Below are positions 1 through 64,000 of a DNA stretch of 64,000 bases, piece by piece. Below the pieces are notes generated by a model. The model worked only from the letters and a program-made list of their open reading frames with translations, did no database searches and had not been told where the DNA came from. This DNA is from Gayadomonas joobiniege G7 (GTDB lineage Bacteria; Pseudomonadota; Gammaproteobacteria; Enterobacterales; Alteromonadaceae): positions 248,001 to 312,000 of the forward strand of contig NZ_AMRX01000001.1 of NCBI RefSeq assembly GCF_000300815.1, read 5' to 3'. A program made the translations under genes and the position numbers. How positions within the stretch are numbered: the stretch's first letter is position 1; every line of letters begins with the position of its first letter.

Positions 1-46
1 ACTTTAATATGTCACCTTAAATCAATTAACCTTACTTTGGAGATTT

Positions 47-433
47 ATGAAAACCATTAACCCCACTTCAATGGCCGCCCCATTTGGCCGTTACTCACAT
101 GCTGTTTTAGTGTCTCAAAAGCAGCGTTTATTAAAAACTTCTGGGCAACTTGCTTTATCTTTAGATAAACAGATTCCTCAATCTGCTTATCAACAAGCCA
201 CACTCATTTTTCAAAATTTAGCGCGCTTGTTAGAACAAGCCCAAATGCAAAAATCTGATATTATTCACCTTACGGCCTACGTGACCGACCGCCAATATAT
301 GGCCGAATATATGCAGGCACGAGATGAATTTTTAGGTAACATCACACCACCGGCATCAACTTTATTAATTGTTTCAGGATTCACCCTACCAGAATTTAAA
401 GTTGAAATAGAGCTAACCGCAACCGCTGACTAA
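47..433 (+). CDS. Rid (YjgF/YER057c/UK114) family protein
   Basis: A 128-residue protein of the Rid fold, whose archetype RidA is a trimeric cytosolic enzyme that hydrolyses reactive 2-aminoacrylate and other enamines/imines released by PLP enzymes. The length and the C-terminal strand ending in VEIE (119-122) fit the family. The ATG has a GGAG site 7 bases upstream. One point is odd: the arginine of the usual P-A-R-S/T motif, which holds the substrate carboxylate in RidA, is replaced here (P102-A103-S104-T105). The protein therefore belongs to an arginine-lacking Rid subgroup and may not be a deaminase. Family assignment is firm; activity is open. No partner gene is visible because the window starts 46 bases upstream. 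Confidence 0.85.
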   Translation: MKTINPTSMAAPFGRYSHAVLVSQKQRLLKTSGQLALSLDKQIPQSAYQQATLIFQNLARLLEQAQMQKSDIIHLTAYVTDRQYMAEYMQARDEFLGNITPPASTLLIVSGFTLPEFKVEIELTATAD

Positions 434-448
434 TCAGCGGCTTGTTAT

Positions 449-1684
449 TTAGCTTTGGGCTTTTTTCCACTTTTGATATTCGTGCTTTTGCCGTGCATAC
501 GCGATCCAAGCATTGGCCTGACTGGCAACTGACTTAAACGCTCTGGCTTTTTCTAATGTTTTTTTAGCACTGTCGAAGCGACCATCCTGCACCTGGGTAA
601 CGCCCAATAACAACCATGCTTTATCCGTTTTTTTAAGACCTAAATCGAGCGCCCGCTTAAGTACAGCCTCAGCCTCAGTCCATTGCTCTAAATCGATTAA
701 TAGTTGCGCCTGTTTTAGTAAGTCATCACCCTTTTGGGTAACGCTGGCTAAATCTCCATACGCCTGCGCGGCTTTGCTTTTTTCACGTGCTTGCTCCCAG
801 GCACCAGCCAACATTTTTAAGTGTTTTTCATTGCGCTCGATAAATTCTTCATTTAATGCCTTTGTCAACAACCTAGCGGCTGGCTCAGGCATTTGATTTG
901 CGTTTGCCAATTGAACCATAGAAATAATACTGGCCTGTTTATCCAACATTTTTTGCTTCCAAGCTAATTGCAGAATTGCCAAAGCATCCAGCTCGTTTTC
1001 CAGCAGCATTTGCACACTCGCGGCTTGTTCCCAGTAAGTTTTTTTATCAGGCCAATGTTGAATAAGTATCCCTAAGGTTTTGGCTGCTTGTTGATAATGT
1101 TTTTGCTCAAACTGTGCAGCCAAGACCAACTGAAACCAAGCTTCTTTGGGTTCTTCCACTAACTCAATCGCTTTATAGGCATACTCTTGTGCATTCGCAT
1201 ATTGTTTTAATTGAGCGTAAATGTTGGCCATAAAAATATGGTCACTGGCTTTAAATTCAGACAGTGCGGCATACCAAACATTCGCTTCGTTTAGGGCTTT
1301 TTCAAACTGTCCTTCGCCTGCATATAATTGCGCCATCATAAACCTGACATTTAGAGCTGCCTTCTCTGGTAACTTACCCACAGCAAGACTCTGCCTAAAC
1401 TTTTCAGCGGCCTGAGAATAGCGGTTATTAGACATTTCTAAATAACCCCAAGTTTGCAGAACAATGGCTTTAGATAAACTATCTTCAGCAACATTTCCTT
1501 CTAATTTTTTAATTTGTGACAGCGCCTCCGTTAACTTGTTCTCGCTCATTAACGTTTGAATATCGTTTAGTTTTTTATAGGTGGACGGCGACAGTGACTC
1601 AGCCTGCAGTGGTTGACTCAAACCAACCAAGATACAGACAGCTAAACTGAGTTTATGGACCTTTTTTAAATAACATTTGTGCAT
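449..1684 (-). CDS. TPR-repeat protein of the TonB2 operon
   Basis: A 411-residue exported protein. Residues 1-28 form a basic start plus a hydrophobic signal peptide ending near L-Q-A-E. The rest is alpha-helical with the spaced small/aromatic pattern of tetratricopeptide repeats (for example W-G-Y-L, A-W-L-L-L-G). It is the last gene of the exbB-exbD-tonB operon, starting 13 bases after the tonB stop with an AGAGG site. TPR proteins occupy this place in many Vibrio, Shewanella and Alteromonas TonB2 clusters, where they are thought to act in the periplasm with the Ton complex. The exact role is not established. Confidence 0.85.
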   Translation of the reverse strand: MHKCYLKKVHKLSLAVCILVGLSQPLQAESLSPSTYKKLNDIQTLMSENKLTEALSQIKKLEGNVAEDSLSKAIVLQTWGYLEMSNNRYSQAAEKFRQSLAVGKLPEKAALNVRFMMAQLYAGEGQFEKALNEANVWYAALSEFKASDHIFMANIYAQLKQYANAQEYAYKAIELVEEPKEAWFQLVLAAQFEQKHYQQAAKTLGILIQHWPDKKTYWEQAASVQMLLENELDALAILQLAWKQKMLDKQASIISMVQLANANQMPEPAARLLTKALNEEFIERNEKHLKMLAGAWEQAREKSKAAQAYGDLASVTQKGDDLLKQAQLLIDLEQWTEAEAVLKRALDLGLKKTDKAWLLLGVTQVQDGRFDSAKKTLEKARAFKSVASQANAWIAYARQKHEYQKWKKAQS

Positions 1685-1696
1685 ATAAACCTCTGC

Positions 1697-2347
1697 TTAA
1701 CTGGCATTGGCCAAAGTAAATTCTATAGTTTGTGTTGCAGTTTGTGGCTGAGGCTGCCCATCCACCATTTTGGGCCTAAATTTCCAACGCATCATGGCCG
1801 CCATTGCTGCTTTATTAAATAAACGCCCTGGCTTAGACTCAATCACCTTTGCATTACTTACAGTGCCATCAGGCCGAATAGATACTTCCATTTTGACAAA
1901 CCCTTCTATTTTGGCTTGTTTAGCCTTGCGCGGATAAACTGGGGCCACTTGCACAACGGGGATCACATCTGAGTCAAATCCAGCAATCCCCCCACCGGCA
2001 CTACCTGGCGAGCCTAAAAAAGGACCTTCTCCACCATTCATTGGAATATCTAGGCTAGGCAAATTCATCGCCAATGGTTGCACGCTTTGCTGGGTGCTGC
2101 TCTCGCTAACCGATACATCTGGTGTTTGTGGCGGTTGCTCGGGTGGTGGTGGCTCTTTAGGCATTTGTCGTTCTTTGGTTTTTGCCGCTTGCTCGGACAC
2201 CTTAACACGAACAAAGTTTAACTGAGCAGTGTCGCTTTTTTTTCCAAACAGCTCACTATCAGGCTTTATCATCCACTGCATGATAAAAAATAAAGTCAAA
2301 GCAATGGAAACGGCCACGGTTAAGGTGATTAACTGCCTGCCAATCAT
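1697..2347 (-). CDS. tonB2: TonB family energy transducer (TonB2 type)
   Basis: A 216-residue periplasm-spanning protein that couples the inner-membrane proton motor to TonB-dependent outer-membrane receptors. Visible parts: an N-terminal membrane anchor (about 8-26), a proline-rich linker (about 65-78, with PPPPEQPP), and a TonB C-terminal domain (about 130-215) containing the YP motif in APVYPRKAK and the W-K-F-R-P segment. The short linker is typical of TonB2 rather than E. coli TonB1. The ATG is preceded by AAGGAG. It follows exbD by 10 bases and precedes the TPR gene, so it is clearly part of one operon. Confidence 0.93.
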   Translation of the reverse strand: MIGRQLITLTVAVSIALTLFFIMQWMIKPDSELFGKKSDTAQLNFVRVKVSEQAAKTKERQMPKEPPPPEQPPQTPDVSVSESSTQQSVQPLAMNLPSLDIPMNGGEGPFLGSPGSAGGGIAGFDSDVIPVVQVAPVYPRKAKQAKIEGFVKMEVSIRPDGTVSNAKVIESKPGRLFNKAAMAAMMRWKFRPKMVDGQPQPQTATQTIEFTLANAS

Positions 2348-2357
2348 AGGTGACTCC

Positions 2358-2765
2358 TTAATCTGAGCTTTTTGCGGCTACTGAAACATTGGCGGCACCA
2401 GCCAACCTGGCCTGATCCATAACCTTAATTAGAATATTGGTATTCGACCCCTCATCCGCCACTATTACTACAGCACCACCAGGGTTTTCGGCTAAAGCTT
2501 TTTCTACATTTGCGCGCACTGCACGAGGGTCGATACGTCTTTTGTCGATCCAAATTTCATTATTGCTACTAATACCAATCTGCACACCACCAGCTTCTGT
2601 GGCAACCGCTGTTTCTGCGTTCGGACGGGTAACATCGACACCCGTTTCTCGAACAAATGACGAAGTTACAATGAAAAAAATCAACATGATAAACACAACA
2701 TCCAGCATAGGAGTCATATCAACCTGACTTTCTTCTTCCATTTCTGAGTATTTTTCTAAATTCAT
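2358..2765 (-). CDS. exbD2: ExbD-type proton channel subunit
   Basis: A 135-residue ExbD/TolR protein. It has a short cytoplasmic start, one transmembrane helix (about 17-37) and a periplasmic domain. The helix carries the conserved aspartate (D22 in VDMTPMLDVVFIML) that takes part in proton transfer in ExbB-ExbD motors. It is the third subunit of this Ton system, lying between exbB and tonB. The start has an AGAGGG site. Length and motif agree with TonB2-associated ExbD2 of Vibrio and Shewanella. Confidence 0.93.
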   Translation of the reverse strand: MNLEKYSEMEEESQVDMTPMLDVVFIMLIFFIVTSSFVRETGVDVTRPNAETAVATEAGGVQIGISSNNEIWIDKRRIDPRAVRANVEKALAENPGGAVVIVADEGSNTNILIKVMDQARLAGAANVSVAAKSSD

Positions 2766-2806
2766 GATTCAGCCCTCTAGGGTCGTTAATCTTTTTAAGG
2801 CAACAA

Positions 2807-3325
2807 TTAATGCACTTGTGCCAATGCATCTTGCACACGTCTAAGTTCGTTTTTGTAACGCCGATCTAAAATCGTCATCACGGGTAGCGCTGTGAGTGCC
2901 GCCACCATGCCGGCCATCGTGGGGATGGTGGCTGCGCTCACGCCATCCGCCATCGACCTTGGATTACTAGAGCCAGTTACGGCCAATACATCAAACACCT
3001 GAATCATGCCGGTTACCGTACCCAGCAGTCCTAACATGGGTAGTAGAGCAACCAGAGCAGGTATTATTTTCATGTTAGCGCTCAGCGCACAATCTAACTC
3101 TGAGATCCACTGCTTACGCACACAATCACCATACCAAGAGGATTTATCTTGGCGGGTTTCCCATCGCTGTGATGTTTGTTGAAACGCTTTGGGAAACTCG
3201 CGATAGATATAACTAAATCTATCTAGAATCAGCCACCAGGTGACTATGGTTGATGCAAGTATCAACCAGAGCACACTTCCCCCGATGTCTAAAAAGTCTC
3301 GTATTAAAAGAATTAAATCAGGCAT
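2807..3325 (-). CDS. exbB2: ExbB-type proton channel subunit
   Basis: A 172-residue MotA/TolQ/ExbB protein that forms the proton-conducting pentamer with ExbD. It has a first membrane helix at about residues 15-35 and two C-terminal helices with the family signature L-L-G-T-V-T-G-M and the later A-T-I-P-T-M-A-G-M. The ATG at 3325 lies one base after the ttpC stop codon and is preferred over an upstream TTG inside ttpC, because the protein then begins with the usual short cytoplasmic start. Translational coupling to ttpC is likely. Confidence 0.92.
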   Translation of the reverse strand: MPDLILLIRDFLDIGGSVLWLILASTIVTWWLILDRFSYIYREFPKAFQQTSQRWETRQDKSSWYGDCVRKQWISELDCALSANMKIIPALVALLPMLGLLGTVTGMIQVFDVLAVTGSSNPRSMADGVSAATIPTMAGMVAALTALPVMTILDRRYKNELRRVQDALAQVH

Positions 3326-3326
3326 C

Positions 3327-4712
3327 TTAAGCTTTTTTCCCTGCGGCCATTTTTTCTGCTTGCGAAGCAACCATACCAGCCGCTTGCTCGGATAATATTT
3401 TGGTCAAAGTTTGAGCCCGGCTACTTAGCACACTATGAGAAAGCAATAGAGGAATGGCGGCTACTAGCCCCAGTACCGTGGTCACCAAGGCTTGCGAAAT
3501 GCCGCCAGCCATAAGTTTAGGATCGCCTGTACCAAATAAAGTGATCGCTTGGAAGGTTCCAATCATACCTGTGACCGTACCCAGTAAGCCCATCAAAGGC
3601 GCAACAGCGGCCAGTACCTTAATTAACGGTAAACCTTTTTTAATCTCGTTAATGTCTTTGATGATAACTTCCTCTAATTTTTTAGATAAAACATCAACTT
3701 CAAGGTGGCTGGAGCTATAATAAACCCCTAACGCACGGCCAAGCGGGTTACCTTCATCAAAATGCTCTAAATCTTTAAGCTGCCTTTTAATACCGCCGCC
3801 AATTCGTTTTAATTCAAATAAACGTTGCAAAACAATGAGCATTCCTATCGCCAAAAGACCCAAAATGGCGTAACCGACTTCTTTACCCTGCTCAATACGC
3901 TCCATTAAATTAGGAGACTGAACGAGCAAGCTTAATAAAACGCCTCGAGATGGGTCGATAGCAAAAGGTACTTCTTCACCGCTAGACGCTTTCGATAAAG
4001 CTTCTGCACTATCTCGATACTGGCTTGAAGGTTGGCGCGCAAATTCCACTAATTGCTCGTTTTCGGGTAAATAGTTTAAAAATACGTCGTTTGCCACTAC
4101 ATTAAAGGTTCCAATTCGAGTGACTTCAGCTTGATAATGGCTACCGCTCGGTTTTACAACTTGGGCATCAAAACGAGAAATGCTACCACTTGCTTGGATC
4201 TCGTCTAACATTAAGGTCCATAACTTTGTCATCTCTTCAATCCGTGGGACCTCTTTGCGGCTGGCTAAAATATCAATGCTTTGTTTGCGCTCAGGCATCT
4301 CTAAACTGGTCAATGAGTCATACAAATTAGACTGAACATCACCAGCCATTTGTTTAAACACCCCAAACAACTCCCCTAAGTCGCCCGTTCTGCGAGTCAG
4401 AAGCTCGTTCAGTTCGGTCAATTTCACTTCGTTTTTATCAAAATCACTTTTCAGTTGATCCCTTTTAGCTATTTGTGCAGCCACTTCGGCATCCGCTTCT
4501 TTTTGCAACTGAGTTTGTTTTTGCAGCGAAGATTTAAACTCGGCTTCTCGCTGCTGATTATGCACTCGCTCAGCTTTAAGCTCTGATTTCACATTTGATA
4601 AAAGATCACTCAAGGGATCAGCGATTACACCAAACGAGGAAAAACATAAACTGCTAACAATGACCAAGTGTGCGGCCGTTTTTTTGGTCAGGTTGTGAGA
4701 TAAAATATTCAT
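3327..4712 (-). CDS. ttpC: TtpC-like MotA/TolQ/ExbB family protein with N-terminal coiled coil
   Basis: A 461-residue protein with a signal peptide (1-31, cleavage after V-I-A), a long heptad-rich coiled coil (about 38-110), a periplasmic middle region, a membrane helix at about 279-297, and a C-terminal MotA/TolQ/ExbB domain with two helices (about 360-430) carrying the same L-L-G-T-V-T-G-M-I signature as ExbB. This architecture is that of TtpC, the extra component needed by the Vibrio TonB2 complex for iron-siderophore uptake. It lies between the DUF3450 gene and exbB. Substrate range here is unknown; iron is the usual one for the family. Confidence 0.9.
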   Translation of the reverse strand: MNILSHNLTKKTAAHLVIVSSLCFSSFGVIADPLSDLLSNVKSELKAERVHNQQREAEFKSSLQKQTQLQKEADAEVAAQIAKRDQLKSDFDKNEVKLTELNELLTRRTGDLGELFGVFKQMAGDVQSNLYDSLTSLEMPERKQSIDILASRKEVPRIEEMTKLWTLMLDEIQASGSISRFDAQVVKPSGSHYQAEVTRIGTFNVVANDVFLNYLPENEQLVEFARQPSSQYRDSAEALSKASSGEEVPFAIDPSRGVLLSLLVQSPNLMERIEQGKEVGYAILGLLAIGMLIVLQRLFELKRIGGGIKRQLKDLEHFDEGNPLGRALGVYYSSSHLEVDVLSKKLEEVIIKDINEIKKGLPLIKVLAAVAPLMGLLGTVTGMIGTFQAITLFGTGDPKLMAGGISQALVTTVLGLVAAIPLLLSHSVLSSRAQTLTKILSEQAAGMVASQAEKMAAGKKA

Positions 4713-4739
4713 ACTGGATTTACCCTAATCTAATAATGT

Positions 4740-5489
4740 TTATTCAGAAATGGCGACTGGAAGCGTTAATAATTCTGGTGGTGCTTGTTTGCGAGCGACT
4801 CTCAACCCATCTCGGATTGAACGGCGATAGCTGGCATCCACTAGCGTCCACAGTTGATTTTTTTTGTCCCAACGTCCACTCTCTTTTCCATCTAGGCTTT
4901 GGTAGTACAATCCAACACGACCAATCCGTAAAAAATCTACCGACTTGGGTTGTCCCGCTTTAACAATTTCACCTGTGTAAGCTTCAATGGTTTTGCCGTA
5001 TTCCATTTCGACATTGTAGGCTTCCATAATGCGGCGATACTTTTCGCCGATACTGACATCGGCTCTATCGATTAAGGTTTTTAAGTTTTCTACCCTAGCG
5101 GTTCTTTCATGAATTAAAAATGGCGTGTCCGTAGCAACCAATTTATCGAGCGTATCCACCATTTTTACCATCAATGGCAAAACCCCCATTTCGATTTGCT
5201 CAATTTGCTCAGTTTGCTCAACAATAGACGCCATCTCAGTACTTTGTGAGGAGACCAGCTTTTGCAGTTGGGCATTATATATTTGCAGGCTCTCGGCACG
5301 TTGCAAAGCGGCGCGATAGGCCTGCAATGCTTGAGTCGCTTCGTCTGCCATGACATTTATTTTTTTCTGGCTGCTTACAGCCTCTTCATTAATCTGTTTT
5401 TGAACCTGCTTACTGCCTTCTACAGTCTCAGCTGAAGCGAACTGAAAACAAGTTGCAAGGCTTAAAATAAGTACTGATTTTTTTAACAT
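4740..5489 (-). CDS. DUF3450 family periplasmic protein, first gene of TonB2 operon
   Basis: A 249-residue protein with a signal peptide (about 1-21, cleavage near A-S-A-E) followed by a long, mostly helical, coiled-coil-prone region (about 22-110) and a C-terminal globular part. It matches DUF3450, a family found almost only at the head of TonB2-ExbB-ExbD operons. The ATG at 5489 is chosen over a TTG at 5507; it has a purine-rich GGTGGA upstream and puts a normal signal peptide first. The biochemical role is unknown; its position suggests a periplasmic accessory of the Ton complex. Confidence 0.85.
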   Translation of the reverse strand: MLKKSVLILSLATCFQFASAETVEGSKQVQKQINEEAVSSQKKINVMADEATQALQAYRAALQRAESLQIYNAQLQKLVSSQSTEMASIVEQTEQIEQIEMGVLPLMVKMVDTLDKLVATDTPFLIHERTARVENLKTLIDRADVSIGEKYRRIMEAYNVEMEYGKTIEAYTGEIVKAGQPKSVDFLRIGRVGLYYQSLDGKESGRWDKKNQLWTLVDASYRRSIRDGLRVARKQAPPELLTLPVAISE

Positions 5490-5741
5490 TGAGTCATCCA
5501 CCGACAATTATAAATAAGGTCTGGCTAAAGCTAAGCTTCATCCTGCCGAACAAGGTTATTGTTTACCCTGCAGAATGAGTGCCAAAATTATCCAATCGGT
5601 CAATATTTAAAAAAGATGTTGATTTTAAAGGGGCGGAGGACTAAAAACCACAGGTAAAACATGTAAAAAGGCTTCTCTAATGCACCTTTTTGCATCATTT
5701 CGCTCTATAAAAAGGCGTTATTTTGAAGCAAAAAGAAACCC
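5490..5741. promoter_or_regulatory. Gene-free stretch upstream of the TonB2 operon
   Basis: About 250 bases without a plausible gene, holding the start region of the minus-strand TonB2 operon. A TATAAT hexamer is readable on the minus strand close to the DUF3450 start, but no good -35 partner is seen. I looked for a Fur-box-like palindrome, expected if the operon serves iron uptake, and did not find a convincing one. No other structure was seen. Confidence 0.35.
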
Positions 5742-5772
5742 AAAAAACATATCCTGCCCGTTTAGACAGGAT
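5742..5772 (-). terminator. Rho-independent terminator of the DUF2165 gene
   Basis: Six-base perfect stem (ATCCTG/CAGGAT) with a 10-base loop, followed on the minus strand by ATGTTTTTT. It lies 20 bases after the stop codon of the DUF2165 gene. Confidence 0.7.
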
Positions 5773-5791
5773 TATTTTTATTGCTTGAAAT

Positions 5792-6283
5792 TTAGGGTTC
5801 TTCTGATTGATTTAAGAATAATAGGGTTAAAAACAGGATAACAATAAACTTAAAAGCGGCATCTTGACCATTCCAGCTTTGTGATTGCCACATCGCAAAC
5901 CATTCAGCACCTATGGTCATAAACCCTACAAACCACAATAAAACACCTAAAGTTAAACCCAAATTGGCAAATTTTTTAGCCACCTTAAATTGCCCCTCTG
6001 GCGCGTCTTTAGCTTGCCATAACTTCCAAGCCCCGTATCCACATAACAAACCAACCATAGCCTCAGCCAGAATGATTAACAGATAAAAAAGGTGATGTAG
6101 CAGCTGCGATTCAATCGCTCGATACATTAAACGATTGCCTTCGAAGGTTGTATCCATCATCAGCACGTGCTGGACGAATGCAAAGTTAGATTGGTAGTCA
6201 GTAATATTATTAAATGCGACTAAACTAGCAAATAACGCCATACTAGCGACTAAAACGGTTTTTATTGTTCTGATTTGGTGCAT
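5792..6283 (-). CDS. DUF2165 family small integral membrane protein
   Basis: A 163-residue inner-membrane protein with four predicted transmembrane helices (about 10-27, 64-87, 108-127 and 145-158). The length and the order of helices match DUF2165, a family of unknown function. It is a single-gene unit with its own terminator, divergent from the old-yellow-enzyme gene with 182 bases between them. Nothing in the sequence shows a substrate or partner. Confidence 0.75.
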   Translation of the reverse strand: MHQIRTIKTVLVASMALFASLVAFNNITDYQSNFAFVQHVLMMDTTFEGNRLMYRAIESQLLHHLFYLLIILAEAMVGLLCGYGAWKLWQAKDAPEGQFKVAKKFANLGLTLGVLLWFVGFMTIGAEWFAMWQSQSWNGQDAAFKFIVILFLTLLFLNQSEEP

Positions 6284-6391
6284 GTAGAATCCTCATCTAG
6301 CTTTTATAAAAAAATAAACCCAGCAAGATCTACGCCTAAATTACTCTGATTAAATTACTTCACCTATTGTTGCCAATTATTCACCAGTGTC

Positions 6392-6433
6392 TTGCACCAT
6401 GCACCCTTGCTCTGCGTATATAGGCTACGTAGC
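6392..6433 (+). promoter_or_regulatory. Candidate promoter and operator of the alkene reductase gene
   Basis: TTGCAC (6392-6397) and TATATA (6417-6422) form a weak promoter with a long 19-base spacer but a TG-containing extended -10. Directly downstream, at 6424-6433, is a perfect 10-bp palindrome GCTACGTAGC, where it would cover the transcription start. Such a site would fit a TetR-type repressor, the usual regulator of this enzyme class, but no repressor gene is adjacent. Confidence 0.4.
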
Positions 6434-6465
6434 ATACAACTAACATACAGCAAACAGGAGTTTTT

Positions 6466-7539
6466 ATGTCGGCAACTGATTTATTTTCTACCCTGCAATT
6501 GGGTGATATCAAAATTAATAACAGAGCCATAATGGCACCATTGACCCGAGCGCGTGCCGAAGACCATGTGCCTACAGATTTAATGGCAACCTACTATGCT
6601 CAGCGCGCCGAAGCAGGTTTAATTATTGCCGAAGCCACTATGGTAATGGAAGGCAACTCGGCGTTTGTTGCCGAGCCAGGTATTTATTCACAAGCCCAAA
6701 TTGATGGATGGAAAAAAGTAACAGACCAAGTACACAACAATGGCGGCAAAATATTTTTACAACTTTGGCACGGCGGCCGCGCTTGTCACCCAGTGTTAAA
6801 CCAAGGCAGAACGCCTGTTGCGCCTAGCGCCATAGCGATTACCTCTGACGAAATTCATACCCCAGAAGGTAAAAAGTCATACGTAACGCCAAGAGCGTTA
6901 GCACTCGACGAGATCCCTGAAATTATTAAAGGTTTTAAAACGGCTGCAGAAAACGCCAAAGCCGCTGGTTTTGACGGCGTTGAAGTGCATGGTGCAAACG
7001 GTTATTTAATTGATAGCTTTTTACGCGACAGCGCAAATAAACGCAAAGATCAATACGGTGGCTCAATTGAAAACCGTGCGCGGTTTTTATTTGAAGTGCT
7101 ACAAGCCGTTATTGAAGTTTGGGGCAGTGGCAAAGTGGGTTTAAGAACCTCACCGCTAAACGGCTTTAATAGCATGCGCGATAGCGACCCTGTGGCCACC
7201 ACAGAGTATTTAGCTAAACACCTTAGCCCACTCAATTTAGCCTATTGGCATATAATGCGCGCGGATTTTAAAGGTGAGCAAAACGCTGATGTGATCAGCC
7301 CAGCACGTAAACATTACAGCGGCAATCTGATTGCTAATATGGGCTATGATAAAGACGAAGCGCAACAAGTGATTAGCCAAAAGCAAGTGGATGCAGTTGC
7401 ATTTGGCGTGCCTTTTTTAGCGAATCCAGACTTAGTGACCCGCTATGCCAAAAATGCCGAGCTAAATGAACCTCAGCCAGATTATTTTTATACCGGCGGT
7501 GCTAAAGGCTATACGGACTATCCGAGTTTAGCGGAGTAG
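6466..7539 (+). CDS. Old yellow enzyme, alkene reductase (NemA-like)
   Basis: A 357-residue FMN-dependent TIM-barrel enzyme that reduces activated C=C bonds (enones, maleimides, nitro compounds) with NAD(P)H. Family markers are visible: M-A-P-L-T-R near residue 23, Q-L-W-H-G-G-R near 98, the F-D-G-V-E-V-H-G-A-N-G-Y-L segment with substrate-binding His and Asn near 175-180, and D-Q-Y-G-G-S-I-E-N-R near 194. The length equals that of E. coli NemA (365). The physiological substrate is not evident. The start has an AGGAG site at the right distance. It is a single-gene unit with its own terminator. Confidence 0.92.
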   Translation: MSATDLFSTLQLGDIKINNRAIMAPLTRARAEDHVPTDLMATYYAQRAEAGLIIAEATMVMEGNSAFVAEPGIYSQAQIDGWKKVTDQVHNNGGKIFLQLWHGGRACHPVLNQGRTPVAPSAIAITSDEIHTPEGKKSYVTPRALALDEIPEIIKGFKTAAENAKAAGFDGVEVHGANGYLIDSFLRDSANKRKDQYGGSIENRARFLFEVLQAVIEVWGSGKVGLRTSPLNGFNSMRDSDPVATTEYLAKHLSPLNLAYWHIMRADFKGEQNADVISPARKHYSGNLIANMGYDKDEAQQVISQKQVDAVAFGVPFLANPDLVTRYAKNAELNEPQPDYFYTGGAKGYTDYPSLAE

Positions 7540-7568
7540 GTTGTTAAACCCAAAGTTATATGAAGAAT

Positions 7569-7604
7569 GCGGGATCAACCCAGATCCCGCCCTCTCTATT
7601 TCTT
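7569..7604 (+). terminator. Rho-independent terminator after the alkene reductase gene
   Basis: Perfect 8-bp stem GCGGGATC/GATCCCGC (7569-7590) with a 6-base loop, followed by a T-rich tract ending in CTTTTTCC. Confidence 0.8.
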
Positions 7605-7695
7605 TTTCCGTTGCACAGCCAAACTATTGAAACATTCATACCACACACAAAAACAAACCATTTACACACAATAAACAAAAATATACAATCCAATA

Positions 7696-7711
7696 GTCAT
7701 TTAAATATGAC
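7696..7711. promoter_or_regulatory. Candidate inverted repeat upstream of the GH16 gene
   Basis: GTCAT-TTAAAT-ATGAC, a 5-bp inverted repeat with a 6-base spacer, located 32 bases before the GH16 start. It could be an operator for substrate-dependent control. No regulator is encoded nearby. Confidence 0.25.
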
Positions 7712-7742
7712 GAAATGAATTTATATAAAAACAGGAATATGT

Positions 7743-8597
7743 ATGTTTATTGGAAAAGCAAGTCTCAAGCAACTCACATTGTCTACGCTAGTTACTGCGG
7801 CATTTTCTGCGCACGCCAATTTCACCCCGAACCTAGATGGCACAGGAAATTGGATTAAAAACCAAAAAAATTGGCAATTTAATGCAAATGTCAGTGATGA
7901 ATTTAATCAACCTGGAAATTGGCAGACGCCAGAGACAACTAAATGGAATCGTTACCACCCTACTGGCTGGCTTGGCAACAACAGTTTTACATATAGTGGA
8001 AGCCTTGCATATACACATAATGGAAACTTGGTTTTAGAAGCCAGAAACGGTGCAAATGTTGGAGATAAACACACCACAGGCATAGCTTCGTCCAAAACCG
8101 CGTTTAAATACGGCTATTTTGAGGTGAAAGCAAAAGCGGCCAATAATAATATTGCCAGCAGCTTCTGGTTTTTTAACCGCAACCCAGATAATGGTCACCA
8201 ATTTGAAATTGATGTTTATGAGCACTTCCCTTACCAAGGTTGGAACAGCCATAAAAAATTTAAGAGCAACATCCATTATTTTATTTGGACACCTGAAGAT
8301 GGTAATGTTGATCAAATCCCAAATTACGAATCGCCCGTCGATATGCCCAACGCGGGCGTGGTAACCGATTGGCATATTTATGGTGTGCTAAGGGATGAAG
8401 CCAGCATCCGCTTTTATGTCGACGGCGAAAATGTTAGAACCATTTGGAAAAGTTCAGTTGCGCCAGAATATTGGCCGGGTGACAAAAGTATGCCAGTGAT
8501 CTTAGACATTCTAGTTTACGATTGGCAACAAGGCGCAAACGAGCCTAGCCAAAACTATTCGTTTTATTACGTTGATTATTTTAGAGTTTGGAATTAA
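7743..8597 (+). CDS. Secreted GH16 family glycoside hydrolase (agarase/carrageenase type)
   Basis: A 284-residue single-domain enzyme with a signal peptide (1-25, cleavage after A-H-A). The catalytic signature E-I-D-V-Y-E at 155-160 is the E-x-D-x-x-E form of GH16, with E155 as nucleophile and E160 as acid/base. The domain shows the GH16 jelly-roll pattern from about residue 47 (V-S-D-E-F) to the C-terminal Y-F-R-V-W-N. This form is typical of beta-agarases, porphyranases and kappa-carrageenases, so a sulfated or neutral algal galactan is the probable substrate, but which one cannot be told. No carbohydrate-binding or sorting domain is present. The start has AGGA upstream. It is not in a polysaccharide-utilisation locus. 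Confidence 0.88.
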   Translation: MFIGKASLKQLTLSTLVTAAFSAHANFTPNLDGTGNWIKNQKNWQFNANVSDEFNQPGNWQTPETTKWNRYHPTGWLGNNSFTYSGSLAYTHNGNLVLEARNGANVGDKHTTGIASSKTAFKYGYFEVKAKAANNNIASSFWFFNRNPDNGHQFEIDVYEHFPYQGWNSHKKFKSNIHYFIWTPEDGNVDQIPNYESPVDMPNAGVVTDWHIYGVLRDEASIRFYVDGENVRTIWKSSVAPEYWPGDKSMPVILDILVYDWQQGANEPSQNYSFYYVDYFRVWN

Positions 8598-8608
8598 ATA
8601 AAAAAGAA

Positions 8609-8685
8609 TGGCACGCCCGGAGAGATTCGAACTCCCGACCAAGTGGTTCGAAGCCACCTACTCTATCCAGCTGAGCTACGGACGC
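8609..8685 (-). tRNA. tRNA-Arg (anticodon TCG)
   Basis: On the minus strand a complete cloverleaf can be read: acceptor GCGTCCG/CGGGCGT, D arm with AGCTCAGCTGGATAGAG, anticodon arm GGTGG-CTTCGAA-CCACT giving anticodon TCG, T arm GGGAG-TTCGAAT-CTCTC (with one G-T pair), and an encoded CCA at 8609-8611. It lies between the GH16 gene and the channel gene. Confidence 0.95.
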
Positions 8686-8726
8686 GCAAAGTTGAGAGTT
8701 AGATTGTAATCATCTTTTAATGTTTT

Positions 8727-8751
8727 GCCAGTCTTTTTTGCAAAGACTGGC
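8727..8751. terminator. Hairpin after the channel gene
   Basis: Perfect 10-bp inverted repeat GCCAGTCTTT/AAAGACTGGC with a 5-base loop, 17 bases after the channel-gene stop on the minus strand. It would form a stable RNA hairpin, but no clear T run follows on the minus strand, so it may be a transcript-end stabiliser or weak terminator. Confidence 0.5.
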
Positions 8752-8767
8752 TTCAAACGCTTATAAA

Positions 8768-10717
8768 TTAGCCAATTACAACCAACAAGTCTTTTGCCAA
8801 TGCCGAGATACGCATCTCGTTATCTAGGTTTAAACACACCTTTGCATTGCCCTCTGACTCTTGTATTACGCCGATTAAAATTTGCTCGTGTGCTTCAACT
8901 AAGGGTTTAGCATCCACAACTTTTAATAAATCTTTATCACTGTAGTCAGCAACAGGTTTAACTTTAATTTGTGCACCTTCGGCGTTCATTAACGTTTCGA
9001 ACAATATCTGGCTTTCTGGTACTAAAGCCACCTGAGAGAGCAAATGACTCATTAACAACGGCGTGATAAAGGTATCTGAGCTGGCTTGCTCTAAAAAGCT
9101 TTCGTTTGACGGATCGCTGAGCTCAATTAATACATGTGGCCGTTTAACATGCTCTTTTAAAATTTCGTTTAACGCCATAGCCCCCACTAAAACTCTAGCA
9201 TCGGCTTCATCGGCTGAATCCATACGGTCACTATAAACCAGCATAATAATGTCTTGATGGTGAGGATCAAAATCTCGCATTTCGGTTTCAACCATATAAT
9301 CCCCTTCAACCAGATTAAGCTGAATGCGGCTACTTAAACGGCTCAGTTTATCTATGTCTTGCTGACGCTTTTGGCTAGCTAATGTAGACACTAGAGTAAT
9401 TTCAAAAGATTCATGGCGGTATAAATCTAATTCTTTAATAATATTAGGAATACGTCTGTTCCAACCTAAAATGAGTAAACGCTTTTTAGGTTTACGGCTT
9501 TGTGCTTCTAACTTAGTTTGTTTAACTTTGGGCAAGTTGAGCTGTTTATACGGCTGATTATCAGGCACTAATTGCTGAACCTGGTTTCCAATAAAAACCA
9601 GCATATCTTCGGCTTCAAGTTTGTGTTTAGCTTGCTCGCCTATCGCTAAATAAAATTGTTTATCATGCGCGTCGATAAACCCAATTAACATAGCTTTACT
9701 GAAAAATTTTCGAGCTTCGGCTAAAGTTTTTCCGCGCTGTGCTTCAACCGCTTTAAAGAAAAACTGTCCATTTTGATAAGCGGTTAAGATATGGCTGTAT
9801 ACTTTTAATAACCCAGGCATCACGACACACTGAGCGACTAATCGGCTCACTGTTTGGTCTGTGGCCAAAACGTTCAACTGTCCTTGATAGGATTTTAAAG
9901 CCAACTGACTATGGCGACCATCATCTAATTCAACCACCAACCTTGGAAACTGCTGTGCTGATTTAGCTAATACATTAATCGTTAGCAGCGCTTTTATGGT
10001 TTCTACATCTGTTGTGACTGTGGAGTCACTACGCTGGTATTGATTGCTTAAAATAACCGCAGACGCATTTAAACAAGCGACTCGATGCAAAGCTTCTGCT
10101 TGCAAAGCTTTGCCGGAACGTAAAACAATACGGCGGGCATATTTGTGTGCCAGCGATAATTCAGCTAGCAATTGTTGATGGACCACTGCATTCACTTCTT
10201 CGGCCAACAATACTATGCCAAGATCTTTATCGTTGTTTTGTTTTTTATATAAGCTGCGATTAACTTCTACCCCTAACAACTCTCTAATTACAGGCACAGT
10301 GCGGCTGCTCATACCCAAAATGACGATATGTTGTTTTACCGAAACTGGCGTTAAACCCTGCTCTAATTTTTCCATAAAAGCAATTAACCAGCGGGTCATA
10401 ATAGCCACTAATGTACCCATAAACAGGACATAACCGCATAGCGTTAAAATGGTAGACACGGTTCGCGGCCAAGCGCCTTGATCATCACCTAAATAGCCTG
10501 GGTCGGTCAACCGTAAAAACGCCCACCAAACATCTTCAGACAAGGTATGGCCAGATAAACTACTTACTGGCGATAACAATAAGCCGCCGAATAAAGAAAC
10601 CAGGGCAATACAGGCAACTATCACAAAAAGTTGATAGCCGGCGCCTTTAACAAGTTGGCGCTCGACAAAATATTTTAGCCGATCGATTGGCTGTAAAACG
10701 GTAGATTTTAAATACAT
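8768..10717 (-). CDS. CASTOR/POLLUX-like ion channel protein with two RCK/TrkA-N domains
   Basis: A 649-residue inner-membrane protein. Two transmembrane helices (about 29-49 and 87-108) flank a pore-loop region (about 60-78, with L-T-D-P-G-Y-L). Two Rossmann-type RCK regions follow, starting at H-I-V-I-L-G-M (about 130) and R-L-L-I-L-G-W (about 409). This layout matches the bacterial relatives of the plant CASTOR/POLLUX channels. The pore loop does not contain the potassium-channel G-Y-G filter, so ion selectivity cannot be assigned. The ATG has a GGAAGG site. It is a single-gene unit. Confidence 0.85.
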   Translation of the reverse strand: MYLKSTVLQPIDRLKYFVERQLVKGAGYQLFVIVACIALVSLFGGLLLSPVSSLSGHTLSEDVWWAFLRLTDPGYLGDDQGAWPRTVSTILTLCGYVLFMGTLVAIMTRWLIAFMEKLEQGLTPVSVKQHIVILGMSSRTVPVIRELLGVEVNRSLYKKQNNDKDLGIVLLAEEVNAVVHQQLLAELSLAHKYARRIVLRSGKALQAEALHRVACLNASAVILSNQYQRSDSTVTTDVETIKALLTINVLAKSAQQFPRLVVELDDGRHSQLALKSYQGQLNVLATDQTVSRLVAQCVVMPGLLKVYSHILTAYQNGQFFFKAVEAQRGKTLAEARKFFSKAMLIGFIDAHDKQFYLAIGEQAKHKLEAEDMLVFIGNQVQQLVPDNQPYKQLNLPKVKQTKLEAQSRKPKKRLLILGWNRRIPNIIKELDLYRHESFEITLVSTLASQKRQQDIDKLSRLSSRIQLNLVEGDYMVETEMRDFDPHHQDIIMLVYSDRMDSADEADARVLVGAMALNEILKEHVKRPHVLIELSDPSNESFLEQASSDTFITPLLMSHLLSQVALVPESQILFETLMNAEGAQIKVKPVADYSDKDLLKVVDAKPLVEAHEQILIGVIQESEGNAKVCLNLDNEMRISALAKDLLVVIG

Positions 10718-10810
10718 AGGCCTTCCGAAAAATTAAACGCTGGAGAAAAAGTAAGCTTAAATACCTTAAAAAGCTCAATAAAGCGATGCAAATATTTTAT
10801 TTTAGACATA

Positions 10811-10850
10811 AAAAAAGGCTTTTGCGGAATATTCCACAAAAGCCTTTTTT
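10811..10850 (-). terminator. Bidirectional rho-independent terminator downstream of rho
   Basis: A 14-bp perfect stem (AAAAAAGGCTTTTG/CAAAAGCCTTTTTT) with a 12-base loop. The ends provide T runs on both strands; on the minus strand it terminates rho. Confidence 0.85.
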
Positions 10851-10871
10851 AAAATTTTAATCACGCGTTAG

Positions 10872-12140
10872 TTAGCTGCTTTTTTGGCGCTTCATTGCAT
10901 CAAAAAATTCGTCGTTTGTTTTGGTCATTGACAGCTTATCAATTAAAAATTCCATTGCATCGATTTCAGACATGTCGTGTACGATCTTACGCAAGATCCA
11001 CATCTTTTGTAATTCGTCTGTTGACGTTAATAATTCTTCACGACGAGTACCGGAACGATTAATATCAATCGCAGGGAAAACACGTTTTTCTGCTATCTTG
11101 CGATTTAAGTGGATTTCAGAGTTACCTGTTCCTTTAAACTCTTCATAGATGACTTCATCCATTTTAGATCCAGTGTCAATCAAGGCCGTTGCAATAATGG
11201 TTAAACTGCCACCTTCTTCAACGTTACGGGCCGCACCAAAAAAGCGTTTTGGTTTATGCAAAGCGTTGGCATCAACACCACCGGTTAATACTTTACCTGA
11301 TGATGGGATCACTGTGTTATATGCACGCGCTAAACGAGTGATAGAGTCTAATAAAATCACTACATCTTTTTTGTGTTCAACTAAACGCTTGGCTTTTTCA
11401 ATTACCATTTCAGCCACTTGCACGTGACGACTGGCTGGCTCATCAAAGGTCGAGGCAACCACTTCCCCGTGCACCAAACGCTGCATCTCGGTGACCTCTT
11501 CAGGCCGTTCGTCAATTAATAACACCATTAACTGACATTCTGGGTGGTTGGCAGCAATCGACTGAGCCAAGTTTTGCATTAACATGGTTTTACCGGCTTT
11601 AGGCGGCGCGACCACTAAACCACGTTGGCCTTTACCAATAGGTGAAGCCAAATCTAAAACACGCGCAGTAATGTCCTCGGTACTACCATTGCCCCGTTCC
11701 ATACGCAAACGTTCGTTGGCATGCAATGGTGTTAGGTTTTCAAAAAGGATTTTATTGCGGGAGTTTTCAGGTTTGTCGAAGTTGACTTCGTTAATTTTTA
11801 ACAGGGCAAAGTAGCGTTCACCTTCTTTTGGCGGGCGGATTTTACCAGCCAAAGAGTCGCCAGTTCTAAGATTAAAACGTCTTATTTGCGACGGTGATAC
11901 ATAAATGTCGTCCGGCCCGGCCAAAAATGATGAATCAGCTGAGCGCAGGAAGCCAAATCCGTCCTGCAGTATTTCTAATACGCCATCGCCGAAAATATCT
12001 TCGCCGCTTTTAGCGTGTCTTTTTAGGATCGCAAAAATGATGTCTTGCTTGCGCAATCGGGCCATATTATCTAGACCCATAGATTCAGCAAGCTGAACTA
12101 ATTCATTTATAGGTTTATTTTTGAGTTCCGTTAAATTCAT
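10872..12140 (-). CDS. rho: Transcription termination factor Rho
   Basis: A 422-residue hexameric RNA helicase that ends transcription at C-rich, poorly translated RNA. Visible: N-terminal Rho helix bundle (1-47), cold-shock-like RNA-binding domain (about 48-120, with D-G-F-G-F-L-R), Walker A P-P-K-A-G-K-T (about 179-185) and Walker [10 protein letters not shown]. Length equals E. coli Rho (419). The start has only a weak ribosome-binding site, and the 190-base leader before it resembles the long rho leaders used for autoregulation, though no attenuator could be drawn with confidence. Confidence 0.98.
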
Positions 12141-12288
12141 ATTGGTGGGTTCTTATCTCAGAGACTGGCTGAAACAGTACATGCTTGATTAGATTAATTA
12201 GGGATTCATTAAAAAAATTCTGAATGTTAAAGTTATTCAACTTAACAACGCGGGATAGACTAGCACTTAATACAGCAGAGATCCACAA

Positions 12289-12318
12289 AAAAAGAAGCTC
12301 AAAATTGAGCTTCTTTTT
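12289..12318 (-). terminator. Rho-independent terminator of trxA
   Basis: Long A/T-flanked stem (AAGAAGCTCAA/TTGAGCTTCTT) with a short loop and a T run on the minus strand, 16 bases after the trxA stop. Confidence 0.85.
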
Positions 12319-12333
12319 AATTGCTTAAAATGC

Positions 12334-12663
12334 TTAGATATTTTCATCTAACCACTGTTTAAGTTGGGTCTTAGAAAGCGCGCCAACTTTAGTTGCGGCA
12401 ACACTACCCGACTTAAATAACAATAACGTTGGTATGCCTCTTACACCATATTTAGCAGGTGAAGCATTGTTTTGGTCAATATTTAGTTTACCAACCGTCA
12501 ATTTATCTGCATACTCAGATGCAACTTCATCCAAAACAGGTGCTATCATTTTGCATGGACCACACCACTCAGCCCAGAAGTCTACTAATACAGGCTTGTC
12601 GGCATTTAAAACATCAGACTCAAAACTTGAATCTGAAAGGGTTACAATAGCATCAGAGCTCAT
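12334..12663 (-). CDS. trxA: Thioredoxin 1
   Basis: A 109-residue cytosolic disulfide reductase with the active-site motif W-C-G-P-C at about residues 32-36 and the cis-proline segment R-G-I-P-T near 75. It hands electrons from thioredoxin reductase to ribonucleotide reductase, PAPS reductase and other targets. The ATG at 12663 has GGAG 8 bases upstream and gives the normal family length; the longer reading frame adds four residues before it. It stands between rho and divergent rhlB, the usual gammaproteobacterial order. Confidence 0.97.
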
Positions 12664-12772
12664 TAATTTCTCCAAATTTAGCGGCTTTTAAAACCGATGA
12701 GGATAAAACAGAATGGTTTTTTAATCCATTCAGATATTTTTTGCAAGTCCAAACTGATATGCTAATGCAACT

Positions 12773-14047
12773 ATGACAATACAAACACATTTATCCGAAG
12801 TAGAATTTGCATCCTTTTCGATGCATCAAACGATTCAGCAAGCCCTTATCGAGGCAGGCTATAAACACTGTACCCCAATTCAGGCGCAGAGCCTTCCAGT
12901 TGCTTTAACTGGTCAAGATGTCGCCGGCCAGGCGCAAACGGGTACCGGTAAAACTATGGCTTTTTTGCTGGCTATTTTTAACCATTTACTAACCCACGAA
13001 GCCCCGTCAGACCGCGAAGCTAAACATATTAGAGCTTTGGTTATGGCACCCACTCGTGAACTGGCTGTGCAGATTCATAAAGACGCAGAGCTGCTCGCTA
13101 AACATACAGGTTTGAAATTGGCACTTATTTATGGTGGCGAGGGTTACGACAGTCAAAATGCGCAATTAGAAGCAGGCGCAGACATAGTTATTGGCACCAC
13201 TGGGCGTATTATAGATTATTATAAGCAAGGTCTTATTGATCTAAGCAAATTAGAATCTATTGTGCTCGACGAAGCTGATCGTATGTTTGATTTAGGCTTT
13301 ATAAAAGACATTAGATATTTGTTCCGCCGCATGCCACCGCCTTCAGAACGATTAAGCATGTTATTTTCAGCAACCTTGTCAATGCGCGTGCAAGAGTTGG
13401 CTTATGAGCATATGGATAGCCCAACCCATATTCAAATTGCGCCTAAAGAAATGACGAATAAGCGCATTACTCAAGAGTTATTTTATCCAGCAAACGAAGA
13501 TAAAATGCTGTTGTTGTTAACTTTAATGGAAGAAGAATGGCCAGATAAGGCCATTGTTTTTAGTAATACCAAACACGATTGTGAAAAAGTGTATCGTTGG
13601 TTAAAAGCAGACAAACACAGAGTGGGTCTGTTAACTGGTGATGTTCCGCAGAAAAAACGCTTAACGATATTAAAACAGTTTACCGAAGGTCAATTAGATA
13701 TCTTAGTAGCGACTGACGTTGCTGCCCGTGGTTTGCACATTCCCTCTGTAACTCATGTATTTAACTATGACTTACCAGACGATTGCGAAGATTATGTGCA
13801 TCGTATCGGACGAACCGGTCGTGCCGGCGAATATGGAAAATCCATTAGTTTCGCTTGCGAAAAATATGTATATAACTTACCTGCAATCGAAGAATATATA
13901 GGTAATGTATTACCCGTTAGCAAATATGATAAAGATGCCTTGTTAGATGATGTGATTGCACCTAAGTCACAACCTAAACGCAGAATGCAGCGTGGACGGC
14001 AGGATAACCGCCGTTCACCACAAAAAAGAAAAAGCCAGGCATCATAA
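12773..14047 (+). CDS. rhlB: DEAD-box ATP-dependent RNA helicase RhlB
   Basis: A 424-residue helicase that unwinds structured RNA for the RNase E degradosome. It matches RhlB closely through its whole length: Q motif T-P-I-Q (about 39-42), A-Q-T-G-T-G-K-T (54-61), D-E-A-D, S-A-T, and H-R-I-G-R-T-G-R. The C-terminal tail (about 400-424) is rich in Arg and Lys, as in the family. It is divergent from trxA and followed after 34 bases by gppA, the same order as in E. coli. Confidence 0.97.
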
Positions 14048-14081
14048 TAATAAATAACTTCAGTATCGGAGAACGGCGATA

Positions 14082-15569
14082 GTGGAACAAAGATATCCTG
14101 TATATGCTGCCATCGATTTAGGGTCCAATAGCTTTCATATGCTGATTGTTCGCTCGGTGGAAGGTAGTGTTCAGACGATAGGCAAAATTAAACGTAAAGT
14201 GCGATTAGCCTCTGGGCTAGACACACACGGCAATTTAAATCAGGCAGCTATGGCTCGCGGTTGGGATTGTTTATCATTATTTGCCGAACGGCTACAGGAT
14301 ATTCCAAGCGCAAATGTTCGCATAGTTGGTACTGCTGCGCTTAGGTTAGCCAAAAATAGAGCCGAGTTTTTAACCCGTGCTGAAGCTATTTTACAGCATA
14401 AGATCGAAGTAATAGAAGGCACCGAAGAGGGTCGCTTGATTTATATTGGGGTCGCTAACACCTCAGGTACAAGTCGCAAAAAACTGGTGATTGATATTGG
14501 GGGTGCCAGCACAGAAATTATCGTAGGTGAAGGCTTTAAACCTAAACTCGTTAATAGCTTAAATTTAGGCTGTGTGACCTGCCGCAGTCACTATTTTAAC
14601 AATGGTACTATTACTTCGGCCACTATTAATGCTGCTTTGCAAAATGCCAGCGAACAAATTTTACCTCTGGTTGCAGAATATCAAAACCAAGGTTGGCAGT
14701 CTTGTTTAGGGGCATCTGGCACCCCACAAGCGATTCAAGAAGTGTTAATTGCGATGGGGCAAAGTGAGCTAATCACCTTAGCTAAACTAGAACACTTGGT
14801 CGAACTTTCAATTGCTTGTGGTCATATTGATGAGCTCACCTTGCCAGGCCTTAGAGAAGAACGGCGGCCGGTTTTTATTAGTGGTTTAATTATATTAATG
14901 GCTGCTTTTAAAGCCCTTAATATAGAGTATATGGTGGTTGCTGGTGGTGCGCTGCGCGAAGGCATCGTTTATAGCATGCTGCCCGATTTACAGCAAAAAG
15001 ATATTCGCCAGCGTTCATTAAACAGCTTTGTACAAAGATATCAGTTAGATAAAGAGCACAGCATACGCGTTTGTGATACCGCCCTCGCATTATTCGATCA
15101 GCTCTCTCAACATTGGGCGCTTGATCAATTTGAAAGTCGCGCCGTATTACATGCTGCGGGCGTTTTACACGAAGTGGGTTTAGCAATAGACTTTAAAGAC
15201 GCCCCCGCCCATGCAGGGTATATTTTGAGCAATACGTCCATACCTGGTTTTAGTTTAGCGCAAAGAAAACTGCTGATCACCCTAGTGAGTAATTATCGCG
15301 ATGATATTAAACTGGAACAAATCAACCAGCAAACTATGACAGATCCTCAGTTAGCAGCCGCTTTGGTTCGTATTTTACGACTCGCTGTTATTTTAACCAT
15401 GCGCCGAAAAAACGAAGCTTTGCCTAAATTTACAGCCTTTGCCGACCAGCAGACGCTTAGCTTACGTTTTCCCAAACATTGGTTAGCCCAACATCCGTTG
15501 ATGGAAAACGAGCTTCACCTAGAGCAAGAGTATCAAGAAAAAGCCGGCTGGCAGTTTACTTTTAGTTAA
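14082..15569 (+). CDS. gppA: Ppx/GppA phosphatase (pppGpp pyrophosphatase / exopolyphosphatase)
   Basis: A 495-residue member of the ASKHA-fold Ppx/GppA family. The N-terminal ATPase-like domains carry A-I-D-L-G-S-N-S (about 9-16) and the D-I-G-G-A-S-T-E phosphate-binding loop (about 138-145). The C-terminal half is an HD-like helical domain. The family converts pppGpp to ppGpp and/or degrades polyphosphate from its ends. The length and position after rhlB indicate GppA. The start is GTG with GGAG 11 bases upstream; no closer ATG fits the conserved N-terminus. Confidence 0.93.
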   Translation: MEQRYPVYAAIDLGSNSFHMLIVRSVEGSVQTIGKIKRKVRLASGLDTHGNLNQAAMARGWDCLSLFAERLQDIPSANVRIVGTAALRLAKNRAEFLTRAEAILQHKIEVIEGTEEGRLIYIGVANTSGTSRKKLVIDIGGASTEIIVGEGFKPKLVNSLNLGCVTCRSHYFNNGTITSATINAALQNASEQILPLVAEYQNQGWQSCLGASGTPQAIQEVLIAMGQSELITLAKLEHLVELSIACGHIDELTLPGLREERRPVFISGLIILMAAFKALNIEYMVVAGGALREGIVYSMLPDLQQKDIRQRSLNSFVQRYQLDKEHSIRVCDTALALFDQLSQHWALDQFESRAVLHAAGVLHEVGLAIDFKDAPAHAGYILSNTSIPGFSLAQRKLLITLVSNYRDDIKLEQINQQTMTDPQLAAALVRILRLAVILTMRRKNEALPKFTAFADQQTLSLRFPKHWLAQHPLMENELHLEQEYQEKAGWQFTFS

Positions 15570-15761
15570 TCATACACAGCGCTTGGTTACGTGAAAGATT
15601 TACTGAAGTCGGTAATATTTACAATGGTGTCGCAAAAAACTTACTGAGTGTTTAAAAAAACCCCATTAAAGTTCATATTAATCATACACTTAAATAAAAC
15701 CATCAAGTTGGTGTTTTTTTTGCAGTCTTTCTCCTACTGTGTTTTCGATAAGGAGAAAGTT

Positions 15762-16289
15762 ATGCAAACACATCTTAATGAAGAAACCTATCCACATAAA
15801 GTCAGTGCCGTTTATCCCACTCGCGAACAAACCGAGTCTGTAGCCAAGCACCTTAAAGAAGAGGCTCATTTGACTGAGCAAGATATCAAAATAGTGCCCC
15901 CCCAGGATGACAGTTTGCACAATAAACTACAGCCCGAAGACAAAGGTGTTCGCAAAACCCTGTCTAGCACTCATATCATTTTAGCTGCTCTGGGTGCGAC
16001 CTTTGGATTTTTAGTCGCTACCTACCTAGATTTTTCAGGCGTCACTTTTGTATTAGAGCAGCCGTTTGTTAGCTATGCGGTATTATGTATTATATTTGCC
16101 ATGCTTGGTATGTTTGCCGCTGGGCTCATTTCGTTGCGCCCCGATCAAGATCCGCTCATGCAATCAGCCCGCGATGCTAACCAACATAACAAATGGGTTT
16201 TAATCGTGCATGCAAAAAATAAAATTCAAAGCTCGCAAGCAAAATCTATTATGCGTACGCAAGCTGAAAGCCTATCGAGTTCTTTTTAG
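15762..16289 (+). CDS. Uncharacterised two-TM membrane protein
   Basis: A 175-residue protein I cannot name. The ATG at 15762 has a strong AAGGAG site; an in-frame upstream extension has none and is rejected. Residues 1-65 form a soluble domain (K-V-S-A-V-Y-P-T-R-E-Q-T-E) that resembles the small alpha/beta modules of general stress proteins. Two transmembrane helices follow at about 71-90 and 103-125, joined by a short loop. A soluble C-terminal segment (about 130-175) returns to the cytoplasm. It stands alone with its own terminator. A stress-related role is a guess from the N-terminal resemblance only. Confidence 0.75.
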   Translation: MQTHLNEETYPHKVSAVYPTREQTESVAKHLKEEAHLTEQDIKIVPPQDDSLHNKLQPEDKGVRKTLSSTHIILAALGATFGFLVATYLDFSGVTFVLEQPFVSYAVLCIIFAMLGMFAAGLISLRPDQDPLMQSARDANQHNKWVLIVHAKNKIQSSQAKSIMRTQAESLSSSF

Positions 16290-16333
16290 CGCCTTAATTC
16301 TCGGCTCGCGTCGCTCTATAGCCACTGCTTAAG

Positions 16334-16370
16334 CCTCTGCACATTTAGTTCCGCGCAGAGGTTTATTTCT
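16334..16370 (+). terminator. Rho-independent terminator
   Basis: Stem CCTCTGC/GCAGAGG with a 14-base loop, followed by TTTATTTCT, 45 bases after the stop of the two-TM protein gene. Confidence 0.7.
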
Positions 16371-16401
16371 CCGGGCGCTGACCGCTTTTTTCAAAAGCCT
16401 G

Positions 16402-17241
16402 TTAATCTTTGATTAAGTCGCTAATGGTCGTCTGATAGTCTTGAAGTTGTTCTAACAAGTAGCTTTTTTGATCAACCTGCAAATCAGCGGTTAAATCAGC
16501 GATCAATTGCGCGGATGTTTGTCGGTTTTTTTGTAACGCTTGTTGTAAAAGTTCGCTACGCCACCGCCAAGGTTCATTAATTAATAAATCAAGCTGAGCT
16601 TCAAATTGCTTAGTATCTTTTTCAAACAAAGCCGTTTCTAATGCCGCTAGCCAATTGCGTCTGTAATCAAACCACATACGGCGTGTGGGAATATAATTCT
16701 GTGCCGCCTGCTCTGCGAGTTGGTTTTGAGCTTCGGTTAAATCATCTAACCACTTTTCACTTGATTCTTGGATCCGATCTAAACGACGCTCTGCATAAGA
16801 TTCATCGTCTCTTTTGTCTTGCCAGTCTTCAATATCTTCGTTTAACTTTTCGTGCAAGTTATCAAGCAGTTCTTGTTTTTGATTCGCCTGCAATGATTTC
16901 AACATAGCAATAAGTTCAGGACTTACATAATTTACAATCCTATACCAATGCTGCTCAAATTGCCTAAAATGTCGCTGTACCCCAGCCAGGTTCAAACCTT
17001 GCTTAAACTCTTCTGTCAGTTCATTAAGTTGAGCCTGATAAAGCGGCAACTGAGTGCGTCTATGCCAGTTATGCCAACTTTTAAACTGGCGCTCGAACTC
17101 GGCTTCTTGCGCATCGTTTAAGCTTACGTAATCATCAATATACCAATCTGCTAACCAAGGTAAACGGTTATAGGTTAATGAGATACCACAACTCATTAAC
17201 ACTGGAAAGAGACAAATAATCACAATAAATCGAGCTTTCAT
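16402..17241 (-). CDS. DUF6279 family lipoprotein
   Basis: A 279-residue protein with a lipoprotein signal (about 1-18, with S-C after V-L-M, cysteine 18). The mature part is highly charged and mainly helical, with long amphipathic stretches rich in Gln, Glu and Trp. It fits DUF6279, a family of lipoproteins of unknown function often next to hemC in Alteromonadales and Shewanella. The ATG at 17241 is divergent from hemC with 78 bases between, so the two genes share a promoter region. No enzymatic motif is visible. Confidence 0.8.
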   Translation of the reverse strand: MKARFIVIICLFPVLMSCGISLTYNRLPWLADWYIDDYVSLNDAQEAEFERQFKSWHNWHRRTQLPLYQAQLNELTEEFKQGLNLAGVQRHFRQFEQHWYRIVNYVSPELIAMLKSLQANQKQELLDNLHEKLNEDIEDWQDKRDDESYAERRLDRIQESSEKWLDDLTEAQNQLAEQAAQNYIPTRRMWFDYRRNWLAALETALFEKDTKQFEAQLDLLINEPWRWRSELLQQALQKNRQTSAQLIADLTADLQVDQKSYLLEQLQDYQTTISDLIKD

Positions 17242-17319
17242 AAAAGTATCCGGCTTGGGTGATCGAATTAATTAAGATAAGATATCTCATCAAAAGTTTA
17301 ATAAAGATTATTTCTATTT

Positions 17320-18249
17320 ATGCAAAAACATATACGCATTGCCACCCGCGATAGTTTACTGGCCCTTTGGCAGGCAGAATATGTCAAAGAAAAACTCGAG
17401 CAAGCGCACTCGGACTTAACCGTCTCTTTGGTTAAAATAAAAACCCGCGGTGATAAAATATTAGATACCCCGTTAGCAAAAATAGGCGGCAAAGGCCTGT
17501 TTGTAAAAGAGCTCGAAGTCGCTATGTTAAATGGCGATGCGGATATTGCCGTGCATTCGATGAAAGATGTACCTATGGAATTTCCGGACGGTTTAATGCT
17601 GTCGGTCATTTGTCAGCGCGAAAACCCAGGTGATGCTTTTGTGTCTAATCATTATAACAACTTAGATGATCTACCGGCTGGGGCAATAGTAGGGACCTCT
17701 AGCCTGCGCCGCCAATGTCAAATTTTAAATTACCGACCTGACTTGAAAGTAAACTGGCTTCGCGGCAATGTACAAACCCGTTTACGTAAACTAGATGAAG
17801 GCCAATATGATGCCATTGTATTAGCCTGTGCGGGATTAATTCGACTAAAATTAACTGACCGCATTCGCAGCCAAATTAATGATGACATTATGTTACCGGC
17901 CGTTGGTCAAGGCGCTGTGGGCATCGAGTGCCGTAGCGATGATAAACAAACCCAAAATTTGTTATCTGTTTTAGAAGATAAAGATACCCGTATTCACCTA
18001 ACGGCAGAGCGCGCTTTTAATAAACGCTTAAATGGCGGCTGCCAGGTACCAATTGCCGGTTATGCAGAATATAAAGGACAGGAACTTTTTTTCCGCGGTT
18101 TGGTCGCATCGGTAGATGGCAAACAAGTATTTTATAGCGAGCAGTCGGGTTTACCAGAAGAAGCTGCTCAGTTAGGCCAAGCCGCTGCTGACGAACTGCT
18201 ACAAGCAGGCGCTAAAAAAGTTTTAGATGAGGTTTATAAAAACGCGTAA
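17320..18249 (+). CDS. hemC: Hydroxymethylbilane synthase (porphobilinogen deaminase)
   Basis: A 309-residue enzyme that joins four porphobilinogens into hydroxymethylbilane in haem and sirohaem synthesis. Conserved parts: R-I-A-T-R-D-S at the start, K-T-R-G-D near 42-46, H-S-M-K-D-V-P near 80-86 with the catalytic aspartate, S-S-L-R-R-Q, and G-G-C-Q-V-P near 241-246, whose cysteine carries the dipyrromethane cofactor. It opens the operon hemC-hemD-hemX-hemY. No good ribosome-binding site is seen before this ATG, yet the conserved N-terminus supports it. Confidence 0.97.
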
Positions 18250-18984
18250 ATGAAGGTTTATCACAGCCGAGTTGGAGAATCAGGCAATGCGTTAAACAAG
18301 ATGCTGGCGGCGCATCAGTGGCAGCCGGTTAATATTCCTGTGCTGCAAATTAGTGAAGGCCATCAAGCACCGCAACTGACATCATTTAATTTGCAGCCAG
18401 ATTGCCTTATTGTGACCAGTCGTCATGTGGTACCTTATTTGCAAAAATATTTGCCCGCAATGCAGTGGGCAAAGTTAAAAACAGTAGCGGTCGCTGCTGT
18501 CGGCCAAGGTACAGCAAACGCCTTACAAAAAGCGGGTTTTACACAGATATTTGTGCCAGAAGAGCAAACCTCTGAAGGCTTGTTAACCTTAACTTGCATT
18601 ACCAGCGCCAAAGATGCCGTTCTGTTTAAAGGCGAACAAGGGCGCGATAAAATTTCTCAAAGCCTACAGTTGGCAAAACAAAAGCTGACTACCTACAATG
18701 TGTATAAACGACAATGGCTGCATTTATCAAATAAACAATTACAGCACATTAAACAAGCGGATATTTTTGTCTTAACCAGCGGAGAAATTGCCCTGACTTT
18801 ACACCGGCAACTATCGCAAAATGGTATTTCAATTACAGATAAACTCTGTTTGGTACCTTCCTCTAGAATCTGCGATCTGTTGAGCCTGAATGGCTTTACG
18901 CAGCTAGTAAACCTGAATACCGCAGCCAACGTAACAGTTATGGATTATTTAAAAAATTTAAAAGGCGATGCCAATGAGCAATGA
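18250..18984 (+). CDS. hemD: Uroporphyrinogen-III synthase
   Basis: A 244-residue enzyme that closes and inverts ring D of hydroxymethylbilane to give uroporphyrinogen III. HemD proteins are poorly conserved; support comes from the two-domain length, segments such as L-I-V-T-S-R-H-V (about 55-62) and I-F-V-L-T-S-G-E (about 174-181), and the position directly after hemC, with the ATG immediately after the hemC stop codon. It overlaps hemX by about 10-17 bases. Confidence 0.9.
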   Translation: MKVYHSRVGESGNALNKMLAAHQWQPVNIPVLQISEGHQAPQLTSFNLQPDCLIVTSRHVVPYLQKYLPAMQWAKLKTVAVAAVGQGTANALQKAGFTQIFVPEEQTSEGLLTLTCITSAKDAVLFKGEQGRDKISQSLQLAKQKLTTYNVYKRQWLHLSNKQLQHIKQADIFVLTSGEIALTLHRQLSQNGISITDKLCLVPSSRICDLLSLNGFTQLVNLNTAANVTVMDYLKNLKGDANEQ

Positions 18985-20446
18985 AAGTTCTAATCGACGC
19001 GAAGAAAACGAGCAGTCAGATCCTTCGCTAGAGCGTGCAGTCAAAAAAGATAACAAAGCAGATTCTCAAACCCAAGACGCTGAAATGAAAACAAACACGC
19101 CCGCTGCAGCCCCGACCGCTAAAGCAGGTGATCACGATGACAAAAATAGTGCAATCCAAGCTGAAAGCAAAGGGACCTCTGAGCAATCAGACACAGCTCA
19201 GCAAGATAACAAGGTATCATCCCCTCAACCAGAGACTAAAATAATTAAAAAAAGCAGCTGGTCTGGCAATTTGTCACTATTAATATTAATTGCATTAGGT
19301 GGTGCTGGCGGCTGGTTATATTGGCAAAACCCAAATAAGTTTCAGCAACTGCTAACAGATGAGTCAAACAACAAACAATTTGCGCAGCAAATAGCAGCAA
19401 ATCAAAATGCCTTAACCGAACTAAAAAGCTCGCTGAATGCAACAGGCAAATCGTTTGAGCAATCACAACAGCAGTTAATAAACAAACAGCAGCAAAATAT
19501 CGCCGATCTGCAAGCCGCGCTGCAACAAGCCTTACAGCAGCAAAAACAACAAATTCAGCAAAATTTGGCACAATTGCAGCAGGAAGTTGATATGGTAAAA
19601 AATCGTTTGCAGCAGGGTCAGTCGCAAGCGTCAAACCAACTTCAGCAAAATGTTGAGCAAGAAATTGCTAAACTTAAAAACAACATGCTCGAACAGCAAC
19701 AAAAGTTTACAGAGCAAGAACAAGCGCTACAACGCAGCTTAAAAAAACTGGACCAAAGCAGCGAAGAAGCACGCCAAGCCTTACAAAGAGAAAATTTAAA
19801 CGAATTAATAAAACTAGCTTCGCAACAATTATTTTTAGCAAATGACAAAACCGCCGCGCTACGTGCATTAGAAATGGCGTATCAAACCATAGCGGTAAAT
19901 TCGGCTCAAATGGCTGAGCTAAAAGCCGCTATAAGTTCTGATATAGGCACGCTTAAAGCACTGCCTGATCTCAATACATCAGACTTATTTTATAAACTCA
20001 ATCAAGTCATAACTCAGGTTGAAAACTTACCCCTCAGCAGTCAAGTGCAAAGCCGTAAAAAAGCCACTGCAACCGATACAGTAAGCGACCAAATGAGCTT
20101 GCAAAACCTAGAACATATCTGGCAAGACTTTTTGTCGTTGTTTAAACCTTATCGTCATGACGAAAAACGACAAGCATTATTAAACCCTGAGCAAATGCAA
20201 AACCTAAGATGGAATATGTTAAGCAAGCTTAACCAGGCTCAGTGGGCTGTTCTTAACCAACAGCCAATAGTATTTGAGAGCAGCTTAAAAACGGCAATTG
20301 ATTGGCTAAATAGTTTTTACCAGCAAAACAATGACGGCGTTGTTGACGCCATAAGAGAGCTAAAAACGCTTTCGCAACAATCGCTTAATGCTCAGTATCA
20401 GCAAGTTGAATTACAGAGCCTTAAACAGGTGGACAGCAGCTTATGA
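18968..20446 (+). CDS. hemX: HemX-like membrane protein of the hem operon
   Basis: A 492-residue inner-membrane protein. Residues 1-95 are an acidic, low-complexity cytoplasmic tail. One transmembrane helix follows at about 98-118. The periplasmic part starts with a very Gln-rich coiled coil (about 140-270) and ends with the conserved HemX domain. The family was once called a uroporphyrin-III methyltransferase, but it has no methyltransferase fold; its role is unknown. A start at 18974 is as likely as 18968. It overlaps hemD at its 5' end and hemY by 4 bases (ATGA). Confidence 0.88.
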   Translation: MPMSNESSNRREENEQSDPSLERAVKKDNKADSQTQDAEMKTNTPAAAPTAKAGDHDDKNSAIQAESKGTSEQSDTAQQDNKVSSPQPETKIIKKSSWSGNLSLLILIALGGAGGWLYWQNPNKFQQLLTDESNNKQFAQQIAANQNALTELKSSLNATGKSFEQSQQQLINKQQQNIADLQAALQQALQQQKQQIQQNLAQLQQEVDMVKNRLQQGQSQASNQLQQNVEQEIAKLKNNMLEQQQKFTEQEQALQRSLKKLDQSSEEARQALQRENLNELIKLASQQLFLANDKTAALRALEMAYQTIAVNSAQMAELKAAISSDIGTLKALPDLNTSDLFYKLNQVITQVENLPLSSQVQSRKKATATDTVSDQMSLQNLEHIWQDFLSLFKPYRHDEKRQALLNPEQMQNLRWNMLSKLNQAQWAVLNQQPIVFESSLKTAIDWLNSFYQQNNDGVVDAIRELKTLSQQSLNAQYQQVELQSLKQVDSSL

Positions 20447-21654
20447 TAAAAATATTCATCTTATTTATTGTTTTTAGCTGCATGTTAGGTGTCGGCTCTT
20501 TGTTAGTCGACGAGCGTGGATATGTTCTAATCCAAGTCGCAGGCTGGACCTGGGAAGCCAGTGTGATTGGCTTTTTATTTATTTTATTGGTTTTGTATTG
20601 TATTTATAAAATTGTTTTTTTCATTCTTGGCAGTATTTTAGGAGCGCGTAAAAACCTCTCTCATTGGCGCAGCCAGAAAAAACAAAAAGCCAGCCTAAAC
20701 GGCCTGCAAACCGCCATAGAAGCTTTGTTTAAAGGTAACTGGCAAAGAGCTGAAAAATACAGCTTACGCTATGTTAAACATAGCCCGATAGCCAAGAGTC
20801 ACTATTTGGTGGCCGCTGAAGCTGCGCGAAAACTTGGTCATGATGACGAGGCCAATTTATATACCTTACGTGCAGAAGAAAACAGCAGCGAGCAGGCTAA
20901 GCAACAAGCTATGGTTAAAATTTTGGTGCAAGAAGGCAAATTAGACAAAGCACAAAGAGTTGCCGAGCAGTTATATCAGGACAATCACAAAGATGGTGCT
21001 AACCTGTTATTACTGGCCCGTATCTATCAAGCGCAAGCAGCGTTTGAAAAGCTGAGAGACATTTTACCTCAGGTCGCAAAATACTCAGAGATCAGTCACA
21101 GTGAGCTAGAAAAAATCGCTTTAAACGCTTGGCAGCCCCTATTTAATCATTATGCCGAGCAAAACGATTATAAAGCTATTAAAACCGAATATCGCCGCAT
21201 TAATAAGCTGCTAAATGATGAACAGCCTGCAACGGCTATGTATTTATCGGCGCTATTGGCGGCTGGTGAACCCAAGCCGGTGGATAAACACATTAAAAAT
21301 ATGCTGTCGTCTGAGCAACATAAAAACCAGCAAACCATAAATCTAATTGCCAGTTTACCCATTAATGAACCACAACCGCTCATTGACTGGGTTGAAAAAA
21401 AGTTACAGAAAGACCCTTCAGATCACTGGTTAAAAGCAGTCTTAGCTGTGCTAGCCAGCAAAGCAGCCAATTGGGAATTAGCTGAGCGTGCCATGTCTGA
21501 TTGCATTGAAGTCATGCCAACCATGGAAAACTTTACTTTGTTAGGTGATATTCAAAGCCACACCGGAGAGATTGAGAAGTCGCGTGAAAATTACCGCTTA
21601 GCACTAGATGCAAAAGAAAGCCGTGAAGATAAAAAGCTAATAGAGCTCAAATAA
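20443..21654 (+). CDS. hemY: HemY-like TPR membrane protein
   Basis: A 403-residue protein with two N-terminal transmembrane helices (about 3-22 and 41-65) and a long TPR-type helical region facing the cytoplasm. It matches proteobacterial HemY, which is distinct from the protoporphyrinogen oxidase also called HemY. The start overlaps the hemX stop (ATGA), showing translational coupling. The role in haem metabolism is inferred from the operon; the molecular function is unknown. Confidence 0.88.
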   Translation: MIKIFILFIVFSCMLGVGSLLVDERGYVLIQVAGWTWEASVIGFLFILLVLYCIYKIVFFILGSILGARKNLSHWRSQKKQKASLNGLQTAIEALFKGNWQRAEKYSLRYVKHSPIAKSHYLVAAEAARKLGHDDEANLYTLRAEENSSEQAKQQAMVKILVQEGKLDKAQRVAEQLYQDNHKDGANLLLLARIYQAQAAFEKLRDILPQVAKYSEISHSELEKIALNAWQPLFNHYAEQNDYKAIKTEYRRINKLLNDEQPATAMYLSALLAAGEPKPVDKHIKNMLSSEQHKNQQTINLIASLPINEPQPLIDWVEKKLQKDPSDHWLKAVLAVLASKAANWELAERAMSDCIEVMPTMENFTLLGDIQSHTGEIEKSRENYRLALDAKESREDKKLIELK

Positions 21655-21669
21655 TAAGCCAAAAATAAC

Positions 21670-21720
21670 GGCCCCCTAAACTGTTTAAAACTTCAGTTTT
21701 GGTGGCCTTTATATTTTAAA
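21670..21720 (+). terminator. Rho-independent terminator of the hem operon
   Basis: Imperfect 14-bp stem (GGCCCCCTAAACTG/CAGTTTTGGTGGCC) followed by TTTATATTTT, 15 bases after the hemY stop. Confidence 0.75.
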
Positions 21721-21887
21721 TTGCGTCAACTCAACTATCTCTGGCTTTCACTCTTGTCATTTTTTGACTTAGCCCGTCGTTTTTAGATGAATACCTTTTA
21801 AAGCAGGCTAGGGAATGCAAGCTTGGTAAAAATCGTCATTTAATTAACTTCAACAATAACTTTGAATCTGCTACTTTAAGAAGATAA

Positions 21888-22358
21888 GTGCTCATTGTGC
21901 AAATGGGATGTATTGTGCAAAAAGTTATACTTAGATTACTGATCGGCTTAAGCTGTTTTTTTTACGTTAATTTAAGCAAAGCTGAAGTTGATTTGAATAC
22001 TATTGTGGTGGCAGTGCCGCTGCCCAACCCGGTTAAATCGTTAACTCGTCGCCAAATAATCGATATTTATATGGGACGGTATGATACGTTCCCGAATGGA
22101 GAGCCAGCATTTCCTATCGACTATCCCAGTGGCTCCAAAATTAAACAGCAATTCTATTTAAAGCTTGTTAATCTGCCCGAGACAAAAATTCGTTCATATT
22201 GGTCGCGTCTTCATTTTTCTGGCCGGGCGCGCCCTCCTTATTCGATTGATTCACGGGATGAACTTTTTAAAATTATCAAACTTAAACCAAACAGCCTATT
22301 TTATTTACCAAAATCAGATGTCACTGAGGAGATGAAAATTGTTTTTTCGTTTAAATAA
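21888..22358 (+). CDS. PstS-like phosphate-binding-domain protein (short)
   Basis: A 156-residue exported protein with a signal peptide (about 11-32, cleavage near S-K-A-E). The mature 124 residues resemble one lobe of periplasmic phosphate-binding proteins (PBP-like domain), with V-V-A-V-P-L-P-N-P-V and the R-R-Q-I-I-D-I-Y-M-G-R segment common in such short PstS-like proteins. It is much shorter than PstS (about 320), so it is not a full transport protein. The start is uncertain: GTG at 21888 has AAGAAG upstream; ATG at 21903 is also possible. Its end overlaps the porin gene by 20 bases, so the two are co-translated. Confidence 0.75.
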   Translation: MLIVQMGCIVQKVILRLLIGLSCFFYVNLSKAEVDLNTIVVAVPLPNPVKSLTRRQIIDIYMGRYDTFPNGEPAFPIDYPSGSKIKQQFYLKLVNLPETKIRSYWSRLHFSGRARPPYSIDSRDELFKIIKLKPNSLFYLPKSDVTEEMKIVFSFK

Positions 22359-23601
22359 AAAACACCTGTTCAACCTCGTGTCTTTAAGCCTGTTATCACT
22401 TCAAGGGATAGCCGCTGAGGTGAACTTTAGTGGGTTTATGAATGTATCGGCAACTTACGAAAACAGTGACGAATTTGAATATAGTACTAGCTTTTTATCT
22501 AATCGCAGAGATGGTTTTTCTATCGCCGCCGACAGCTCAGTGGGGTTACAAATGGAGGTTAGTTTTTCACATGAATTCGACACAGTGATACAGCTAGTGC
22601 TCGACGACAGTGCTGAAACCAGCTTAAATAATTATATCGAGCTGGCGTTTGCCAGATACCGCATTAATCGCAACCTAACCGCAAGAATTGGACGCATTAA
22701 TAGCAACGGGTATCTACTTTCAGAGTTTAAACCCGTCAGCTACGCCTATCCTTGGATCCGTCCGCCAAAAGACTATTATGCTCACGCTGCTGTTGTATCA
22801 AATATTGATGGCGCAGATTTACAATATCGGAATAATCTAGGCCCTGGGTTTATCACAGTCACCGGGCAGTGGGGACAGTCCAAAGCTGCAATGTACGACG
22901 ACAAAAATCGTGTTAATTTGACAGTAGATTCTATCATAGTGGCGTCAGTTCAATACGAAATTGACTATTGGTTATTTAAAGCCTCGTCTGCACAGATCGA
23001 TTTTGGCGAATATGATTCAGTGATCTTCAGTCCTGCAATTAAAATGCTCAACACTGTCCCTGTGCAACTATGGCCGGACAGACCTCTGGTAGTTGATAGC
23101 ATCAGTACAACAGACAAAAGTATGACTTACTCAGCTTTAGCAATTCAGTTCGATGACGCTCAATGGATATTGCAAGCTGAATTTGGTATCAACCATTCTA
23201 ATTGGGCGTTAAATGCGATTGGTCACTATGGTTATGCCAGCTTAGCTTACCGAGTAGACCAAATCACGCCCTACTTTAGAGCAGGTTTTTTCAATCCAGA
23301 TGCGACAGATCTAAATTATGAGCTTCCAGAGTTGGGTGACGCAGTACCAGAACAGCAGCAAATGCAACTCGCCTATTTGATAAACGGCATAAATAATGAG
23401 TTGCAGCAAAAGATTGATCAAAATAGCTTAACCTTGGGTGCGCGTTGGGACTTTTTTCCAGGTATGGCGTTAAAGGTGCAAGCCGATCACTATGATATTG
23501 GCAAAAACGGAAGTAACTTGTGGCCAAAAACAGAGCGCTTTAAAAACCAATCAAGTGCCTCTGTAACCGTCTTTTCTGTGAGTTGGAATTGGGTATTTTA
23601 A
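22339..23601 (+). CDS. Outer-membrane porin-like beta-barrel protein
   Basis: A 420-residue protein with a signal peptide (1-26, cleavage after I-A-A) and alternating hydrophobic strands typical of a beta-barrel, ending in the aromatic V-S-W-N-W-V-F that outer-membrane proteins use for insertion. The start is a TTG at 22339 with a strong GAGGAG site 7 bases upstream; no ATG in frame would keep the signal peptide. It overlaps the PstS-like gene and should be translated with it. Together they suggest phosphate or other anion passage across the outer membrane, an inference from context. Confidence 0.78.
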   Translation: MFFRLNKKHLFNLVSLSLLSLQGIAAEVNFSGFMNVSATYENSDEFEYSTSFLSNRRDGFSIAADSSVGLQMEVSFSHEFDTVIQLVLDDSAETSLNNYIELAFARYRINRNLTARIGRINSNGYLLSEFKPVSYAYPWIRPPKDYYAHAAVVSNIDGADLQYRNNLGPGFITVTGQWGQSKAAMYDDKNRVNLTVDSIIVASVQYEIDYWLFKASSAQIDFGEYDSVIFSPAIKMLNTVPVQLWPDRPLVVDSISTTDKSMTYSALAIQFDDAQWILQAEFGINHSNWALNAIGHYGYASLAYRVDQITPYFRAGFFNPDATDLNYELPELGDAVPEQQQMQLAYLINGINNELQQKIDQNSLTLGARWDFFPGMALKVQADHYDIGKNGSNLWPKTERFKNQSSASVTVFSVSWNWVF

Positions 23602-23623
23602 GCAAATCTTTTTATTCAACTCA

Positions 23624-23658
23624 GGGTAATTTAAACAGGTTAAATTACCCTTCTTTTT
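23624..23658 (+). terminator. Rho-independent terminator after the porin gene
   Basis: Perfect 11-bp stem GGGTAATTTAA/TTAAATTACCC with a 5-base loop, followed by TTCTTTTT. It lies between convergent genes. Confidence 0.85.
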
Positions 23659-23674
23659 AAAAATAAGACGATTA

Positions 23675-25465
23675 TTAACCCAACTGAAGTTGATTTGCTG
23701 AACTCACTTCAACTTTTGCCGATTTAGCTCGTTCAGTTAAAACTTGGTAATCCGGTTTTTTAATGTCTGAAACATAAGTCCAGTTACAAGTCATTTTTGA
23801 AGTGCTAAAAGAGACTGTCATGTAACCTCGATCCATCGCGTTTACATATTTTAAATCACCAATCAGTTGAACTAAACCCGCTTCGGTGGCGGGCATATCT
23901 TCTGCAGACACGCCTAAATAATATTCAAGACCCGGTGAAGAAACTGAAGCGGTGGCTAACTCAACGCCTACATTATGTCCGTCTTCGTCAACTAACTGGC
24001 TCGCCCACGCATTGTGTGTATCTCCAGCAAGCACCACTAGATTTGCATTATTGCGCTTAGCCGCGGCATATACAGCTTCACGCTCAGCATGATAACCATC
24101 CCAAGCATCTAAGTTATATGGCACACTTGGCAATTGTAATAAAGCCATTATTTGATCAGTCAGCTTGTTTTTATTGGCTTCAAAATACGCAATCTCCTCG
24201 CTGGTTAAACTTGGGTCAGACGCTTGTACACGCTGAGCTAACACGGCTAAAGGCGCTACTTCGGCATACTGACCAATCGACATTTGCTGAGTGCCAACAG
24301 CGCCAGGTAGATACATTTTGCCCATTAACACTTGCTGCCCCAAAATCTGCCAAGTAGCATTTGATGTATTCAGCTGGTTTTCTAACCAAAGCATTTGAGT
24401 ATGACCTAACAGCGCTCGGTCACTCGCTTTGACAGCGGCAAAAAAACTATCAAAGTCGATTGAAGCTGTTACTGGATTATAAAAAGCCGCCATAGACAAT
24501 TGTTCGTCTCGACCTTCGTTCCGTGTATCTAACATTAAAATGTTAGCTAATTCGCCCCATTGGAAATTGCGGTAAATTTCAGTACTGGCAAATAAATCTT
24601 CGCTGCTGGCTGGACGGATCGGCATCCACTCAAAATAAGCCTGAATAGCCGCTTCTTTTCGAGCGGCAAAACTGCCTTCACCTTCGTTGTGATTTTCTGC
24701 GCCGTTTTTCCACGTATCGTTCGTGATCTCATGATCATCCCAAACAACCACAAACGGTAGTGCGGCATGGGCTGCTTGTAAATCAGTATCACTACGGTAC
24801 TGAGCATAACGCATACGGTAATCTTGCAAGCTAATGATCTCACCAGCCGGCACTGGCACACGCCCCAAGGCTTCGGCCTGCGCGGTGGCATAACCATCTG
24901 CTGCATATTCATAAATATAATCGCCCAAGTGCAATAAAATATCTAAGTCGCCTTTGTTGGCGGCTTTAGCAATGTCTTGGTAAACATGAAAATAACCAGC
25001 CGGATAATTCGAGCAAGACACCACAGCCATCGTTAATCGGCTGGTTTGACCGCTTGGGGCTGTTAATGCACGTCCCGTCGCGCTAGTTTGGTTGGCGCTA
25101 CGAAAACGGTAAAAATAATGCTGGCCCGCTTGCAGATTTTTAACGTCAACTTTGAGCGTAAAGTCATGCGCTTGTTTGGCTATGCCAGTATCGCTTGCAA
25201 TAATATTGGTAAAACTTTTATCTGTTGCAATATCCCAGGCAATACGTGTTTCAGTTTTGCCATTTTCAGGGGTTGCCCGAGTCCAAAGAATTACACTATC
25301 GGTAAGCGGATCACCCGAAGCGACCCCATGATCAAACCATGCGTTCTGTAATTTTTCGTCGTCGGTGCTAAAAGTAACCTGACAACCCGTTAAAGCAGTC
25401 GTGACATAAACTGCAGTTGCGCTAGCTAAGCTACGTCGAATAAAATCACGCCGTGAAATTTTCAT
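23675..25465 (-). CDS. phoD: Alkaline phosphatase D family protein (PhoD), Tat-exported
   Basis: A 596-residue phosphodiesterase/phosphatase that releases phosphate from organic esters outside the cytoplasm. The N-terminus shows a twin-arginine signal (S-R-R-D-F-I, Arg5-Arg6) and a lipobox-like L-T-G-C with Cys28. The PhoD N-terminal domain (about 40-135) includes F-D-H-G-V-A-S-G-D-P, and the metallophosphatase domain includes S-C-S-N-Y, L-H-L-G-D-Y-I-Y-E, V-W-D-D-H-E-I and L-A-G-D-T-H-N-A-W metal-binding segments. The ATG at 25465 has GGAG and is preferred over a start 15 codons upstream. It faces the MAPEG gene. Confidence 0.92.
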   Translation of the reverse strand: MKISRRDFIRRSLASATAVYVTTALTGCQVTFSTDDEKLQNAWFDHGVASGDPLTDSVILWTRATPENGKTETRIAWDIATDKSFTNIIASDTGIAKQAHDFTLKVDVKNLQAGQHYFYRFRSANQTSATGRALTAPSGQTSRLTMAVVSCSNYPAGYFHVYQDIAKAANKGDLDILLHLGDYIYEYAADGYATAQAEALGRVPVPAGEIISLQDYRMRYAQYRSDTDLQAAHAALPFVVVWDDHEITNDTWKNGAENHNEGEGSFAARKEAAIQAYFEWMPIRPASSEDLFASTEIYRNFQWGELANILMLDTRNEGRDEQLSMAAFYNPVTASIDFDSFFAAVKASDRALLGHTQMLWLENQLNTSNATWQILGQQVLMGKMYLPGAVGTQQMSIGQYAEVAPLAVLAQRVQASDPSLTSEEIAYFEANKNKLTDQIMALLQLPSVPYNLDAWDGYHAEREAVYAAAKRNNANLVVLAGDTHNAWASQLVDEDGHNVGVELATASVSSPGLEYYLGVSAEDMPATEAGLVQLIGDLKYVNAMDRGYMTVSFSTSKMTCNWTYVSDIKKPDYQVLTERAKSAKVEVSSANQLQLG

Positions 25466-25552
25466 TGTTATCTCCGTGGATTTAGAATTATCTGTTGGAA
25501 CGGCGGCCATAATGCTGGCACTATATGAAAATACAATGAACTTTAAGTGAAC

Positions 25553-25969
25553 ATGACAATGCTAATTCCACTCTCTTTGATGGTTGTACTAACCTTTATC
25601 ATTGGCTTCAGGTTGTTTTATTTGCGCGTACAATCGGTTAAACAAGGCCAAGTAAAAGCCGGTTATTACCGTTTAAAAGAAGGTCAAGGCCCGGATCGAC
25701 AAACTGTGCAAGCCGAAAACGCCTACAACAACCAATTTCAAATGCCGCTGATCTTTTACACAGCGTGCTTGTATATAGAAGCCACAGGCATTGGCCATCA
25801 AACCTTTTATTGCTTTGCGTATCTGTTTGTAATATTCAGGTATCTGCATGCTGTAATCCTAATGGGTTACAACCAATTGTTACATCGTATGTTAGCATTT
25901 TGGCTGAGCACCTTTTGCCTGATCGGGCTTTGGCTTGCTATCCTAGTGGCCGTTTATACGAATTACTAA
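25553..25969 (+). CDS. MAPEG family membrane protein
   Basis: A 138-residue inner-membrane protein with four transmembrane helices (about 4-22, 60-79, 82-100 and 115-135), the fold of membrane-associated eicosanoid and glutathione metabolism proteins. The E-N-A-Y-N-N-Q-F-Q-M-P-L segment before the second helix is typical of bacterial members. Bacterial MAPEG proteins may have glutathione transferase or peroxidase activity, but most are untested. The start could be ATG 25553 or 25559; neither has a clear ribosome-binding site. Confidence 0.83.
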   Translation: MTMLIPLSLMVVLTFIIGFRLFYLRVQSVKQGQVKAGYYRLKEGQGPDRQTVQAENAYNNQFQMPLIFYTACLYIEATGIGHQTFYCFAYLFVIFRYLHAVILMGYNQLLHRMLAFWLSTFCLIGLWLAILVAVYTNY

Positions 25970-25987
25970 AACCGTTAAAGGACTTTT

Positions 25988-26965
25988 ATGAAAAAAGCAC
26001 TCATAGCAGGCGTCATTATTGCTGCAGCAGCCGTTGGTAGCTATCTTTTTTTAGATAAAAAAATCGATCAACAAGTTAAACTCGCATTTGACGACTATAT
26101 AGCTAAAACCACAAAAAATGGCACCTTAGCTAAAGTGAGCTACCAAAACATAGATGCCAGCCCTTTTGGCACTGCCAAGATCAGCGATTTAACGATCACA
26201 CCTGTCGATTCTGACGAAAGCATAAGGATTCATCAAATTCAGGTGAAAGAATTTGATCAGGACCACGCAACACCTCATTATATGAACTTGGCTATTAAAG
26301 GTTTTACTTTGCCGGTTAACTTACAAGAAGCTGCGCTGCAAACATCAAACCTGTTTGCTAAATACGTTGAACAACTCGGATATACCAATCACCTGCCGCT
26401 AACCTTTAATGTTAGTTATGAATATGACGAAAGCGACCAACAGCATTATGTCAGCGAGGTCAGTAGTTACCTGCCAGATGTTGGTCACGCCAAATTGAAT
26501 TTAGTCACGAATAATATCCCGCTCGAATTATTAATGGATAACTCATCTGATGACAAAAACGACATGCAAACGATGCAAACATTGCGCAACGGCCAGCTAA
26601 AAGAGCTATCTTTAGCGTACTCAGATACAGGCGCTATCGAAGCCTTAATGAAAATCGCCAGCGAGCAATCTAAACAAAGTGAAAGCGATTTGCGCAAGCA
26701 AATTAAACAAGCACTTGAAATGAATACCGCAATTGCCATTCCGCCAGATTTAGCTGATTTTAGAACCCAACTGTTGGCTAGTTTAGAAACCTTTATGCTA
26801 GGCGGTAAAAGTTTAACGTTAGCAATTGCGCCAAGCGAAAACGGCGATATTGCTTTGCTCGAAACTAAAATAAAACAAGCGCTTGCTAAACAAGACTTAA
26901 AAAAAGTAGTTTCTCTGTTAAATTTAACCATCACAGCAGCTGATGCAAACCAAACGCCCAATTAA
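25988..26965 (+). CDS. Uncharacterised membrane-anchored protein
   Basis: A 325-residue protein I do not recognise with certainty. It starts with a signal-anchor (about 4-21, after M-K-K-A) and continues as an exported domain of mixed beta strands (I-S-D-L-T-I-T-P-V and similar) and a helical C-terminal half. The early strand pattern resembles AsmA- or DUF945-type proteins that sit in the periplasm, but the match is weak. The ATG has AAGGA at a good distance. It follows the MAPEG gene by 18 bases and precedes fghA by 15, so all three probably form one transcript. Confidence 0.7.
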   Translation: MKKALIAGVIIAAAAVGSYLFLDKKIDQQVKLAFDDYIAKTTKNGTLAKVSYQNIDASPFGTAKISDLTITPVDSDESIRIHQIQVKEFDQDHATPHYMNLAIKGFTLPVNLQEAALQTSNLFAKYVEQLGYTNHLPLTFNVSYEYDESDQQHYVSEVSSYLPDVGHAKLNLVTNNIPLELLMDNSSDDKNDMQTMQTLRNGQLKELSLAYSDTGAIEALMKIASEQSKQSESDLRKQIKQALEMNTAIAIPPDLADFRTQLLASLETFMLGGKSLTLAIAPSENGDIALLETKIKQALAKQDLKKVVSLLNLTITAADANQTPN

Positions 26966-26980
26966 ACCCAACAAGGACTT

Positions 26981-27820
26981 ATGATGCTGAATTTAATTAG
27001 CCAAAACTTTTCATTTGGTGGGTGGCATAAACAATACAAACATGCCGCGAAAACGACCGCATGTGAAATGCAATTTGCCATTTATTTACCCCCGCAAGCC
27101 TCTGCAAAGAGCCCAGTGCCTGTTTTATATTGGCTTTCTGGTTTAACCTGCACCGACGAAAACTTTATGCAGAAAGCGGGGGCACAGCAAATGGCCGCCG
27201 AGTTAGGCATTGCGATAGTTGCCCCCGATACTAGCCCGCGAGGAGACGATGTTGCTAATGATGAAAGCTACGATTTAGGGCAAGGTGCTGGTTTTTATTT
27301 AAATGCGACGCAAGATCCATGGCAAAAACACTATCAGATGTATGATTACATAAACCAAGAACTGCCAGCTTTAATCCAAGCTAACTTTCCGGTTAGCGAT
27401 AAAAAATCAATTTCGGGTCACTCTATGGGTGGCCATGGTGCCCTCACAATCGCGTTAAAAAACCCACAAGCTTATCAGTCAGTCTCTGCATTCAGTCCAA
27501 TCTGTAATCCAATTAATTGCCCTTGGGGAGAAAAAGCCTTTACCGCGTATTTAGGTGACGATCGGTCAACTTGGGCCGATTACGACAGCAGCGTCTTAAT
27601 ACAAAAAGCTAAACAGTTTGTACCTGCACGGGTTGACCAAGGCAAAGCCGATAATTTTTTAGTTGAGCAACTAAAAACCTCAACGTTAGAAACGGCAGCT
27701 GCAGCAGTTGATTATCCAATCGAAATCAATTTGCACGAAAATTACGACCATAGCTATTATTTTATCGCGAGTTTTATCGAACAGCATTTAAGATTCCACC
27801 ACAAATACCTCAAAGACTAA
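26981..27820 (+). CDS. fghA: S-formylglutathione hydrolase
   Basis: A 279-residue alpha/beta hydrolase that splits S-formylglutathione to formate and glutathione in formaldehyde detoxification. Markers: L-S-G-L-T-C-T-D-E-N-F near residue 53, nucleophile motif G-H-S-M-G-G near 147, and the late catalytic His in H-E-N-Y-D-H-S-Y-Y-F. Length matches the family (about 280). ATG codons stand at 26981 and 26984; the second has the better spacing to AAGGA. The partner dehydrogenase gene (frmA) is not next to it, which is unusual though not rare. Confidence 0.93.
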   Translation: MMLNLISQNFSFGGWHKQYKHAAKTTACEMQFAIYLPPQASAKSPVPVLYWLSGLTCTDENFMQKAGAQQMAAELGIAIVAPDTSPRGDDVANDESYDLGQGAGFYLNATQDPWQKHYQMYDYINQELPALIQANFPVSDKKSISGHSMGGHGALTIALKNPQAYQSVSAFSPICNPINCPWGEKAFTAYLGDDRSTWADYDSSVLIQKAKQFVPARVDQGKADNFLVEQLKTSTLETAAAAVDYPIEINLHENYDHSYYFIASFIEQHLRFHHKYLKD

Positions 27821-27839
27821 CCGGTATTTGGGCGTAAAC

Positions 27840-27867
27840 GGCAAAGTGACCACTTAGTCACTTTGCC
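27840..27867 (+). terminator. Hairpin after fghA
   Basis: Perfect 11-bp inverted repeat GGCAAAGTGAC/GTCACTTTGCC with a 6-base loop, 19 bases after the fghA stop. No T run follows at once, but TTGTTTTGTC comes 10 bases later. Confidence 0.6.
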
Positions 27868-27868
27868 A

Positions 27869-27880
27869 AATGACGTCATT
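27869..27880. promoter_or_regulatory. Perfect palindrome upstream of the glycerophosphodiesterase gene
   Basis: AATGACGTCATT, a 12-bp perfect palindrome located 90 bases before the start codon, next to the fghA hairpin. It may be an operator. The same TGACGTCA core occurs in the inverted repeat at 59546-59582. Confidence 0.3.
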
Positions 27881-27970
27881 GTTTTGTCATTAAAGCGTTT
27901 TTTATTTTTCATTTACTTTTTGTATGTTTTTTGAGCAATTTATTTCATATAAACCAAACGGGAAGGAACA

Positions 27971-29245
27971 ATGAAAACACTAAAACGCAAACTTAATCTA
28001 TTCACCAGCGGTCTTTTTATATTTGCTCTCGCGGCCTGTAGTTTAGATATTAATACAGAGTCTGATGCAAACTCACAAGCAAAACCGGATAACGCTGTTG
28101 CCCACATAGGTCCACGACCTTTGTTTTTAGTTGAACAAATGGAAGATGGTGCGCTTAAAAATCAGCTGGCTCAGTGCAAAGACCAACATTTTTATCGCAC
28201 CGATTGGAGCATTGGCCACCGCGGTGCTTCCTTAATGTTTCCTGAACATACCCAAGAGGCGTATCAGGCGGCTATTGACTCAGGGGCAGGGATAGTTGAA
28301 TGTGATGTCACTTTCACCAAAGACAAAGAACTGGTTTGCCGCCATGCTCAGTGCGACTTACATACCACGACGGACATTTTAGGTCGCCCAGAGCTCGCTA
28401 ACAAATGTAGCTCAGGTTTTACCCCAGCAGATCCAGACAATGGGGTAACCGCTTCAGCACTATGCTGCACAAGCGATATAACACTCGCCGAATTTAAATC
28501 TTTATGCGGCAAAATGGATGGTGCAAATGTAAACGCGACCACCGCTGAAGAATATATGAACGGGACTGCAAACTGGCGCACTGATTTACACTCAAGCTGT
28601 GCCACCTTAATGACCCACAAAGAAAGCATCGAATTATTTAAAAATGCCGGTGTAAAAATGACGCCTGAGCTAAAGTCACCGCAAGTGGAGATGCCATTTG
28701 ATGGTATGAGTCAGCAAGACTATGCACAAAAAATGATCGATGAATATGTCGAAGCCGGTGTTTCAGCAAATAAAGTTTTTCCGCAGTCGTTTAATTTAGC
28801 CGATGTAGAATACTGGGTGAACACTGTAAGTGACTTTGGTCAACAAGCCGTTTATTTAGATGACAGATACGGCATTGATGGTTTTGACCCACAAAACCTA
28901 AATTCGTTTAGCCCGTCAATGACAGAACTAAAAGCAAAAGGTGTGCAAATTATTGCACCACCATTATGGGTATTAGTGGCGGTTGAAAACGATAAAATTG
29001 TCCCGTCAGAATATGCTAAAGCGGCAAAAGCCGCAGGTTTAAAAATTATTGCTTGGTCGCTAGAGCGCTCTGGTCAACTTAACCAAGGCGGTGGCTGGTA
29101 TTATCAAAGCATTGCCGAAGTGACTGACAACGAAGGTGTGGTTTACGAGCTCTTGGATGTGCTGGCAAAAGACGTTGAAGTATTAGGTGTTTTTTCAGAC
29201 TGGCCGGCAACTACAACCTACTATGCCAACTGCATGGGTTTGTAG
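27971..29245 (+). CDS. Glycerophosphodiester phosphodiesterase family lipoprotein
   Basis: A 424-residue exported enzyme that would hydrolyse glycerophosphodiesters to glycerol-3-phosphate and an alcohol. It has a lipoprotein signal (L-A-A-C, Cys23) and a GDPD TIM barrel from about residue 80: G-H-R-G-A-S (82-87, catalytic His83), the E-C-D-V metal site near 108, and the second catalytic His in C-R-H-A-Q-C near 122. It is longer than typical GlpQ because of an insertion rich in cysteines (about 125-190) that may form disulfides. The ATG has GGAAGG upstream. It fits a phosphorus-scavenging role. Confidence 0.9.
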
Positions 29246-29350
29246 AATAAGCCACCCGTTTTAATTTAGTTGCTTCGGCTATTCTTATGCTAGGCTAAAT
29301 TTTTGGTATTTGATGTGCTGAAACAAATTTTTAACGAAGGCCCGTCCGTC

Positions 29351-29384
29351 GATTTGGAGGTGAGATTCAAGTCTCGCCTCTTCA
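29351..29384 (+). pseudogene. tRNA-Leu 3'-end-like remnant
   Basis: The segment reads GATTTGGAGG then TGAGATTCAAGTCTCGCCTC then TTCA. It resembles the T arm and acceptor end of bacterial tRNA-Leu (TAG), which ends GTGCGAGTTCAAGTCTCGCCTC followed by the acceptor. The arm GAGGTGAGA/TCTCGCCTC pairs with one G-T pair. No matching 5' half was found upstream, so this is a fragment, not a gene. It may be a remnant of an integration site. Confidence 0.4.
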
Positions 29385-29401
29385 ATTGAATAGTGATCAC
29401 T
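29381..29401. promoter_or_regulatory. Adjacent palindromes TTCAATTGAA and AGTGATCACT
   Basis: Two perfect 10-bp palindromes at 29381-29390 and 29392-29401, separated by one base. They lie 300 bases upstream of the sugar kinase and could bind a dimeric regulator. Confidence 0.35.
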
Positions 29402-29536
29402 GTCATTTCAATTTTATCTTAGGGTTTAATTACGCATATTATTTATTATATTTCGGTGATCGCACCAGCGTTAATCAGCCCTCCTATCCGCTGGCACCTG
29501 AGCGGCCGAAACCAAATACAAGGTGGCTAGCAATCA

Positions 29537-29546
29537 AGTGATCACT
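29537..29546. promoter_or_regulatory. Second AGTGATCACT palindrome
   Basis: An exact second copy of the 10-bp palindrome at 29392-29401, 145 bases downstream of the first and 154 bases before the sugar kinase start. The repeat suggests a paired operator; no regulator is adjacent. Confidence 0.35.
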
Positions 29547-29700
29547 CAACCTAGTGGATACCCTCATGGTTTTCATATTGCCACCTATGTTAAAAAAATA
29601 GGAGTTTCCCTACTACATATTTGCAACTACACTTTAGCTAAATAACCATTTAAACCTTTAATTTAATAAACGACTCATTTACTTGTTGGAGCCCCAAAAT

Positions 29701-30657
29701 ATGAACGTGGTTTGTATAGGAGAATTATTAATTGATTTTGTTTGCACCGATCAGCAAACCCCAATGAAAGACTCAGTGCATTTTTTAAAAAAAACCGGCG
29801 GGGCACCAGCCAATGTTGCCGCTTGTATTGCTAAGCTGGGCGGACAAAGCCAATTTGCAGGAGCGGTTGGCAAAGACCCTTTTGGTGATAGCTTGATAGA
29901 GGCCCTACAAACACGTCAAGTGGATACCAGCTTAGTGGTCCAACTCCCAACCCCAACAACCTTAGCTTTTATCTCGCTCGCTGCCGATGGAGAACGTGAA
30001 TTTGTTTTTAATCGCGGTGCCGATGGCCAATATCAACTGTCCGATAAACAAGTTAAAAATATAATGCAAGGTTGCAGCATTTTGCATTTAGGCTCGGCGA
30101 CGGCACTGTTAGGTGATGAACTGTACCAAACCTATCAGCAGGCACTACGCGCTGCTATCGAATGCGATGTACCCGTTTGTTTTGATCCGAATTACCGAAT
30201 TGACTTGTGGCCAGACCGTGAGCAAGAGTTTGTTGAGCGTAGTTTGCAGTTTATTCGCCATGCCAAACTGGTAAAAGTCAGTGATGAAGAATTGACTTTA
30301 TTAACAGGCAAACAAGATCTGGCTGATGGCTGCCAATATCTACACGATTTAGGGGCAAAAATTATCACAGTCACTCTAGGGCCTAAAGGCTGTTATTTAT
30401 CCACCCAACAGCAGCAAGCGATGATTCCCGCCTATAAAATCAAACCTATTGATACGACCGGCGCGGGTGATTCATTTATCGGCGCGCTTTTGTATCAGCT
30501 TGCTAAGCAGCCAGATTGTGACTTTGACACTATTGCCGATTATGTACTCTTTGCCAATAAAGTCAGTGGCATTGTTTGTGAACATCTAGGACCCATGACG
30601 GGCCTGTCAGACTATCAAAGCATTGCCAAGACAAAAAAAGAGCTGAACAAAAACTAG
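29701..30657 (+). CDS. PfkB family carbohydrate kinase, probable fructokinase
   Basis: A 318-residue ribokinase-fold kinase. Markers: G-E-L-L-I-D-F at the start, G-G-A-P-A-N-V-A near 35-42 (first PfkB signature), and the second signature D-T-T-G-A-G-D-S-F near 252-260, where the aspartate is the catalytic base. The sequence type is that of bacterial fructokinases that phosphorylate fructose at C6, though other sugars cannot be excluded. The ATG at 29701 starts at the conserved N-terminus, with GGAG 9 bases upstream; an in-frame TTG 18 bases earlier is less likely. It is a single gene without sugar transporter neighbours. Confidence 0.88.
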   Translation: MNVVCIGELLIDFVCTDQQTPMKDSVHFLKKTGGAPANVAACIAKLGGQSQFAGAVGKDPFGDSLIEALQTRQVDTSLVVQLPTPTTLAFISLAADGEREFVFNRGADGQYQLSDKQVKNIMQGCSILHLGSATALLGDELYQTYQQALRAAIECDVPVCFDPNYRIDLWPDREQEFVERSLQFIRHAKLVKVSDEELTLLTGKQDLADGCQYLHDLGAKIITVTLGPKGCYLSTQQQQAMIPAYKIKPIDTTGAGDSFIGALLYQLAKQPDCDFDTIADYVLFANKVSGIVCEHLGPMTGLSDYQSIAKTKKELNKN

Positions 30658-30666
30658 CCGCAGTAC

Positions 30667-30702
30667 CTTGGTATGTTAAATAAACTTGGTATGTGAAATA
30701 AA
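30667..30702 (+). repeat. Tandem 18-bp direct repeat
   Basis: Two head-to-tail 18-mers, CTTGGTATGTTAAATAAA and CTTGGTATGTGAAATAAA, differing at one base. They lie between the sugar kinase and the Nudix gene, about 45 bases before the latter. Confidence 0.85.
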
Positions 30703-30746
30703 AGAGCCCCCTATGTTATGATTTGTCTTTTGCCTTGGGGGTTTAT

Positions 30747-31505
30747 TTGTTCAACTACCAATTTAATCAATTTGCTGGTGTACACTTAAATATTAACACT
30801 GAGTTTTATTCAAGTGACTTTACCAGCCATTTAAAAACCCTGTTAGCTGAGTTTGGCGCAGCTAATAAAAAAGTCGTGTGGCTAACTCTAGCCGCTGAAC
30901 AAGCCGACTTTGTCCCCGACTGCATCAAATTAGGGTTTGAGTACCATAATTGTTTACCCGATCAAATCACCCTGATTTACCGTTTGCAAGCCGATGCCTA
31001 TGCACCATTTTCGCCAACCCATACTGTGGGTGCCGGCGCTGTGGTCATAAATGATAAAAACCAGATCTTAATGGTCCGCGACAACTTTGGTCAGTACCGA
31101 GGTTTTAAACTGCCCGGCGGTCATGTTGAACTTGGTGAAGATATACATATAGCGGCTGAGCGCGAAGTGTTTGAAGAAACCGGCATTAAGGCTGAGTTTA
31201 ACAGGGTATTAGGTTTTATTCATAAACACCCCTATAGATACGGTAAGTCTAATTTATACTTTGTTTGCCAGCTTGAGGCCAAAACACAAAACACGCAAAT
31301 ACAAGATCCGAACGAAATTGCCGAAGTTCGTTGGTTAGATATTGATGAATTTATTCAAGATAGCGAACAAAGTGAATTTGTTCGCGACTTGGTTAAAACG
31401 ATTAAAAATAATTTGGCGCACAATCCCGGCCTTAAACTGACCGCAAGCGTACCCAGCCAAGAACAAGGCGTGCAGCGCCGTGATCTTTTTATTATCGCTG
31501 ATTAA
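30747..31505 (+). CDS. Nudix hydrolase with N-terminal pre-Nudix domain
   Basis: A 252-residue protein. Residues 1-80 resemble the N-terminal domain of the NUDT6 / plant AtNUDT group (V-W-L-T-L, later L-G-F-E-Y-H-N). Residues about 90-220 are a Nudix domain with the complete Nudix box from G-G-H-V-E-L-G-E to R-E-V-F-E-E-T-G-I (about residues 125-146). Members hydrolyse NADH, ADP-ribose or related nucleoside diphosphates; the substrate here is unknown. The start is uncertain: TTG at 30747 has GGGGG 5 bases upstream, and a further TTG is at 30723. Its stop codon overlaps the stop of the opposite methyltransferase gene. Confidence 0.83.
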   Translation: MFNYQFNQFAGVHLNINTEFYSSDFTSHLKTLLAEFGAANKKVVWLTLAAEQADFVPDCIKLGFEYHNCLPDQITLIYRLQADAYAPFSPTHTVGAGAVVINDKNQILMVRDNFGQYRGFKLPGGHVELGEDIHIAAEREVFEETGIKAEFNRVLGFIHKHPYRYGKSNLYFVCQLEAKTQNTQIQDPNEIAEVRWLDIDEFIQDSEQSEFVRDLVKTIKNNLAHNPGLKLTASVPSQEQGVQRRDLFIIAD

Positions 31506-32419
31506 TCGGCAGTCTCTGCCTGAGTCGAGGGTGCAGGGGCATGATAGCGGTAAATTTGTATTTTAAGCCCTTTACCTTTAATGGCCTCTTTAAACACCTC
31601 AGGGGCCGATAGGTCAGCTAAATATTCACACTGTTGGCAATTATCAGCAACAGTTTGCCGCAAAAAAGCCTGATCCAAATCTGGCGCGTTTAAACATAAC
31701 ATCACCAGTGCCTGATCGGCCGCAAATTCAGGCAAGCGGCGAATAATTTTTTTATAATCACGCGCAATATTGACACTGCCTTTTTGAAAAGCGGGGGGAT
31801 CACAAATAATTAAGTCGTAAGGCCCGTATTTACGTACCCGGCCAAAAGACTTAAATAAGTCCAGAGCTTCAAACTGAATGTTATCCGTAGGCTGCCCGTT
31901 TAAATTATGGTTCTCGCGGCCACGCCTCAGTGCCGCTTTGCTCATATCAAGATTAACCACTTTTTGCGCGCCACCCGCTTGAGCCGCAACCGAAAACGCA
32001 CAAGTGTAAGCAAATAAATTTAATACACGTTTATTTTTGCTATTATCGCGCACCCAATCACGCCCGTTAAGCATATCTAAAAATAAACCGTGATTTTGCG
32101 AACGGCCCAAAGTGGCATGATATTTTAAGCCATTTTCAAGCAATACCAATTCGTTGACCTCGGCACCCGCCAACACACTAACAGGCGCTTGGCGCTGGTA
32201 TCTTTGCTGCAACTGAATAGACTCAACGCGCGGTGACTGCTGATAAAATGCTACCAGTTGAGCAAGTAACTCCGCCTCTATCTCTTTATAGGCGGTAATC
32301 AAAACGACAGGCGCAAACCAATCAATACAGATATGTTCTAAACCTGGATAAGCGTGGCCGCGGCCATGAAAAAGTCTTTGTGTTTCTAGTGTGTCGGGTA
32401 AAAAGAGGTGTTTTAACAT
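31502..32419 (-). CDS. Class I SAM-dependent methyltransferase (RlmI/RlmK-like catalytic domain)
   Basis: A 305-residue protein with the catalytic domain of the 23S rRNA m5C/m7G methyltransferase group but without a separate PUA domain. Visible: the SAM-binding V-L-N-L-F-A-Y-T-C-A-F-S near 139-150, the acidic strand-2 residue in V-N-L-D-M-S, and the catalytic C-D-P-P-A-F-Q-K near 208-215. Short members of this type are annotated as SAM-dependent methyltransferases acting probably on RNA; target unknown. The ATG at 32419 is chosen over TTG at 32425. It converges on the Nudix gene with overlapping stop codons. Confidence 0.85.
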   Translation of the reverse strand: MLKHLFLPDTLETQRLFHGRGHAYPGLEHICIDWFAPVVLITAYKEIEAELLAQLVAFYQQSPRVESIQLQQRYQRQAPVSVLAGAEVNELVLLENGLKYHATLGRSQNHGLFLDMLNGRDWVRDNSKNKRVLNLFAYTCAFSVAAQAGGAQKVVNLDMSKAALRRGRENHNLNGQPTDNIQFEALDLFKSFGRVRKYGPYDLIICDPPAFQKGSVNIARDYKKIIRRLPEFAADQALVMLCLNAPDLDQAFLRQTVADNCQQCEYLADLSAPEVFKEAIKGKGLKIQIYRYHAPAPSTQAETAD

Positions 32420-32546
32420 AAACAAAATATTAGGCAGAAAAATGCTGCTCAGTATAACCGATTAAACCTTATAAGCTTAAAGTCGCTATTCAAAAATTTC
32501 TGTGACATTAAAGTTAGCTTATAACAACGGTTAGCCAAACAAATAA

Positions 32547-32579
32547 AAACCACTTAAGCAAAAACAACTTAAGTGGTTT
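32547..32579 (-). terminator. Rho-independent terminator of gor
   Basis: Perfect 12-bp stem AAACCACTTAAG/CTTAAGTGGTTT with a 9-base loop; on the minus strand followed by TTATTTG after the stem's own T run. It lies 43 bases after the gor stop. Confidence 0.8.
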
Positions 32580-32622
32580 AAATTTATGCACCTTGGCCGC
32601 TGCAACCAGGTTTGCAAACCCC

Positions 32623-33972
32623 TTACATGGTCACGAACTCTTCTGCACTGGTTGGATGAATTGCCACTGTATTATCAAAATCAGCTTTGGTTGCACCCAT
32701 TTTTAGCGCCACTGCAAACCCTTGCAATAACTCATCTGAACCGAAGCCTATGCTATGAATACCTATGATTTTTTCTTCTTCGCCTAGACAAATCAGCTTC
32801 ATTTTTGTCGGTTGTCTATGCTGTGTCATTGCTTGATAAAGCGCGGTAAACTGTGAGGTATACACTTTTATGTTTTCTTGACCATACTGATCAACCGCTT
32901 GTTTTTCAGTTAAACCAACCGTACCTATTGGTGGGTGACTAAATACAACAGTCGCAATATTTTCATAATCTAATTTAAGTTCAGTTTTGCCATTAAACAA
33001 ACGTTCGCATAAACGTCTACCCGCAGCGACAGCTACTGGTGTTAGCGCAGCCCGACCTGTGTTATCACCAACAGCGTAAATGCCGTCCACACTAGTATTT
33101 TGATATTCGTCAGTCACAATAAAACCACGATCGTTCAGCTCAACGCCAGTGACTTCTAAATTTAAGTTATCAGTTGCTGGCGCGCGTCCAATTGCCCAAA
33201 TTAAACAATCCACCGGCGGTAATTCGCGACCATCTTGTGCTTTAACAGTTAAACTGCCATCTTCATTTTTAACCACTTCAGATGGGCTAAATTCAGTATG
33301 CAATTCAGGCCCATCTTCTTTCATAACTTCAACCAAAGTATCCGCCATCATGTCGTCAAATTCGCGTAAAGGTTTATGTTTACGCACTAACAAGTGAGTT
33401 TCTGACCCTAATGCATGCATCACGCCGGCCAATTCGACAGCGATATAACCCGCCCCGACAACAGCAACCCGCTGTGGCTGCGAAGTCAGTTCAAAAAAGC
33501 CATCTGAAGTAATACCATATTCTGCACCTGGGATACTTGGAACACTAGGTCGTCCGCCAGTTGCAATAACAATGTGGTCTGCCGTATATTCTTGGCCATC
33601 AACAACCACAGTATTTTTATCTTTAAATTTGCCAAACCCTTCGATGACAGTCACCCCATTGTTGGCAAAACCACGATTGTATGACGCATGAATACGCTCA
33701 ATATAAGCACTGCGGTTTTTTACTAAGGTTGCCCAATCAAGCCCTTTTTTTTCTATATTAAAACCATAATCAGCCGCGTAGGTCATAGCATCGGCAATTT
33801 GTCCGGCATACCACATGGCTTTTTTGGGCACACAGCCTACGTTTACACAGGTTCCACCAATGTACTTGGCTTCGATGACAGCCGCTTTTTTACCCAAACG
33901 GGCGGCTCGGTTGGCGCTGGCAATACCACCGCTACCACCACCAATAGCGATAAAATCAAAATGCTGGGTCAT
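32623..33972 (-). CDS. gor: Glutathione-disulfide reductase
   Basis: A 449-residue FAD flavoprotein that uses NADPH to reduce oxidised glutathione in the cytosol. Visible: FAD motif G-G-G-S-G-G near 11-16, redox-active pair in [11 protein letters not shown] near 39-49, NADPH-binding V-G-A-G-Y-I-A-V-E, and the C-terminal H-P-T-S-A-E-E-F with the catalytic His. Length equals E. coli Gor (450). It forms a single-gene unit with a 250-base upstream region before divergent hinT; no clear OxyR-type site was recognised. Confidence 0.96.
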
Positions 33973-34226
33973 AATGTTTCCTTTTAAAATAATTTATTGA
34001 TTTATAAGTTTGTGGTTTCCGATATTTTATATGTAGATATCAGACAAGCTGAATTTTCCAGACAGCGCGGACGGCGTTTGTTTTTATAGCCGGATAATTA
34101 CATCTTTACAAAACTGGACTCTATGACAGCCTTTCGCATACTATCTTAGCTAAAGATCTTTAATGTGTGTAATTTGTTTATCAGATTATTTTAATCGCCT
34201 TTCCCTATTAAAGAGGAGACCGACGT

Positions 34227-34592
34227 ATGGCAGACACTATTTTTGACAAAATCATCAAAAAAGAAATACCGGCTGATATTATTTACGAAACCGATGAAGT
34301 ACTTGCGTTTAATGACATTAGCCCACAAGCGCCATTTCACTGTTTAATTATTCCTAAAAAGGCGATTGCAACCATCAATGACATTCAGCCGGAAGATGCT
34401 CAATTAATAGGCCAACTCTATTTAGCCGCTGCCGAGATCGCTAAACAGCAAGGGGTTGCCGAAAATGGTTACCGAGTTGTCATGAATTGCAATAAAGACG
34501 GCGGACAATCTGTTTACCATATTCATCTTCATATGTTAGCCGGCAAAACTTTAGGCTGGCCGCCTTACTCTGACAAAGTTAAACAAATTTAA
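34227..34592 (+). CDS. hinT: HIT family purine nucleoside phosphoramidase (HinT)
   Basis: A 121-residue histidine-triad protein with the motif H-I-H-L-H-M near residues 108-113 and the N-terminal I-F-D-K-I-I-K-K-E-I-P-A typical of HinT. The family hydrolyses AMP-lysine and other adenosine phosphoramidates. Start and length agree with E. coli HinT (119). The ATG has GAGGAG upstream. Confidence 0.93.
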   Translation: MADTIFDKIIKKEIPADIIYETDEVLAFNDISPQAPFHCLIIPKKAIATINDIQPEDAQLIGQLYLAAAEIAKQQGVAENGYRVVMNCNKDGGQSVYHIHLHMLAGKTLGWPPYSDKVKQI

Positions 34593-34631
34593 GCGTTTAC
34601 CTTAGTGACCAGTTGTTTTTACTAAATTTAT

Positions 34632-34674
34632 CCGCTCGCTAGACTCGAGCGGTTAAATCATCTTAATTTAACCG
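34632..34674. terminator. Overlapping tandem hairpins between hinT and yjgA
   Basis: Two stems share bases and cannot form together: CCGCTCG/CGAGCGG (34632-34652) and CGGTTAAAT/ATTTAACCG (34650-34674). They lie between convergent genes and probably end both transcripts, although neither is followed by a strong T run. Confidence 0.5.
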
Positions 34675-34682
34675 TTCGGCCG

Positions 34683-35222
34683 CTAGTCTTCTTGAGGGAT
34701 AGATTCTTTTAAATATTGGAAGATCTGACGAGCTGATTTAGGTGATTGCTCTTTTTGCTGTTCTTTTTTAGCTTGACGGGCAAGCTGCCTTAATTTACTG
34801 CGTTCTAATTGAGGGTATGCAGACACAGCTTCATTAATGGCTGTATCCCCTTGCTCTATGATGCGATCACGCAAAGTTTCCAGCTGGTGAAAATGCTGAT
34901 TAACCAACAAATGCTGGTTTTTAACTTTTGCCATAGCCATTTGAATCGGCTCAGCATCACGATGGCGCAATAATTTACCAATAAAATTAATTTGGCGGCG
35001 AAATGCTGCCGGTTTATTGCGGATTTTAACGGCAACTTGAATCGCTTTGTCTAATTCATCATCCAGCGGTAATTTGGCTAAATTTACCGGCGACAGCGCC
35101 AAAATATCATCGGCCAGCTGCTGCATTTCTTGTGAATCTCGTTTGAGTTCAGACTTGCTGACATAAATTATTTCTTCATCATCAACCGGATCATTTGGAT
35201 CCTGCCAGTCATATTTACTCAT
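34683..35222 (-). CDS. yjgA: Ribosome-associated assembly protein YjgA/DarP (DUF615)
   Basis: A 179-residue, highly charged helical protein of the DUF615 family, which binds late 50S ribosomal precursors. Typical segments are E-I-I-Y-V-S-K-S-E-L-K-R near the start and F-R-R-Q-I-N-F-I-G-K-L-L-R in the middle. The ATG at 35222 gives the family length; a longer frame lacks a better ribosome-binding site. It is divergent from pmbA with 79 bases between, the same arrangement as in E. coli. Confidence 0.93.
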   Translation of the reverse strand: MSKYDWQDPNDPVDDEEIIYVSKSELKRDSQEMQQLADDILALSPVNLAKLPLDDELDKAIQVAVKIRNKPAAFRRQINFIGKLLRHRDAEPIQMAMAKVKNQHLLVNQHFHQLETLRDRIIEQGDTAINEAVSAYPQLERSKLRQLARQAKKEQQKEQSPKSARQIFQYLKESIPQED

Positions 35223-35301
35223 TCTTTCATCTACCTGTCGTAACACTCATAACAATCTATGGTACACTATTCCATTGATTTTGTATTGTTAAGAGTGCGC
35301 T

Positions 35302-36633
35302 ATGATAGAAGAAATGAATCAAGTAAAACAGGCGGTCGCGGATGCCCTTGCCTATGCCAAACAGTTAGGCGCAAGTGCCACTGAGGTCTCTATTTCTAAA
35401 CAGCAAGGTCTCTCATTAAACTGCCGCATGCAAGAGGTAGAAACCATTGAGTATGATCGTGGTGGTGCGTTAGGCATTGCGGTATGGTTTGGTCAGCGCA
35501 AAGGCAATGCCTCTACTTCTGATTTATCTGCTCAAGCACTCAGAGAAACGGTCGAAGCTGCTTGTAATATTGCGCGCTATACCTCCGAAGATCCGTTTTC
35601 AGGCCCGGCAGATGCCGAACTTTTGATCAACGCAGATAAAATTCCCGATCTAGATCTGCATCACCCATCAAGCCTGTCTAATCAGCAAGCCATTGATTTG
35701 GTAATGGCGTGTGAGCAATCTGGGCTAGATTTTGACTCACGAATAAAAAACAGCGATGGCGCTTCTTTTTCGTCGCATCAGGGGTTTAAGGTGTATGGCA
35801 ACAGCCAAGGCCTCATTGCCGCTTATCCTAGCTCGCGGCATAGCTTAAGCTGCTCACTCATTGCCCAAGATAAAGAGGATATGCAACGCGATTATGCCTA
35901 TACCGTGAGCCGTAACTTTGCCCATTTAAACAGTGCCGAAAACGTTGGTGTAGAAGCTGCAAAAGAAGCTGTTTCAAGGCTGCACAGCCGCAAAATAAAA
36001 ACGGCTAAAGTACCTGTTTTATTTAACAATCAAATTGCCAGTAGCTTATTTGGTCACTTTATTGGCGCAATCAGTGGTGGCAACCTTTACCGAAAATCAA
36101 CCTTTTTATTAGATGCCCTGAATACTCAAGTTTTCCCGGATTGGTTAAATATCCAAGAAGATCCTTTTATAAAACAAGGTTTATCCAGCCGAGCTTTCGA
36201 TTCTGAAGGTGTTGCCACTCAACAAAAAGAGATTATTAGCTCTGGTGTATTAAACACTTGGTTATTAAATTCGTATGCTGCACGCAAACTAAAATTACAA
36301 TCGACTGGTCATGCAGGTGGCATTCATAATTGGCTTGTGGGTGCGAATGCCGGCCAGTTTGATGATATGCTGAAACAACTAGATACAGGCCTTTTAGTCA
36401 CCGAAATGATGGGACAAGGTGTGAACTTGGTCACAGGTGACTACTCTCGAGGCGCAGCTGGTTTTTGGGTTGAAAATGGTCAGATTCAATATCCGGTTGA
36501 CGAGATCACTATCGCTGGCCAACTAAAAAATATGTTCAAAAATATCAGAGCGGTAGGCTCAGATGTTGAAAAACGAGGTGCCATTCAATGCGGCTCTGTG
36601 CTGGTTGACGAAATGACAGTCGCCGGCAATTAA
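35302..36633 (+). CDS. pmbA: Metalloprotease subunit PmbA (TldE)
   Basis: A 443-residue protein, the non-catalytic partner in the TldD-TldE heterodimer that degrades unfolded peptides and matures microcin B17 and the CcdA antitoxin. The N-terminal half has the E-Y-D-R-G-G-A-L-G-I-A-V segment, and the C-terminal half the T-G-D-Y-S-R-G-A-A-G-F-W-V-E-N-G signature. It lacks the HExxxH zinc site of TldD, as expected. TldD must be elsewhere. Confidence 0.95.
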   Translation: MIEEMNQVKQAVADALAYAKQLGASATEVSISKQQGLSLNCRMQEVETIEYDRGGALGIAVWFGQRKGNASTSDLSAQALRETVEAACNIARYTSEDPFSGPADAELLINADKIPDLDLHHPSSLSNQQAIDLVMACEQSGLDFDSRIKNSDGASFSSHQGFKVYGNSQGLIAAYPSSRHSLSCSLIAQDKEDMQRDYAYTVSRNFAHLNSAENVGVEAAKEAVSRLHSRKIKTAKVPVLFNNQIASSLFGHFIGAISGGNLYRKSTFLLDALNTQVFPDWLNIQEDPFIKQGLSSRAFDSEGVATQQKEIISSGVLNTWLLNSYAARKLKLQSTGHAGGIHNWLVGANAGQFDDMLKQLDTGLLVTEMMGQGVNLVTGDYSRGAAGFWVENGQIQYPVDEITIAGQLKNMFKNIRAVGSDVEKRGAIQCGSVLVDEMTVAGN

Positions 36634-36790
36634 ATGGCTGTTTAGAACGATAGTTAGTGCTTGACGCTCACGGCGTTAAGCACTAGCTTTAAGCAAGAAC
36701 CTCATTCAAAATTATAACTTTAAGTGGCTTTCCTTCTCCCCCTTTATGTCGTAGCTAAGGGCAAACTGAACGAATATAGATGGGTGATAT

Positions 36791-39034
36791 ATGGCAGCGT
36801 CTCATGCCTTGAGTTTATGGTACTCTAAAATTCTCGATGCGCAGCGTGAAGTGCTTGAAATGATTGCTTCGGGTATAGATCTCGATAAAGTTTTGCAGCA
36901 CATTTGCCAGCTCCTAGACAGTTTATTGGTAGAAGAAGCAGCGATCAGTTCTGTTGTATTAACGGATGGTCAGCGCATTATTAACAGCTATAGTGCGGCT
37001 TTACCGAAAGACTACTCGGCTTCACTGATTGGCATTCCAATCGGAGAAAAAGTTGGTTCATGTGGCACAGCTATGTTTTTAAAGTTTCCTGTGCTTGTCA
37101 GTGATATCACCACAGATCCTAGATGGGCAATTGCTAAACCTTTGGCTGAGCCATATGGGTTACGCTCTTGCTGGTCTATTCCAATTTTAAATTCACTGAA
37201 TGAAATCATGGGTAGCTTTGCGGTGTATCATTCAACCTCAGTCACACCCAGTGCAGATAAATATTCGTTAATTCAGCGGTTTTCATCATTTTGCTGCATT
37301 GCTATTTGCCGTTGGAATGACGAAAAACAACAAAAAAACCTGATTCAAGCGATTCAGCGTAGCCATAGCCAGCTAGAAACTTATGGCAAAATTTTGCCTG
37401 ATGCCGTGTTGATTTGCGACCGCCATACCGTCATTTATGATGCGTTTGGACATATCCCGTTAGCTGTACCTGAATCTTTAATTCATACCCGACTGGATTC
37501 TTACGTTAATGAAAAAACAGGCCGTAAAATACAATTTAAGATTTACGAAGCGCTCAGCACTAAACAAATCACCTCTCTCGATTATTGTTATTGTTACCAG
37601 AACACTAAATATTATTACGAAGCCAGAATCGCGCCGGTAAGTTGGTCTGGTGACAACCAAGCGGATAAAGTGATGTTATTAATTCGTGATACCAGTGCGC
37701 GCAATCAAGCCGAACAAAAGCTTAAACAGCGCGCTTATTATGATGAATTAACCAGTTTGGCAAATCGTAATTTATTAAAAAAACGCTTAGCTTGGGTATT
37801 AAAGAACCTCGAGTTTGCTGAATATTCTGCTTTACTTATTATTAACTTAAATAACTTTAAACGTATTAACGATGCACTTGGTTATGTGGCGGGCGATGAA
37901 ATTTTAAAAGTTGTCGCTAAAAGGTTTAAACAAAAAACAACTGAAATGAGCCTGCTGGCCCGTTTTTCGGGTGATGAATTTGCCATTTTAATTCGTCGCC
38001 CATTTAGCTCTCAAATCAATTTGTTAAGGACCTGCCGCCGCAAAACAATTAAGTTACACAAAACTTTAGAAGATAAAATCGATCTATATCCACATCAGTT
38101 TAAAGTGTCGGCTAGTATTGGTATTTGTATTTTTAATAATCAGCTTTCACTCGATGAGGTTTTGCAGCAGGCACATTCAGCCATGTTTGAGTGTAAAGCC
38201 CGCACCAACAGTCAATATGTGATTTTTAATCCGGCCCTTAAAAACAAACTAAACCGCAATCTAGCACTCGAAAGTGAGTTATTGTTAGCTTTGCAAAACG
38301 GTCAATTAGCCGCCCATTTTCAGCCACAAATGAGTCCCGCTGGTCTAATAATAGGGGCTGAAGCTTTGGTCCGCTGGCATCACCCAGAAAAAGGAAAAAT
38401 ATCACCCGATGAGTTTTTACCCTTTGCCGAAAAAATGGGTTTTATCAGCTCAATCGACTTAAAAGTTTTTGCCGATGCCTGTTTGTTATTTAAAACCGCC
38501 CAAGAGCTGGATATTCAACCTAAACAATTTTCTTTGTCGGTCAATTTAAGTGCATACGACTTTACCGATAAAAAGTTAATCGATAATTTAGTCAGTTTAC
38601 TGCATAGCCATCAACTAGAGGCCAATAACTTTACGCTAGAGCTCACAGAAAGTGTGCTTGCATCTAATTTAGTGCAAACAATAGAGCAGTTTCGGCGTCT
38701 CGCTGTCAAAGGTTTTAAATTATCAATTGATGATTTTGGCACTGGTTATTCTTCACTTAACTATTTAGAAAAGCTGCCTGTCGATGAAATAAAGATCGAC
38801 CGTCATTTTGTGGAACGTATGGCGCTTAGCGAGCGTGGAGAAAAGATAGTTAACACTATTATCGATCTAGGAAAAAGTTTAGGTTTACACATAGTGGCGG
38901 AAGGCATAGAGACGCGCCAACAACAAGAGTTATTGGCGCAAAAACAAGTGACAGCAATGCAAGGTTATTTATTGTGTCCGCCCGTTGATGCCGGCACTTT
39001 CATAAAAATGCTGACAGACCAAGCAAAAAAATAA
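36791..39034 (+). CDS. GAF-GGDEF-EAL protein, probable c-di-GMP phosphodiesterase
   Basis: A 747-residue cytosolic protein without membrane segments. Domains: GAF sensor (about 20-175), PAS-like region (about 195-300), GGDEF (about 312-475) and EAL (about 490-740). The GGDEF is degenerate: the signature is S-G-D-E-F (393-397), the metal-binding aspartates are replaced by Asn in I-N-L-N-N-F-K (351-357), and no RxxD inhibition site is present. The EAL domain keeps E-A-L (523-525), the Asn of V-N-L-S, E-L-T-E-S, I-D-D-F-G, I-K-I-D, A-E-G-I-E and the late Gln, so it should hydrolyse c-di-GMP. Function as a phosphodiesterase is inferred from these residues. Confidence 0.9.
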   Translation: MAASHALSLWYSKILDAQREVLEMIASGIDLDKVLQHICQLLDSLLVEEAAISSVVLTDGQRIINSYSAALPKDYSASLIGIPIGEKVGSCGTAMFLKFPVLVSDITTDPRWAIAKPLAEPYGLRSCWSIPILNSLNEIMGSFAVYHSTSVTPSADKYSLIQRFSSFCCIAICRWNDEKQQKNLIQAIQRSHSQLETYGKILPDAVLICDRHTVIYDAFGHIPLAVPESLIHTRLDSYVNEKTGRKIQFKIYEALSTKQITSLDYCYCYQNTKYYYEARIAPVSWSGDNQADKVMLLIRDTSARNQAEQKLKQRAYYDELTSLANRNLLKKRLAWVLKNLEFAEYSALLIINLNNFKRINDALGYVAGDEILKVVAKRFKQKTTEMSLLARFSGDEFAILIRRPFSSQINLLRTCRRKTIKLHKTLEDKIDLYPHQFKVSASIGICIFNNQLSLDEVLQQAHSAMFECKARTNSQYVIFNPALKNKLNRNLALESELLLALQNGQLAAHFQPQMSPAGLIIGAEALVRWHHPEKGKISPDEFLPFAEKMGFISSIDLKVFADACLLFKTAQELDIQPKQFSLSVNLSAYDFTDKKLIDNLVSLLHSHQLEANNFTLELTESVLASNLVQTIEQFRRLAVKGFKLSIDDFGTGYSSLNYLEKLPVDEIKIDRHFVERMALSERGEKIVNTIIDLGKSLGLHIVAEGIETRQQQELLAQKQVTAMQGYLLCPPVDAGTFIKMLTDQAKK

Positions 39035-39044
39035 CTCCCCTTTT

Positions 39045-41390
39045 TTATTGACCTTTTTTAGCTTTAGCAAATGCCTCTGCAAAAGCATTGCCCATCATGG
39101 CATTGGCGGGTTGCGGCTTTTTGCCTTGCGGCGCACTTTTACGATTGTTTTTACTTGCCGGTGCTGATCGCTTGCCTACACCTTTATTATGACTAGCCGT
39201 TTGATTCATAGCCTGCGCACTGGCATCTGATTTCATGCTTAGACCAATACGTTTACGGGGCGCATCAACCTCTAACACTGTTACTTTAACAATATCTCCG
39301 GCTTTAACTACTTTTCGAGGATCATCTATAAAAGTATCTGACATCGCAGAAATATGCACTAAACCGTCTTGATGTACCCCAATATCAACAAAAGCGCCAA
39401 AGTTTGCCACATTAGTCACTACGCCTTCTAATTTCATACCAGGTTTGAGATCATCAATCTTTTCAACGCCTTCTTTGAACTGAGCCGTTTTAAATTCTGG
39501 ACGTGGGTCGCGGCCCGGTTTTTCTAACTCTTGCAAGATATCTTTAACGGTTGGTAAACCAAACTTGTCGTCAATAAAATCCTTTGCATTTATTTGTCGA
39601 ATGCGGCTGCTTTGTCCAATTAAAGATTTAATGTCCAGCTCATTGGCTTTTAATATTTTTTCGACCACTGGGTAGGCTTCTGGGTGGACTGCCGAAGCAT
39701 CCAACGGATTATCACCTTCTGCGATCTTTAAAAAGCCAGCGCATTGTTCAAAAGCTTTTGGCCCTAACCGGCTCACTTTTTTCAATTCAGCACGGTTTTT
39801 AAAACCACCGTTTTCATCTCTAAATGCAACCACATTCGCCGCAATCGATTTAGATAACCCGGAAACTCTCTCAAGCAGGGGCACGGAAGCTGTGTTTAAA
39901 TCGACCCCAACTGCATTTACACAGTCTTCGATAACAGAGTCTAATGCTTTGCTCAAATTTACTTGACTGACATCATGTTGATATTGGCCAACACCAATAG
40001 ATTTAGGTTCAATTTTAACCAATTCAGCCAAGGGATCTTGTAACCGGCGGGCAATAGAAACCGCACCTCGCAAAGAAACATCTAAATCAGGAAACTCTTT
40101 AGCCGCAAATTCAGACGCAGAATAAACCGATGCACCTGCTTCGCTAACCATTATTTTGCTCAGTTTAAGCTCAGCTTCTTCTTTCATTAGCTCAGCAACC
40201 AGCTTGTCTGTTTCACGCGAACCTGTGCCATTACCAATACTAATTAAACTCACTTTATGTTGACGAATTAAGTTAGCCAGAGTGCGTTTACTTTTATCCC
40301 ACGCATTTTGCGGGGGATGTGGGAAGATGGTCGAAGTAGCCAATAACTTGCCCGTTTGATCAACAATAGCCACTTTAACGCCAGTGCGAATACCCGGATC
40401 TAGCCCCATAGTCACTTTAGCACCTGCCGGCGCCGCCATTAATAGGTCTTTAAGGTTAGATGCAAATACTTTAATGGCATCTAATTCGGCCTTTTCGCGC
40501 ATTTCGGCAAATAGCTCAGTTTCCATATGCAGCATGATCTTAACCCGCCATGCCCAACTGATAACTTGTCGCATATAGGCTTCGCCAGCCTTACCTTGCC
40601 AACGAATAGCCATATGTTCGGCGATCATCTGCTCAATGAGACTATTTTGTTCACTTTCGTCTTTGCCCGGCTCTGGGTTTAGTTTAAGTTTTAAAAAACC
40701 CTCATTGCGGCCACGTAAAATCGCCAACGCTCGATGGGAAGGAATTTTATCGATGGCCTCAGAAAATTCAAAATAATCAGCAAACTTGGACGCTTCTTTT
40801 TCTTTACCAGCTTCTACTTTTGCTTCGATAGCCGCATTATTTTTTAAATAATAGCGGATTTTTTTTAATAACCCTGTATCAACCGCTAACGCTTCGATAA
40901 TAATAGCGCGGGCACCTTCAAGTGCGGCTTTATTATCGGCAATGCCTTTATCAGCATCCAGATATTTTTGCGCTTCTACTTCGGGATCAAGTGATAAATC
41001 TGCTAACAAAGCGTCTGCAAGTGGCTGTAAACCTGCTTCAATTGCAATTTGACCTTTGGTTCTGCGCTTAGGTTTATACGGCAGGTATAATTCTTCTAAG
41101 TCAGTTTTACTATTTACCGCCGTTATTTCTTTGGCAAGCTCGTCAGTTAATTTACCTTGCTCTCGAATCGTTTTTAAAATCACCTGACGGCGCTCGTTTA
41201 ATTCACGTAAATAAGCTAAACGGCTTTCTAAACTACGTAGTTGGCTATCATCTAATCCGCCGGTCACCTCTTTTCGGTAACGGGCAATAAAAGGCACAGT
41301 GGCACCTTCATCTAACAGCTTGACGGCGGCTGATACTTGTGGTGATGCCACATTCAGTTCAGCGGCAATTAAACTTTCAATCTCTGTCAT
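39045..41390 (-). CDS. tex: RNA-binding transcriptional accessory protein Tex
   Basis: A 781-residue cytosolic protein. Order of parts: N-terminal Tex helical domain with F-I-A-R-Y-R-K-E (about 34-41), a YqgF/RNase H-like domain with G-L-D-P-G-I-R-T-G (about 330-338), two helix-hairpin-helix segments (about 490-560), and a C-terminal S1 RNA-binding domain (about 650-720) followed by a basic tail. Length equals the family (about 770-785). It ends 10 bases from the stop of the GAF-GGDEF-EAL gene, convergent to it. Confidence 0.96.
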
Positions 41391-41583
41391 CAGTTATCCT
41401 GTTTCTGCTCTACCTGCATGCTGCGCCGATTTTAACTTAATATTAAAGTGATACCCACTAAAAAAATAAAAGTGAGCCTAACCCCCCACCTCTATTTTTG
41501 AATGAATAATTTTTTATACATGCTTACGAGATTCTGGTATATCTTATGCATAAAAGCTAATTCTTAAAATTGCAGGAGTCCTC

Positions 41584-44500
41584 ATGAATTTTGACGTGTT
41601 TTGGCTAGTAGTCTGCTCGATTCTAGTATTAATAATGCAAGGCGGTTTTTTGCTACTGGAGTCAGGGATGACACGTTCAAAAAATGCGGTGAATGTTGCG
41701 CTGAAAAATATCAGCGACTTGTTATTGACCCTTTTGGTCTGGTGGGTATCCAGTTATGCAATTACCTTTGGTTTCAGCCTGGTTAGTAGTTTCGGCAGCA
41801 CAGGTTTTTTCTTTGATGGCGAGCGTTATTCAAGTGTCGAGATCAGCTTTTTTGTGTTTCAGGCCATGTTTTGTGCCACCGCTGCAACTATAGTATCTGG
41901 TGCTGTGGCTGAACGAACTCGCTTTACTGCCTATAAAATCATTACCTTATTAATTGTCGCTTTAGTTTATCCAATATTCGCACATTGGGTTTGGGCTGGC
42001 GCTTTACGACCAGAGCTGGGTACAGGTTGGTTAGCCCAACTTGGTTTTATTGATTTTGCGGGTTCTACCGTTGTTCATAGTGTTGGTGGTTGGGTTGCTT
42101 TAGCCGCTGTATTAATCATAGGTCCACGTCAGGGGCGCTTTACCAAAGACGGGCGTATTACACCCATCGCATACAGTAACCTACCTGCTGCTGCATTAGG
42201 CGCTATCTTATTTTTAATTGGTTGGATTGGCTTTAATGCAGGCAGTACGCTGGCATTTAATGATAAAATACCTCAGATAGTTTTAAATACTCTATTAGCA
42301 GCCGCCGCCGGTGGTGCTGTTGCACATTTATTGAGCAATGTAAAAAAACACGTAATGCTCGACCCGAGCACTGCGGGCATTAACGGTTTAATTGCAGGCT
42401 TGGTTTCTATCACTGCAGCTTGTCATATGGTGTCGCAAACAAGTGCCATTGTTATTGGTGCAATCGGTGCTATCTGCATGTCTGCTTGTGCACTATTATT
42501 GGGCAAATTGAAAATAGATGATGCGTTAGGTGCTGTGCCTGTTCATCTGGCCGCTGGCATCTGGGGCACTTTAGCCGTTGCTTTGTTTGCTCAAGATTTG
42601 CCCATTTCACGCGCTGATCAGTTGATCGTTCAATTGACTGGCATATGCTTATGCGCACTTTGGGCGTTTGGCGTAAGTTATTGTTTGCTTAAGCTCATAA
42701 ATAAGTTTTATCCATTTAGAGTCAGCCCACAAGCCGAAGTGTCAGGTTTAAACCTATCTGAACATGACGCCAAAAATGATTTATATGATTTTTTGCAAAG
42801 TTTAAATAAACAAGGCGACATAAAACAAAGATTGCCCGTTGAGCCGTACACTGAGGTCGGGTTAATTGCCGAACACTTTAACCATATGTTAGACGATATT
42901 GAACTGGCTTCGGGTAAAACGCATGCGATAGTGAAAGATATTCGTGCTGGTGTGATCACCTTAGATGAGCGAGGTATTATTCACAGCGTTAACCCGGCAG
43001 CCCAGCAAATTTTTGAAATTGATGCAAACCAAGCGCTTGGTTTACCCGTCAGCCAAATATTCAATCTTGCTTCCGTTAGACAAAAGAAACCTGACGGCAG
43101 CATAGTTGAAGTTCAACTAAGTGATGATTTGCTTATTCGCCAAAATCATTTAGATATTGAAGGAACGACATTAAGTTCTGGTACCAAAAAATACCTTGAA
43201 ATATTAATCACCACCAGCAGTCATTCAGGCACGGATTTTATTTGTTTAGTTAATGATATGACTGCTTACAAAGTGGTTGAAAATAAACTTCATGAACAAA
43301 GAGAACGTATTCATACTACTTTGGAGTCCATTGGTGATGGTGTTATTCGAGTTAATATAAATGGCACTGTTCAATACATGAATCCAATCGCACAAGCGCT
43401 AACCGGTTGGGAAATCGAAAAAGCACGTGGCAAACAATTACATCAAATTATGCAAGTTGTTGAGCGGCCAGATCAAAGAGCCGACAATCAGTTACTTAAT
43501 AAAGTGCTGCAAACAGGTCAAGCATTAGTGTGTGAGCAAGATCATTTATTATTTTGCCGTGATGGTGAAGTTAAAGTGATTCGACAGACCATTTCTCCAA
43601 TCAGCAATAGTGAAAAAACTTTAGCTGGGGCTGTTATTGTCTTTCAAGATGTTACCCAAACACAAGCTGCAAACCGGCAACTAAGTTATCAGGCCAGCCA
43701 TGACCCGCTTACCGGTTTGGTCAACCGAAGCGAGTTTGATAAACGTCTAAAAGTGCTCGTTGAATCGGCTAACCAGTTAGCGCAAGCGCATATTTTAATG
43801 TACATAGATTTGGATAGATTTAAGTTAGTTAATGACCTTTGTGGGCACAACGCTGGTGATGAACTTCTTAAGCAGTTAAGTCGCCGTTTGCAGCCTCTCA
43901 TTCGCAGTGGCGATACGCTAGCTAGGCTGGGTGGTGATGAATTTGCTATTTTATTAGAAAACTGCCAATCTGCAAAAGGTGTGCAAATTGCCGAGCGTAT
44001 TCGGGGTGAGGTTGAAAGCTTTCGTTTTAGCTGGCAAGACAAAGAGTTTAGAGTAACTGCCAGTATAGGCTTAATTCCTATTGATGCAGACAGTAAAAAT
44101 AGTCAGCAATTATTAAATAAAGCAGACACGGCTTGTTACGCTTCGAAAGACGCGGGCCGTAATCAAATATATGTTTACCGCAATGATGACAATCAATTAG
44201 CGCAGCGAAACAACCAAGTCAACTGGGTCAGTCAAATACGTGATGCGTTAAAAGAAAATCGCTTTGAGCTTTATCATCAAAAAATAAAACCTCTGCAAGA
44301 GGGTGCACCTTGGATTTGTGAGGTTTTAATTCGCTTGCGTCAAGCTGACGGTTCGATAGTGCCACCTGGCGCATTTTTGCCAGCTGCGGAACGTTACAAC
44401 CTTATGTATGAAATCGACAAATGGGTGATCACTCATACGTTTAAATGGCTGCAGCAATATCAAGAGCAACTGCAAAAAAATAATTTCTGCCTCAGCATTA

Positions 44501-44967
44501 ATCTGTCTGGCGAATCTATCAATAAAAGTGATTTAAGCCAATTTATTGAATCCCAATTAACTGAACATCAGCTTGATGGCAGGCATATCATTTTTGAAGT
44601 GACAGAAACATTGGCTATTGCTAATTTAGCCAAAGCCGAAAAAATATTCGAGCGCCTGAAACAAAAAAACATCAGTTTTGCATTAGATGATTTTGGTAGT
44701 GGTTTATCATCTTTTAGCTATTTAAAAAGTCTACCAATAGACTATTTAAAAATTGACGGCGCTTTTACCCGAGACTTGGTCGACAGTGAAACCGATCAGG
44801 CGATGTTGCAGGCAATCAATAGCATAGGTCATACACTGTCACTCAAAACCATAGTCGAATATGTAGACAGCGAAGATAAACAAAACATCATTAAAAAATT
44901 AGGAATAGACTATCTGCAAGGCTTTTATATTCACAAACCTGAACCTTTATCCTATAAAAAGGCTTAG
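41584..44967 (+). CDS. Ammonium transporter-PAS-PAS-GGDEF-EAL fusion (ammonium sensor of c-di-GMP turnover)
   Basis: An 1127-residue inner-membrane protein. Residues 1-375 are an Amt/AmtB domain of about 11 helices with the paired pore histidines (H165 in V-V-H-S-V-G-G and H321 in P-V-H-L-A-A-G) and the D-F-A-G-S-T-V segment. A linker (376-445) leads to two PAS domains (about 446-560 and 575-695), GGDEF (about 700-865) and EAL (about 880-1120). The cyclase looks active: I-D-L-D-R-F-K (741-747), G-G-D-E-F (783-787) and an RxxD inhibition site (R774-D777). The EAL has E-V-L (913-915), N-L-S, E-V-T-E, L-D-D-F-G and L-K-I-D, so it may also be active. The ATG has AGGAG. Its stop overlaps that of envC. 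Confidence 0.92.
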   Translation: MNFDVFWLVVCSILVLIMQGGFLLLESGMTRSKNAVNVALKNISDLLLTLLVWWVSSYAITFGFSLVSSFGSTGFFFDGERYSSVEISFFVFQAMFCATAATIVSGAVAERTRFTAYKIITLLIVALVYPIFAHWVWAGALRPELGTGWLAQLGFIDFAGSTVVHSVGGWVALAAVLIIGPRQGRFTKDGRITPIAYSNLPAAALGAILFLIGWIGFNAGSTLAFNDKIPQIVLNTLLAAAAGGAVAHLLSNVKKHVMLDPSTAGINGLIAGLVSITAACHMVSQTSAIVIGAIGAICMSACALLLGKLKIDDALGAVPVHLAAGIWGTLAVALFAQDLPISRADQLIVQLTGICLCALWAFGVSYCLLKLINKFYPFRVSPQAEVSGLNLSEHDAKNDLYDFLQSLNKQGDIKQRLPVEPYTEVGLIAEHFNHMLDDIELASGKTHAIVKDIRAGVITLDERGIIHSVNPAAQQIFEIDANQALGLPVSQIFNLASVRQKKPDGSIVEVQLSDDLLIRQNHLDIEGTTLSSGTKKYLEILITTSSHSGTDFICLVNDMTAYKVVENKLHEQRERIHTTLESIGDGVIRVNINGTVQYMNPIAQALTGWEIEKARGKQLHQIMQVVERPDQRADNQLLNKVLQTGQALVCEQDHLLFCRDGEVKVIRQTISPISNSEKTLAGAVIVFQDVTQTQAANRQLSYQASHDPLTGLVNRSEFDKRLKVLVESANQLAQAHILMYIDLDRFKLVNDLCGHNAGDELLKQLSRRLQPLIRSGDTLARLGGDEFAILLENCQSAKGVQIAERIRGEVESFRFSWQDKEFRVTASIGLIPIDADSKNSQQLLNKADTACYASKDAGRNQIYVYRNDDNQLAQRNNQVNWVSQIRDALKENRFELYHQKIKPLQEGAPWICEVLIRLRQADGSIVPPGAFLPAAERYNLMYEIDKWVITHTFKWLQQYQEQLQKNNFCLSINLSGESINKSDLSQFIESQLTEHQLDGRHIIFEVTETLAIANLAKAEKIFERLKQKNISFALDDFGSGLSSFSYLKSLPIDYLKIDGAFTRDLVDSETDQAMLQAINSIGHTLSLKTIVEYVDSEDKQNIIKKLGIDYLQGFYIHKPEPLSYKKA

Positions 44968-46148
44968 CGACACCACTGCGAAGGATTTAACGGCGTGCCT
45001 TGATAACGGATTTCAAAATAAACGCCACTTTGTAACTGGCCACCCGATTGTCCCGCTAGAGCAACGGGTTCGCCGGTTTGTACCCTGTTACCGACTTCTT
45101 TCAGCACAGTTTGGTTATTACCATACAAGGTCATAAAACCTTTGCCATGATCCACAACAATCACCAAACCATACCCGTTTAACCAATCTGCAAACACCAC
45201 TTGGCCGGCATAAACACTGCGCACAGGTGAGCCACTGTCTGCTAGTATACGGCTTCCCTTCCAACGCACCTGACCACTGCGGCGCTGGCCAAATAAATTT
45301 TCAACTTTACCTTCACTTGGCCATAATAAACGGCCTTTAACTTGCTGCAGTCCATTTAATTCAACCTGTTCAGGCATGGCAGCTAACGCTTCCTGTAACT
45401 CGCTGATTGCTCTATTTAAAGCATTTTGGTTCGTTTGCAACCGCTCGATTTGTTGGCTGCCAGCGGCAATTGCCTGTTGCAATTTTTTGGCCGACGTTTG
45501 TTGTGCTGCTTCAGTGTTTTTAAGCGCCGTTTGTTTTTCTATTTGCAGATCTTTTAACGCGATTAAACTCGTCTCTTGTTCGCTCAATACCTTTTGTTTT
45601 TCTTTTATTTGAGCGACTACTTCAGCGAGTGCCTCAATGGCTTTGATACGAGCCTGGTTAAAATATTGGTAATAACTTAACATGCGCTCGATTTGGCCGG
45701 CCTCTTGCTGATTTAACAGCATTTTTAAAAAGTCTTGCTCCCCAAGCTGATAGGCACTTTGGATTTGCTTTTTTAAAATGTTTAATTGTTTTTGCTGCTC
45801 AGCAGACAAATCGTCGAGTTGATTTTTGAGGTGTTTAATTTGTGCCTGCGTACGAGTTATTTCAATTTGAGTTTGGTGTAACGCCCGTGCGGCTTGCGCG
45901 ACTTTTTGTTCAGTTTCCCTCAGCGCTGATTCTATCTCACCGAGTTGATCTTGCTGCTGACTAATGTGTTCACGCTGCTCAACAATACGAGCTTGAACTT
46001 GTTTTAGCTGGGCTTTTTTGCGGGCAATATCTTCTGCTTCGTCAGCGCTAACAGTCAGACTAAAAGTTGCACTAAATAAAATAACACAGCCAGCAAAAAT
46101 GCTGGCTGATAACCCTTTAATGTAGTGGTTAAAGGTGCTCACCAACAA
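44964..46148 (-). CDS. envC: Murein hydrolase activator EnvC
   Basis: A 394-residue periplasmic protein that activates the amidases AmiA/AmiB at the division site. It has a signal peptide (cleavage near V-S-A-D), two long coiled coils (about 36-250) and a C-terminal LytM domain (about 275-392). The LytM domain is degenerate, lacking the zinc ligands HxxxD and HxH (for example Y-F-E-I-R instead of H-x-H), as in genuine EnvC. Start is uncertain between TTG 46148 and GTG 46142. It follows gpmI by 6 bases, the conserved gpmI-envC operon. Confidence 0.92.
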   Translation of the reverse strand: MLVSTFNHYIKGLSASIFAGCVILFSATFSLTVSADEAEDIARKKAQLKQVQARIVEQREHISQQQDQLGEIESALRETEQKVAQAARALHQTQIEITRTQAQIKHLKNQLDDLSAEQQKQLNILKKQIQSAYQLGEQDFLKMLLNQQEAGQIERMLSYYQYFNQARIKAIEALAEVVAQIKEKQKVLSEQETSLIALKDLQIEKQTALKNTEAAQQTSAKKLQQAIAAGSQQIERLQTNQNALNRAISELQEALAAMPEQVELNGLQQVKGRLLWPSEGKVENLFGQRRSGQVRWKGSRILADSGSPVRSVYAGQVVFADWLNGYGLVIVVDHGKGFMTLYGNNQTVLKEVGNRVQTGEPVALAGQSGGQLQSGVYFEIRYQGTPLNPSQWCR

Positions 46149-46154
46149 GCGTGC

Positions 46155-47702
46155 TTAAACCAGTTTCATAATTGGCTGGCCTGTCATTTCAGCCGGCTGC
46201 TCCATGCCCATCAAATGCAACATAGTCGGAGCAACATCACTTAATACCCCGTTTTGTTTCGCAACTTTGGCATTGCGGCCATAATAAATAAATGGCACGG
46301 GCTCGCTGGTGTGCGCTGTGTGCGCCTGACCTGTTTGTGGGTTAACCATTTGCTCAGCATTACCATGGTCAGCCGTTATTAAGCATTCGCCGCCAACTTC
46401 AGCCAAGGCTTCTATCACTCGGCCAATCGCTGTATCCACTGCTTCACAGGCTTTAACCGCCGCATCAAATACACCAGTGTGGCCAACCATGTCACCATTC
46501 GGATAATTACAAATAATGGCATCAAACTTTTGTGATTTGATTGCTTCAACTAACTTGTCAGTTAATAAAACCGAGTTCATTTCTGGCTGTTCATCGTAAG
46601 TAGCTACTTGAGGTGAAGGTATTAAAATACGTTCTTCGCCATTAAATTCATCTTCTCGACCACCGCTATAAAAAAACGTGACATGCGCATATTTTTCAGT
46701 TTCTGAAATACGCAACTGAGTTTTATTATGCTTTTCTAACCACTCGCCCATTACATTGACTAAATCTTCTGGTGGATACGCACAGCTGGCTTTAATATCA
46801 GCAGCATATTGGGTTAGCATGACAAAGTCGGATAATTTTGGTGTGACTGCACGCTCAAAACCGTCAAAATCTGTGTCAACAAAAGCGCGGGTGATTTCGC
46901 GCGCGCGGTCAGCACGGAAGTTCATAAAAATAACCGCATCGCCGTCTTCAACTTTAGCCACTTGACCATCCGCATCAACAACCGCTGTCGCTTTTACAAA
47001 TTCATCATTTTCATCGCGCTCGTAAGCGGCTTGCAAACCAGCCACGGCTGAGTTAGCGGTAAATTCAGCTTTGCCTTGAGTCAACAAATCATAACAAGCT
47101 TGCACACGATCCCAACGCTTATCACGATCCATTGCATAATAGCGACCAATTAAACTTGCCACTCTCCCTTTGCCTGTTTTTGCCAATGTTTCGTCCAGCT
47201 CAGCTAAGGGGGCTTCGGCGCTACGCGGCGCTGTATCGCGCCCATCCGTAAATGCATGCACAAAAATTTGCTCAGCACCTTTTTCTGCCGCCATTTCAAT
47301 CATAGCTTTAATATGATCTGAATGCGCATGCACACCACCTGGTGATGCCAGTCCCATGATATGTACGGCTTTTCCAGCAGCAACCGCACTATCCACAGCA
47401 TTGCTTAACGCAGCGTTCTGGCTAAATGTTTTGTCTTCAATATCTTTAGTAATACGGGTAAAGTCTTGATAAACAATACGACCTGCGCCTAAGTTAACAT
47501 GGCCTACTTCACTGTTACCCATTTGGCCATTTGGTAAACCTACATCTAAACCTGAGCCTGAAATCAGAGTGCTTGGATAGTCTTTCCATAAGCGGTCTAA
47601 ATTGGGTGTATTGGCGGCAAGAATGGCATTGTTTTCTGGATTTTCGCTGTATCCCCAACCATCCATAATAATTAAAACTAACGGTTTTTTAGTGGCTGTC
47701 AT
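46155..47702 (-). CDS. gpmI: 2,3-bisphosphoglycerate-independent phosphoglycerate mutase
   Basis: A 515-residue manganese enzyme that interconverts 3- and 2-phosphoglycerate in glycolysis. It belongs to the alkaline phosphatase superfamily: I-I-M-D-G-W-G (about 10-16), the phosphoserine site Q-M-G-N-S-E-V-G-H with Ser near 64, and the late metal site T-A-D-H-G-N-A-E. Length matches the family (about 510-515). It is divergent from the rhodanese gene. Confidence 0.97.
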
Positions 47703-47908
47703 AATCTTTACCTGTTATTTGCTTCCGGTTAAGCTGATTTTACCCGAGTTCAACGGACAAATCAGTGAAATTCCGATTAAAAGATTGAATCTTGGTTATT
47801 TCTTTTATACTAAGCATTTGAATGTGGCTTTCAAGTCTGCTTATTCTCGCAAAATCTCTCAGATTATGTATATAATCTGCGCCAGATAATTTATTGATTA
47901 GGTTCACA

Positions 47909-48337
47909 ATGCAGGAATATATTAATTTTTTTATAGCTCACCCTATCATGAGCGGTGCTTGGGTCGTACTTTTTATCGCTGTCATTTATTCGTTTGTACA
48001 GGCAAAAATTTCGCCTTTTACACGCATAAATCCGCAACAACTGACCCAATTGGTTAACCGAGAAGACGCGTTATTAGTAGATACTCGTCCAGCTGCGGAC
48101 TTTAATAAAGGGCATATTGCTGGTGCAATTAACCTAACGCATGAGCAAGCCATTAGCGGTAAAAACGCTAAACTTGAAAATCATAAAAGTGCGCCCATTA
48201 TTATATTATGTGCCTCTGGAATGACGGCTGGCAAAACAGCAGGTCAGTTAGCTTCTGCGGGTTTCGAAAACGTCAATATACTCAGCGGCGGCATGAGCGC
48301 TTGGACTGGAGCAAACCTGCCTGTCGTAAAAGGATAA
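47909..48337 (+). CDS. yibN: Rhodanese-like membrane protein YibN
   Basis: A 142-residue protein with one N-terminal transmembrane helix (about 14-32) and a cytosolic rhodanese domain (about 40-140). The active-site cysteine is in L-C-A-S-G-M-T-A. It heads the conserved order yibN-grxC-secB-gpsA, 6 bases before grxC. The ATG at 47909 is chosen because it starts at the conserved N-terminus; an upstream in-frame TTG adds five residues. Its sulfur-transfer partner is unknown. Confidence 0.92.
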   Translation: MQEYINFFIAHPIMSGAWVVLFIAVIYSFVQAKISPFTRINPQQLTQLVNREDALLVDTRPAADFNKGHIAGAINLTHEQAISGKNAKLENHKSAPIIILCASGMTAGKTAGQLASAGFENVNILSGGMSAWTGANLPVVKG

Positions 48338-48343
48338 TATTTT

Positions 48344-48598
48344 ATGGCTAAAGTAACCATGTATAGCAAACAATGGTGCCCTTTTTGTATGCGCGCTAAG
48401 CAGTTGTTAAAAGATAAACAGGTTGATTTTGACGAAATCGATATTGGCAAACACCCTGAACTGCGCGATCAAATGATCCAATTAAGCCAACGCACCACTG
48501 TGCCACAAGTTTTTATCAACGAGCATCATGTCGGAGGCTGGGACGACTTGGCAGCCGCAAACGCCTCAGGCGAATTAGATAAATTGCTCAACACATAA
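48344..48598 (+). CDS. grxC: Glutaredoxin 3
   Basis: An 84-residue dithiol glutaredoxin with the active site C-P-F-C near residues 12-15 and the T-V-P-Q-V-F-I (cis-proline) and G-G-W-D-D-L segments. It reduces protein and glutathione mixed disulfides in the cytosol. It lies between yibN and secB in a co-directional operon. Confidence 0.96.
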   Translation: MAKVTMYSKQWCPFCMRAKQLLKDKQVDFDEIDIGKHPELRDQMIQLSQRTTVPQVFINEHHVGGWDDLAAANASGELDKLLNT

Positions 48599-48617
48599 CT
48601 AAAAAATAGGTATTATA

Positions 48618-49130
48618 ATGTCTGAAGAAAATACGCAGAACCCAGCAGAAAACGCTGCCGATGCACAAGCACCACAATTTGCAATTCAACGCATTTATGC
48701 AAAAAATATTTCGTTTGAAACGCCTAATTCACCCGAAGTTTTCACAGCTCAATGGAAACCAGATGTGCAATTAGATATAGACACCAAGAGCCGTGAATTA
48801 GAAAAAGACGTTTATGAAATTGTTTTATCTGTCACTGTAACCGCTAAAGTAGGCGAAAAAACAGCCTTTTTAGTTGAAGTAGAACAAGCAGGTATTTTTG
48901 CAATTGCTAATTTACCTCCGCAGCAAATGGCTCATACAGTTGGCTCAATGGCGCCAGGTATTTTATTCCCCTATGCTCGTGAAGCCGTTTCTAACTTAGT
49001 AAACCGAGGTACTTTCCCAGCGTTAAACCTTGCGCCAGTTAACTTTGATGCATTATTTGCTAGCTATATGCAGCAAGTTGCACAGAAAGAAGCTGAAGCT
49101 CAAGGTGGCGAACAGAAGTTAGACTCATAA
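48618..49130 (+). CDS. secB: Protein-export chaperone SecB
   Basis: A 170-residue tetrameric chaperone that holds preproteins unfolded and hands them to SecA. Conserved parts include [14 protein letters not shown] near 23-36 and the segment [11 protein letters not shown] near 117-127. Slightly longer than E. coli SecB (155) because of longer ends. Its stop codon overlaps the gpsA start (TAATG). Confidence 0.97.
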
Positions 49131-50134
49131 TGTCCTCTCCGATTGATATTTGTGTTTTAGGTGCCGGCTCTTACGGCACTGCTCTGGCTATCGCAATTGC
49201 CCGCAACGGCTACAACGTCTGTTTATGGGGACGTGATGCCGAACAAATTAAACAAATTGATGAGCATCGCGAAAACGCCCGTTACCTGCCAGGTATTAAG
49301 CTACCACCAAGTTTGACGGTTAGCTCTGACCTACAACACACAGTCAGTGTCGCCGACAAGATTTTAATTGTTGTACCTAGCCATGCGTTTTCGCAAACGT
49401 TAGCCACCATTAAACCTTGGTTACAAAGCAATGCCAGCATTGCTTGGGCAACTAAAGGTCTAGAGCCAGAATCTGGTCGTTTATTGCAAGACGTTGCTTA
49501 TGATTGTTTGCAAGACAAACATCCACTCGCCGTGATCAGCGGACCGACCTTTGCAAAGGAGCTAGCTGCCGGTTTACCAACAGCCATTTCCGTCTCTTCT
49601 AAAGACGCCGATTTTATCCAGTCGTTATCCACGCTGATGCATTGTGAACGATCATTACGTGTTTATAAAAACAATGATTTTATCGGTGTACAAATGGGTG
49701 GCGCGGTCAAAAATGTGATCGCGATAGGTGCAGGTATGGCCGACGGCATAGGTTTTGGCGCCAATGCAAGAACCGCTTTAATCACTCGTGGTTTAACCGA
49801 GTTAATGCGCCTTGGGGCCGCTTTAGGTGCAAAAACCGAAACCTTCATGGGCATGGCTGGATTAGGCGATTTAGTGTTAACCTGCACCGATAACCAATCA
49901 CGTAACCGTCGTTTTGGTTTGGCGTTAGGGCAAGGTAAATCAGTTGAGCAAGCGATGGAAGGCATAGGCCAGGTGGTTGAGGGTTATCGCAATACCAAAG
50001 AAGTTTATATGTTGGCGCAAGCAAACAATGTTGAGATGCCAATTGTTAGCGAAATTTATCAGGTATTATACCAAGGTAAATCGCCAGCCAGTGCTGCCTC
50101 TGCACTGCTCGCCCGCGAGCAAAAGTTTGAATAA
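49130..50134 (+). CDS. gpsA: NAD(P)-dependent glycerol-3-phosphate dehydrogenase
   Basis: A 334-residue cytosolic enzyme that makes glycerol-3-phosphate from dihydroxyacetone phosphate for phospholipid synthesis. Visible: [10 protein letters not shown] near 9-18 (NAD binding), S-G-P-T-F-A near 140, G-A-V-K-N-V-I-A with the catalytic Lys near 192, and R-N-R-R-F-G near 254. It is the last gene of the yibN operon and is translationally coupled to secB. Confidence 0.97.
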
Positions 50135-50163
50135 ATCTTTAGCCAAAAAATGACAACTAAAAG

Positions 50164-50192
50164 TCCGATGATCTCTCAGCATCGGATTTTTT
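50164..50192 (+). terminator. Rho-independent terminator of the yibN-gpsA operon
   Basis: Stem TCCGATG/CATCGGA with a 9-base loop followed by TTTTTTATTC, 30 bases after the gpsA stop. Confidence 0.85.
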
Positions 50193-50228
50193 ATTCTTAT
50201 TGCTCAAACCCCATCGGCTTGTATTGTT

Positions 50229-50981
50229 CTAAAACCCTTTTTTACCGCACAGGTCGTTTTGTGCTGACGGGTGAGAAAACTGCCCATTATTAAGAAACGA
50301 GAGTACTTGGCGTTCAACCGTATCATTCATCATCATAAAGGTATGTGTTACAGGTAATTTTACAAAACTACACATGCCCTCCACTTTGGTATTTTTCACG
50401 GTCACTTTTCCATCATCTTGCTCTGGTAAAATAGTCGATAAAATTGGATTAATCGTTCGGGTGCCAGCAATTACTCCCAGTTCAAAATCAACTTTGCCAA
50501 GTTGATTAACCAAACTTTGCTCATCTGTACCTAATTGTTGGCCTGCAGGGCCATTTATCCATTCGAATATCTCTAAACTTTTTAGCTCATCGACCACTTC
50601 ACTCCCTTTATTCGGTGGGCCCAACATAACCACTCGAGCTAGATCTTCGATTGTTTTTTTTGCCAAAAAATACCTGACTAAAATCCCCCCCATCGAATGT
50701 GTGACAAAGTTTATGTTTCGAGCATTTTTTAATCTGCACTGAGCAATGCCTTCGTTAATGGCAATGCCAGCCAAATTTTCTACTCTAGCCTGGCGTGACG
50801 GGTAATCAATATTCGCCACTGAATAACCAGCCTGTTCTAGTCCTTTTTGTAGCTGCTGCATTGAATCAGCCCCTCGTGCCAAACCATGCAATAAAATAAC
50901 ACAGTCTTTTGCGCGCAAAGATGTACTAACAATTAATAAAAACAAACATAAGCAAATACCTTTAGTCGGAACGATCGCCAT
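50229..50981 (-). CDS. Exported alpha/beta hydrolase, lipase-like
   Basis: A 250-residue exported protein with a signal peptide (about 1-24, cleavage near R-A-K). The catalytic serine is in T-H-S-M-G-G near 93-98; an early H-G-L-A-R-G forms the oxyanion-hole region, and the later V-T-H-T-F-M probably holds the catalytic histidine. It resembles the small lipase/PGAP1-like esterases found next to uvrD in related bacteria. Substrate is unknown. It follows uvrD on the same strand after 38 bases and may be read with it. Confidence 0.8.
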   Translation of the reverse strand: MAIVPTKGICLCLFLLIVSTSLRAKDCVILLHGLARGADSMQQLQKGLEQAGYSVANIDYPSRQARVENLAGIAINEGIAQCRLKNARNINFVTHSMGGILVRYFLAKKTIEDLARVVMLGPPNKGSEVVDELKSLEIFEWINGPAGQQLGTDEQSLVNQLGKVDFELGVIAGTRTINPILSTILPEQDDGKVTVKNTKVEGMCSFVKLPVTHTFMMMNDTVERQVLSFLNNGQFSHPSAQNDLCGKKGF

Positions 50982-51019
50982 ATCCTTATCTCACAAGTTT
51001 AACTACGCATCTGCAGTCT

Positions 51020-53188
51020 CTAAATACACTCAAGGTTAGCTAATGACGCGACTAACCATTTGCTACCTTCAAAATCAAAATTGACTTGGACCCGACAACC
51101 TTTGCCGCTACCTTCAATATCTAATACAGTGCCTTCACCAAATTTATGATGTAACACTCTTTGTCCTAACTGATATGCAGGACTTTCATCTGCCATATCT
51201 ATCGGCATGCTATGAGTATTGCGGCTAACACCATAGGGTCGACTCACCTGATTATTCAGTCGTACTTCATCCAAACACTGGGTCGGTATTTCGCGCAAAA
51301 AACGGCTCGGCGCATGATATTGTTCTTTGCCATAAATCCGGCGTGTTTCCGCATGGGTTAAATATAACTTTTGCATCGCCCTTGTCATACCGACATAACA
51401 TAAGCGACGTTCTTCTTCCATCCGGCCGGATTCCTCGCTGGTTTGCAAGCTTGGAAACATCCCCTCTTCAACACCCACCATAAACACCAGCGGAAACTCC
51501 AGCCCTTTGGCGCTGTGTAGTGTCATTAGCTGAACAGAATCCTGATCTCGCTCAGCTTGGTTCTCGCCCGCTTCAAGTGCAGCGTGTGATAAAAAGGCGT
51601 TTAATTCTGTGAGTTCGTTTTGCGTATTTTCAAACACCTTACAAGCAGACACTAATTCTTCTAAGTTTTCGACCCGCGCTTGCGCCTTTTCACTTTTATC
51701 ATTTTGATACATGGTATAAAGGCCAGACTTTTTTATCACCTGCTCTGCCTGTTTGTATAAAACAAGTGGTTCTATCAGCTCGTCCATGTCTTTTATTAAT
51801 GCGATAAAGCTGGCAATCGCTGACGCTGCACGGCCAGCTAATAAGCGCTCGTTTATTAATGACTCCGCAGCCTGCCACAGGGTTATATTGTGTTGCTGAG
51901 CATACTGGCGTACTTGGCTCAACGACTTATCACCAATCCCCCTAGTTGGCGTATTCACGATTCGTTCAAAAGCCGCATCATCTTGGCGGTTATTAATTAA
52001 ACGTAAATATGCCAAAGCATCTTTTATTTCTTGTCGTTCAAAAAAGCGCAATCCGCCATAAATTCGATACGGGATATTTTCGCTGATTAAAACTTCTTCT
52101 AATACCCTCGACTGAGCATTACTTCGATATAAGATGGCACTATCCGCCAATGCATTGCCTTTTTCAAACCAGTCTTTTATACGGCTAACAACAAATCTTG
52201 CTTCATCAATTTCATTAAAAGCGCTATAAACCGAGATAACCTCACCATCATTCGCTTCTGTCCACAAGTTTTTACCTAACCGCTCACTGTTATTTGAAAT
52301 CACCGCATTTGCTGCTTTTAGAATATTGCCGGTTGAACGATAGTTTTGCTCTAAACGTATGGTATGGGCGTCTGGAAAATCGTCCAAAAACTTTTGAATA
52401 TTTTCAACTCTCGCACCTCGCCAGCCATAGATTGATTGATCGTCGTCCCCCACAATACTGATAAAATTATCACCTTCGGCAAGCATTTTTAGCCAAGCGT
52501 ACTGAATGGCATTGGTATCTTGAAACTCATCAACCAAAATATGTTTAAATCTTTGCTGATAATGAGCCAGTATATGCGGTTTTTTTAACCATAACTCATG
52601 CGCACGCAACAAAAGCTCAGCAAAATCCACCAACCCCGAACGATCGCAAGTTTCTTGATACGCTTGATAAATTTTAACCCAGACGGCTTCGTGTTGATTG
52701 CCCCAGGTTTCTATATGTTGCGGCCTTAAACCTTCATCCTTTTTGCCATTGATATACCACATTGCCTGTTTTGGTGGCCATTTTTTATCATCTAAATCCA
52801 ATGCCCGCACGATCCGCTTCAGCAACCTTAATTGATCGTCAGCATCTAAAATCTGAAAGCCTTCGGGTAAACCAGCGTCGGCGTGATGTAAACGTAATAA
52901 TCGATGAGCCATGCCATGAAAAGTGCCTATCCACATGCTTTGCACTGAGGTTTTTAAAATATCTTCTACCCGGCTGCGCATTTCGGCAGCAGCTTTGTTG
53001 GTAAAAGTAACAGCTAAAATCGAATGAGATGAAATATGCTCTACCCGTATTAACCAAGCAATTCGCTGTACCAGTACTCGGGTTTTACCACTACCGGCAC
53101 CAGCTAACAGCAGCATAGATTGCTGAGGGGCAGCAACGGCTTCTCTTTGTTTGTCATTTAAACCATCTATTAGACTAATTTCATCCAT
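51020..53188 (-). CDS. uvrD: DNA helicase II (UvrD)
   Basis: A 722-residue superfamily 1 3'-5' helicase for nucleotide excision and mismatch repair. Visible motifs: A-G-A-G-S-G-K-T-R-V near 29-38, D-E-F-Q-D-T-N (motif II) near 221, G-D-D-D-Q-S-I-Y-G-W-R (motif III), T-L-H-S-A-K-G-L-E-F (motif V) and Y-V-G-M-T-R-A (motif VI). The C-terminal Tudor-like segment ends in W-L-V-A-S-L-A-N-L. Length equals E. coli UvrD (720). It is divergent from yihY with 136 bases between. Confidence 0.97.
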   Translation of the reverse strand: MDEISLIDGLNDKQREAVAAPQQSMLLLAGAGSGKTRVLVQRIAWLIRVEHISSHSILAVTFTNKAAAEMRSRVEDILKTSVQSMWIGTFHGMAHRLLRLHHADAGLPEGFQILDADDQLRLLKRIVRALDLDDKKWPPKQAMWYINGKKDEGLRPQHIETWGNQHEAVWVKIYQAYQETCDRSGLVDFAELLLRAHELWLKKPHILAHYQQRFKHILVDEFQDTNAIQYAWLKMLAEGDNFISIVGDDDQSIYGWRGARVENIQKFLDDFPDAHTIRLEQNYRSTGNILKAANAVISNNSERLGKNLWTEANDGEVISVYSAFNEIDEARFVVSRIKDWFEKGNALADSAILYRSNAQSRVLEEVLISENIPYRIYGGLRFFERQEIKDALAYLRLINNRQDDAAFERIVNTPTRGIGDKSLSQVRQYAQQHNITLWQAAESLINERLLAGRAASAIASFIALIKDMDELIEPLVLYKQAEQVIKKSGLYTMYQNDKSEKAQARVENLEELVSACKVFENTQNELTELNAFLSHAALEAGENQAERDQDSVQLMTLHSAKGLEFPLVFMVGVEEGMFPSLQTSEESGRMEEERRLCYVGMTRAMQKLYLTHAETRRIYGKEQYHAPSRFLREIPTQCLDEVRLNNQVSRPYGVSRNTHSMPIDMADESPAYQLGQRVLHHKFGEGTVLDIEGSGKGCRVQVNFDFEGSKWLVASLANLECI

Positions 53189-53324
53189 TAGCTTAGCTCA
53201 CTCGTAAAAGTAAAAATAAACAGTTATTGTACTGTATAAATGCACATGACCCAAATTTAACTTGTAATACCACTCGATTCGCCTGCTATGATAGAGATCA
53301 AAGATATACAGGGAGCCAAAAGTT

Positions 53325-54182
53325 ATGCTTGATACCGCAAAACAATTTGTATTGCGATTTTTCGAAAAATCTAAACAGGACGAGTTGACAATGACAGCCG
53401 GTCACTTGGCATTTGTGACATTGCTAAGTTTTGTACCTTTTGTCACCGTAATCTTAAGTACACTGAGTACTTTCAGCTTTTTTGACGAAGCTCAAAGAAT
53501 GTTAGAGTCTTTTATCTTTGATCAGTTTGTGCCAAATGCCGGCACAGAGATCCGTGAACACCTACAACACTTTATGCAAAATATTGGCAAAATGACAGGC
53601 TTAAGTGCGCTGGCTTTGGTTGTTATAGCGCTGAGTTTGTTAAAAAACATTGATAAAGAACTCAACCGCATTTTTGTGACTAAAAAGGTCAAACCTCTCT
53701 GGCAGGATATATTAATCTACTTAATTGTCATTTTATTAGGCCCAGCTCTGATCGGTTTAAGTTTAATCGCGACCAGTGCGCTACTGGCAATGTCTTGGTT
53801 ACAAGAGGTCGCCAGTTGGTTTCCAGATAAGTCATTTAATGCGCTCATCCCTATGTTATTTTCATTTTTCTATTTTTTACTCTTGTACCGCATTGTTCCA
53901 GCCAAACCACCAAGCAGCCAAGTTGCAGTCATTGGCGCTGTGATCACTGCATTATTATTTGAAGCCTGCAAATATTTATTTAGTTGGTATATTCGCGCGT
54001 TCCCAACTTATCAAGTGATATACGGCTCATTAGCCGCTATCCCTATCTTCTTTTTATGGGTTTATTTTAACTGGATGGTGGTTTTATTAGGCGCTGAACT
54101 AACCTGTGTATTAGATGAATTTAAAAATCCAAATAAAAAGGATGATAAAAATGCTGTATCCACAGATAAAAACCAACTATAA
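53325..54182 (+). CDS. yihY: YihY/BrkB family membrane protein (UPF0761)
   Basis: A 285-residue inner-membrane protein with about six transmembrane helices and the family segments L-A-F-V-T-L-L-S-F-V-P near 29-39 and the final F-L-W-V-Y-F-N-W-M-V-V-L-L-G-A. It was once annotated as RNase BN, which is wrong for this family; function is unknown. The cytosolic tail is lysine-rich. Its end overlaps the pip start by 32 bases, indicating coupling. Confidence 0.93.
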   Translation: MLDTAKQFVLRFFEKSKQDELTMTAGHLAFVTLLSFVPFVTVILSTLSTFSFFDEAQRMLESFIFDQFVPNAGTEIREHLQHFMQNIGKMTGLSALALVVIALSLLKNIDKELNRIFVTKKVKPLWQDILIYLIVILLGPALIGLSLIATSALLAMSWLQEVASWFPDKSFNALIPMLFSFFYFLLLYRIVPAKPPSSQVAVIGAVITALLFEACKYLFSWYIRAFPTYQVIYGSLAAIPIFFLWVYFNWMVVLLGAELTCVLDEFKNPNKKDDKNAVSTDKNQL

Positions 54183-55113
54183 CGATTTTATTAAAACCGA
54201 GGACGGTCATAAGATTTATTATGAAGAGTCTGGAAATGCCAATGGCTACCCAGTGATATATTGCCATGGCGGCCCTGGGGGTGGCAGCAGCCCTTTTGTA
54301 CGACGATTATTTGATCCTGAGTATTACCGAATCATTCAGTTTGATCAAAGAGGCTGCGGACTGAGTGAGCCCTTTATGAGTTTGCATAACAATACCACAG
54401 CACATTTAATAAACGATATAGAGCTTTTAAGAAAACAGTTATCCATCTCTAAAATGCTGCTGGCGGGTGGCAGTTGGGGAACCACCTTAGCATTGCTTTA
54501 TGGGCAACAGTATCCTCAGCATGTCGCTGCTTTTTTATTACGCGGAATTTTTTTAGCCCGTCAGCAAGACTTATTCTGGCTTTACTCAAGTCATGGGGCA
54601 GCGCGTTTATTTAGCGATTATTATCGCGATTTTAACCCTCATCCTTGTGATGACCCTGAGCAACTCATTAACACTTATTATCGCCGTCTGACCAGTGATA
54701 ATGAGCTCGATAAATTATCAGCCGCCCGCAACTGGTGTCAGTGGGAAAGCCGAATTTCTGTCCTGCACGCCGATCATACCAAGATTGAAGAAGACCTAAA
54801 TCCTCATCATGCCCTAGCGATGGCTCTGCTTGAAAGTCATTATTTTAGCCATAGTTCGTTTATAAAAGAAAACCAAATTATTGCAAATATCGACAAAATA
54901 AAGGATATTCCAGCCACTATTATCCATGGCCGCTATGATAGCGTTTGCGATTTTTCACAAGCCGATCTGCTCAATCAAAGCTGGCCTGCAAGTGCCCTAA
55001 TATGTGTGGGTAGTGCTGGCCATTCATTAAAAGAAAAAGCCATCAGTGAGGCCTTTTGCAAAGCAAGCAATAGTATGGCGGTATTTTTAAAAGGACAAAA
55101 GTCAAAATTATGA
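54151..55113 (+). CDS. pip: Prolyl aminopeptidase (proline iminopeptidase)
   Basis: A 320-residue cytosolic alpha/beta hydrolase that removes N-terminal proline. Family signatures: G-G-P-G-G-G near 40-45 (oxyanion hole), F-D-Q-R-G-C-G-L-S near 64-72, and the nucleophile motif G-G-S-W-G-T-T-L near 107-114. The ATG at 54151 has AAGGA 8 bases upstream and begins at the conserved N-terminus; a longer frame inside yihY is not used. It overlaps dtd by 4 bases. The yihY-pip-dtd order is common in Shewanella and Alteromonas. Confidence 0.93.
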   Translation: MLYPQIKTNYNDFIKTEDGHKIYYEESGNANGYPVIYCHGGPGGGSSPFVRRLFDPEYYRIIQFDQRGCGLSEPFMSLHNNTTAHLINDIELLRKQLSISKMLLAGGSWGTTLALLYGQQYPQHVAAFLLRGIFLARQQDLFWLYSSHGAARLFSDYYRDFNPHPCDDPEQLINTYYRRLTSDNELDKLSAARNWCQWESRISVLHADHTKIEEDLNPHHALAMALLESHYFSHSSFIKENQIIANIDKIKDIPATIIHGRYDSVCDFSQADLLNQSWPASALICVGSAGHSLKEKAISEAFCKASNSMAVFLKGQKSKL

Positions 55114-55547
55114 AAGCCCTGTTACAAAGAGTTTCGCAGGCTAGCGTGAGTGTCGACGGCCAATTGATTTCTGCGATTGAACATGGCCTACTGGTGTTTT
55201 TAGCCGTAGAAAAAGACGATACTCAAGCACGTAGCAAACGCATGGCAGAGCGTGTTGCTGGCTATCGCATCTTTGCTGATGCTGACGGTAAAACAAACTT
55301 AAGTGTTAAAGATATTCAAGGCGAGGTTTTGGTCGTCTCACAGTTTACGTTAGCGGCCGACACCCGCAAAGGCATGCGGCCCAGTTTTTCAAATGCAGCA
55401 CCTCCACAACTTGCAAAGCAGCTGTACCTGGATTTTTGCCAAACCTTACAAGCGGCTTCACTGACTGTTAAACAGGGTCAGTTTCAAGCCGACATGCAAG
55501 TAGCGCTAATCAATGATGGCCCCATGACATTCAGCTTAGAAAGCTGA
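55110..55547 (+). CDS. dtd: D-aminoacyl-tRNA deacylase
   Basis: A 145-residue cytosolic proofreading enzyme that frees tRNA from D-amino acids and glycine. It has the conserved S-Q-F-T-L-A-A-D near 78-85 and the late N-D-G-P-M-T-F near 135-141, with a G-x-F-x-A-D-M segment before it. Length equals E. coli Dtd (145). It is coupled to pip by an ATGA overlap, and ends 4 bases from the convergent cyclase gene. Confidence 0.96.
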   Translation: MKALLQRVSQASVSVDGQLISAIEHGLLVFLAVEKDDTQARSKRMAERVAGYRIFADADGKTNLSVKDIQGEVLVVSQFTLAADTRKGMRPSFSNAAPPQLAKQLYLDFCQTLQAASLTVKQGQFQADMQVALINDGPMTFSLES

Positions 55548-55551
55548 ACTG

Positions 55552-56994
55552 TCAAGCTAACTCTACTCGATTGCGGCCATTCGCTTTAGCTTTATAAAGC
55601 GCATTGTCCATTTTTTGCAACCAGTCGTTTTGTGTTTGATTAGGTGCCAGTTCAGCCACACCTAAACTTGCTGTCATATTTTTACCACCCTCAAAGGTAT
55701 GGTGTGCTATGGTTTGGCAAAAATTATTCGCGATTTTTTCAGCCGAGGCAATATCGCAGTCTGCCAATAAAATTAAATATTCTTCACCGCCCCAGCGACA
55801 AATTACATCACTGTCTCGCATTTCGGCACGCAGCACATCCGCCACCTCGCGAATTAAACGATCGCCGACCAAGTGCCCATGTTGATCATTCACTTGTTTA
55901 AACCAGTCAATATCTAAAATAATGCCAGACAGAGCACTTTGTTTACGTTTTTTAAGCGCCACATAACGCTCAAAAATTAAGTCAAAACTATGTCGGTTGA
56001 GCGCACCTGATAATTTATCTGTTGTGGCCATTATTTCTAACCGCTTTTGATAACCAGACAAGGTAAACCAACTTAGGATAAGAACAATGACACTGACCAC
56101 AACACCTAAACTAATATTAAGTGCCAATGATTGATACAACACTTGTTTTTGCATTACATCCCGTTCTTCAATCACTAAAAACCAATCAAACTCAGGGATA
56201 TAGCGTAAATTAACATAAACTTTATGATTCCCTTCAGAGTAGTCTAAACCTTTGCTTGCCGCTAATTGCTCCAGGCTCGGATCTTTTTGCAAAATTTTTA
56301 GAGTTTCGTTAGAAACATCGTAATCAAAGAGTTGGCCACGTAATGTCAATTCTCCAGAGCGGTCGACAAAATACACTTGTCTATGATATTTGCTACTGTA
56401 ACTGTCAATTAAGGCTTCTACCTCACTTAAGGATAAACCAACCCCGGTCGCGCCAATAAAATTTTGCTGATAATCAAATACTTTATAATTAATAAAAACT
56501 GAAATTTCACTCGGATTAGCGGTGTCATGATCAACATTAATTTCATAAGTATCATCCATTTGTGCGACTCTAAAATACCACTCGTTAATGGCTTTACCTT
56601 TTTCCACTGTCGCTAAAACACCTGAGCTATGATAATAACGGCGAGTTTTTTCAGAAACAAAAAATGCAGTTTCAGACTGATATCTGTCCTGCACGCCCTT
56701 TAAATATTTAACTAACGCGCTTGCATCCACTTCACCATCTAACACCCAATCACGCAAAAAAGTATCTTGCGCCATCATTGATGAAATAAAGATTGGACTT
56801 AATAAATCGCGTTGAATTTCAGAATAAATATTATCGCTGGAAAGTGGCAGGGTATCATCCCGAATATGTGATGATACTGAATTGTAAGCTGTATAATAGC
56901 TGGCCAAACTATTCACGATAAACCCAGCTAAAATTAACAAGGTCACTATGGATATAAACTTAGCGCGATAGCCCCGCGTTGCTGAGTTGTTCAT
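55552..56994 (-). CDS. Cache-domain diguanylate cyclase
   Basis: A 480-residue inner-membrane protein. One transmembrane helix (about 13-35), a periplasmic double-Cache-type sensor (about 40-285), a second helix (about 289-313), then a cytosolic GGDEF domain (about 320-480). The signature is G-G-E-E-Y (402-406); the metal aspartates D-I-D (361-363) and an RxxD inhibition site (R393-D396) are present, so it should make c-di-GMP. The Phe-to-Tyr change in the last signature position is unusual but conservative. The ligand is unknown. The start codon directly follows the stop of the upstream carboxylesterase. Confidence 0.9.
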   Translation of the reverse strand: MNNSATRGYRAKFISIVTLLILAGFIVNSLASYYTAYNSVSSHIRDDTLPLSSDNIYSEIQRDLLSPIFISSMMAQDTFLRDWVLDGEVDASALVKYLKGVQDRYQSETAFFVSEKTRRYYHSSGVLATVEKGKAINEWYFRVAQMDDTYEINVDHDTANPSEISVFINYKVFDYQQNFIGATGVGLSLSEVEALIDSYSSKYHRQVYFVDRSGELTLRGQLFDYDVSNETLKILQKDPSLEQLAASKGLDYSEGNHKVYVNLRYIPEFDWFLVIEERDVMQKQVLYQSLALNISLGVVVSVIVLILSWFTLSGYQKRLEIMATTDKLSGALNRHSFDLIFERYVALKKRKQSALSGIILDIDWFKQVNDQHGHLVGDRLIREVADVLRAEMRDSDVICRWGGEEYLILLADCDIASAEKIANNFCQTIAHHTFEGGKNMTASLGVAELAPNQTQNDWLQKMDNALYKAKANGRNRVELA

Positions 56995-57663
56995 TTACGC
57001 TAATAACTCAGTTAACCACGTCGATATCTGCTCAATTTGTTGAGGGCATACGTTATGCTGCATTGCATAATCATGCCAAGTGACAGTAAAACCTGCGCTC
57101 TGCATTTTTTCAGCCGCTGCTTTACCCAATTCAAAAGGGACAACATTATCAGCTCGACCATGCATTGCCATAACAGGAGTATTCAAAACATTTTTATTAA
57201 GTGGCTTAACAGGCTCTGGCGTTGCAGAATAACAAGATAAAGCTAACAAACCAGCACATGGCTCTTGAATAAGATGCGCTAGATGATACGTCATTACACC
57301 ACCTTGTGAAAAACCCGCTATCACTAAATCCTGATACGTTAATTGATATTCTGCTAATTGTGTTTCTATCAACTGTATCAACGAACTCGCTGACTCACTA
57401 ACGCCAGCCATATCCACCCGTGAAGCAAAATCTATGTTTTTAATATCGTACCAAGCAGGCATGCTTAAACCATTATTGATAGTGACCGCTCGCTGTGGCG
57501 CATGCGGAAAAACAAAACGCACACCTAATGTGCTGCTCAGTTTAAGCTGGGGAACAATCGGTGCAAAACCGTGCCCCGAGTCACCCAAGCCATGCATCCA
57601 AACAACCAGTTTTTTAACATCCCCTGCTGGGTTAACATCAATATATTCAAGTGGCTTTGCCAT
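56995..57663 (-). CDS. Alpha/beta hydrolase, carboxylesterase/phospholipase family
   Basis: A 222-residue cytosolic esterase of the acyl-protein-thioesterase-like family. Catalytic triad: Ser in G-F-S-Q-G-G near 116-121, Asp in H-G-R-A-D-N-V-V-P-F near 169-178, His in Q-H-N-V-C near 203-207. H-G-L-G-D-S-G near 24-30 forms the oxyanion region. Members cleave short-chain esters; the natural substrate is unknown. Its stop codon is directly followed by the cyclase ATG (TAAATG), so the two form one operon. Confidence 0.9.
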   Translation of the reverse strand: MAKPLEYIDVNPAGDVKKLVVWMHGLGDSGHGFAPIVPQLKLSSTLGVRFVFPHAPQRAVTINNGLSMPAWYDIKNIDFASRVDMAGVSESASSLIQLIETQLAEYQLTYQDLVIAGFSQGGVMTYHLAHLIQEPCAGLLALSCYSATPEPVKPLNKNVLNTPVMAMHGRADNVVPFELGKAAAEKMQSAGFTVTWHDYAMQHNVCPQQIEQISTWLTELLA

Positions 57664-57683
57664 GCTCTGCCTCGGTATCCCTG

Positions 57684-58022
57684 TTATTTAAAGTTAATCA
57701 GTTGACCAGCCTGTTTACTCGCGGCTTGCTCAATAAAATGCCAAAACTCATCGCCAAAACGTTCGTCAATCCATTTGCCATCAACATAATTAAAATGATG
57801 ACCATTAAACTTAGTGGCAACCCAGAGCTGTAACAAAGGCTCTTGTTTATTAATAATAATTTTACTGCCGTCTGCAAATTCTATATCTAATTTGCCGCCA
57901 GAGTTTTCGTAATCCAAGTCTAAATCTTCTTCTAGACTTTCTAATTTTTCTTCTATTTGTAATAAAATATCGTCAACGTACTGATGAAATTGGGTTTCGG
58001 TTAACTCACTTGTTACTTTCAC
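57684..58022 (-). CDS. cyaY: Frataxin-like iron-binding protein CyaY
   Basis: A 112-residue cytosolic protein that binds iron and modulates IscS during Fe-S cluster assembly. The acidic first helix (residues about 20-40, many Glu/Asp), the central sheet with W-V-A-T-K-F-N-G-H-H-F near 67-76, and the length (E. coli 106) fit CyaY. The start is GTG with a strong GGGAGGAA site 7 bases upstream. It is divergent from lptM, the conserved gammaproteobacterial order. Confidence 0.95.
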   Translation of the reverse strand: MKVTSELTETQFHQYVDDILLQIEEKLESLEEDLDLDYENSGGKLDIEFADGSKIIINKQEPLLQLWVATKFNGHHFNYVDGKWIDERFGDEFWHFIEQAASKQAGQLINFK

Positions 58023-58082
58023 TTGATTTTCCTCCCATGAGTGCGATCATATTGCGCATTGTTCGACAGTATAAGGCTTGTG

Positions 58083-58214
58083 ATGAGATTTAAAACGATT
58101 TATTTAAGCATTTTGTTATCTGCGCTGTTAGCAGGTTGTGGTCAAAAAGGGCCATTGTACCTTCCAGAGCAACCAACGCAGCCATCACAGCAGCCCACAG
58201 ATAAACCAACATAG
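58083..58214 (+). CDS. lptM: Small lipoprotein LptM (YifL)
   Basis: A 43-residue lipoprotein. The signal peptide (1-18) ends in the lipobox L-L-A-G-C with Cys19, followed by G-Q-K-G-P-L-Y, the conserved signature of LptM, which aids maturation of the LptD/LptE outer-membrane LPS translocon. The rest is a Pro/Gln-rich tail. It is 12 bases before lysA and clearly co-transcribed with it. Confidence 0.93.
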   Translation: MRFKTIYLSILLSALLAGCGQKGPLYLPEQPTQPSQQPTDKPT

Positions 58215-58226
58215 GCGGATTCATCC

Positions 58227-59480
58227 TTGGACTATTTTACATATCAAAACAACAGCCTGCATGCCGAAAGCACACCTGTAACTAAAATTGCGGAGCAGTT
58301 TAACACACCTTGTTACATCTATTCCAAAAACGCAATTGAAACTCAATGGAAAGCATTTGATGAGGCCGCAGGCGAGCACCCGCATCTTATCTGTTATGCC
58401 GTTAAAGCGAATTCAAACATAGGTGTATTAAGCGTTTTAGCTCGCTTAGGATCGGGTTTTGACATTGTTTCAGGCGGCGAACTCGCCCGTGTTATCGAAG
58501 CGGGCGGTGAACCAGGAAAAGTTGTATTTTCCGGCGTTGGCAAAACTGAAGCCGAAATTGAATATGCGTTAGAAGCTGGAATCTATTGCTTTAATGTTGA
58601 GTCAGAGCCAGAATTAAAACGAATTAATAAAGTTGCGGCTGAATTGAATAAAAAAGCCCCTATATCAATTCGTGTTAACCCAGATGTTGATGCCAAAACG
58701 CATCCGTATATCTCCACTGGTTTAAAAGCCAATAAGTTTGGTATTGCTAAAGAGCGTGCCATTGAAGTGTACAAAGAAGCCAACGCATTAAGCCACCTTG
58801 AAGTAAAAGGTATCGACTGTCATATCGGCTCTCAGTTAACCGAAACTCAGCCTTTTGTTGACGCATTAGATAAAGTGTTAAACTTAATTGATGAACTCAG
58901 CGCAGCAGGTATTCAAGTAAGCCATTTAGATGTTGGAGGGGGGTTAGGTGTTAAATACGACAATGAAACGCCACCAGCACCACAAGAGTATGTGTCAGAG
59001 CTATTAGCTAAACTTAATAACCGCCGCGAGCTAAAAGTCTTGTTTGAACCGGGGCGAGCCATCATGGCCAACGCCGGTATTTTATTAACTCAGGTTGAAT
59101 TTATCAAACAGGGTGAAGATAAAAACTTTGCGATTGTTGATGCAGCTATGAACGATTTAATTCGTCCTTCGCTCTATCAAGCTTGGCAAAATATCATTCC
59201 GGTGGCACAAAATAGCCAGTCTGCTTTAGCCAACTACGATATCGTTGGCCCAATTTGTGAAACGGGCGACTTTTTAGGGAAAGACCGCCAATTGGCTATT
59301 TCTGAAGGTGATTTATTAGCGGTTTGCAGCAGTGGCGCGTATGGTTTCACCATGAGCTCTAACTATAACTCACGCGTCCGCGCTGCCGAGGTGATGGTCG
59401 ACGGCGAACAAGTGTTTTTAGTGCGCGAGCGCGAGCAGCTGACCGACTTATGGAAAGGCGAACACAGATTCCCAGGATAA
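58227..59480 (+). CDS. lysA: Diaminopimelate decarboxylase
   Basis: A 417-residue PLP enzyme that makes lysine from meso-diaminopimelate. PLP lysine is in Y-A-V-K-A-N-S near 55-61; further H-I-G-S-Q near 199-203, G-G-G-L-G near 233-237, E-P-G-R-A near 278-282 and the C-terminal C-E-T-G-D-F and A-Y-G-F-T-M. The start is TTG at 58227, supported by the conserved N-terminus M-D-Y-F-T-Y and a GGCGGA sequence upstream. The usual next gene, dapF, is not there; the RHH-CHAD-ParA cassette follows instead. Confidence 0.96.
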   Translation: MDYFTYQNNSLHAESTPVTKIAEQFNTPCYIYSKNAIETQWKAFDEAAGEHPHLICYAVKANSNIGVLSVLARLGSGFDIVSGGELARVIEAGGEPGKVVFSGVGKTEAEIEYALEAGIYCFNVESEPELKRINKVAAELNKKAPISIRVNPDVDAKTHPYISTGLKANKFGIAKERAIEVYKEANALSHLEVKGIDCHIGSQLTETQPFVDALDKVLNLIDELSAAGIQVSHLDVGGGLGVKYDNETPPAPQEYVSELLAKLNNRRELKVLFEPGRAIMANAGILLTQVEFIKQGEDKNFAIVDAAMNDLIRPSLYQAWQNIIPVAQNSQSALANYDIVGPICETGDFLGKDRQLAISEGDLLAVCSSGAYGFTMSSNYNSRVRAAEVMVDGEQVFLVREREQLTDLWKGEHRFPG

Positions 59481-59498
59481 CCTAAACTTCACATAAGC

Positions 59499-59512
59499 GT
59501 CATGAAAATGAC
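59499..59512. promoter_or_regulatory. Small inverted repeat upstream of the RHH-CHAD-ParA cassette
   Basis: GTCAT-GAAA-ATGAC, a 5-bp inverted repeat in the 100-base gap between lysA and the RHH gene. TTTACA at 59514-59519 close by could serve as a -35 element, but no convincing -10 follows. Confidence 0.25.
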
Positions 59513-59545
59513 ATTTACACTTGCTTAAAGTTTAAACATTCAGTA

Positions 59546-59582
59546 GGCTAACCCTAAGTGACGTCACTTTTAGGGGTTAGCC
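59546..59582 (+). promoter_or_regulatory. Long inverted repeat covering the ribosome-binding site of the RHH gene
   Basis: Left arm GGCTAACCCTAAGTGAC, right arm GTCACTTTTAGGGGTTAGCC; the centre GTGACGTCAC is a perfect palindrome and the outer nine bases of each arm also match, with small bulges between. It ends at the base before the ATG, and its right arm contains AGGGG, the only ribosome-binding site of the gene. It is not followed by T, so it is not a terminator. It could be an operator or partition site on DNA, and a site-hiding hairpin in RNA. Confidence 0.75.
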
Positions 59583-59762
59583 ATGCCAAAAACTAAAAAA
59601 GATAAAGAAAAAAAACAAAATAAAAAAAATACCTCATTACGGTTAGATGGCGACACTTTGCAGGCTCTTAAAGATAAAGCGGCGTCAGAAAATACTTCAG
59701 TGCAAAAAGTTCTGGAGCAATTGGTAACAGCCTACCTTCACAATAAAATTAAAATGGATTAA
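59583..59762 (+). CDS. Small ribbon-helix-helix protein with lysine-rich tail
   Basis: A 59-residue protein. Residues 1-16 are a disordered tail with eight lysines. Residues 17-56 read as a CopG/Arc-type ribbon-helix-helix unit: strand T-S-L-R-L (17-21), helix 1 (about 23-36), turn E-N-T-S, helix 2 (about 40-54). Such dimers bind inverted-repeat DNA, and one lies directly upstream. Small RHH proteins with a flexible basic N-terminus (ParG type) stimulate ParA ATPases, and a ParA gene is two genes downstream, so a ParA partner is my preferred reading. An antitoxin is less likely, since no toxin gene follows. Confidence 0.8.
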   Translation: MPKTKKDKEKKQNKKNTSLRLDGDTLQALKDKAASENTSVQKVLEQLVTAYLHNKIKMD

Positions 59763-59768
59763 TGTTTT

Positions 59769-61238
59769 ATGCGCTGGCTAATAAAAACCGACTCAGTCAT
59801 TCATTTTCTGCAAGAAACGCTTCAAAAATCAGCTAAACTTAGTGCCTTTAGGGCTGATTTAAACTCAGAAGAAAGCCATCAAATTAGCTTTTTTGATGAC
59901 TTTGAAGACCATATATTCAAACAAAAAGCCTGTTTGATTAAACAAGATGATAGCTTCTATTGGATAAGCCCAGAGCAAACACACCACTTGTTGCCGCAAC
60001 TCCCTAAATTTGCTCACCATATAGAGGATGAAGATATCGCTGAGCAACTAAATAAAGTGGTAGGTGCGCGCAAATTAGGATTACAAAAAAATATATTAGT
60101 GACTCGCCAACAGTGGGTTTTACGTGATAACGAAGGTAAAGTTATTTTAAGGCTCACCGCCACCTGCGACAGCCAACATTGTTTGTTAACTGCCACTGCA
60201 TTGCGTGGTTACGAAAAACAAGCACGCAGTTTCGCCAAACAAATGCCAACCGATAATGAGATCACTGAAATAGCACCCGATTATCATTTGTTATTGGCAC
60301 ACTCTGGTTTTACACCCACCACATATAGCTTGTCGCTTAAATTTAATCTGACTGCTGATATGCCGCCTGAACAAGCAGTACATCAATATGCCTATACCTA
60401 TTTTAATTTAGCTCGAGAGAATGAAGCCGGTATTTTAGCGCATAATGACGATATCGAATTTTTACATGACTACCGCGTTGCCATTCGTAAAATTCGAGGT
60501 CTAATAAGTTTATTTAAAAAGCAACTGCCAAAAACATTAATATCTGAGTTGCAACAAGAGCTCGCTTTTTTAGCTAAAAAAACCAACGAACTACGCGATC
60601 TTGATGTTTATCTGCATAACAAAAAGAGCTTTTTTAACCGATTAGACACTAATCACCAAAAAGGATTAGAGCAACTTTTTAGTGCGTTTGAAGCGCGTCA
60701 GCGGGGCTGCCGCCGTGAACTAAAAAGCTGGTTAAGCAGCCAAAACTATCAGCAAAAAGTTGATCACATATATCATTTAATCAGCTGTTTATTGCAAATT
60801 GACAGCCAACAGAGTATTCAACCCTGCTTGCAAAAACTATTACGTAAAAACTATAAAAAAGTCCTTGCTACCGGTCAATCTATTCATGCCAAGAGCCCTG
60901 ATGAAGAAGTTCATGAGTTACGTTTAAGCTGTAAAAAACTGCGCTATTTAACTGAATATATGCAGCAACTGCCAGCCGCTCAAGCTGCCAGTCAGATACA
61001 GAAAAAACTAAAAAAATTGCAAAATTCATTGGGTGATTTTAACGATAACTCAGTACAACAAAACAAGTTAAGACAATTTGCCGAAAATGCGCCCGCGACC
61101 GCTGCGCAAGCGGCCATCATGTTAGCCGAAACATATGCGAGCGAGCAAAAATCAGTTCGCAAAAAAATACAGAAACAATTTGCCGAGTTCGCCAAAGCCG
61201 ATACTCAACAACTGGTTAAACAACTTAGCCAGGCATAA
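59769..61238 (+). CDS. CYTH-like/CHAD domain protein
   Basis: A 489-residue cytosolic protein. Residues about 1-180 resemble a degenerate CYTH (triphosphate tunnel) domain, e.g. I-S-F-F-D-D-F-E near 39-46, but lack the usual N-terminal E-x-E-x-K. Residues about 195-480 form a CHAD domain with both basic repeats: H-D-Y-R-V-A-I-R-K-I-R (233-243) and H-E-L-R-L-S-C-K-K-L-R-Y (382-393), plus L-G-D-F-N-D. CHAD is an established polyphosphate-binding module. It starts 6 bases after the RHH stop with no good ribosome-binding site, which points to coupled translation, and is followed after 16 bases by ParA. Confidence 0.85.
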   Translation: MRWLIKTDSVIHFLQETLQKSAKLSAFRADLNSEESHQISFFDDFEDHIFKQKACLIKQDDSFYWISPEQTHHLLPQLPKFAHHIEDEDIAEQLNKVVGARKLGLQKNILVTRQQWVLRDNEGKVILRLTATCDSQHCLLTATALRGYEKQARSFAKQMPTDNEITEIAPDYHLLLAHSGFTPTTYSLSLKFNLTADMPPEQAVHQYAYTYFNLARENEAGILAHNDDIEFLHDYRVAIRKIRGLISLFKKQLPKTLISELQQELAFLAKKTNELRDLDVYLHNKKSFFNRLDTNHQKGLEQLFSAFEARQRGCRRELKSWLSSQNYQQKVDHIYHLISCLLQIDSQQSIQPCLQKLLRKNYKKVLATGQSIHAKSPDEEVHELRLSCKKLRYLTEYMQQLPAAQAASQIQKKLKKLQNSLGDFNDNSVQQNKLRQFAENAPATAAQAAIMLAETYASEQKSVRKKIQKQFAEFAKADTQQLVKQLSQA

Positions 61239-61254
61239 TCATTAAGGAGCTCAC

Positions 61255-61995
61255 GTGAAAACACTTGCTTGTTATAGTATGAAAGGCGGTGTCGGAAAAA
61301 CCGCTACTGCCGTTAATATTGCCTGGTTTGCAGCACGCGCAGGCTACAAAACCTTGTTAATTGACTTAGATCCGCAGGGTGCTTCATCTTTCTACTTTCG
61401 TGTTAAAAGCAAAAAAAAACCATGGGATGAAAAGTTTTTTCAGGATCATGAGTACTTGCTTAAACATATCAAAGAAGCCGATTACGAAAACCTTGATGTA
61501 CTGCCGGCACATTTTTCATTTCGCAACTTTGATATCAACCTTAGCGACATTAGTAAACCAGAAAAAGGATTAAAAAAGGTTCTAAAAGGTTTTAAATCTA
61601 GTTATGACCTCATCATATTAGATTGCCCGCCAACCATAAGTAACTTATCTGAGGCTGTGTTTTATACCAGTGATCTTGTATTAGTACCTGTTATTCCAAC
61701 CACCCTATCAGAGCGTACTCTAGATCAGCTGTACCAGTATTTTGACGAATATAAATTAAACACAGATAAAATCACCCCGTTTTTTTCTATGGTGCAAAAA
61801 CAAAAACATATGCATGCCGACAGCATAACCCGTTTAAAAGAGCGCTACAGCAGCTTTATTGATGTAACAATTCCGTTTGCGGCCGACCTAGAAAAAATGG
61901 GTGAACATCGCCAACCATTAGGTGAATTTGCCAGTGGTAAACCAGTTTTCACCCATGTACAGTCATTGTGGCAAGCGGTTCGTGAACGTTTATAA
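61255..61995 (+). CDS. ParA family ATPase
   Basis: A 246-residue P-loop ATPase of the ParA/MinD group. The deviant Walker A K-G-G-V-G-K-T is at 10-16 with signature Lys10 and Lys15; D-L-D-P-Q-G-A follows at 37-43 and Walker B I-L-D-C-P-P at 121-126. It lacks an N-terminal DNA-binding domain, so it is of the small type that includes Soj, ParF and cargo-positioning ParAs. The start is GTG with AAGGAG. No parB gene is adjacent; the small RHH protein is the likely partner. Chromosomal parAB is normally near gidB/mnmG, not here, so this is an additional ParA. Confidence 0.9.
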   Translation: MKTLACYSMKGGVGKTATAVNIAWFAARAGYKTLLIDLDPQGASSFYFRVKSKKKPWDEKFFQDHEYLLKHIKEADYENLDVLPAHFSFRNFDINLSDISKPEKGLKKVLKGFKSSYDLIILDCPPTISNLSEAVFYTSDLVLVPVIPTTLSERTLDQLYQYFDEYKLNTDKITPFFSMVQKQKHMHADSITRLKERYSSFIDVTIPFAADLEKMGEHRQPLGEFASGKPVFTHVQSLWQAVRERL

Positions 61996-62027
61996 ACGGC
62001 ATTAAACTTGAATTATACCGCTAGCGA

Positions 62028-62061
62028 GCTAATATACTGGTAATTTTAACAGTATATTAGC
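62028..62061. promoter_or_regulatory. Perfect 12-bp inverted repeat before recG
   Basis: GCTAATATACTG (62028-62039) and CAGTATATTAGC (62050-62061), spaced by 10 bases, ending 4 bases before the recG ATG. No T run follows, so it is a poor terminator. It may be an operator for recG or a second site for the RHH protein; its outer GCTAA/TTAGC bases also occur at the ends of the repeat at 59546-59582. Confidence 0.6.
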
Positions 62062-62065
62062 GCCT

Positions 62066-64000
62066 ATGTCTTTAAGCCGACTCGCCAGCCAGCCTTTAAC
62101 TTCATTAAAAGGGGTTGGCCCTAAAATTGCCGAAAAGCTAAAACGACTCAATCTTTTTTCAGTTGAAGACCTGCTATTTCATTTGCCGCTACGGTATGAA
62201 GATCGCACCCGGATAACCGCAATTACCGACCTTCAACCTGATAGCCACGCCACAATCTGCGCCGAAGTTGTGCATGCCAATATAGTGATCCTAAAAAAAC
62301 GTCTATTAACAGTGAGAGTCAGCGACGGCAGCGGCCAACTGACAATGAAATTTTTTGCTTTTTCCGCGGCCCAAAAAAAACAATTCCATGAGGGCCTTAA
62401 ACTCACTATTTATGGCGAAGTAAAACGCGGTCGTGATGGCCTAGAAATGATCCATCCGGATTATCACAGCCAGCAAAATAAACCACTAGATGATACTTTT
62501 ACGCCCGTTTATCCAACAACAGAAGGACTAAAACAATCAAGTTTACGCCAGCTAACCGAACAAGCATTGAACAAATTGGCAGCGAGCGAAATAGAAGAAT
62601 TATTACCGGCACATTTAACACCAGGTTGCCTTAGTTTGCCACAAGCGTTGCAAATCTTGCACAGACCACCATCCGAAGTTTTATTAACCGAGCTTGAAGC
62701 TGGCAGACATCCAGCTCAACAGCGCTTGGCACTAGAAGAGTTAGTCGCTCACAACCTAAGCATGCAGAAAATCCGCGCGGCTGTACAAGCTCACCAAGCC
62801 TACGCCATGCAACCCGACAAAGAGCTGGTTTTACAATTTTTAAAAAGCCTTAGTTTTCAGCCCACTCAAGCACAACTCAGAGTGAGCAGTGAAATCAAAC
62901 AAGATATGCTTAATAGCTACCCTATGATGCGCTTGGTGCAAGGTGATGTTGGCTCAGGCAAAACGCTCGTTGCAGCGCTGGCCGCCTTGACTGCACTTGG
63001 CAATGGACATCAGGTTGCGCTCATGGCGCCCACTGAAATTCTGGCCGAGCAGCATGCAGTTAATTTTGCCAACTGGTTTACACCACTTGGGATAAAAGTA
63101 GACTGGCTGGTGGGCCGCTTAACCAGCAAACAAAAACGAGAAGCCAGCGAGCGCATTGCCAGCGGTGAAAGCCAGATGGTCATAGGCACCCATGCTCTTT
63201 TTCAGGCCTCCGTCGAATTTAAATCTCTGGCCCTGATCATAATTGACGAACAGCATAGGTTTGGTGTTCATCAAAGGCTTAGTTTACGTGAAAAAGGCCA
63301 ACAACAAGATATTTTTCCGCATCAGCTCATTATGACAGCCACCCCCATCCCGCGTACCTTGGCGATGACAGCTTATGCCGATTTAAACACCTCAATCATT
63401 GATGAGTTACCGCCAGGGCGTACCCAAGTACAAACGCTCGTAGTACCAGATAGCCGCCGCGAGGAAGTGATTCAGCGTGTTGCCGATGCCTGTCACAAAG
63501 ATAAACGTCAGGCCTATTGGGTTTGCACTTTAATAGAAGAATCTGAAGCCTTGCAATGCCAGGCGGCTGAAGAGACCGCCAGCCAATTACAGAATCAGCT
63601 ACCTCAATTAAGCATAGGTTTAGTTCATGGCCGTATGCGAGCGGCAGAAAAACAACAGGTAATGGATGCATTTAAAAATAATCAAATAGATTTATTAGTT
63701 GCCACCACAGTCATAGAGGTTGGTGTAGATGTTCCAAATGCCAGTTTGATGATTATTGAAAACCCTGAACGTTTAGGGTTGGCTCAGTTGCACCAATTGC
63801 GTGGTCGTGTCGGTCGGGGCAGTGTCGCAAGCCACTGCCTATTAATGTATAAAACCCCTTTGTCTGATATCGGCCATAAACGTCTGGGCGTGATGCGAGA
63901 AAGCACCGATGGTTTTTATATTGCACAAAAAGATTTAGAGATCCGCGGTCCCGGTGAGCTATTAGGCACTCGGCAAACCGGTGATATGGCATTTAAAATT
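62066..64000 (+). CDS. recG: ATP-dependent DNA helicase RecG (partial, runs off the window end)
   Basis: The first 645 codons of RecG, the branched-DNA helicase that remodels stalled replication forks and Holliday junctions. The wedge domain (about 1-170) has L-P-L-R-Y-E-D-R-T and the helicase domains have G-D-V-G-S-G-K-T (Walker A), D-E-Q-H (DExH box), T-A-T-P-I-P-R-T and Q-L-R-G-R-V-G-R-G. It is uninterrupted to the edge; about 45-50 codons are expected outside. The start ATG 62066 fits the E. coli N-terminus, but no ribosome-binding site is visible because the upstream inverted repeat occupies that place. Confidence 0.97.
   Translation, partial: MSLSRLASQPLTSLKGVGPKIAEKLKRLNLFSVEDLLFHLPLRYEDRTRITAITDLQPDSHATICAEVVHANIVILKKRLLTVRVSDGSGQLTMKFFAFSAAQKKQFHEGLKLTIYGEVKRGRDGLEMIHPDYHSQQNKPLDDTFTPVYPTTEGLKQSSLRQLTEQALNKLAASEIEELLPAHLTPGCLSLPQALQILHRPPSEVLLTELEAGRHPAQQRLALEELVAHNLSMQKIRAAVQAHQAYAMQPDKELVLQFLKSLSFQPTQAQLRVSSEIKQDMLNSYPMMRLVQGDVGSGKTLVAALAALTALGNGHQVALMAPTEILAEQHAVNFANWFTPLGIKVDWLVGRLTSKQKREASERIASGESQMVIGTHALFQASVEFKSLALIIIDEQHRFGVHQRLSLREKGQQQDIFPHQLIMTATPIPRTLAMTAYADLNTSIIDELPPGRTQVQTLVVPDSRREEVIQRVADACHKDKRQAYWVCTLIEESEALQCQAAEETASQLQNQLPQLSIGLVHGRMRAAEKQQVMDAFKNNQIDLLVATTVIEVGVDVPNASLMIIENPERLGLAQLHQLRGRVGRGSVASHCLLMYKTPLSDIGHKRLGVMRESTDGFYIAQKDLEIRGPGELLGTRQTGDMAFKI

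Follow-up and report, generated by a model that had tools for sequence, protein, structure and literature searches.

A gene for a CHAD-domain protein and, directly downstream, a gene for a small ParA-type ATPase form a conserved pair that recurs in several bacterial phyla, and we propose from sequence, with a probability of about 0.6, that this core operon would drive the ATP-dependent positioning or sharing of polyphosphate granules, with the CHAD protein as cargo adaptor. Granules of polyphosphate are widespread storage bodies in bacteria, and their placement and inheritance are non-random. The proteins that place and share out these phosphate stores are mostly unknown, and the CHAD-ParA pair looks like such a machine; in the consulted part of a 2025 review, the Caulobacter proteins behind granule placement are described as unidentified and the use of energy in polyphosphate-granule localisation as unknown (PMC13052382). 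The conserved ATPase-adaptor gene pair is a concrete candidate that can be tested in culturable bacteria; if the proposal is correct, a storage granule joins the cargos of ParA-type ATPases.

In the window, that is, the whole 64,000-nucleotide stretch analysed, the pair is preceded by a gene for a small ribbon-helix-helix (RHH) protein. The open reading frames confirmed the packing described in an earlier note on this DNA, with three adjacent genes in the same direction separated by gaps of 6 and 16 bases (Table 1).

Table 1. Features of the RHH-CHAD-ParA locus, in positions of the window
Feature	Positions	Strand	Remarks
RHH protein, 59 aa	59583..59762	+	Ribbon-helix-helix preceded by a 15-aa lysine-rich N-terminal tail (net charge +6); accessory gene
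CHAD protein, 489 aa	59769..61238	+	CYTH/TTM-like domain lacking ExExK at the N-terminus (about residues 25-160); CHAD at the C-terminus
CHAD domain, residues 211-434	60399..61070	+	Pfam; carries CtCHAD-equivalent central polyphosphate-binding residues
Small ParA ATPase, 246 aa, GTG start	61255..61995	+	KGGVGKT signature, D123
AAGGAG, likely ribosome-binding site of parA	61244..61249	+	By eye; lies within the 16-base gap
TGACGTCA palindrome, candidate RHH operator	59559..59566	+	Upstream of 10/10 intact RHH genes found
37-base inverted repeat enclosing TGACGTCA	59546..59582	+	Abuts RHH start codon

The conserved core of the locus is the CHAD-ParA pair, and the RHH gene is accessory. Using the window ParA as query, we defined a CHAD-linked ParA subfamily and fetched 96 loci; a CHAD gene lay directly upstream in 63 of these (45/59 and 18/37 in two sets, with the contig ending just upstream in 4 loci of the second), compared with none of 116 loci from other ParAs, which is more than expected by chance. 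All 63 pairs were co-directional, 61 of the 62 measurable gaps were at most 50 bases, and the two genes overlapped by 4 bases in 37 pairs. The carriers include Gamma-, Beta- and Alphaproteobacteria, Actinomycetota, Planctomycetota, Lentisphaerota, Chlorobiaceae and Desulfobacterales. The earlier note had proposed a check on whether all three genes are kept together in relatives; the CHAD-ParA pair stood up to it, but 58 of the 63 pairs, one of them in another genome of the same genus (L096), had neither an RHH gene nor a remnant of one. Conservation was thin in the window's own order, where ParA occurred in 3 of 295 sampled genomes, but higher in the class, with 56 of 369 genomes, and within the genus the pair was patchy (2/8 genomes; the window is included in all three counts). 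ParA can occur without CHAD, because 33 of the 96 loci had no adjacent CHAD (4 of these truncated by a contig end) and no CHAD match was found anywhere in 6 of the 56 ParA-positive genomes of the class; CHAD was present in 70 of the 313 ParA-negative genomes. A viral origin of ParA was rejected, as a viral scan returned 73 ParA loci with best-segment identity of at most 33% and none with CHAD, and so was a plasmid origin, the subfamily being rare on plasmids (10 of 72,556 records at E < 1e-30).

The genomic context of the pair points to polyphosphate. Within the class, ppk1 was found in 52/56 ParA-positive versus 163/313 ParA-negative genomes (p 9e-10, by a test that ignores phylogeny), and the four ParA-positive genomes without it all have PPK2. 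When CHAD-positive genomes were compared, ppk1 was present in 47/50 with ParA versus 62/70 without, and the co-occurrence signal is carried by CHAD alone. At the loci themselves, ppk1 lay in the fetched flanks of 8/96 subfamily members and SixA-like genes lay near 18/96, each compared with 0/43 loci of other ParAs. In locus L137, ppk1 directly precedes parA, ending within 12 bases of its open reading frame, and on the Paracoccus plasmid pCP157_03 the locus is flanked by pstA-pstB-phoU-phoB upstream and CYTH-NUDIX-CYTH downstream.

The window protein matched Pfam CHAD (PF05235) with an E-value of 8.5e-47, and its best fold match was the solved CtCHAD-polyphosphate complex 6QVA (E 7e-14). The central polyphosphate-binding residues of Chlorobium CtCHAD were mutated in the solved-structure study, as its consulted sections report (PMC6537752); in our alignment all six are kept, with H233, R236, R240, R276, R392 and Y393 of the window protein equivalent to CtCHAD H253, R256, R260, R296, R418 and Y419. 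Five of the six distal residues also mutated in CtCHAD are identical and R438 is replaced by K (alignment, by eye). The central residues were invariant in 18/18 aligned CHADs and kept in 41-45 of 46 CHADs of another set. Together with the conservation of the pair and its ppk1 and SixA neighbourhood, these residues support the earlier proposal of a link to polyphosphate with CHAD as the likely cargo adaptor.

A Pfam sequence search of the CHAD protein returned no CYTH match, but its description as CYTH-like holds as a fold, since Foldseek pairs the N-terminal half of its AlphaFold2 model with CYTH/TTM structures (about 1e-4, probability 1.00). This architecture resembles that of YgiF, a TTM-CHAD triphosphatase whose TTM/CYTH domain is an enzyme with the catalytic motif ExExK, but the motif was absent from the window protein and, within the first 120 residues, from 55 of 57 long ParA-linked CHADs, suggesting that the CYTH-like domain acts as an adaptor; it was present in 11 of 22 long CHADs not linked to ParA. 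The loss is not universal, as the ParA-linked CHAD of L188 carries ExExK and, in the consulted sections of PMC6416229, the CYTH-CHAD protein encoded next to parA in Acidithiobacillus has well conserved CYTH active-site residues and a proposed adenylate cyclase activity. The usual partner signature of A/D ATPases, given in part of PMC10241942 as a positively charged, disordered N-terminus, appears to be missing in loci lacking RHH, where the CHAD N-termini have a mean net charge of +0.28 over 30 residues. A basic C-terminal motif, defined by a rough pattern, was enriched in ParA-linked CHADs (31/64 versus 5/40 unlinked; net-charge p 0.012); as a ParA-activating peptide it is a weak candidate that we do not claim.

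The ATPase matched the ParA-type Pfam family AAA_31 (E 9.7e-38), and its deviant Walker A motif (K10-T16, with the signature lysine) and Walker B D123 were invariant in 34/34 ParAs. The CHAD-linked subfamily separated from 30 other ParAs in the tree with an SH-aLRT of 100. The structural model (pLDDT 92) confirmed a ParA/Soj fold, with TM-scores (query) of 0.83-0.90 to Soj, ParA and McdA; its nearest matches were Soj/ParA (E 4e-20 to 1e-17) and then McdA (1.5e-14), both ahead of MinD, and BcsQ was also among the family and fold matches (fold E 1.4e-13). Judged by sequence and modelled fold, the window protein resembles a nucleoid-type ParA.

The 59-residue protein matched RHH-type Pfam families below their cut-offs (BrnA_antitoxin best at 0.00019, RHH_1 at 0.012), and its homologues in L097 and L098 exceeded that of RHH_1 (25.8 and 21.2 versus 20.5 bits), so that its description as an RHH protein with a lysine-rich tail was borne out; across six such tails, net charge ranged from +1 to +6. 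That it generally activates the ATPase or anchors DNA, as had been proposed, is not supported, given its absence from most pairs. The palindrome TGACGTCA lay upstream of all 10 intact RHH loci versus 0 of 58 RHH-less CHAD-ParA loci, with one copy per operon within 400 bases, and this co-occurrence suggests that RHH autoregulates the operon through TGACGTCA as candidate operator. A second, ParG-like role is possible. A chromosomal centromere array for RHH was not supported, as the 32 genome-wide sites were not above the 38 of a reversed control (degenerate half-sites left out of the count). Nor was an RHH-type toxin-antitoxin module, the gene partners being CHAD and then ParA with no toxin gene paired. 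A Pho box upstream of RHH was rejected, where a 10/14 match to CTGTCAT-N4-CTGTCAT was found but matches of at least 10/14 number 50 on both strands of the window. The 37-base inverted repeat folds as RNA at -23.7 kcal/mol (z -4.3) in the window, and five other RHH loci gave z-scores of -0.65 to -2.8; we take the hairpin only as a local feature.

In the proposed mechanism, CHAD would sit on the granule through its basic polyphosphate-binding pore, whose residues are conserved, and the CYTH-like domain, having lost ExExK, may act as a docking surface. ParA would bind the nucleoid as an ATP dimer, as in its family, and CHAD-coated granules would pull on it by stimulating hydrolysis in a McdAB-like manner. 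Some lineages, a minority to which the window belongs, add a small RHH protein, which would control the operon by binding TGACGTCA ahead of the RHH gene; its lysine-rich tail could also, less probably, touch ParA as the ParG tail does. The extended version, an unrecognised, ATP-driven, multi-phylum granule positioner with a CYTH-CHAD adaptor that mostly lacks the catalytic motif, and in which, in some lineages, RHH both autoregulates at TGACGTCA and activates ParA through its basic tail, is held tentatively, at somewhat short of even odds. In McdA-McdB carboxysome positioning, a cargo-binding partner gene likewise adjoins a gene for a nucleoid-type ParA, and McdA is a good fold match of the window ParA; here, however, the adaptor is CHAD rather than McdB, the predicted cargo is polyphosphate, and where RHH is absent the N-terminus of CHAD is on average not basic.

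Several observations would also fit a BcsQ-like ATPase switch that, in a complex with CHAD, Ppk and SixA, controls the metabolism of polyphosphate or its signalling instead of granule position: ppk1 just ahead of parA in L137, its presence in the flanks of further loci, the recurrent SixA-like genes, the occurrence of ParA without CHAD, and the match to BcsQ, which serves cellulose synthesis. The Acidithiobacillus literature, as far as consulted, reads the same neighbourhood as a cAMP/polyphosphate signalling operon, with a cyclase role proposed for its CYTH-CHAD protein (PMC6416229). However, Soj/ParA and McdA fit the ATPase better than BcsQ does, and ExExK is lost in nearly all long ParA-linked CHADs, and we regard such a switch as rather unlikely. 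The pair might instead act in the organisation of the nucleoid or in metal stress, its ligand being soluble polyphosphate rather than granules; a link between CHAD proteins and copper resistance is on record, but the consulted sections of the same paper describe the Acidithiobacillus neighbourhood as free of copper genes (PMC10892726), and those of two others place CHAD proteins on polyphosphate granules in other bacteria (PMC9239181, PMC6537752), making this alternative improbable.

ParF-ParG plasmid partition combines a small ParA with a basic-tailed RHH protein, as the window does. A partition system of this type, with RHH binding a centromere, ParA segregating DNA and CHAD as a passenger or polyphosphate-DNA link, would account for the lysine-rich tail, the weak ParG match (0.0033) of a Paracoccus homologue, the co-occurrence of RHH with the palindrome, and the six copies on Paracoccus plasmids. 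By contrast with ParF-ParG, a CHAD gene lies in between, the RHH gene comes first and is dispensable, the constant neighbour of ParA is CHAD, and each operon has a single palindrome with no repeated centromere sites of TGACGTCA (degenerate half-sites uncounted); we consider DNA partition very improbable and favour granule positioning by CHAD-ParA.

The earlier statement that no such system was known needs qualifying where the genes are concerned. The CHAD-parA-ppk neighbourhood of Acidithiobacillus was in print in 2019 and 2024 (PMC6416229, PMC10892726), with folD, ppk, parA and CHAD reported as conserved (PMC10892726), which independently supports the neighbourhood; the examined sections of both papers contain no granule-positioning proposal, and the words "positioning" and "segregation" are absent from PMC10892726. 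With CHAD and parA kept together with ppk1, this is, judging by gene neighbourhood, probably the same gene pair. Unlike the present pair, it is described there in one genus only and interpreted in terms of cAMP signalling or copper resistance, and its ParA is named a plasmid or chromosome partition protein. No polyphosphate-granule-positioning reading of CHAD-ParA was found in the literature searched, whose scope excluded bioRxiv and most subscription papers. AlgP of Pseudomonas aeruginosa affects even polyphosphate-granule spacing, but it is a histone H1-like DNA-binding protein for which the consulted part of PMC9239181 mentions no ATPase partner. CtCHAD (6QVA) and PptA (6RN5) share the CHAD fold with the window protein; a whole-word search found no mention of ParA in PMC6537752 (CtCHAD) or PMC8003754 (PptA), and a close relative of CtCHAD (461 bits) adjoins a subfamily ParA in a Chlorobiaceae genome (L167).

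The conserved core of the system is the CHAD-ParA pair. The three ORFs that the earlier note had proposed were reproduced exactly by ORF calls, between genes that we take, by their ORF translations, to be lysA and recG. In Pfam searches of the window proteins, the CHAD and ParA-type ATPase matches were clear, whereas the 59-residue protein scored below cut-off for RHH families; two of its homologues exceed the RHH_1 cut-off.

Features of the window and of related loci, with coordinates
Feature	Locus	Positions	Strand	Length
Inverted repeat	window	59546-59582		
RHH gene	window	59583-59762	+	59 aa
CHAD gene	window	59769-61238	+	489 aa
ParA gene	window	61255-61995	+	246 aa
Kinase-like ORF	L096 (congener G002)	6741-10133		1130 aa
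ppk1-parA	L137	2741-5759		
CYTH-NUDIX-CYTH genes	L308 (Paracoccus plasmid)	6768-8249		
Lone subfamily ParA near phbB	L311 (Marinobacter nauticus pMAQU02)	673-5747		

ParA was searched in 60 relatives, 369 genomes of the window's class (taken as Gammaproteobacteria) and 295 of its order, and was found in 56 of the class genomes (E < 1e-28) and in 3 of the order genomes, the window's own counted in each. The subfamily is well set apart, as the 60 relatives gave the window and its congener G002 (8e-122), with the next match at 2e-25; in a 131-ParA tree built by a quick method, it split from 30 other ParAs, a narrow sample, with an SH-aLRT of 100. The earlier note had expected all three genes to be kept together: this held for CHAD-ParA, with CHAD directly upstream in 45 of all 59 further family matches from the three genome searches (L096-L154, two sharing one genome), but not for RHH, which is intact in 10 of the loci covered. 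A profile scan of a species-genome collection gave at least 80 ParA loci, with the subfamily split drawn by us at locus L191; among the matches listed, 37 belonged to the subfamily, 18 with CHAD upstream and four with a contig end just upstream of ParA, and this set may have species in common with the genome-search set. Beside other ParAs, CHAD was found in 0 of 116 loci (43 among the matches listed in the profile scan and 73 from viral contigs). CHAD and ParA are co-directional in 63/63 pairs (18 of them among the matches listed); the gap is at most 50 bases in 61 of 62 measurable pairs, the exception being 154 bases at L148, and 37 pairs overlap by 4 bases, the profile-scan part of both counts being among the matches listed. 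By record title, the pair occurs in Gamma-, Beta- and Alphaproteobacteria, Actinomycetota, Planctomycetota, Lentisphaerota, Chlorobiaceae and Desulfobacterales (profile-scan part among the matches listed), although single placements may be contaminated because many records are metagenome assemblies.

The best structure match of the window CHAD model (mean pLDDT 87) was 6QVA, the Chlorobium CtCHAD solved with polyphosphate. Central CtCHAD residues whose mutation weakened polyphosphate binding (H253, R256, R260, R296, R418/Y419; PMC6537752) correspond to H233, R236, R240, R276, R392 and Y393 in the window; they are invariant in 18/18 aligned CHADs, and in another set 41 to 45 of the 46 proteins (window counted) retain them. 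Of six distal residues with a milder reported effect (PMC6537752), five are identical by eye on the alignment and R438 is replaced by K. A close relative of the crystallised protein adjoins a subfamily ParA in a Chlorobiaceae genome (L167).

Across class genomes, ppk1 was present in 52/56 ParA-positive versus 163/313 ParA-negative genomes (Fisher p 9e-10), and CHAD in 50/56 versus 70/313 (p 6e-22), kinship being ignored in both tests. Among CHAD-positive genomes, ppk1 was about equally common with ParA (47/50) and without it (62/70), and the association of ParA with ppk1 may therefore go through CHAD. All four ParA-positive class genomes without ppk1 carry PPK2. In fetched flanks, which differ in length and include profile-scan loci among the matches listed, ppk1 occurred in 8/96 subfamily versus 0/43 control loci and SixA-like phosphatases in 18/96 versus 0/43; two of the 18 (L184, L186) are probably phosphoglycerate mutases. 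Pfam hits for 220 neighbouring proteins, among the 25 commonest families listed per search, included His_Phos_1 (10), CYTH (8), ppk1 (4), PPK2 (at least 2) and PhoU (at least 2). At L137, which lacks CHAD, ppk1 lies directly upstream and ends no more than 12 bases from the parA ORF, a second arrangement tying a subfamily ParA to polyphosphate. On the Paracoccus plasmid L308, pstA-pstB-phoU-phoB precede the CHAD-ParA operon and CYTH-NUDIX-CYTH genes immediately follow parA, a possible polyphosphate- or nucleotide-processing extension. The conjugative plasmid pMAQU02 carries a lone subfamily ParA near phbB (acetoacetyl-CoA reductase), which could hint at a polyhydroxybutyrate cargo.

Beside the observed conservation, linkage, residues and predicted folds, we infer a mechanism in which ParA would bind the nucleoid, while CHAD would sit on granules and stimulate ParA ATP hydrolysis, the outcome being spacing or partition of granules. 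This would work much as McdAB does, and CHAD-ParA is predicted to be ParA cargo positioning with a new cargo and adaptor. Its weak point is that CHAD proteins of RHH-less loci lack the basic N-terminus that known partner proteins use (PMC10241942, PMC12204374); in the window, this role fits the RHH tail better than CHAD.

In the model of the window CHAD protein, the N-terminal half resembles thiamine triphosphatase-type TTM/CYTH domains in fold but lacks the catalytic ExExK motif. ExExK is missing from the first 120 residues of 55/57 long ParA-linked CHADs (profile-scan part among the matches listed) and present in 11/22 long CHADs without adjacent ParA; the 40 unlinked CHADs were picked among stronger CHAD matches, and four are second CHADs of ParA-positive genomes. 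Sequence and model thus suggest an adaptor rather than an enzyme. Counting against the adaptor reading, the available text of PMC6416229 describes an Acidithiobacillus CYTH-CHAD protein beside parA with well-conserved CYTH active-site residues and proposes adenylate cyclase activity.

The earlier note knew of no described system of this kind. The neighbourhood is in print for Acidithiobacillus, where a CYTH-CHAD operon was drawn with parA in 2019 (PMC6416229) and a folD, ppk, parA, CHAD group was termed highly conserved in 2024 (PMC10892726), but a granule-positioning role for the pair, or the pair outside Acidithiobacillus, was not found in the open literature searched. The former reads the neighbourhood as cAMP signalling with a loose tie to cell division functions, and the latter concerns copper and lacks the words 'positioning' and 'segregation'. 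Whether energy is spent on polyphosphate granule localisation is, according to a 2025 review, still to be established (PMC13052382).

An intact RHH gene precedes CHAD in the window, L097, L098, L157 and six Paracoccus plasmids, one of them (L354) counted despite one ambiguous base; a tblastn search of 72,556 plasmid records, with the window RHH as query, matched exactly these six Paracoccus records. In Nitrosomonas europaea (L156, HMM E 6e-5) and Ruegeria (L182, by eye), an intact CHAD-ParA pair is preceded by an RHH remnant. Seven ParA tree rows with RHH or a remnant group in a single clade (99); outside it, the window adjoins its RHH-less congener (L096). In the 400 bases preceding CHAD, the palindrome TGACGTCA occurs in 11 of 12 RHH or remnant loci, which are non-independent (six from Paracoccus), being kept in L156 and gone in L182, and in 0/58 RHH-less loci (profile-scan part among the matches listed; five with less than 400 bases of upstream sequence). 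The window genome holds 32 copies versus 38 of a reversed control, with one at the CHAD-ParA operon. We read TGACGTCA as a putative RHH operator.

Within the genus, the pair occurs in 2/8 genomes, window counted. In G002, recG lies about 9 kb from CHAD-ParA on the same strand, and in two further genomes (G003 and G006) a similar-looking kinase, by eye, adjoins recG. The kinase-like ORF of G002, by eye a hybrid histidine kinase, lies 20 bases upstream of CHAD-ParA. In the window, the inverted repeat could, as RNA, mask the RHH ribosome-binding site and start codon; among six loci folded, this fold was strong in the window only. In Paracoccus marcusii KGP, the trio is present twice, on separate plasmids (L354, L356).
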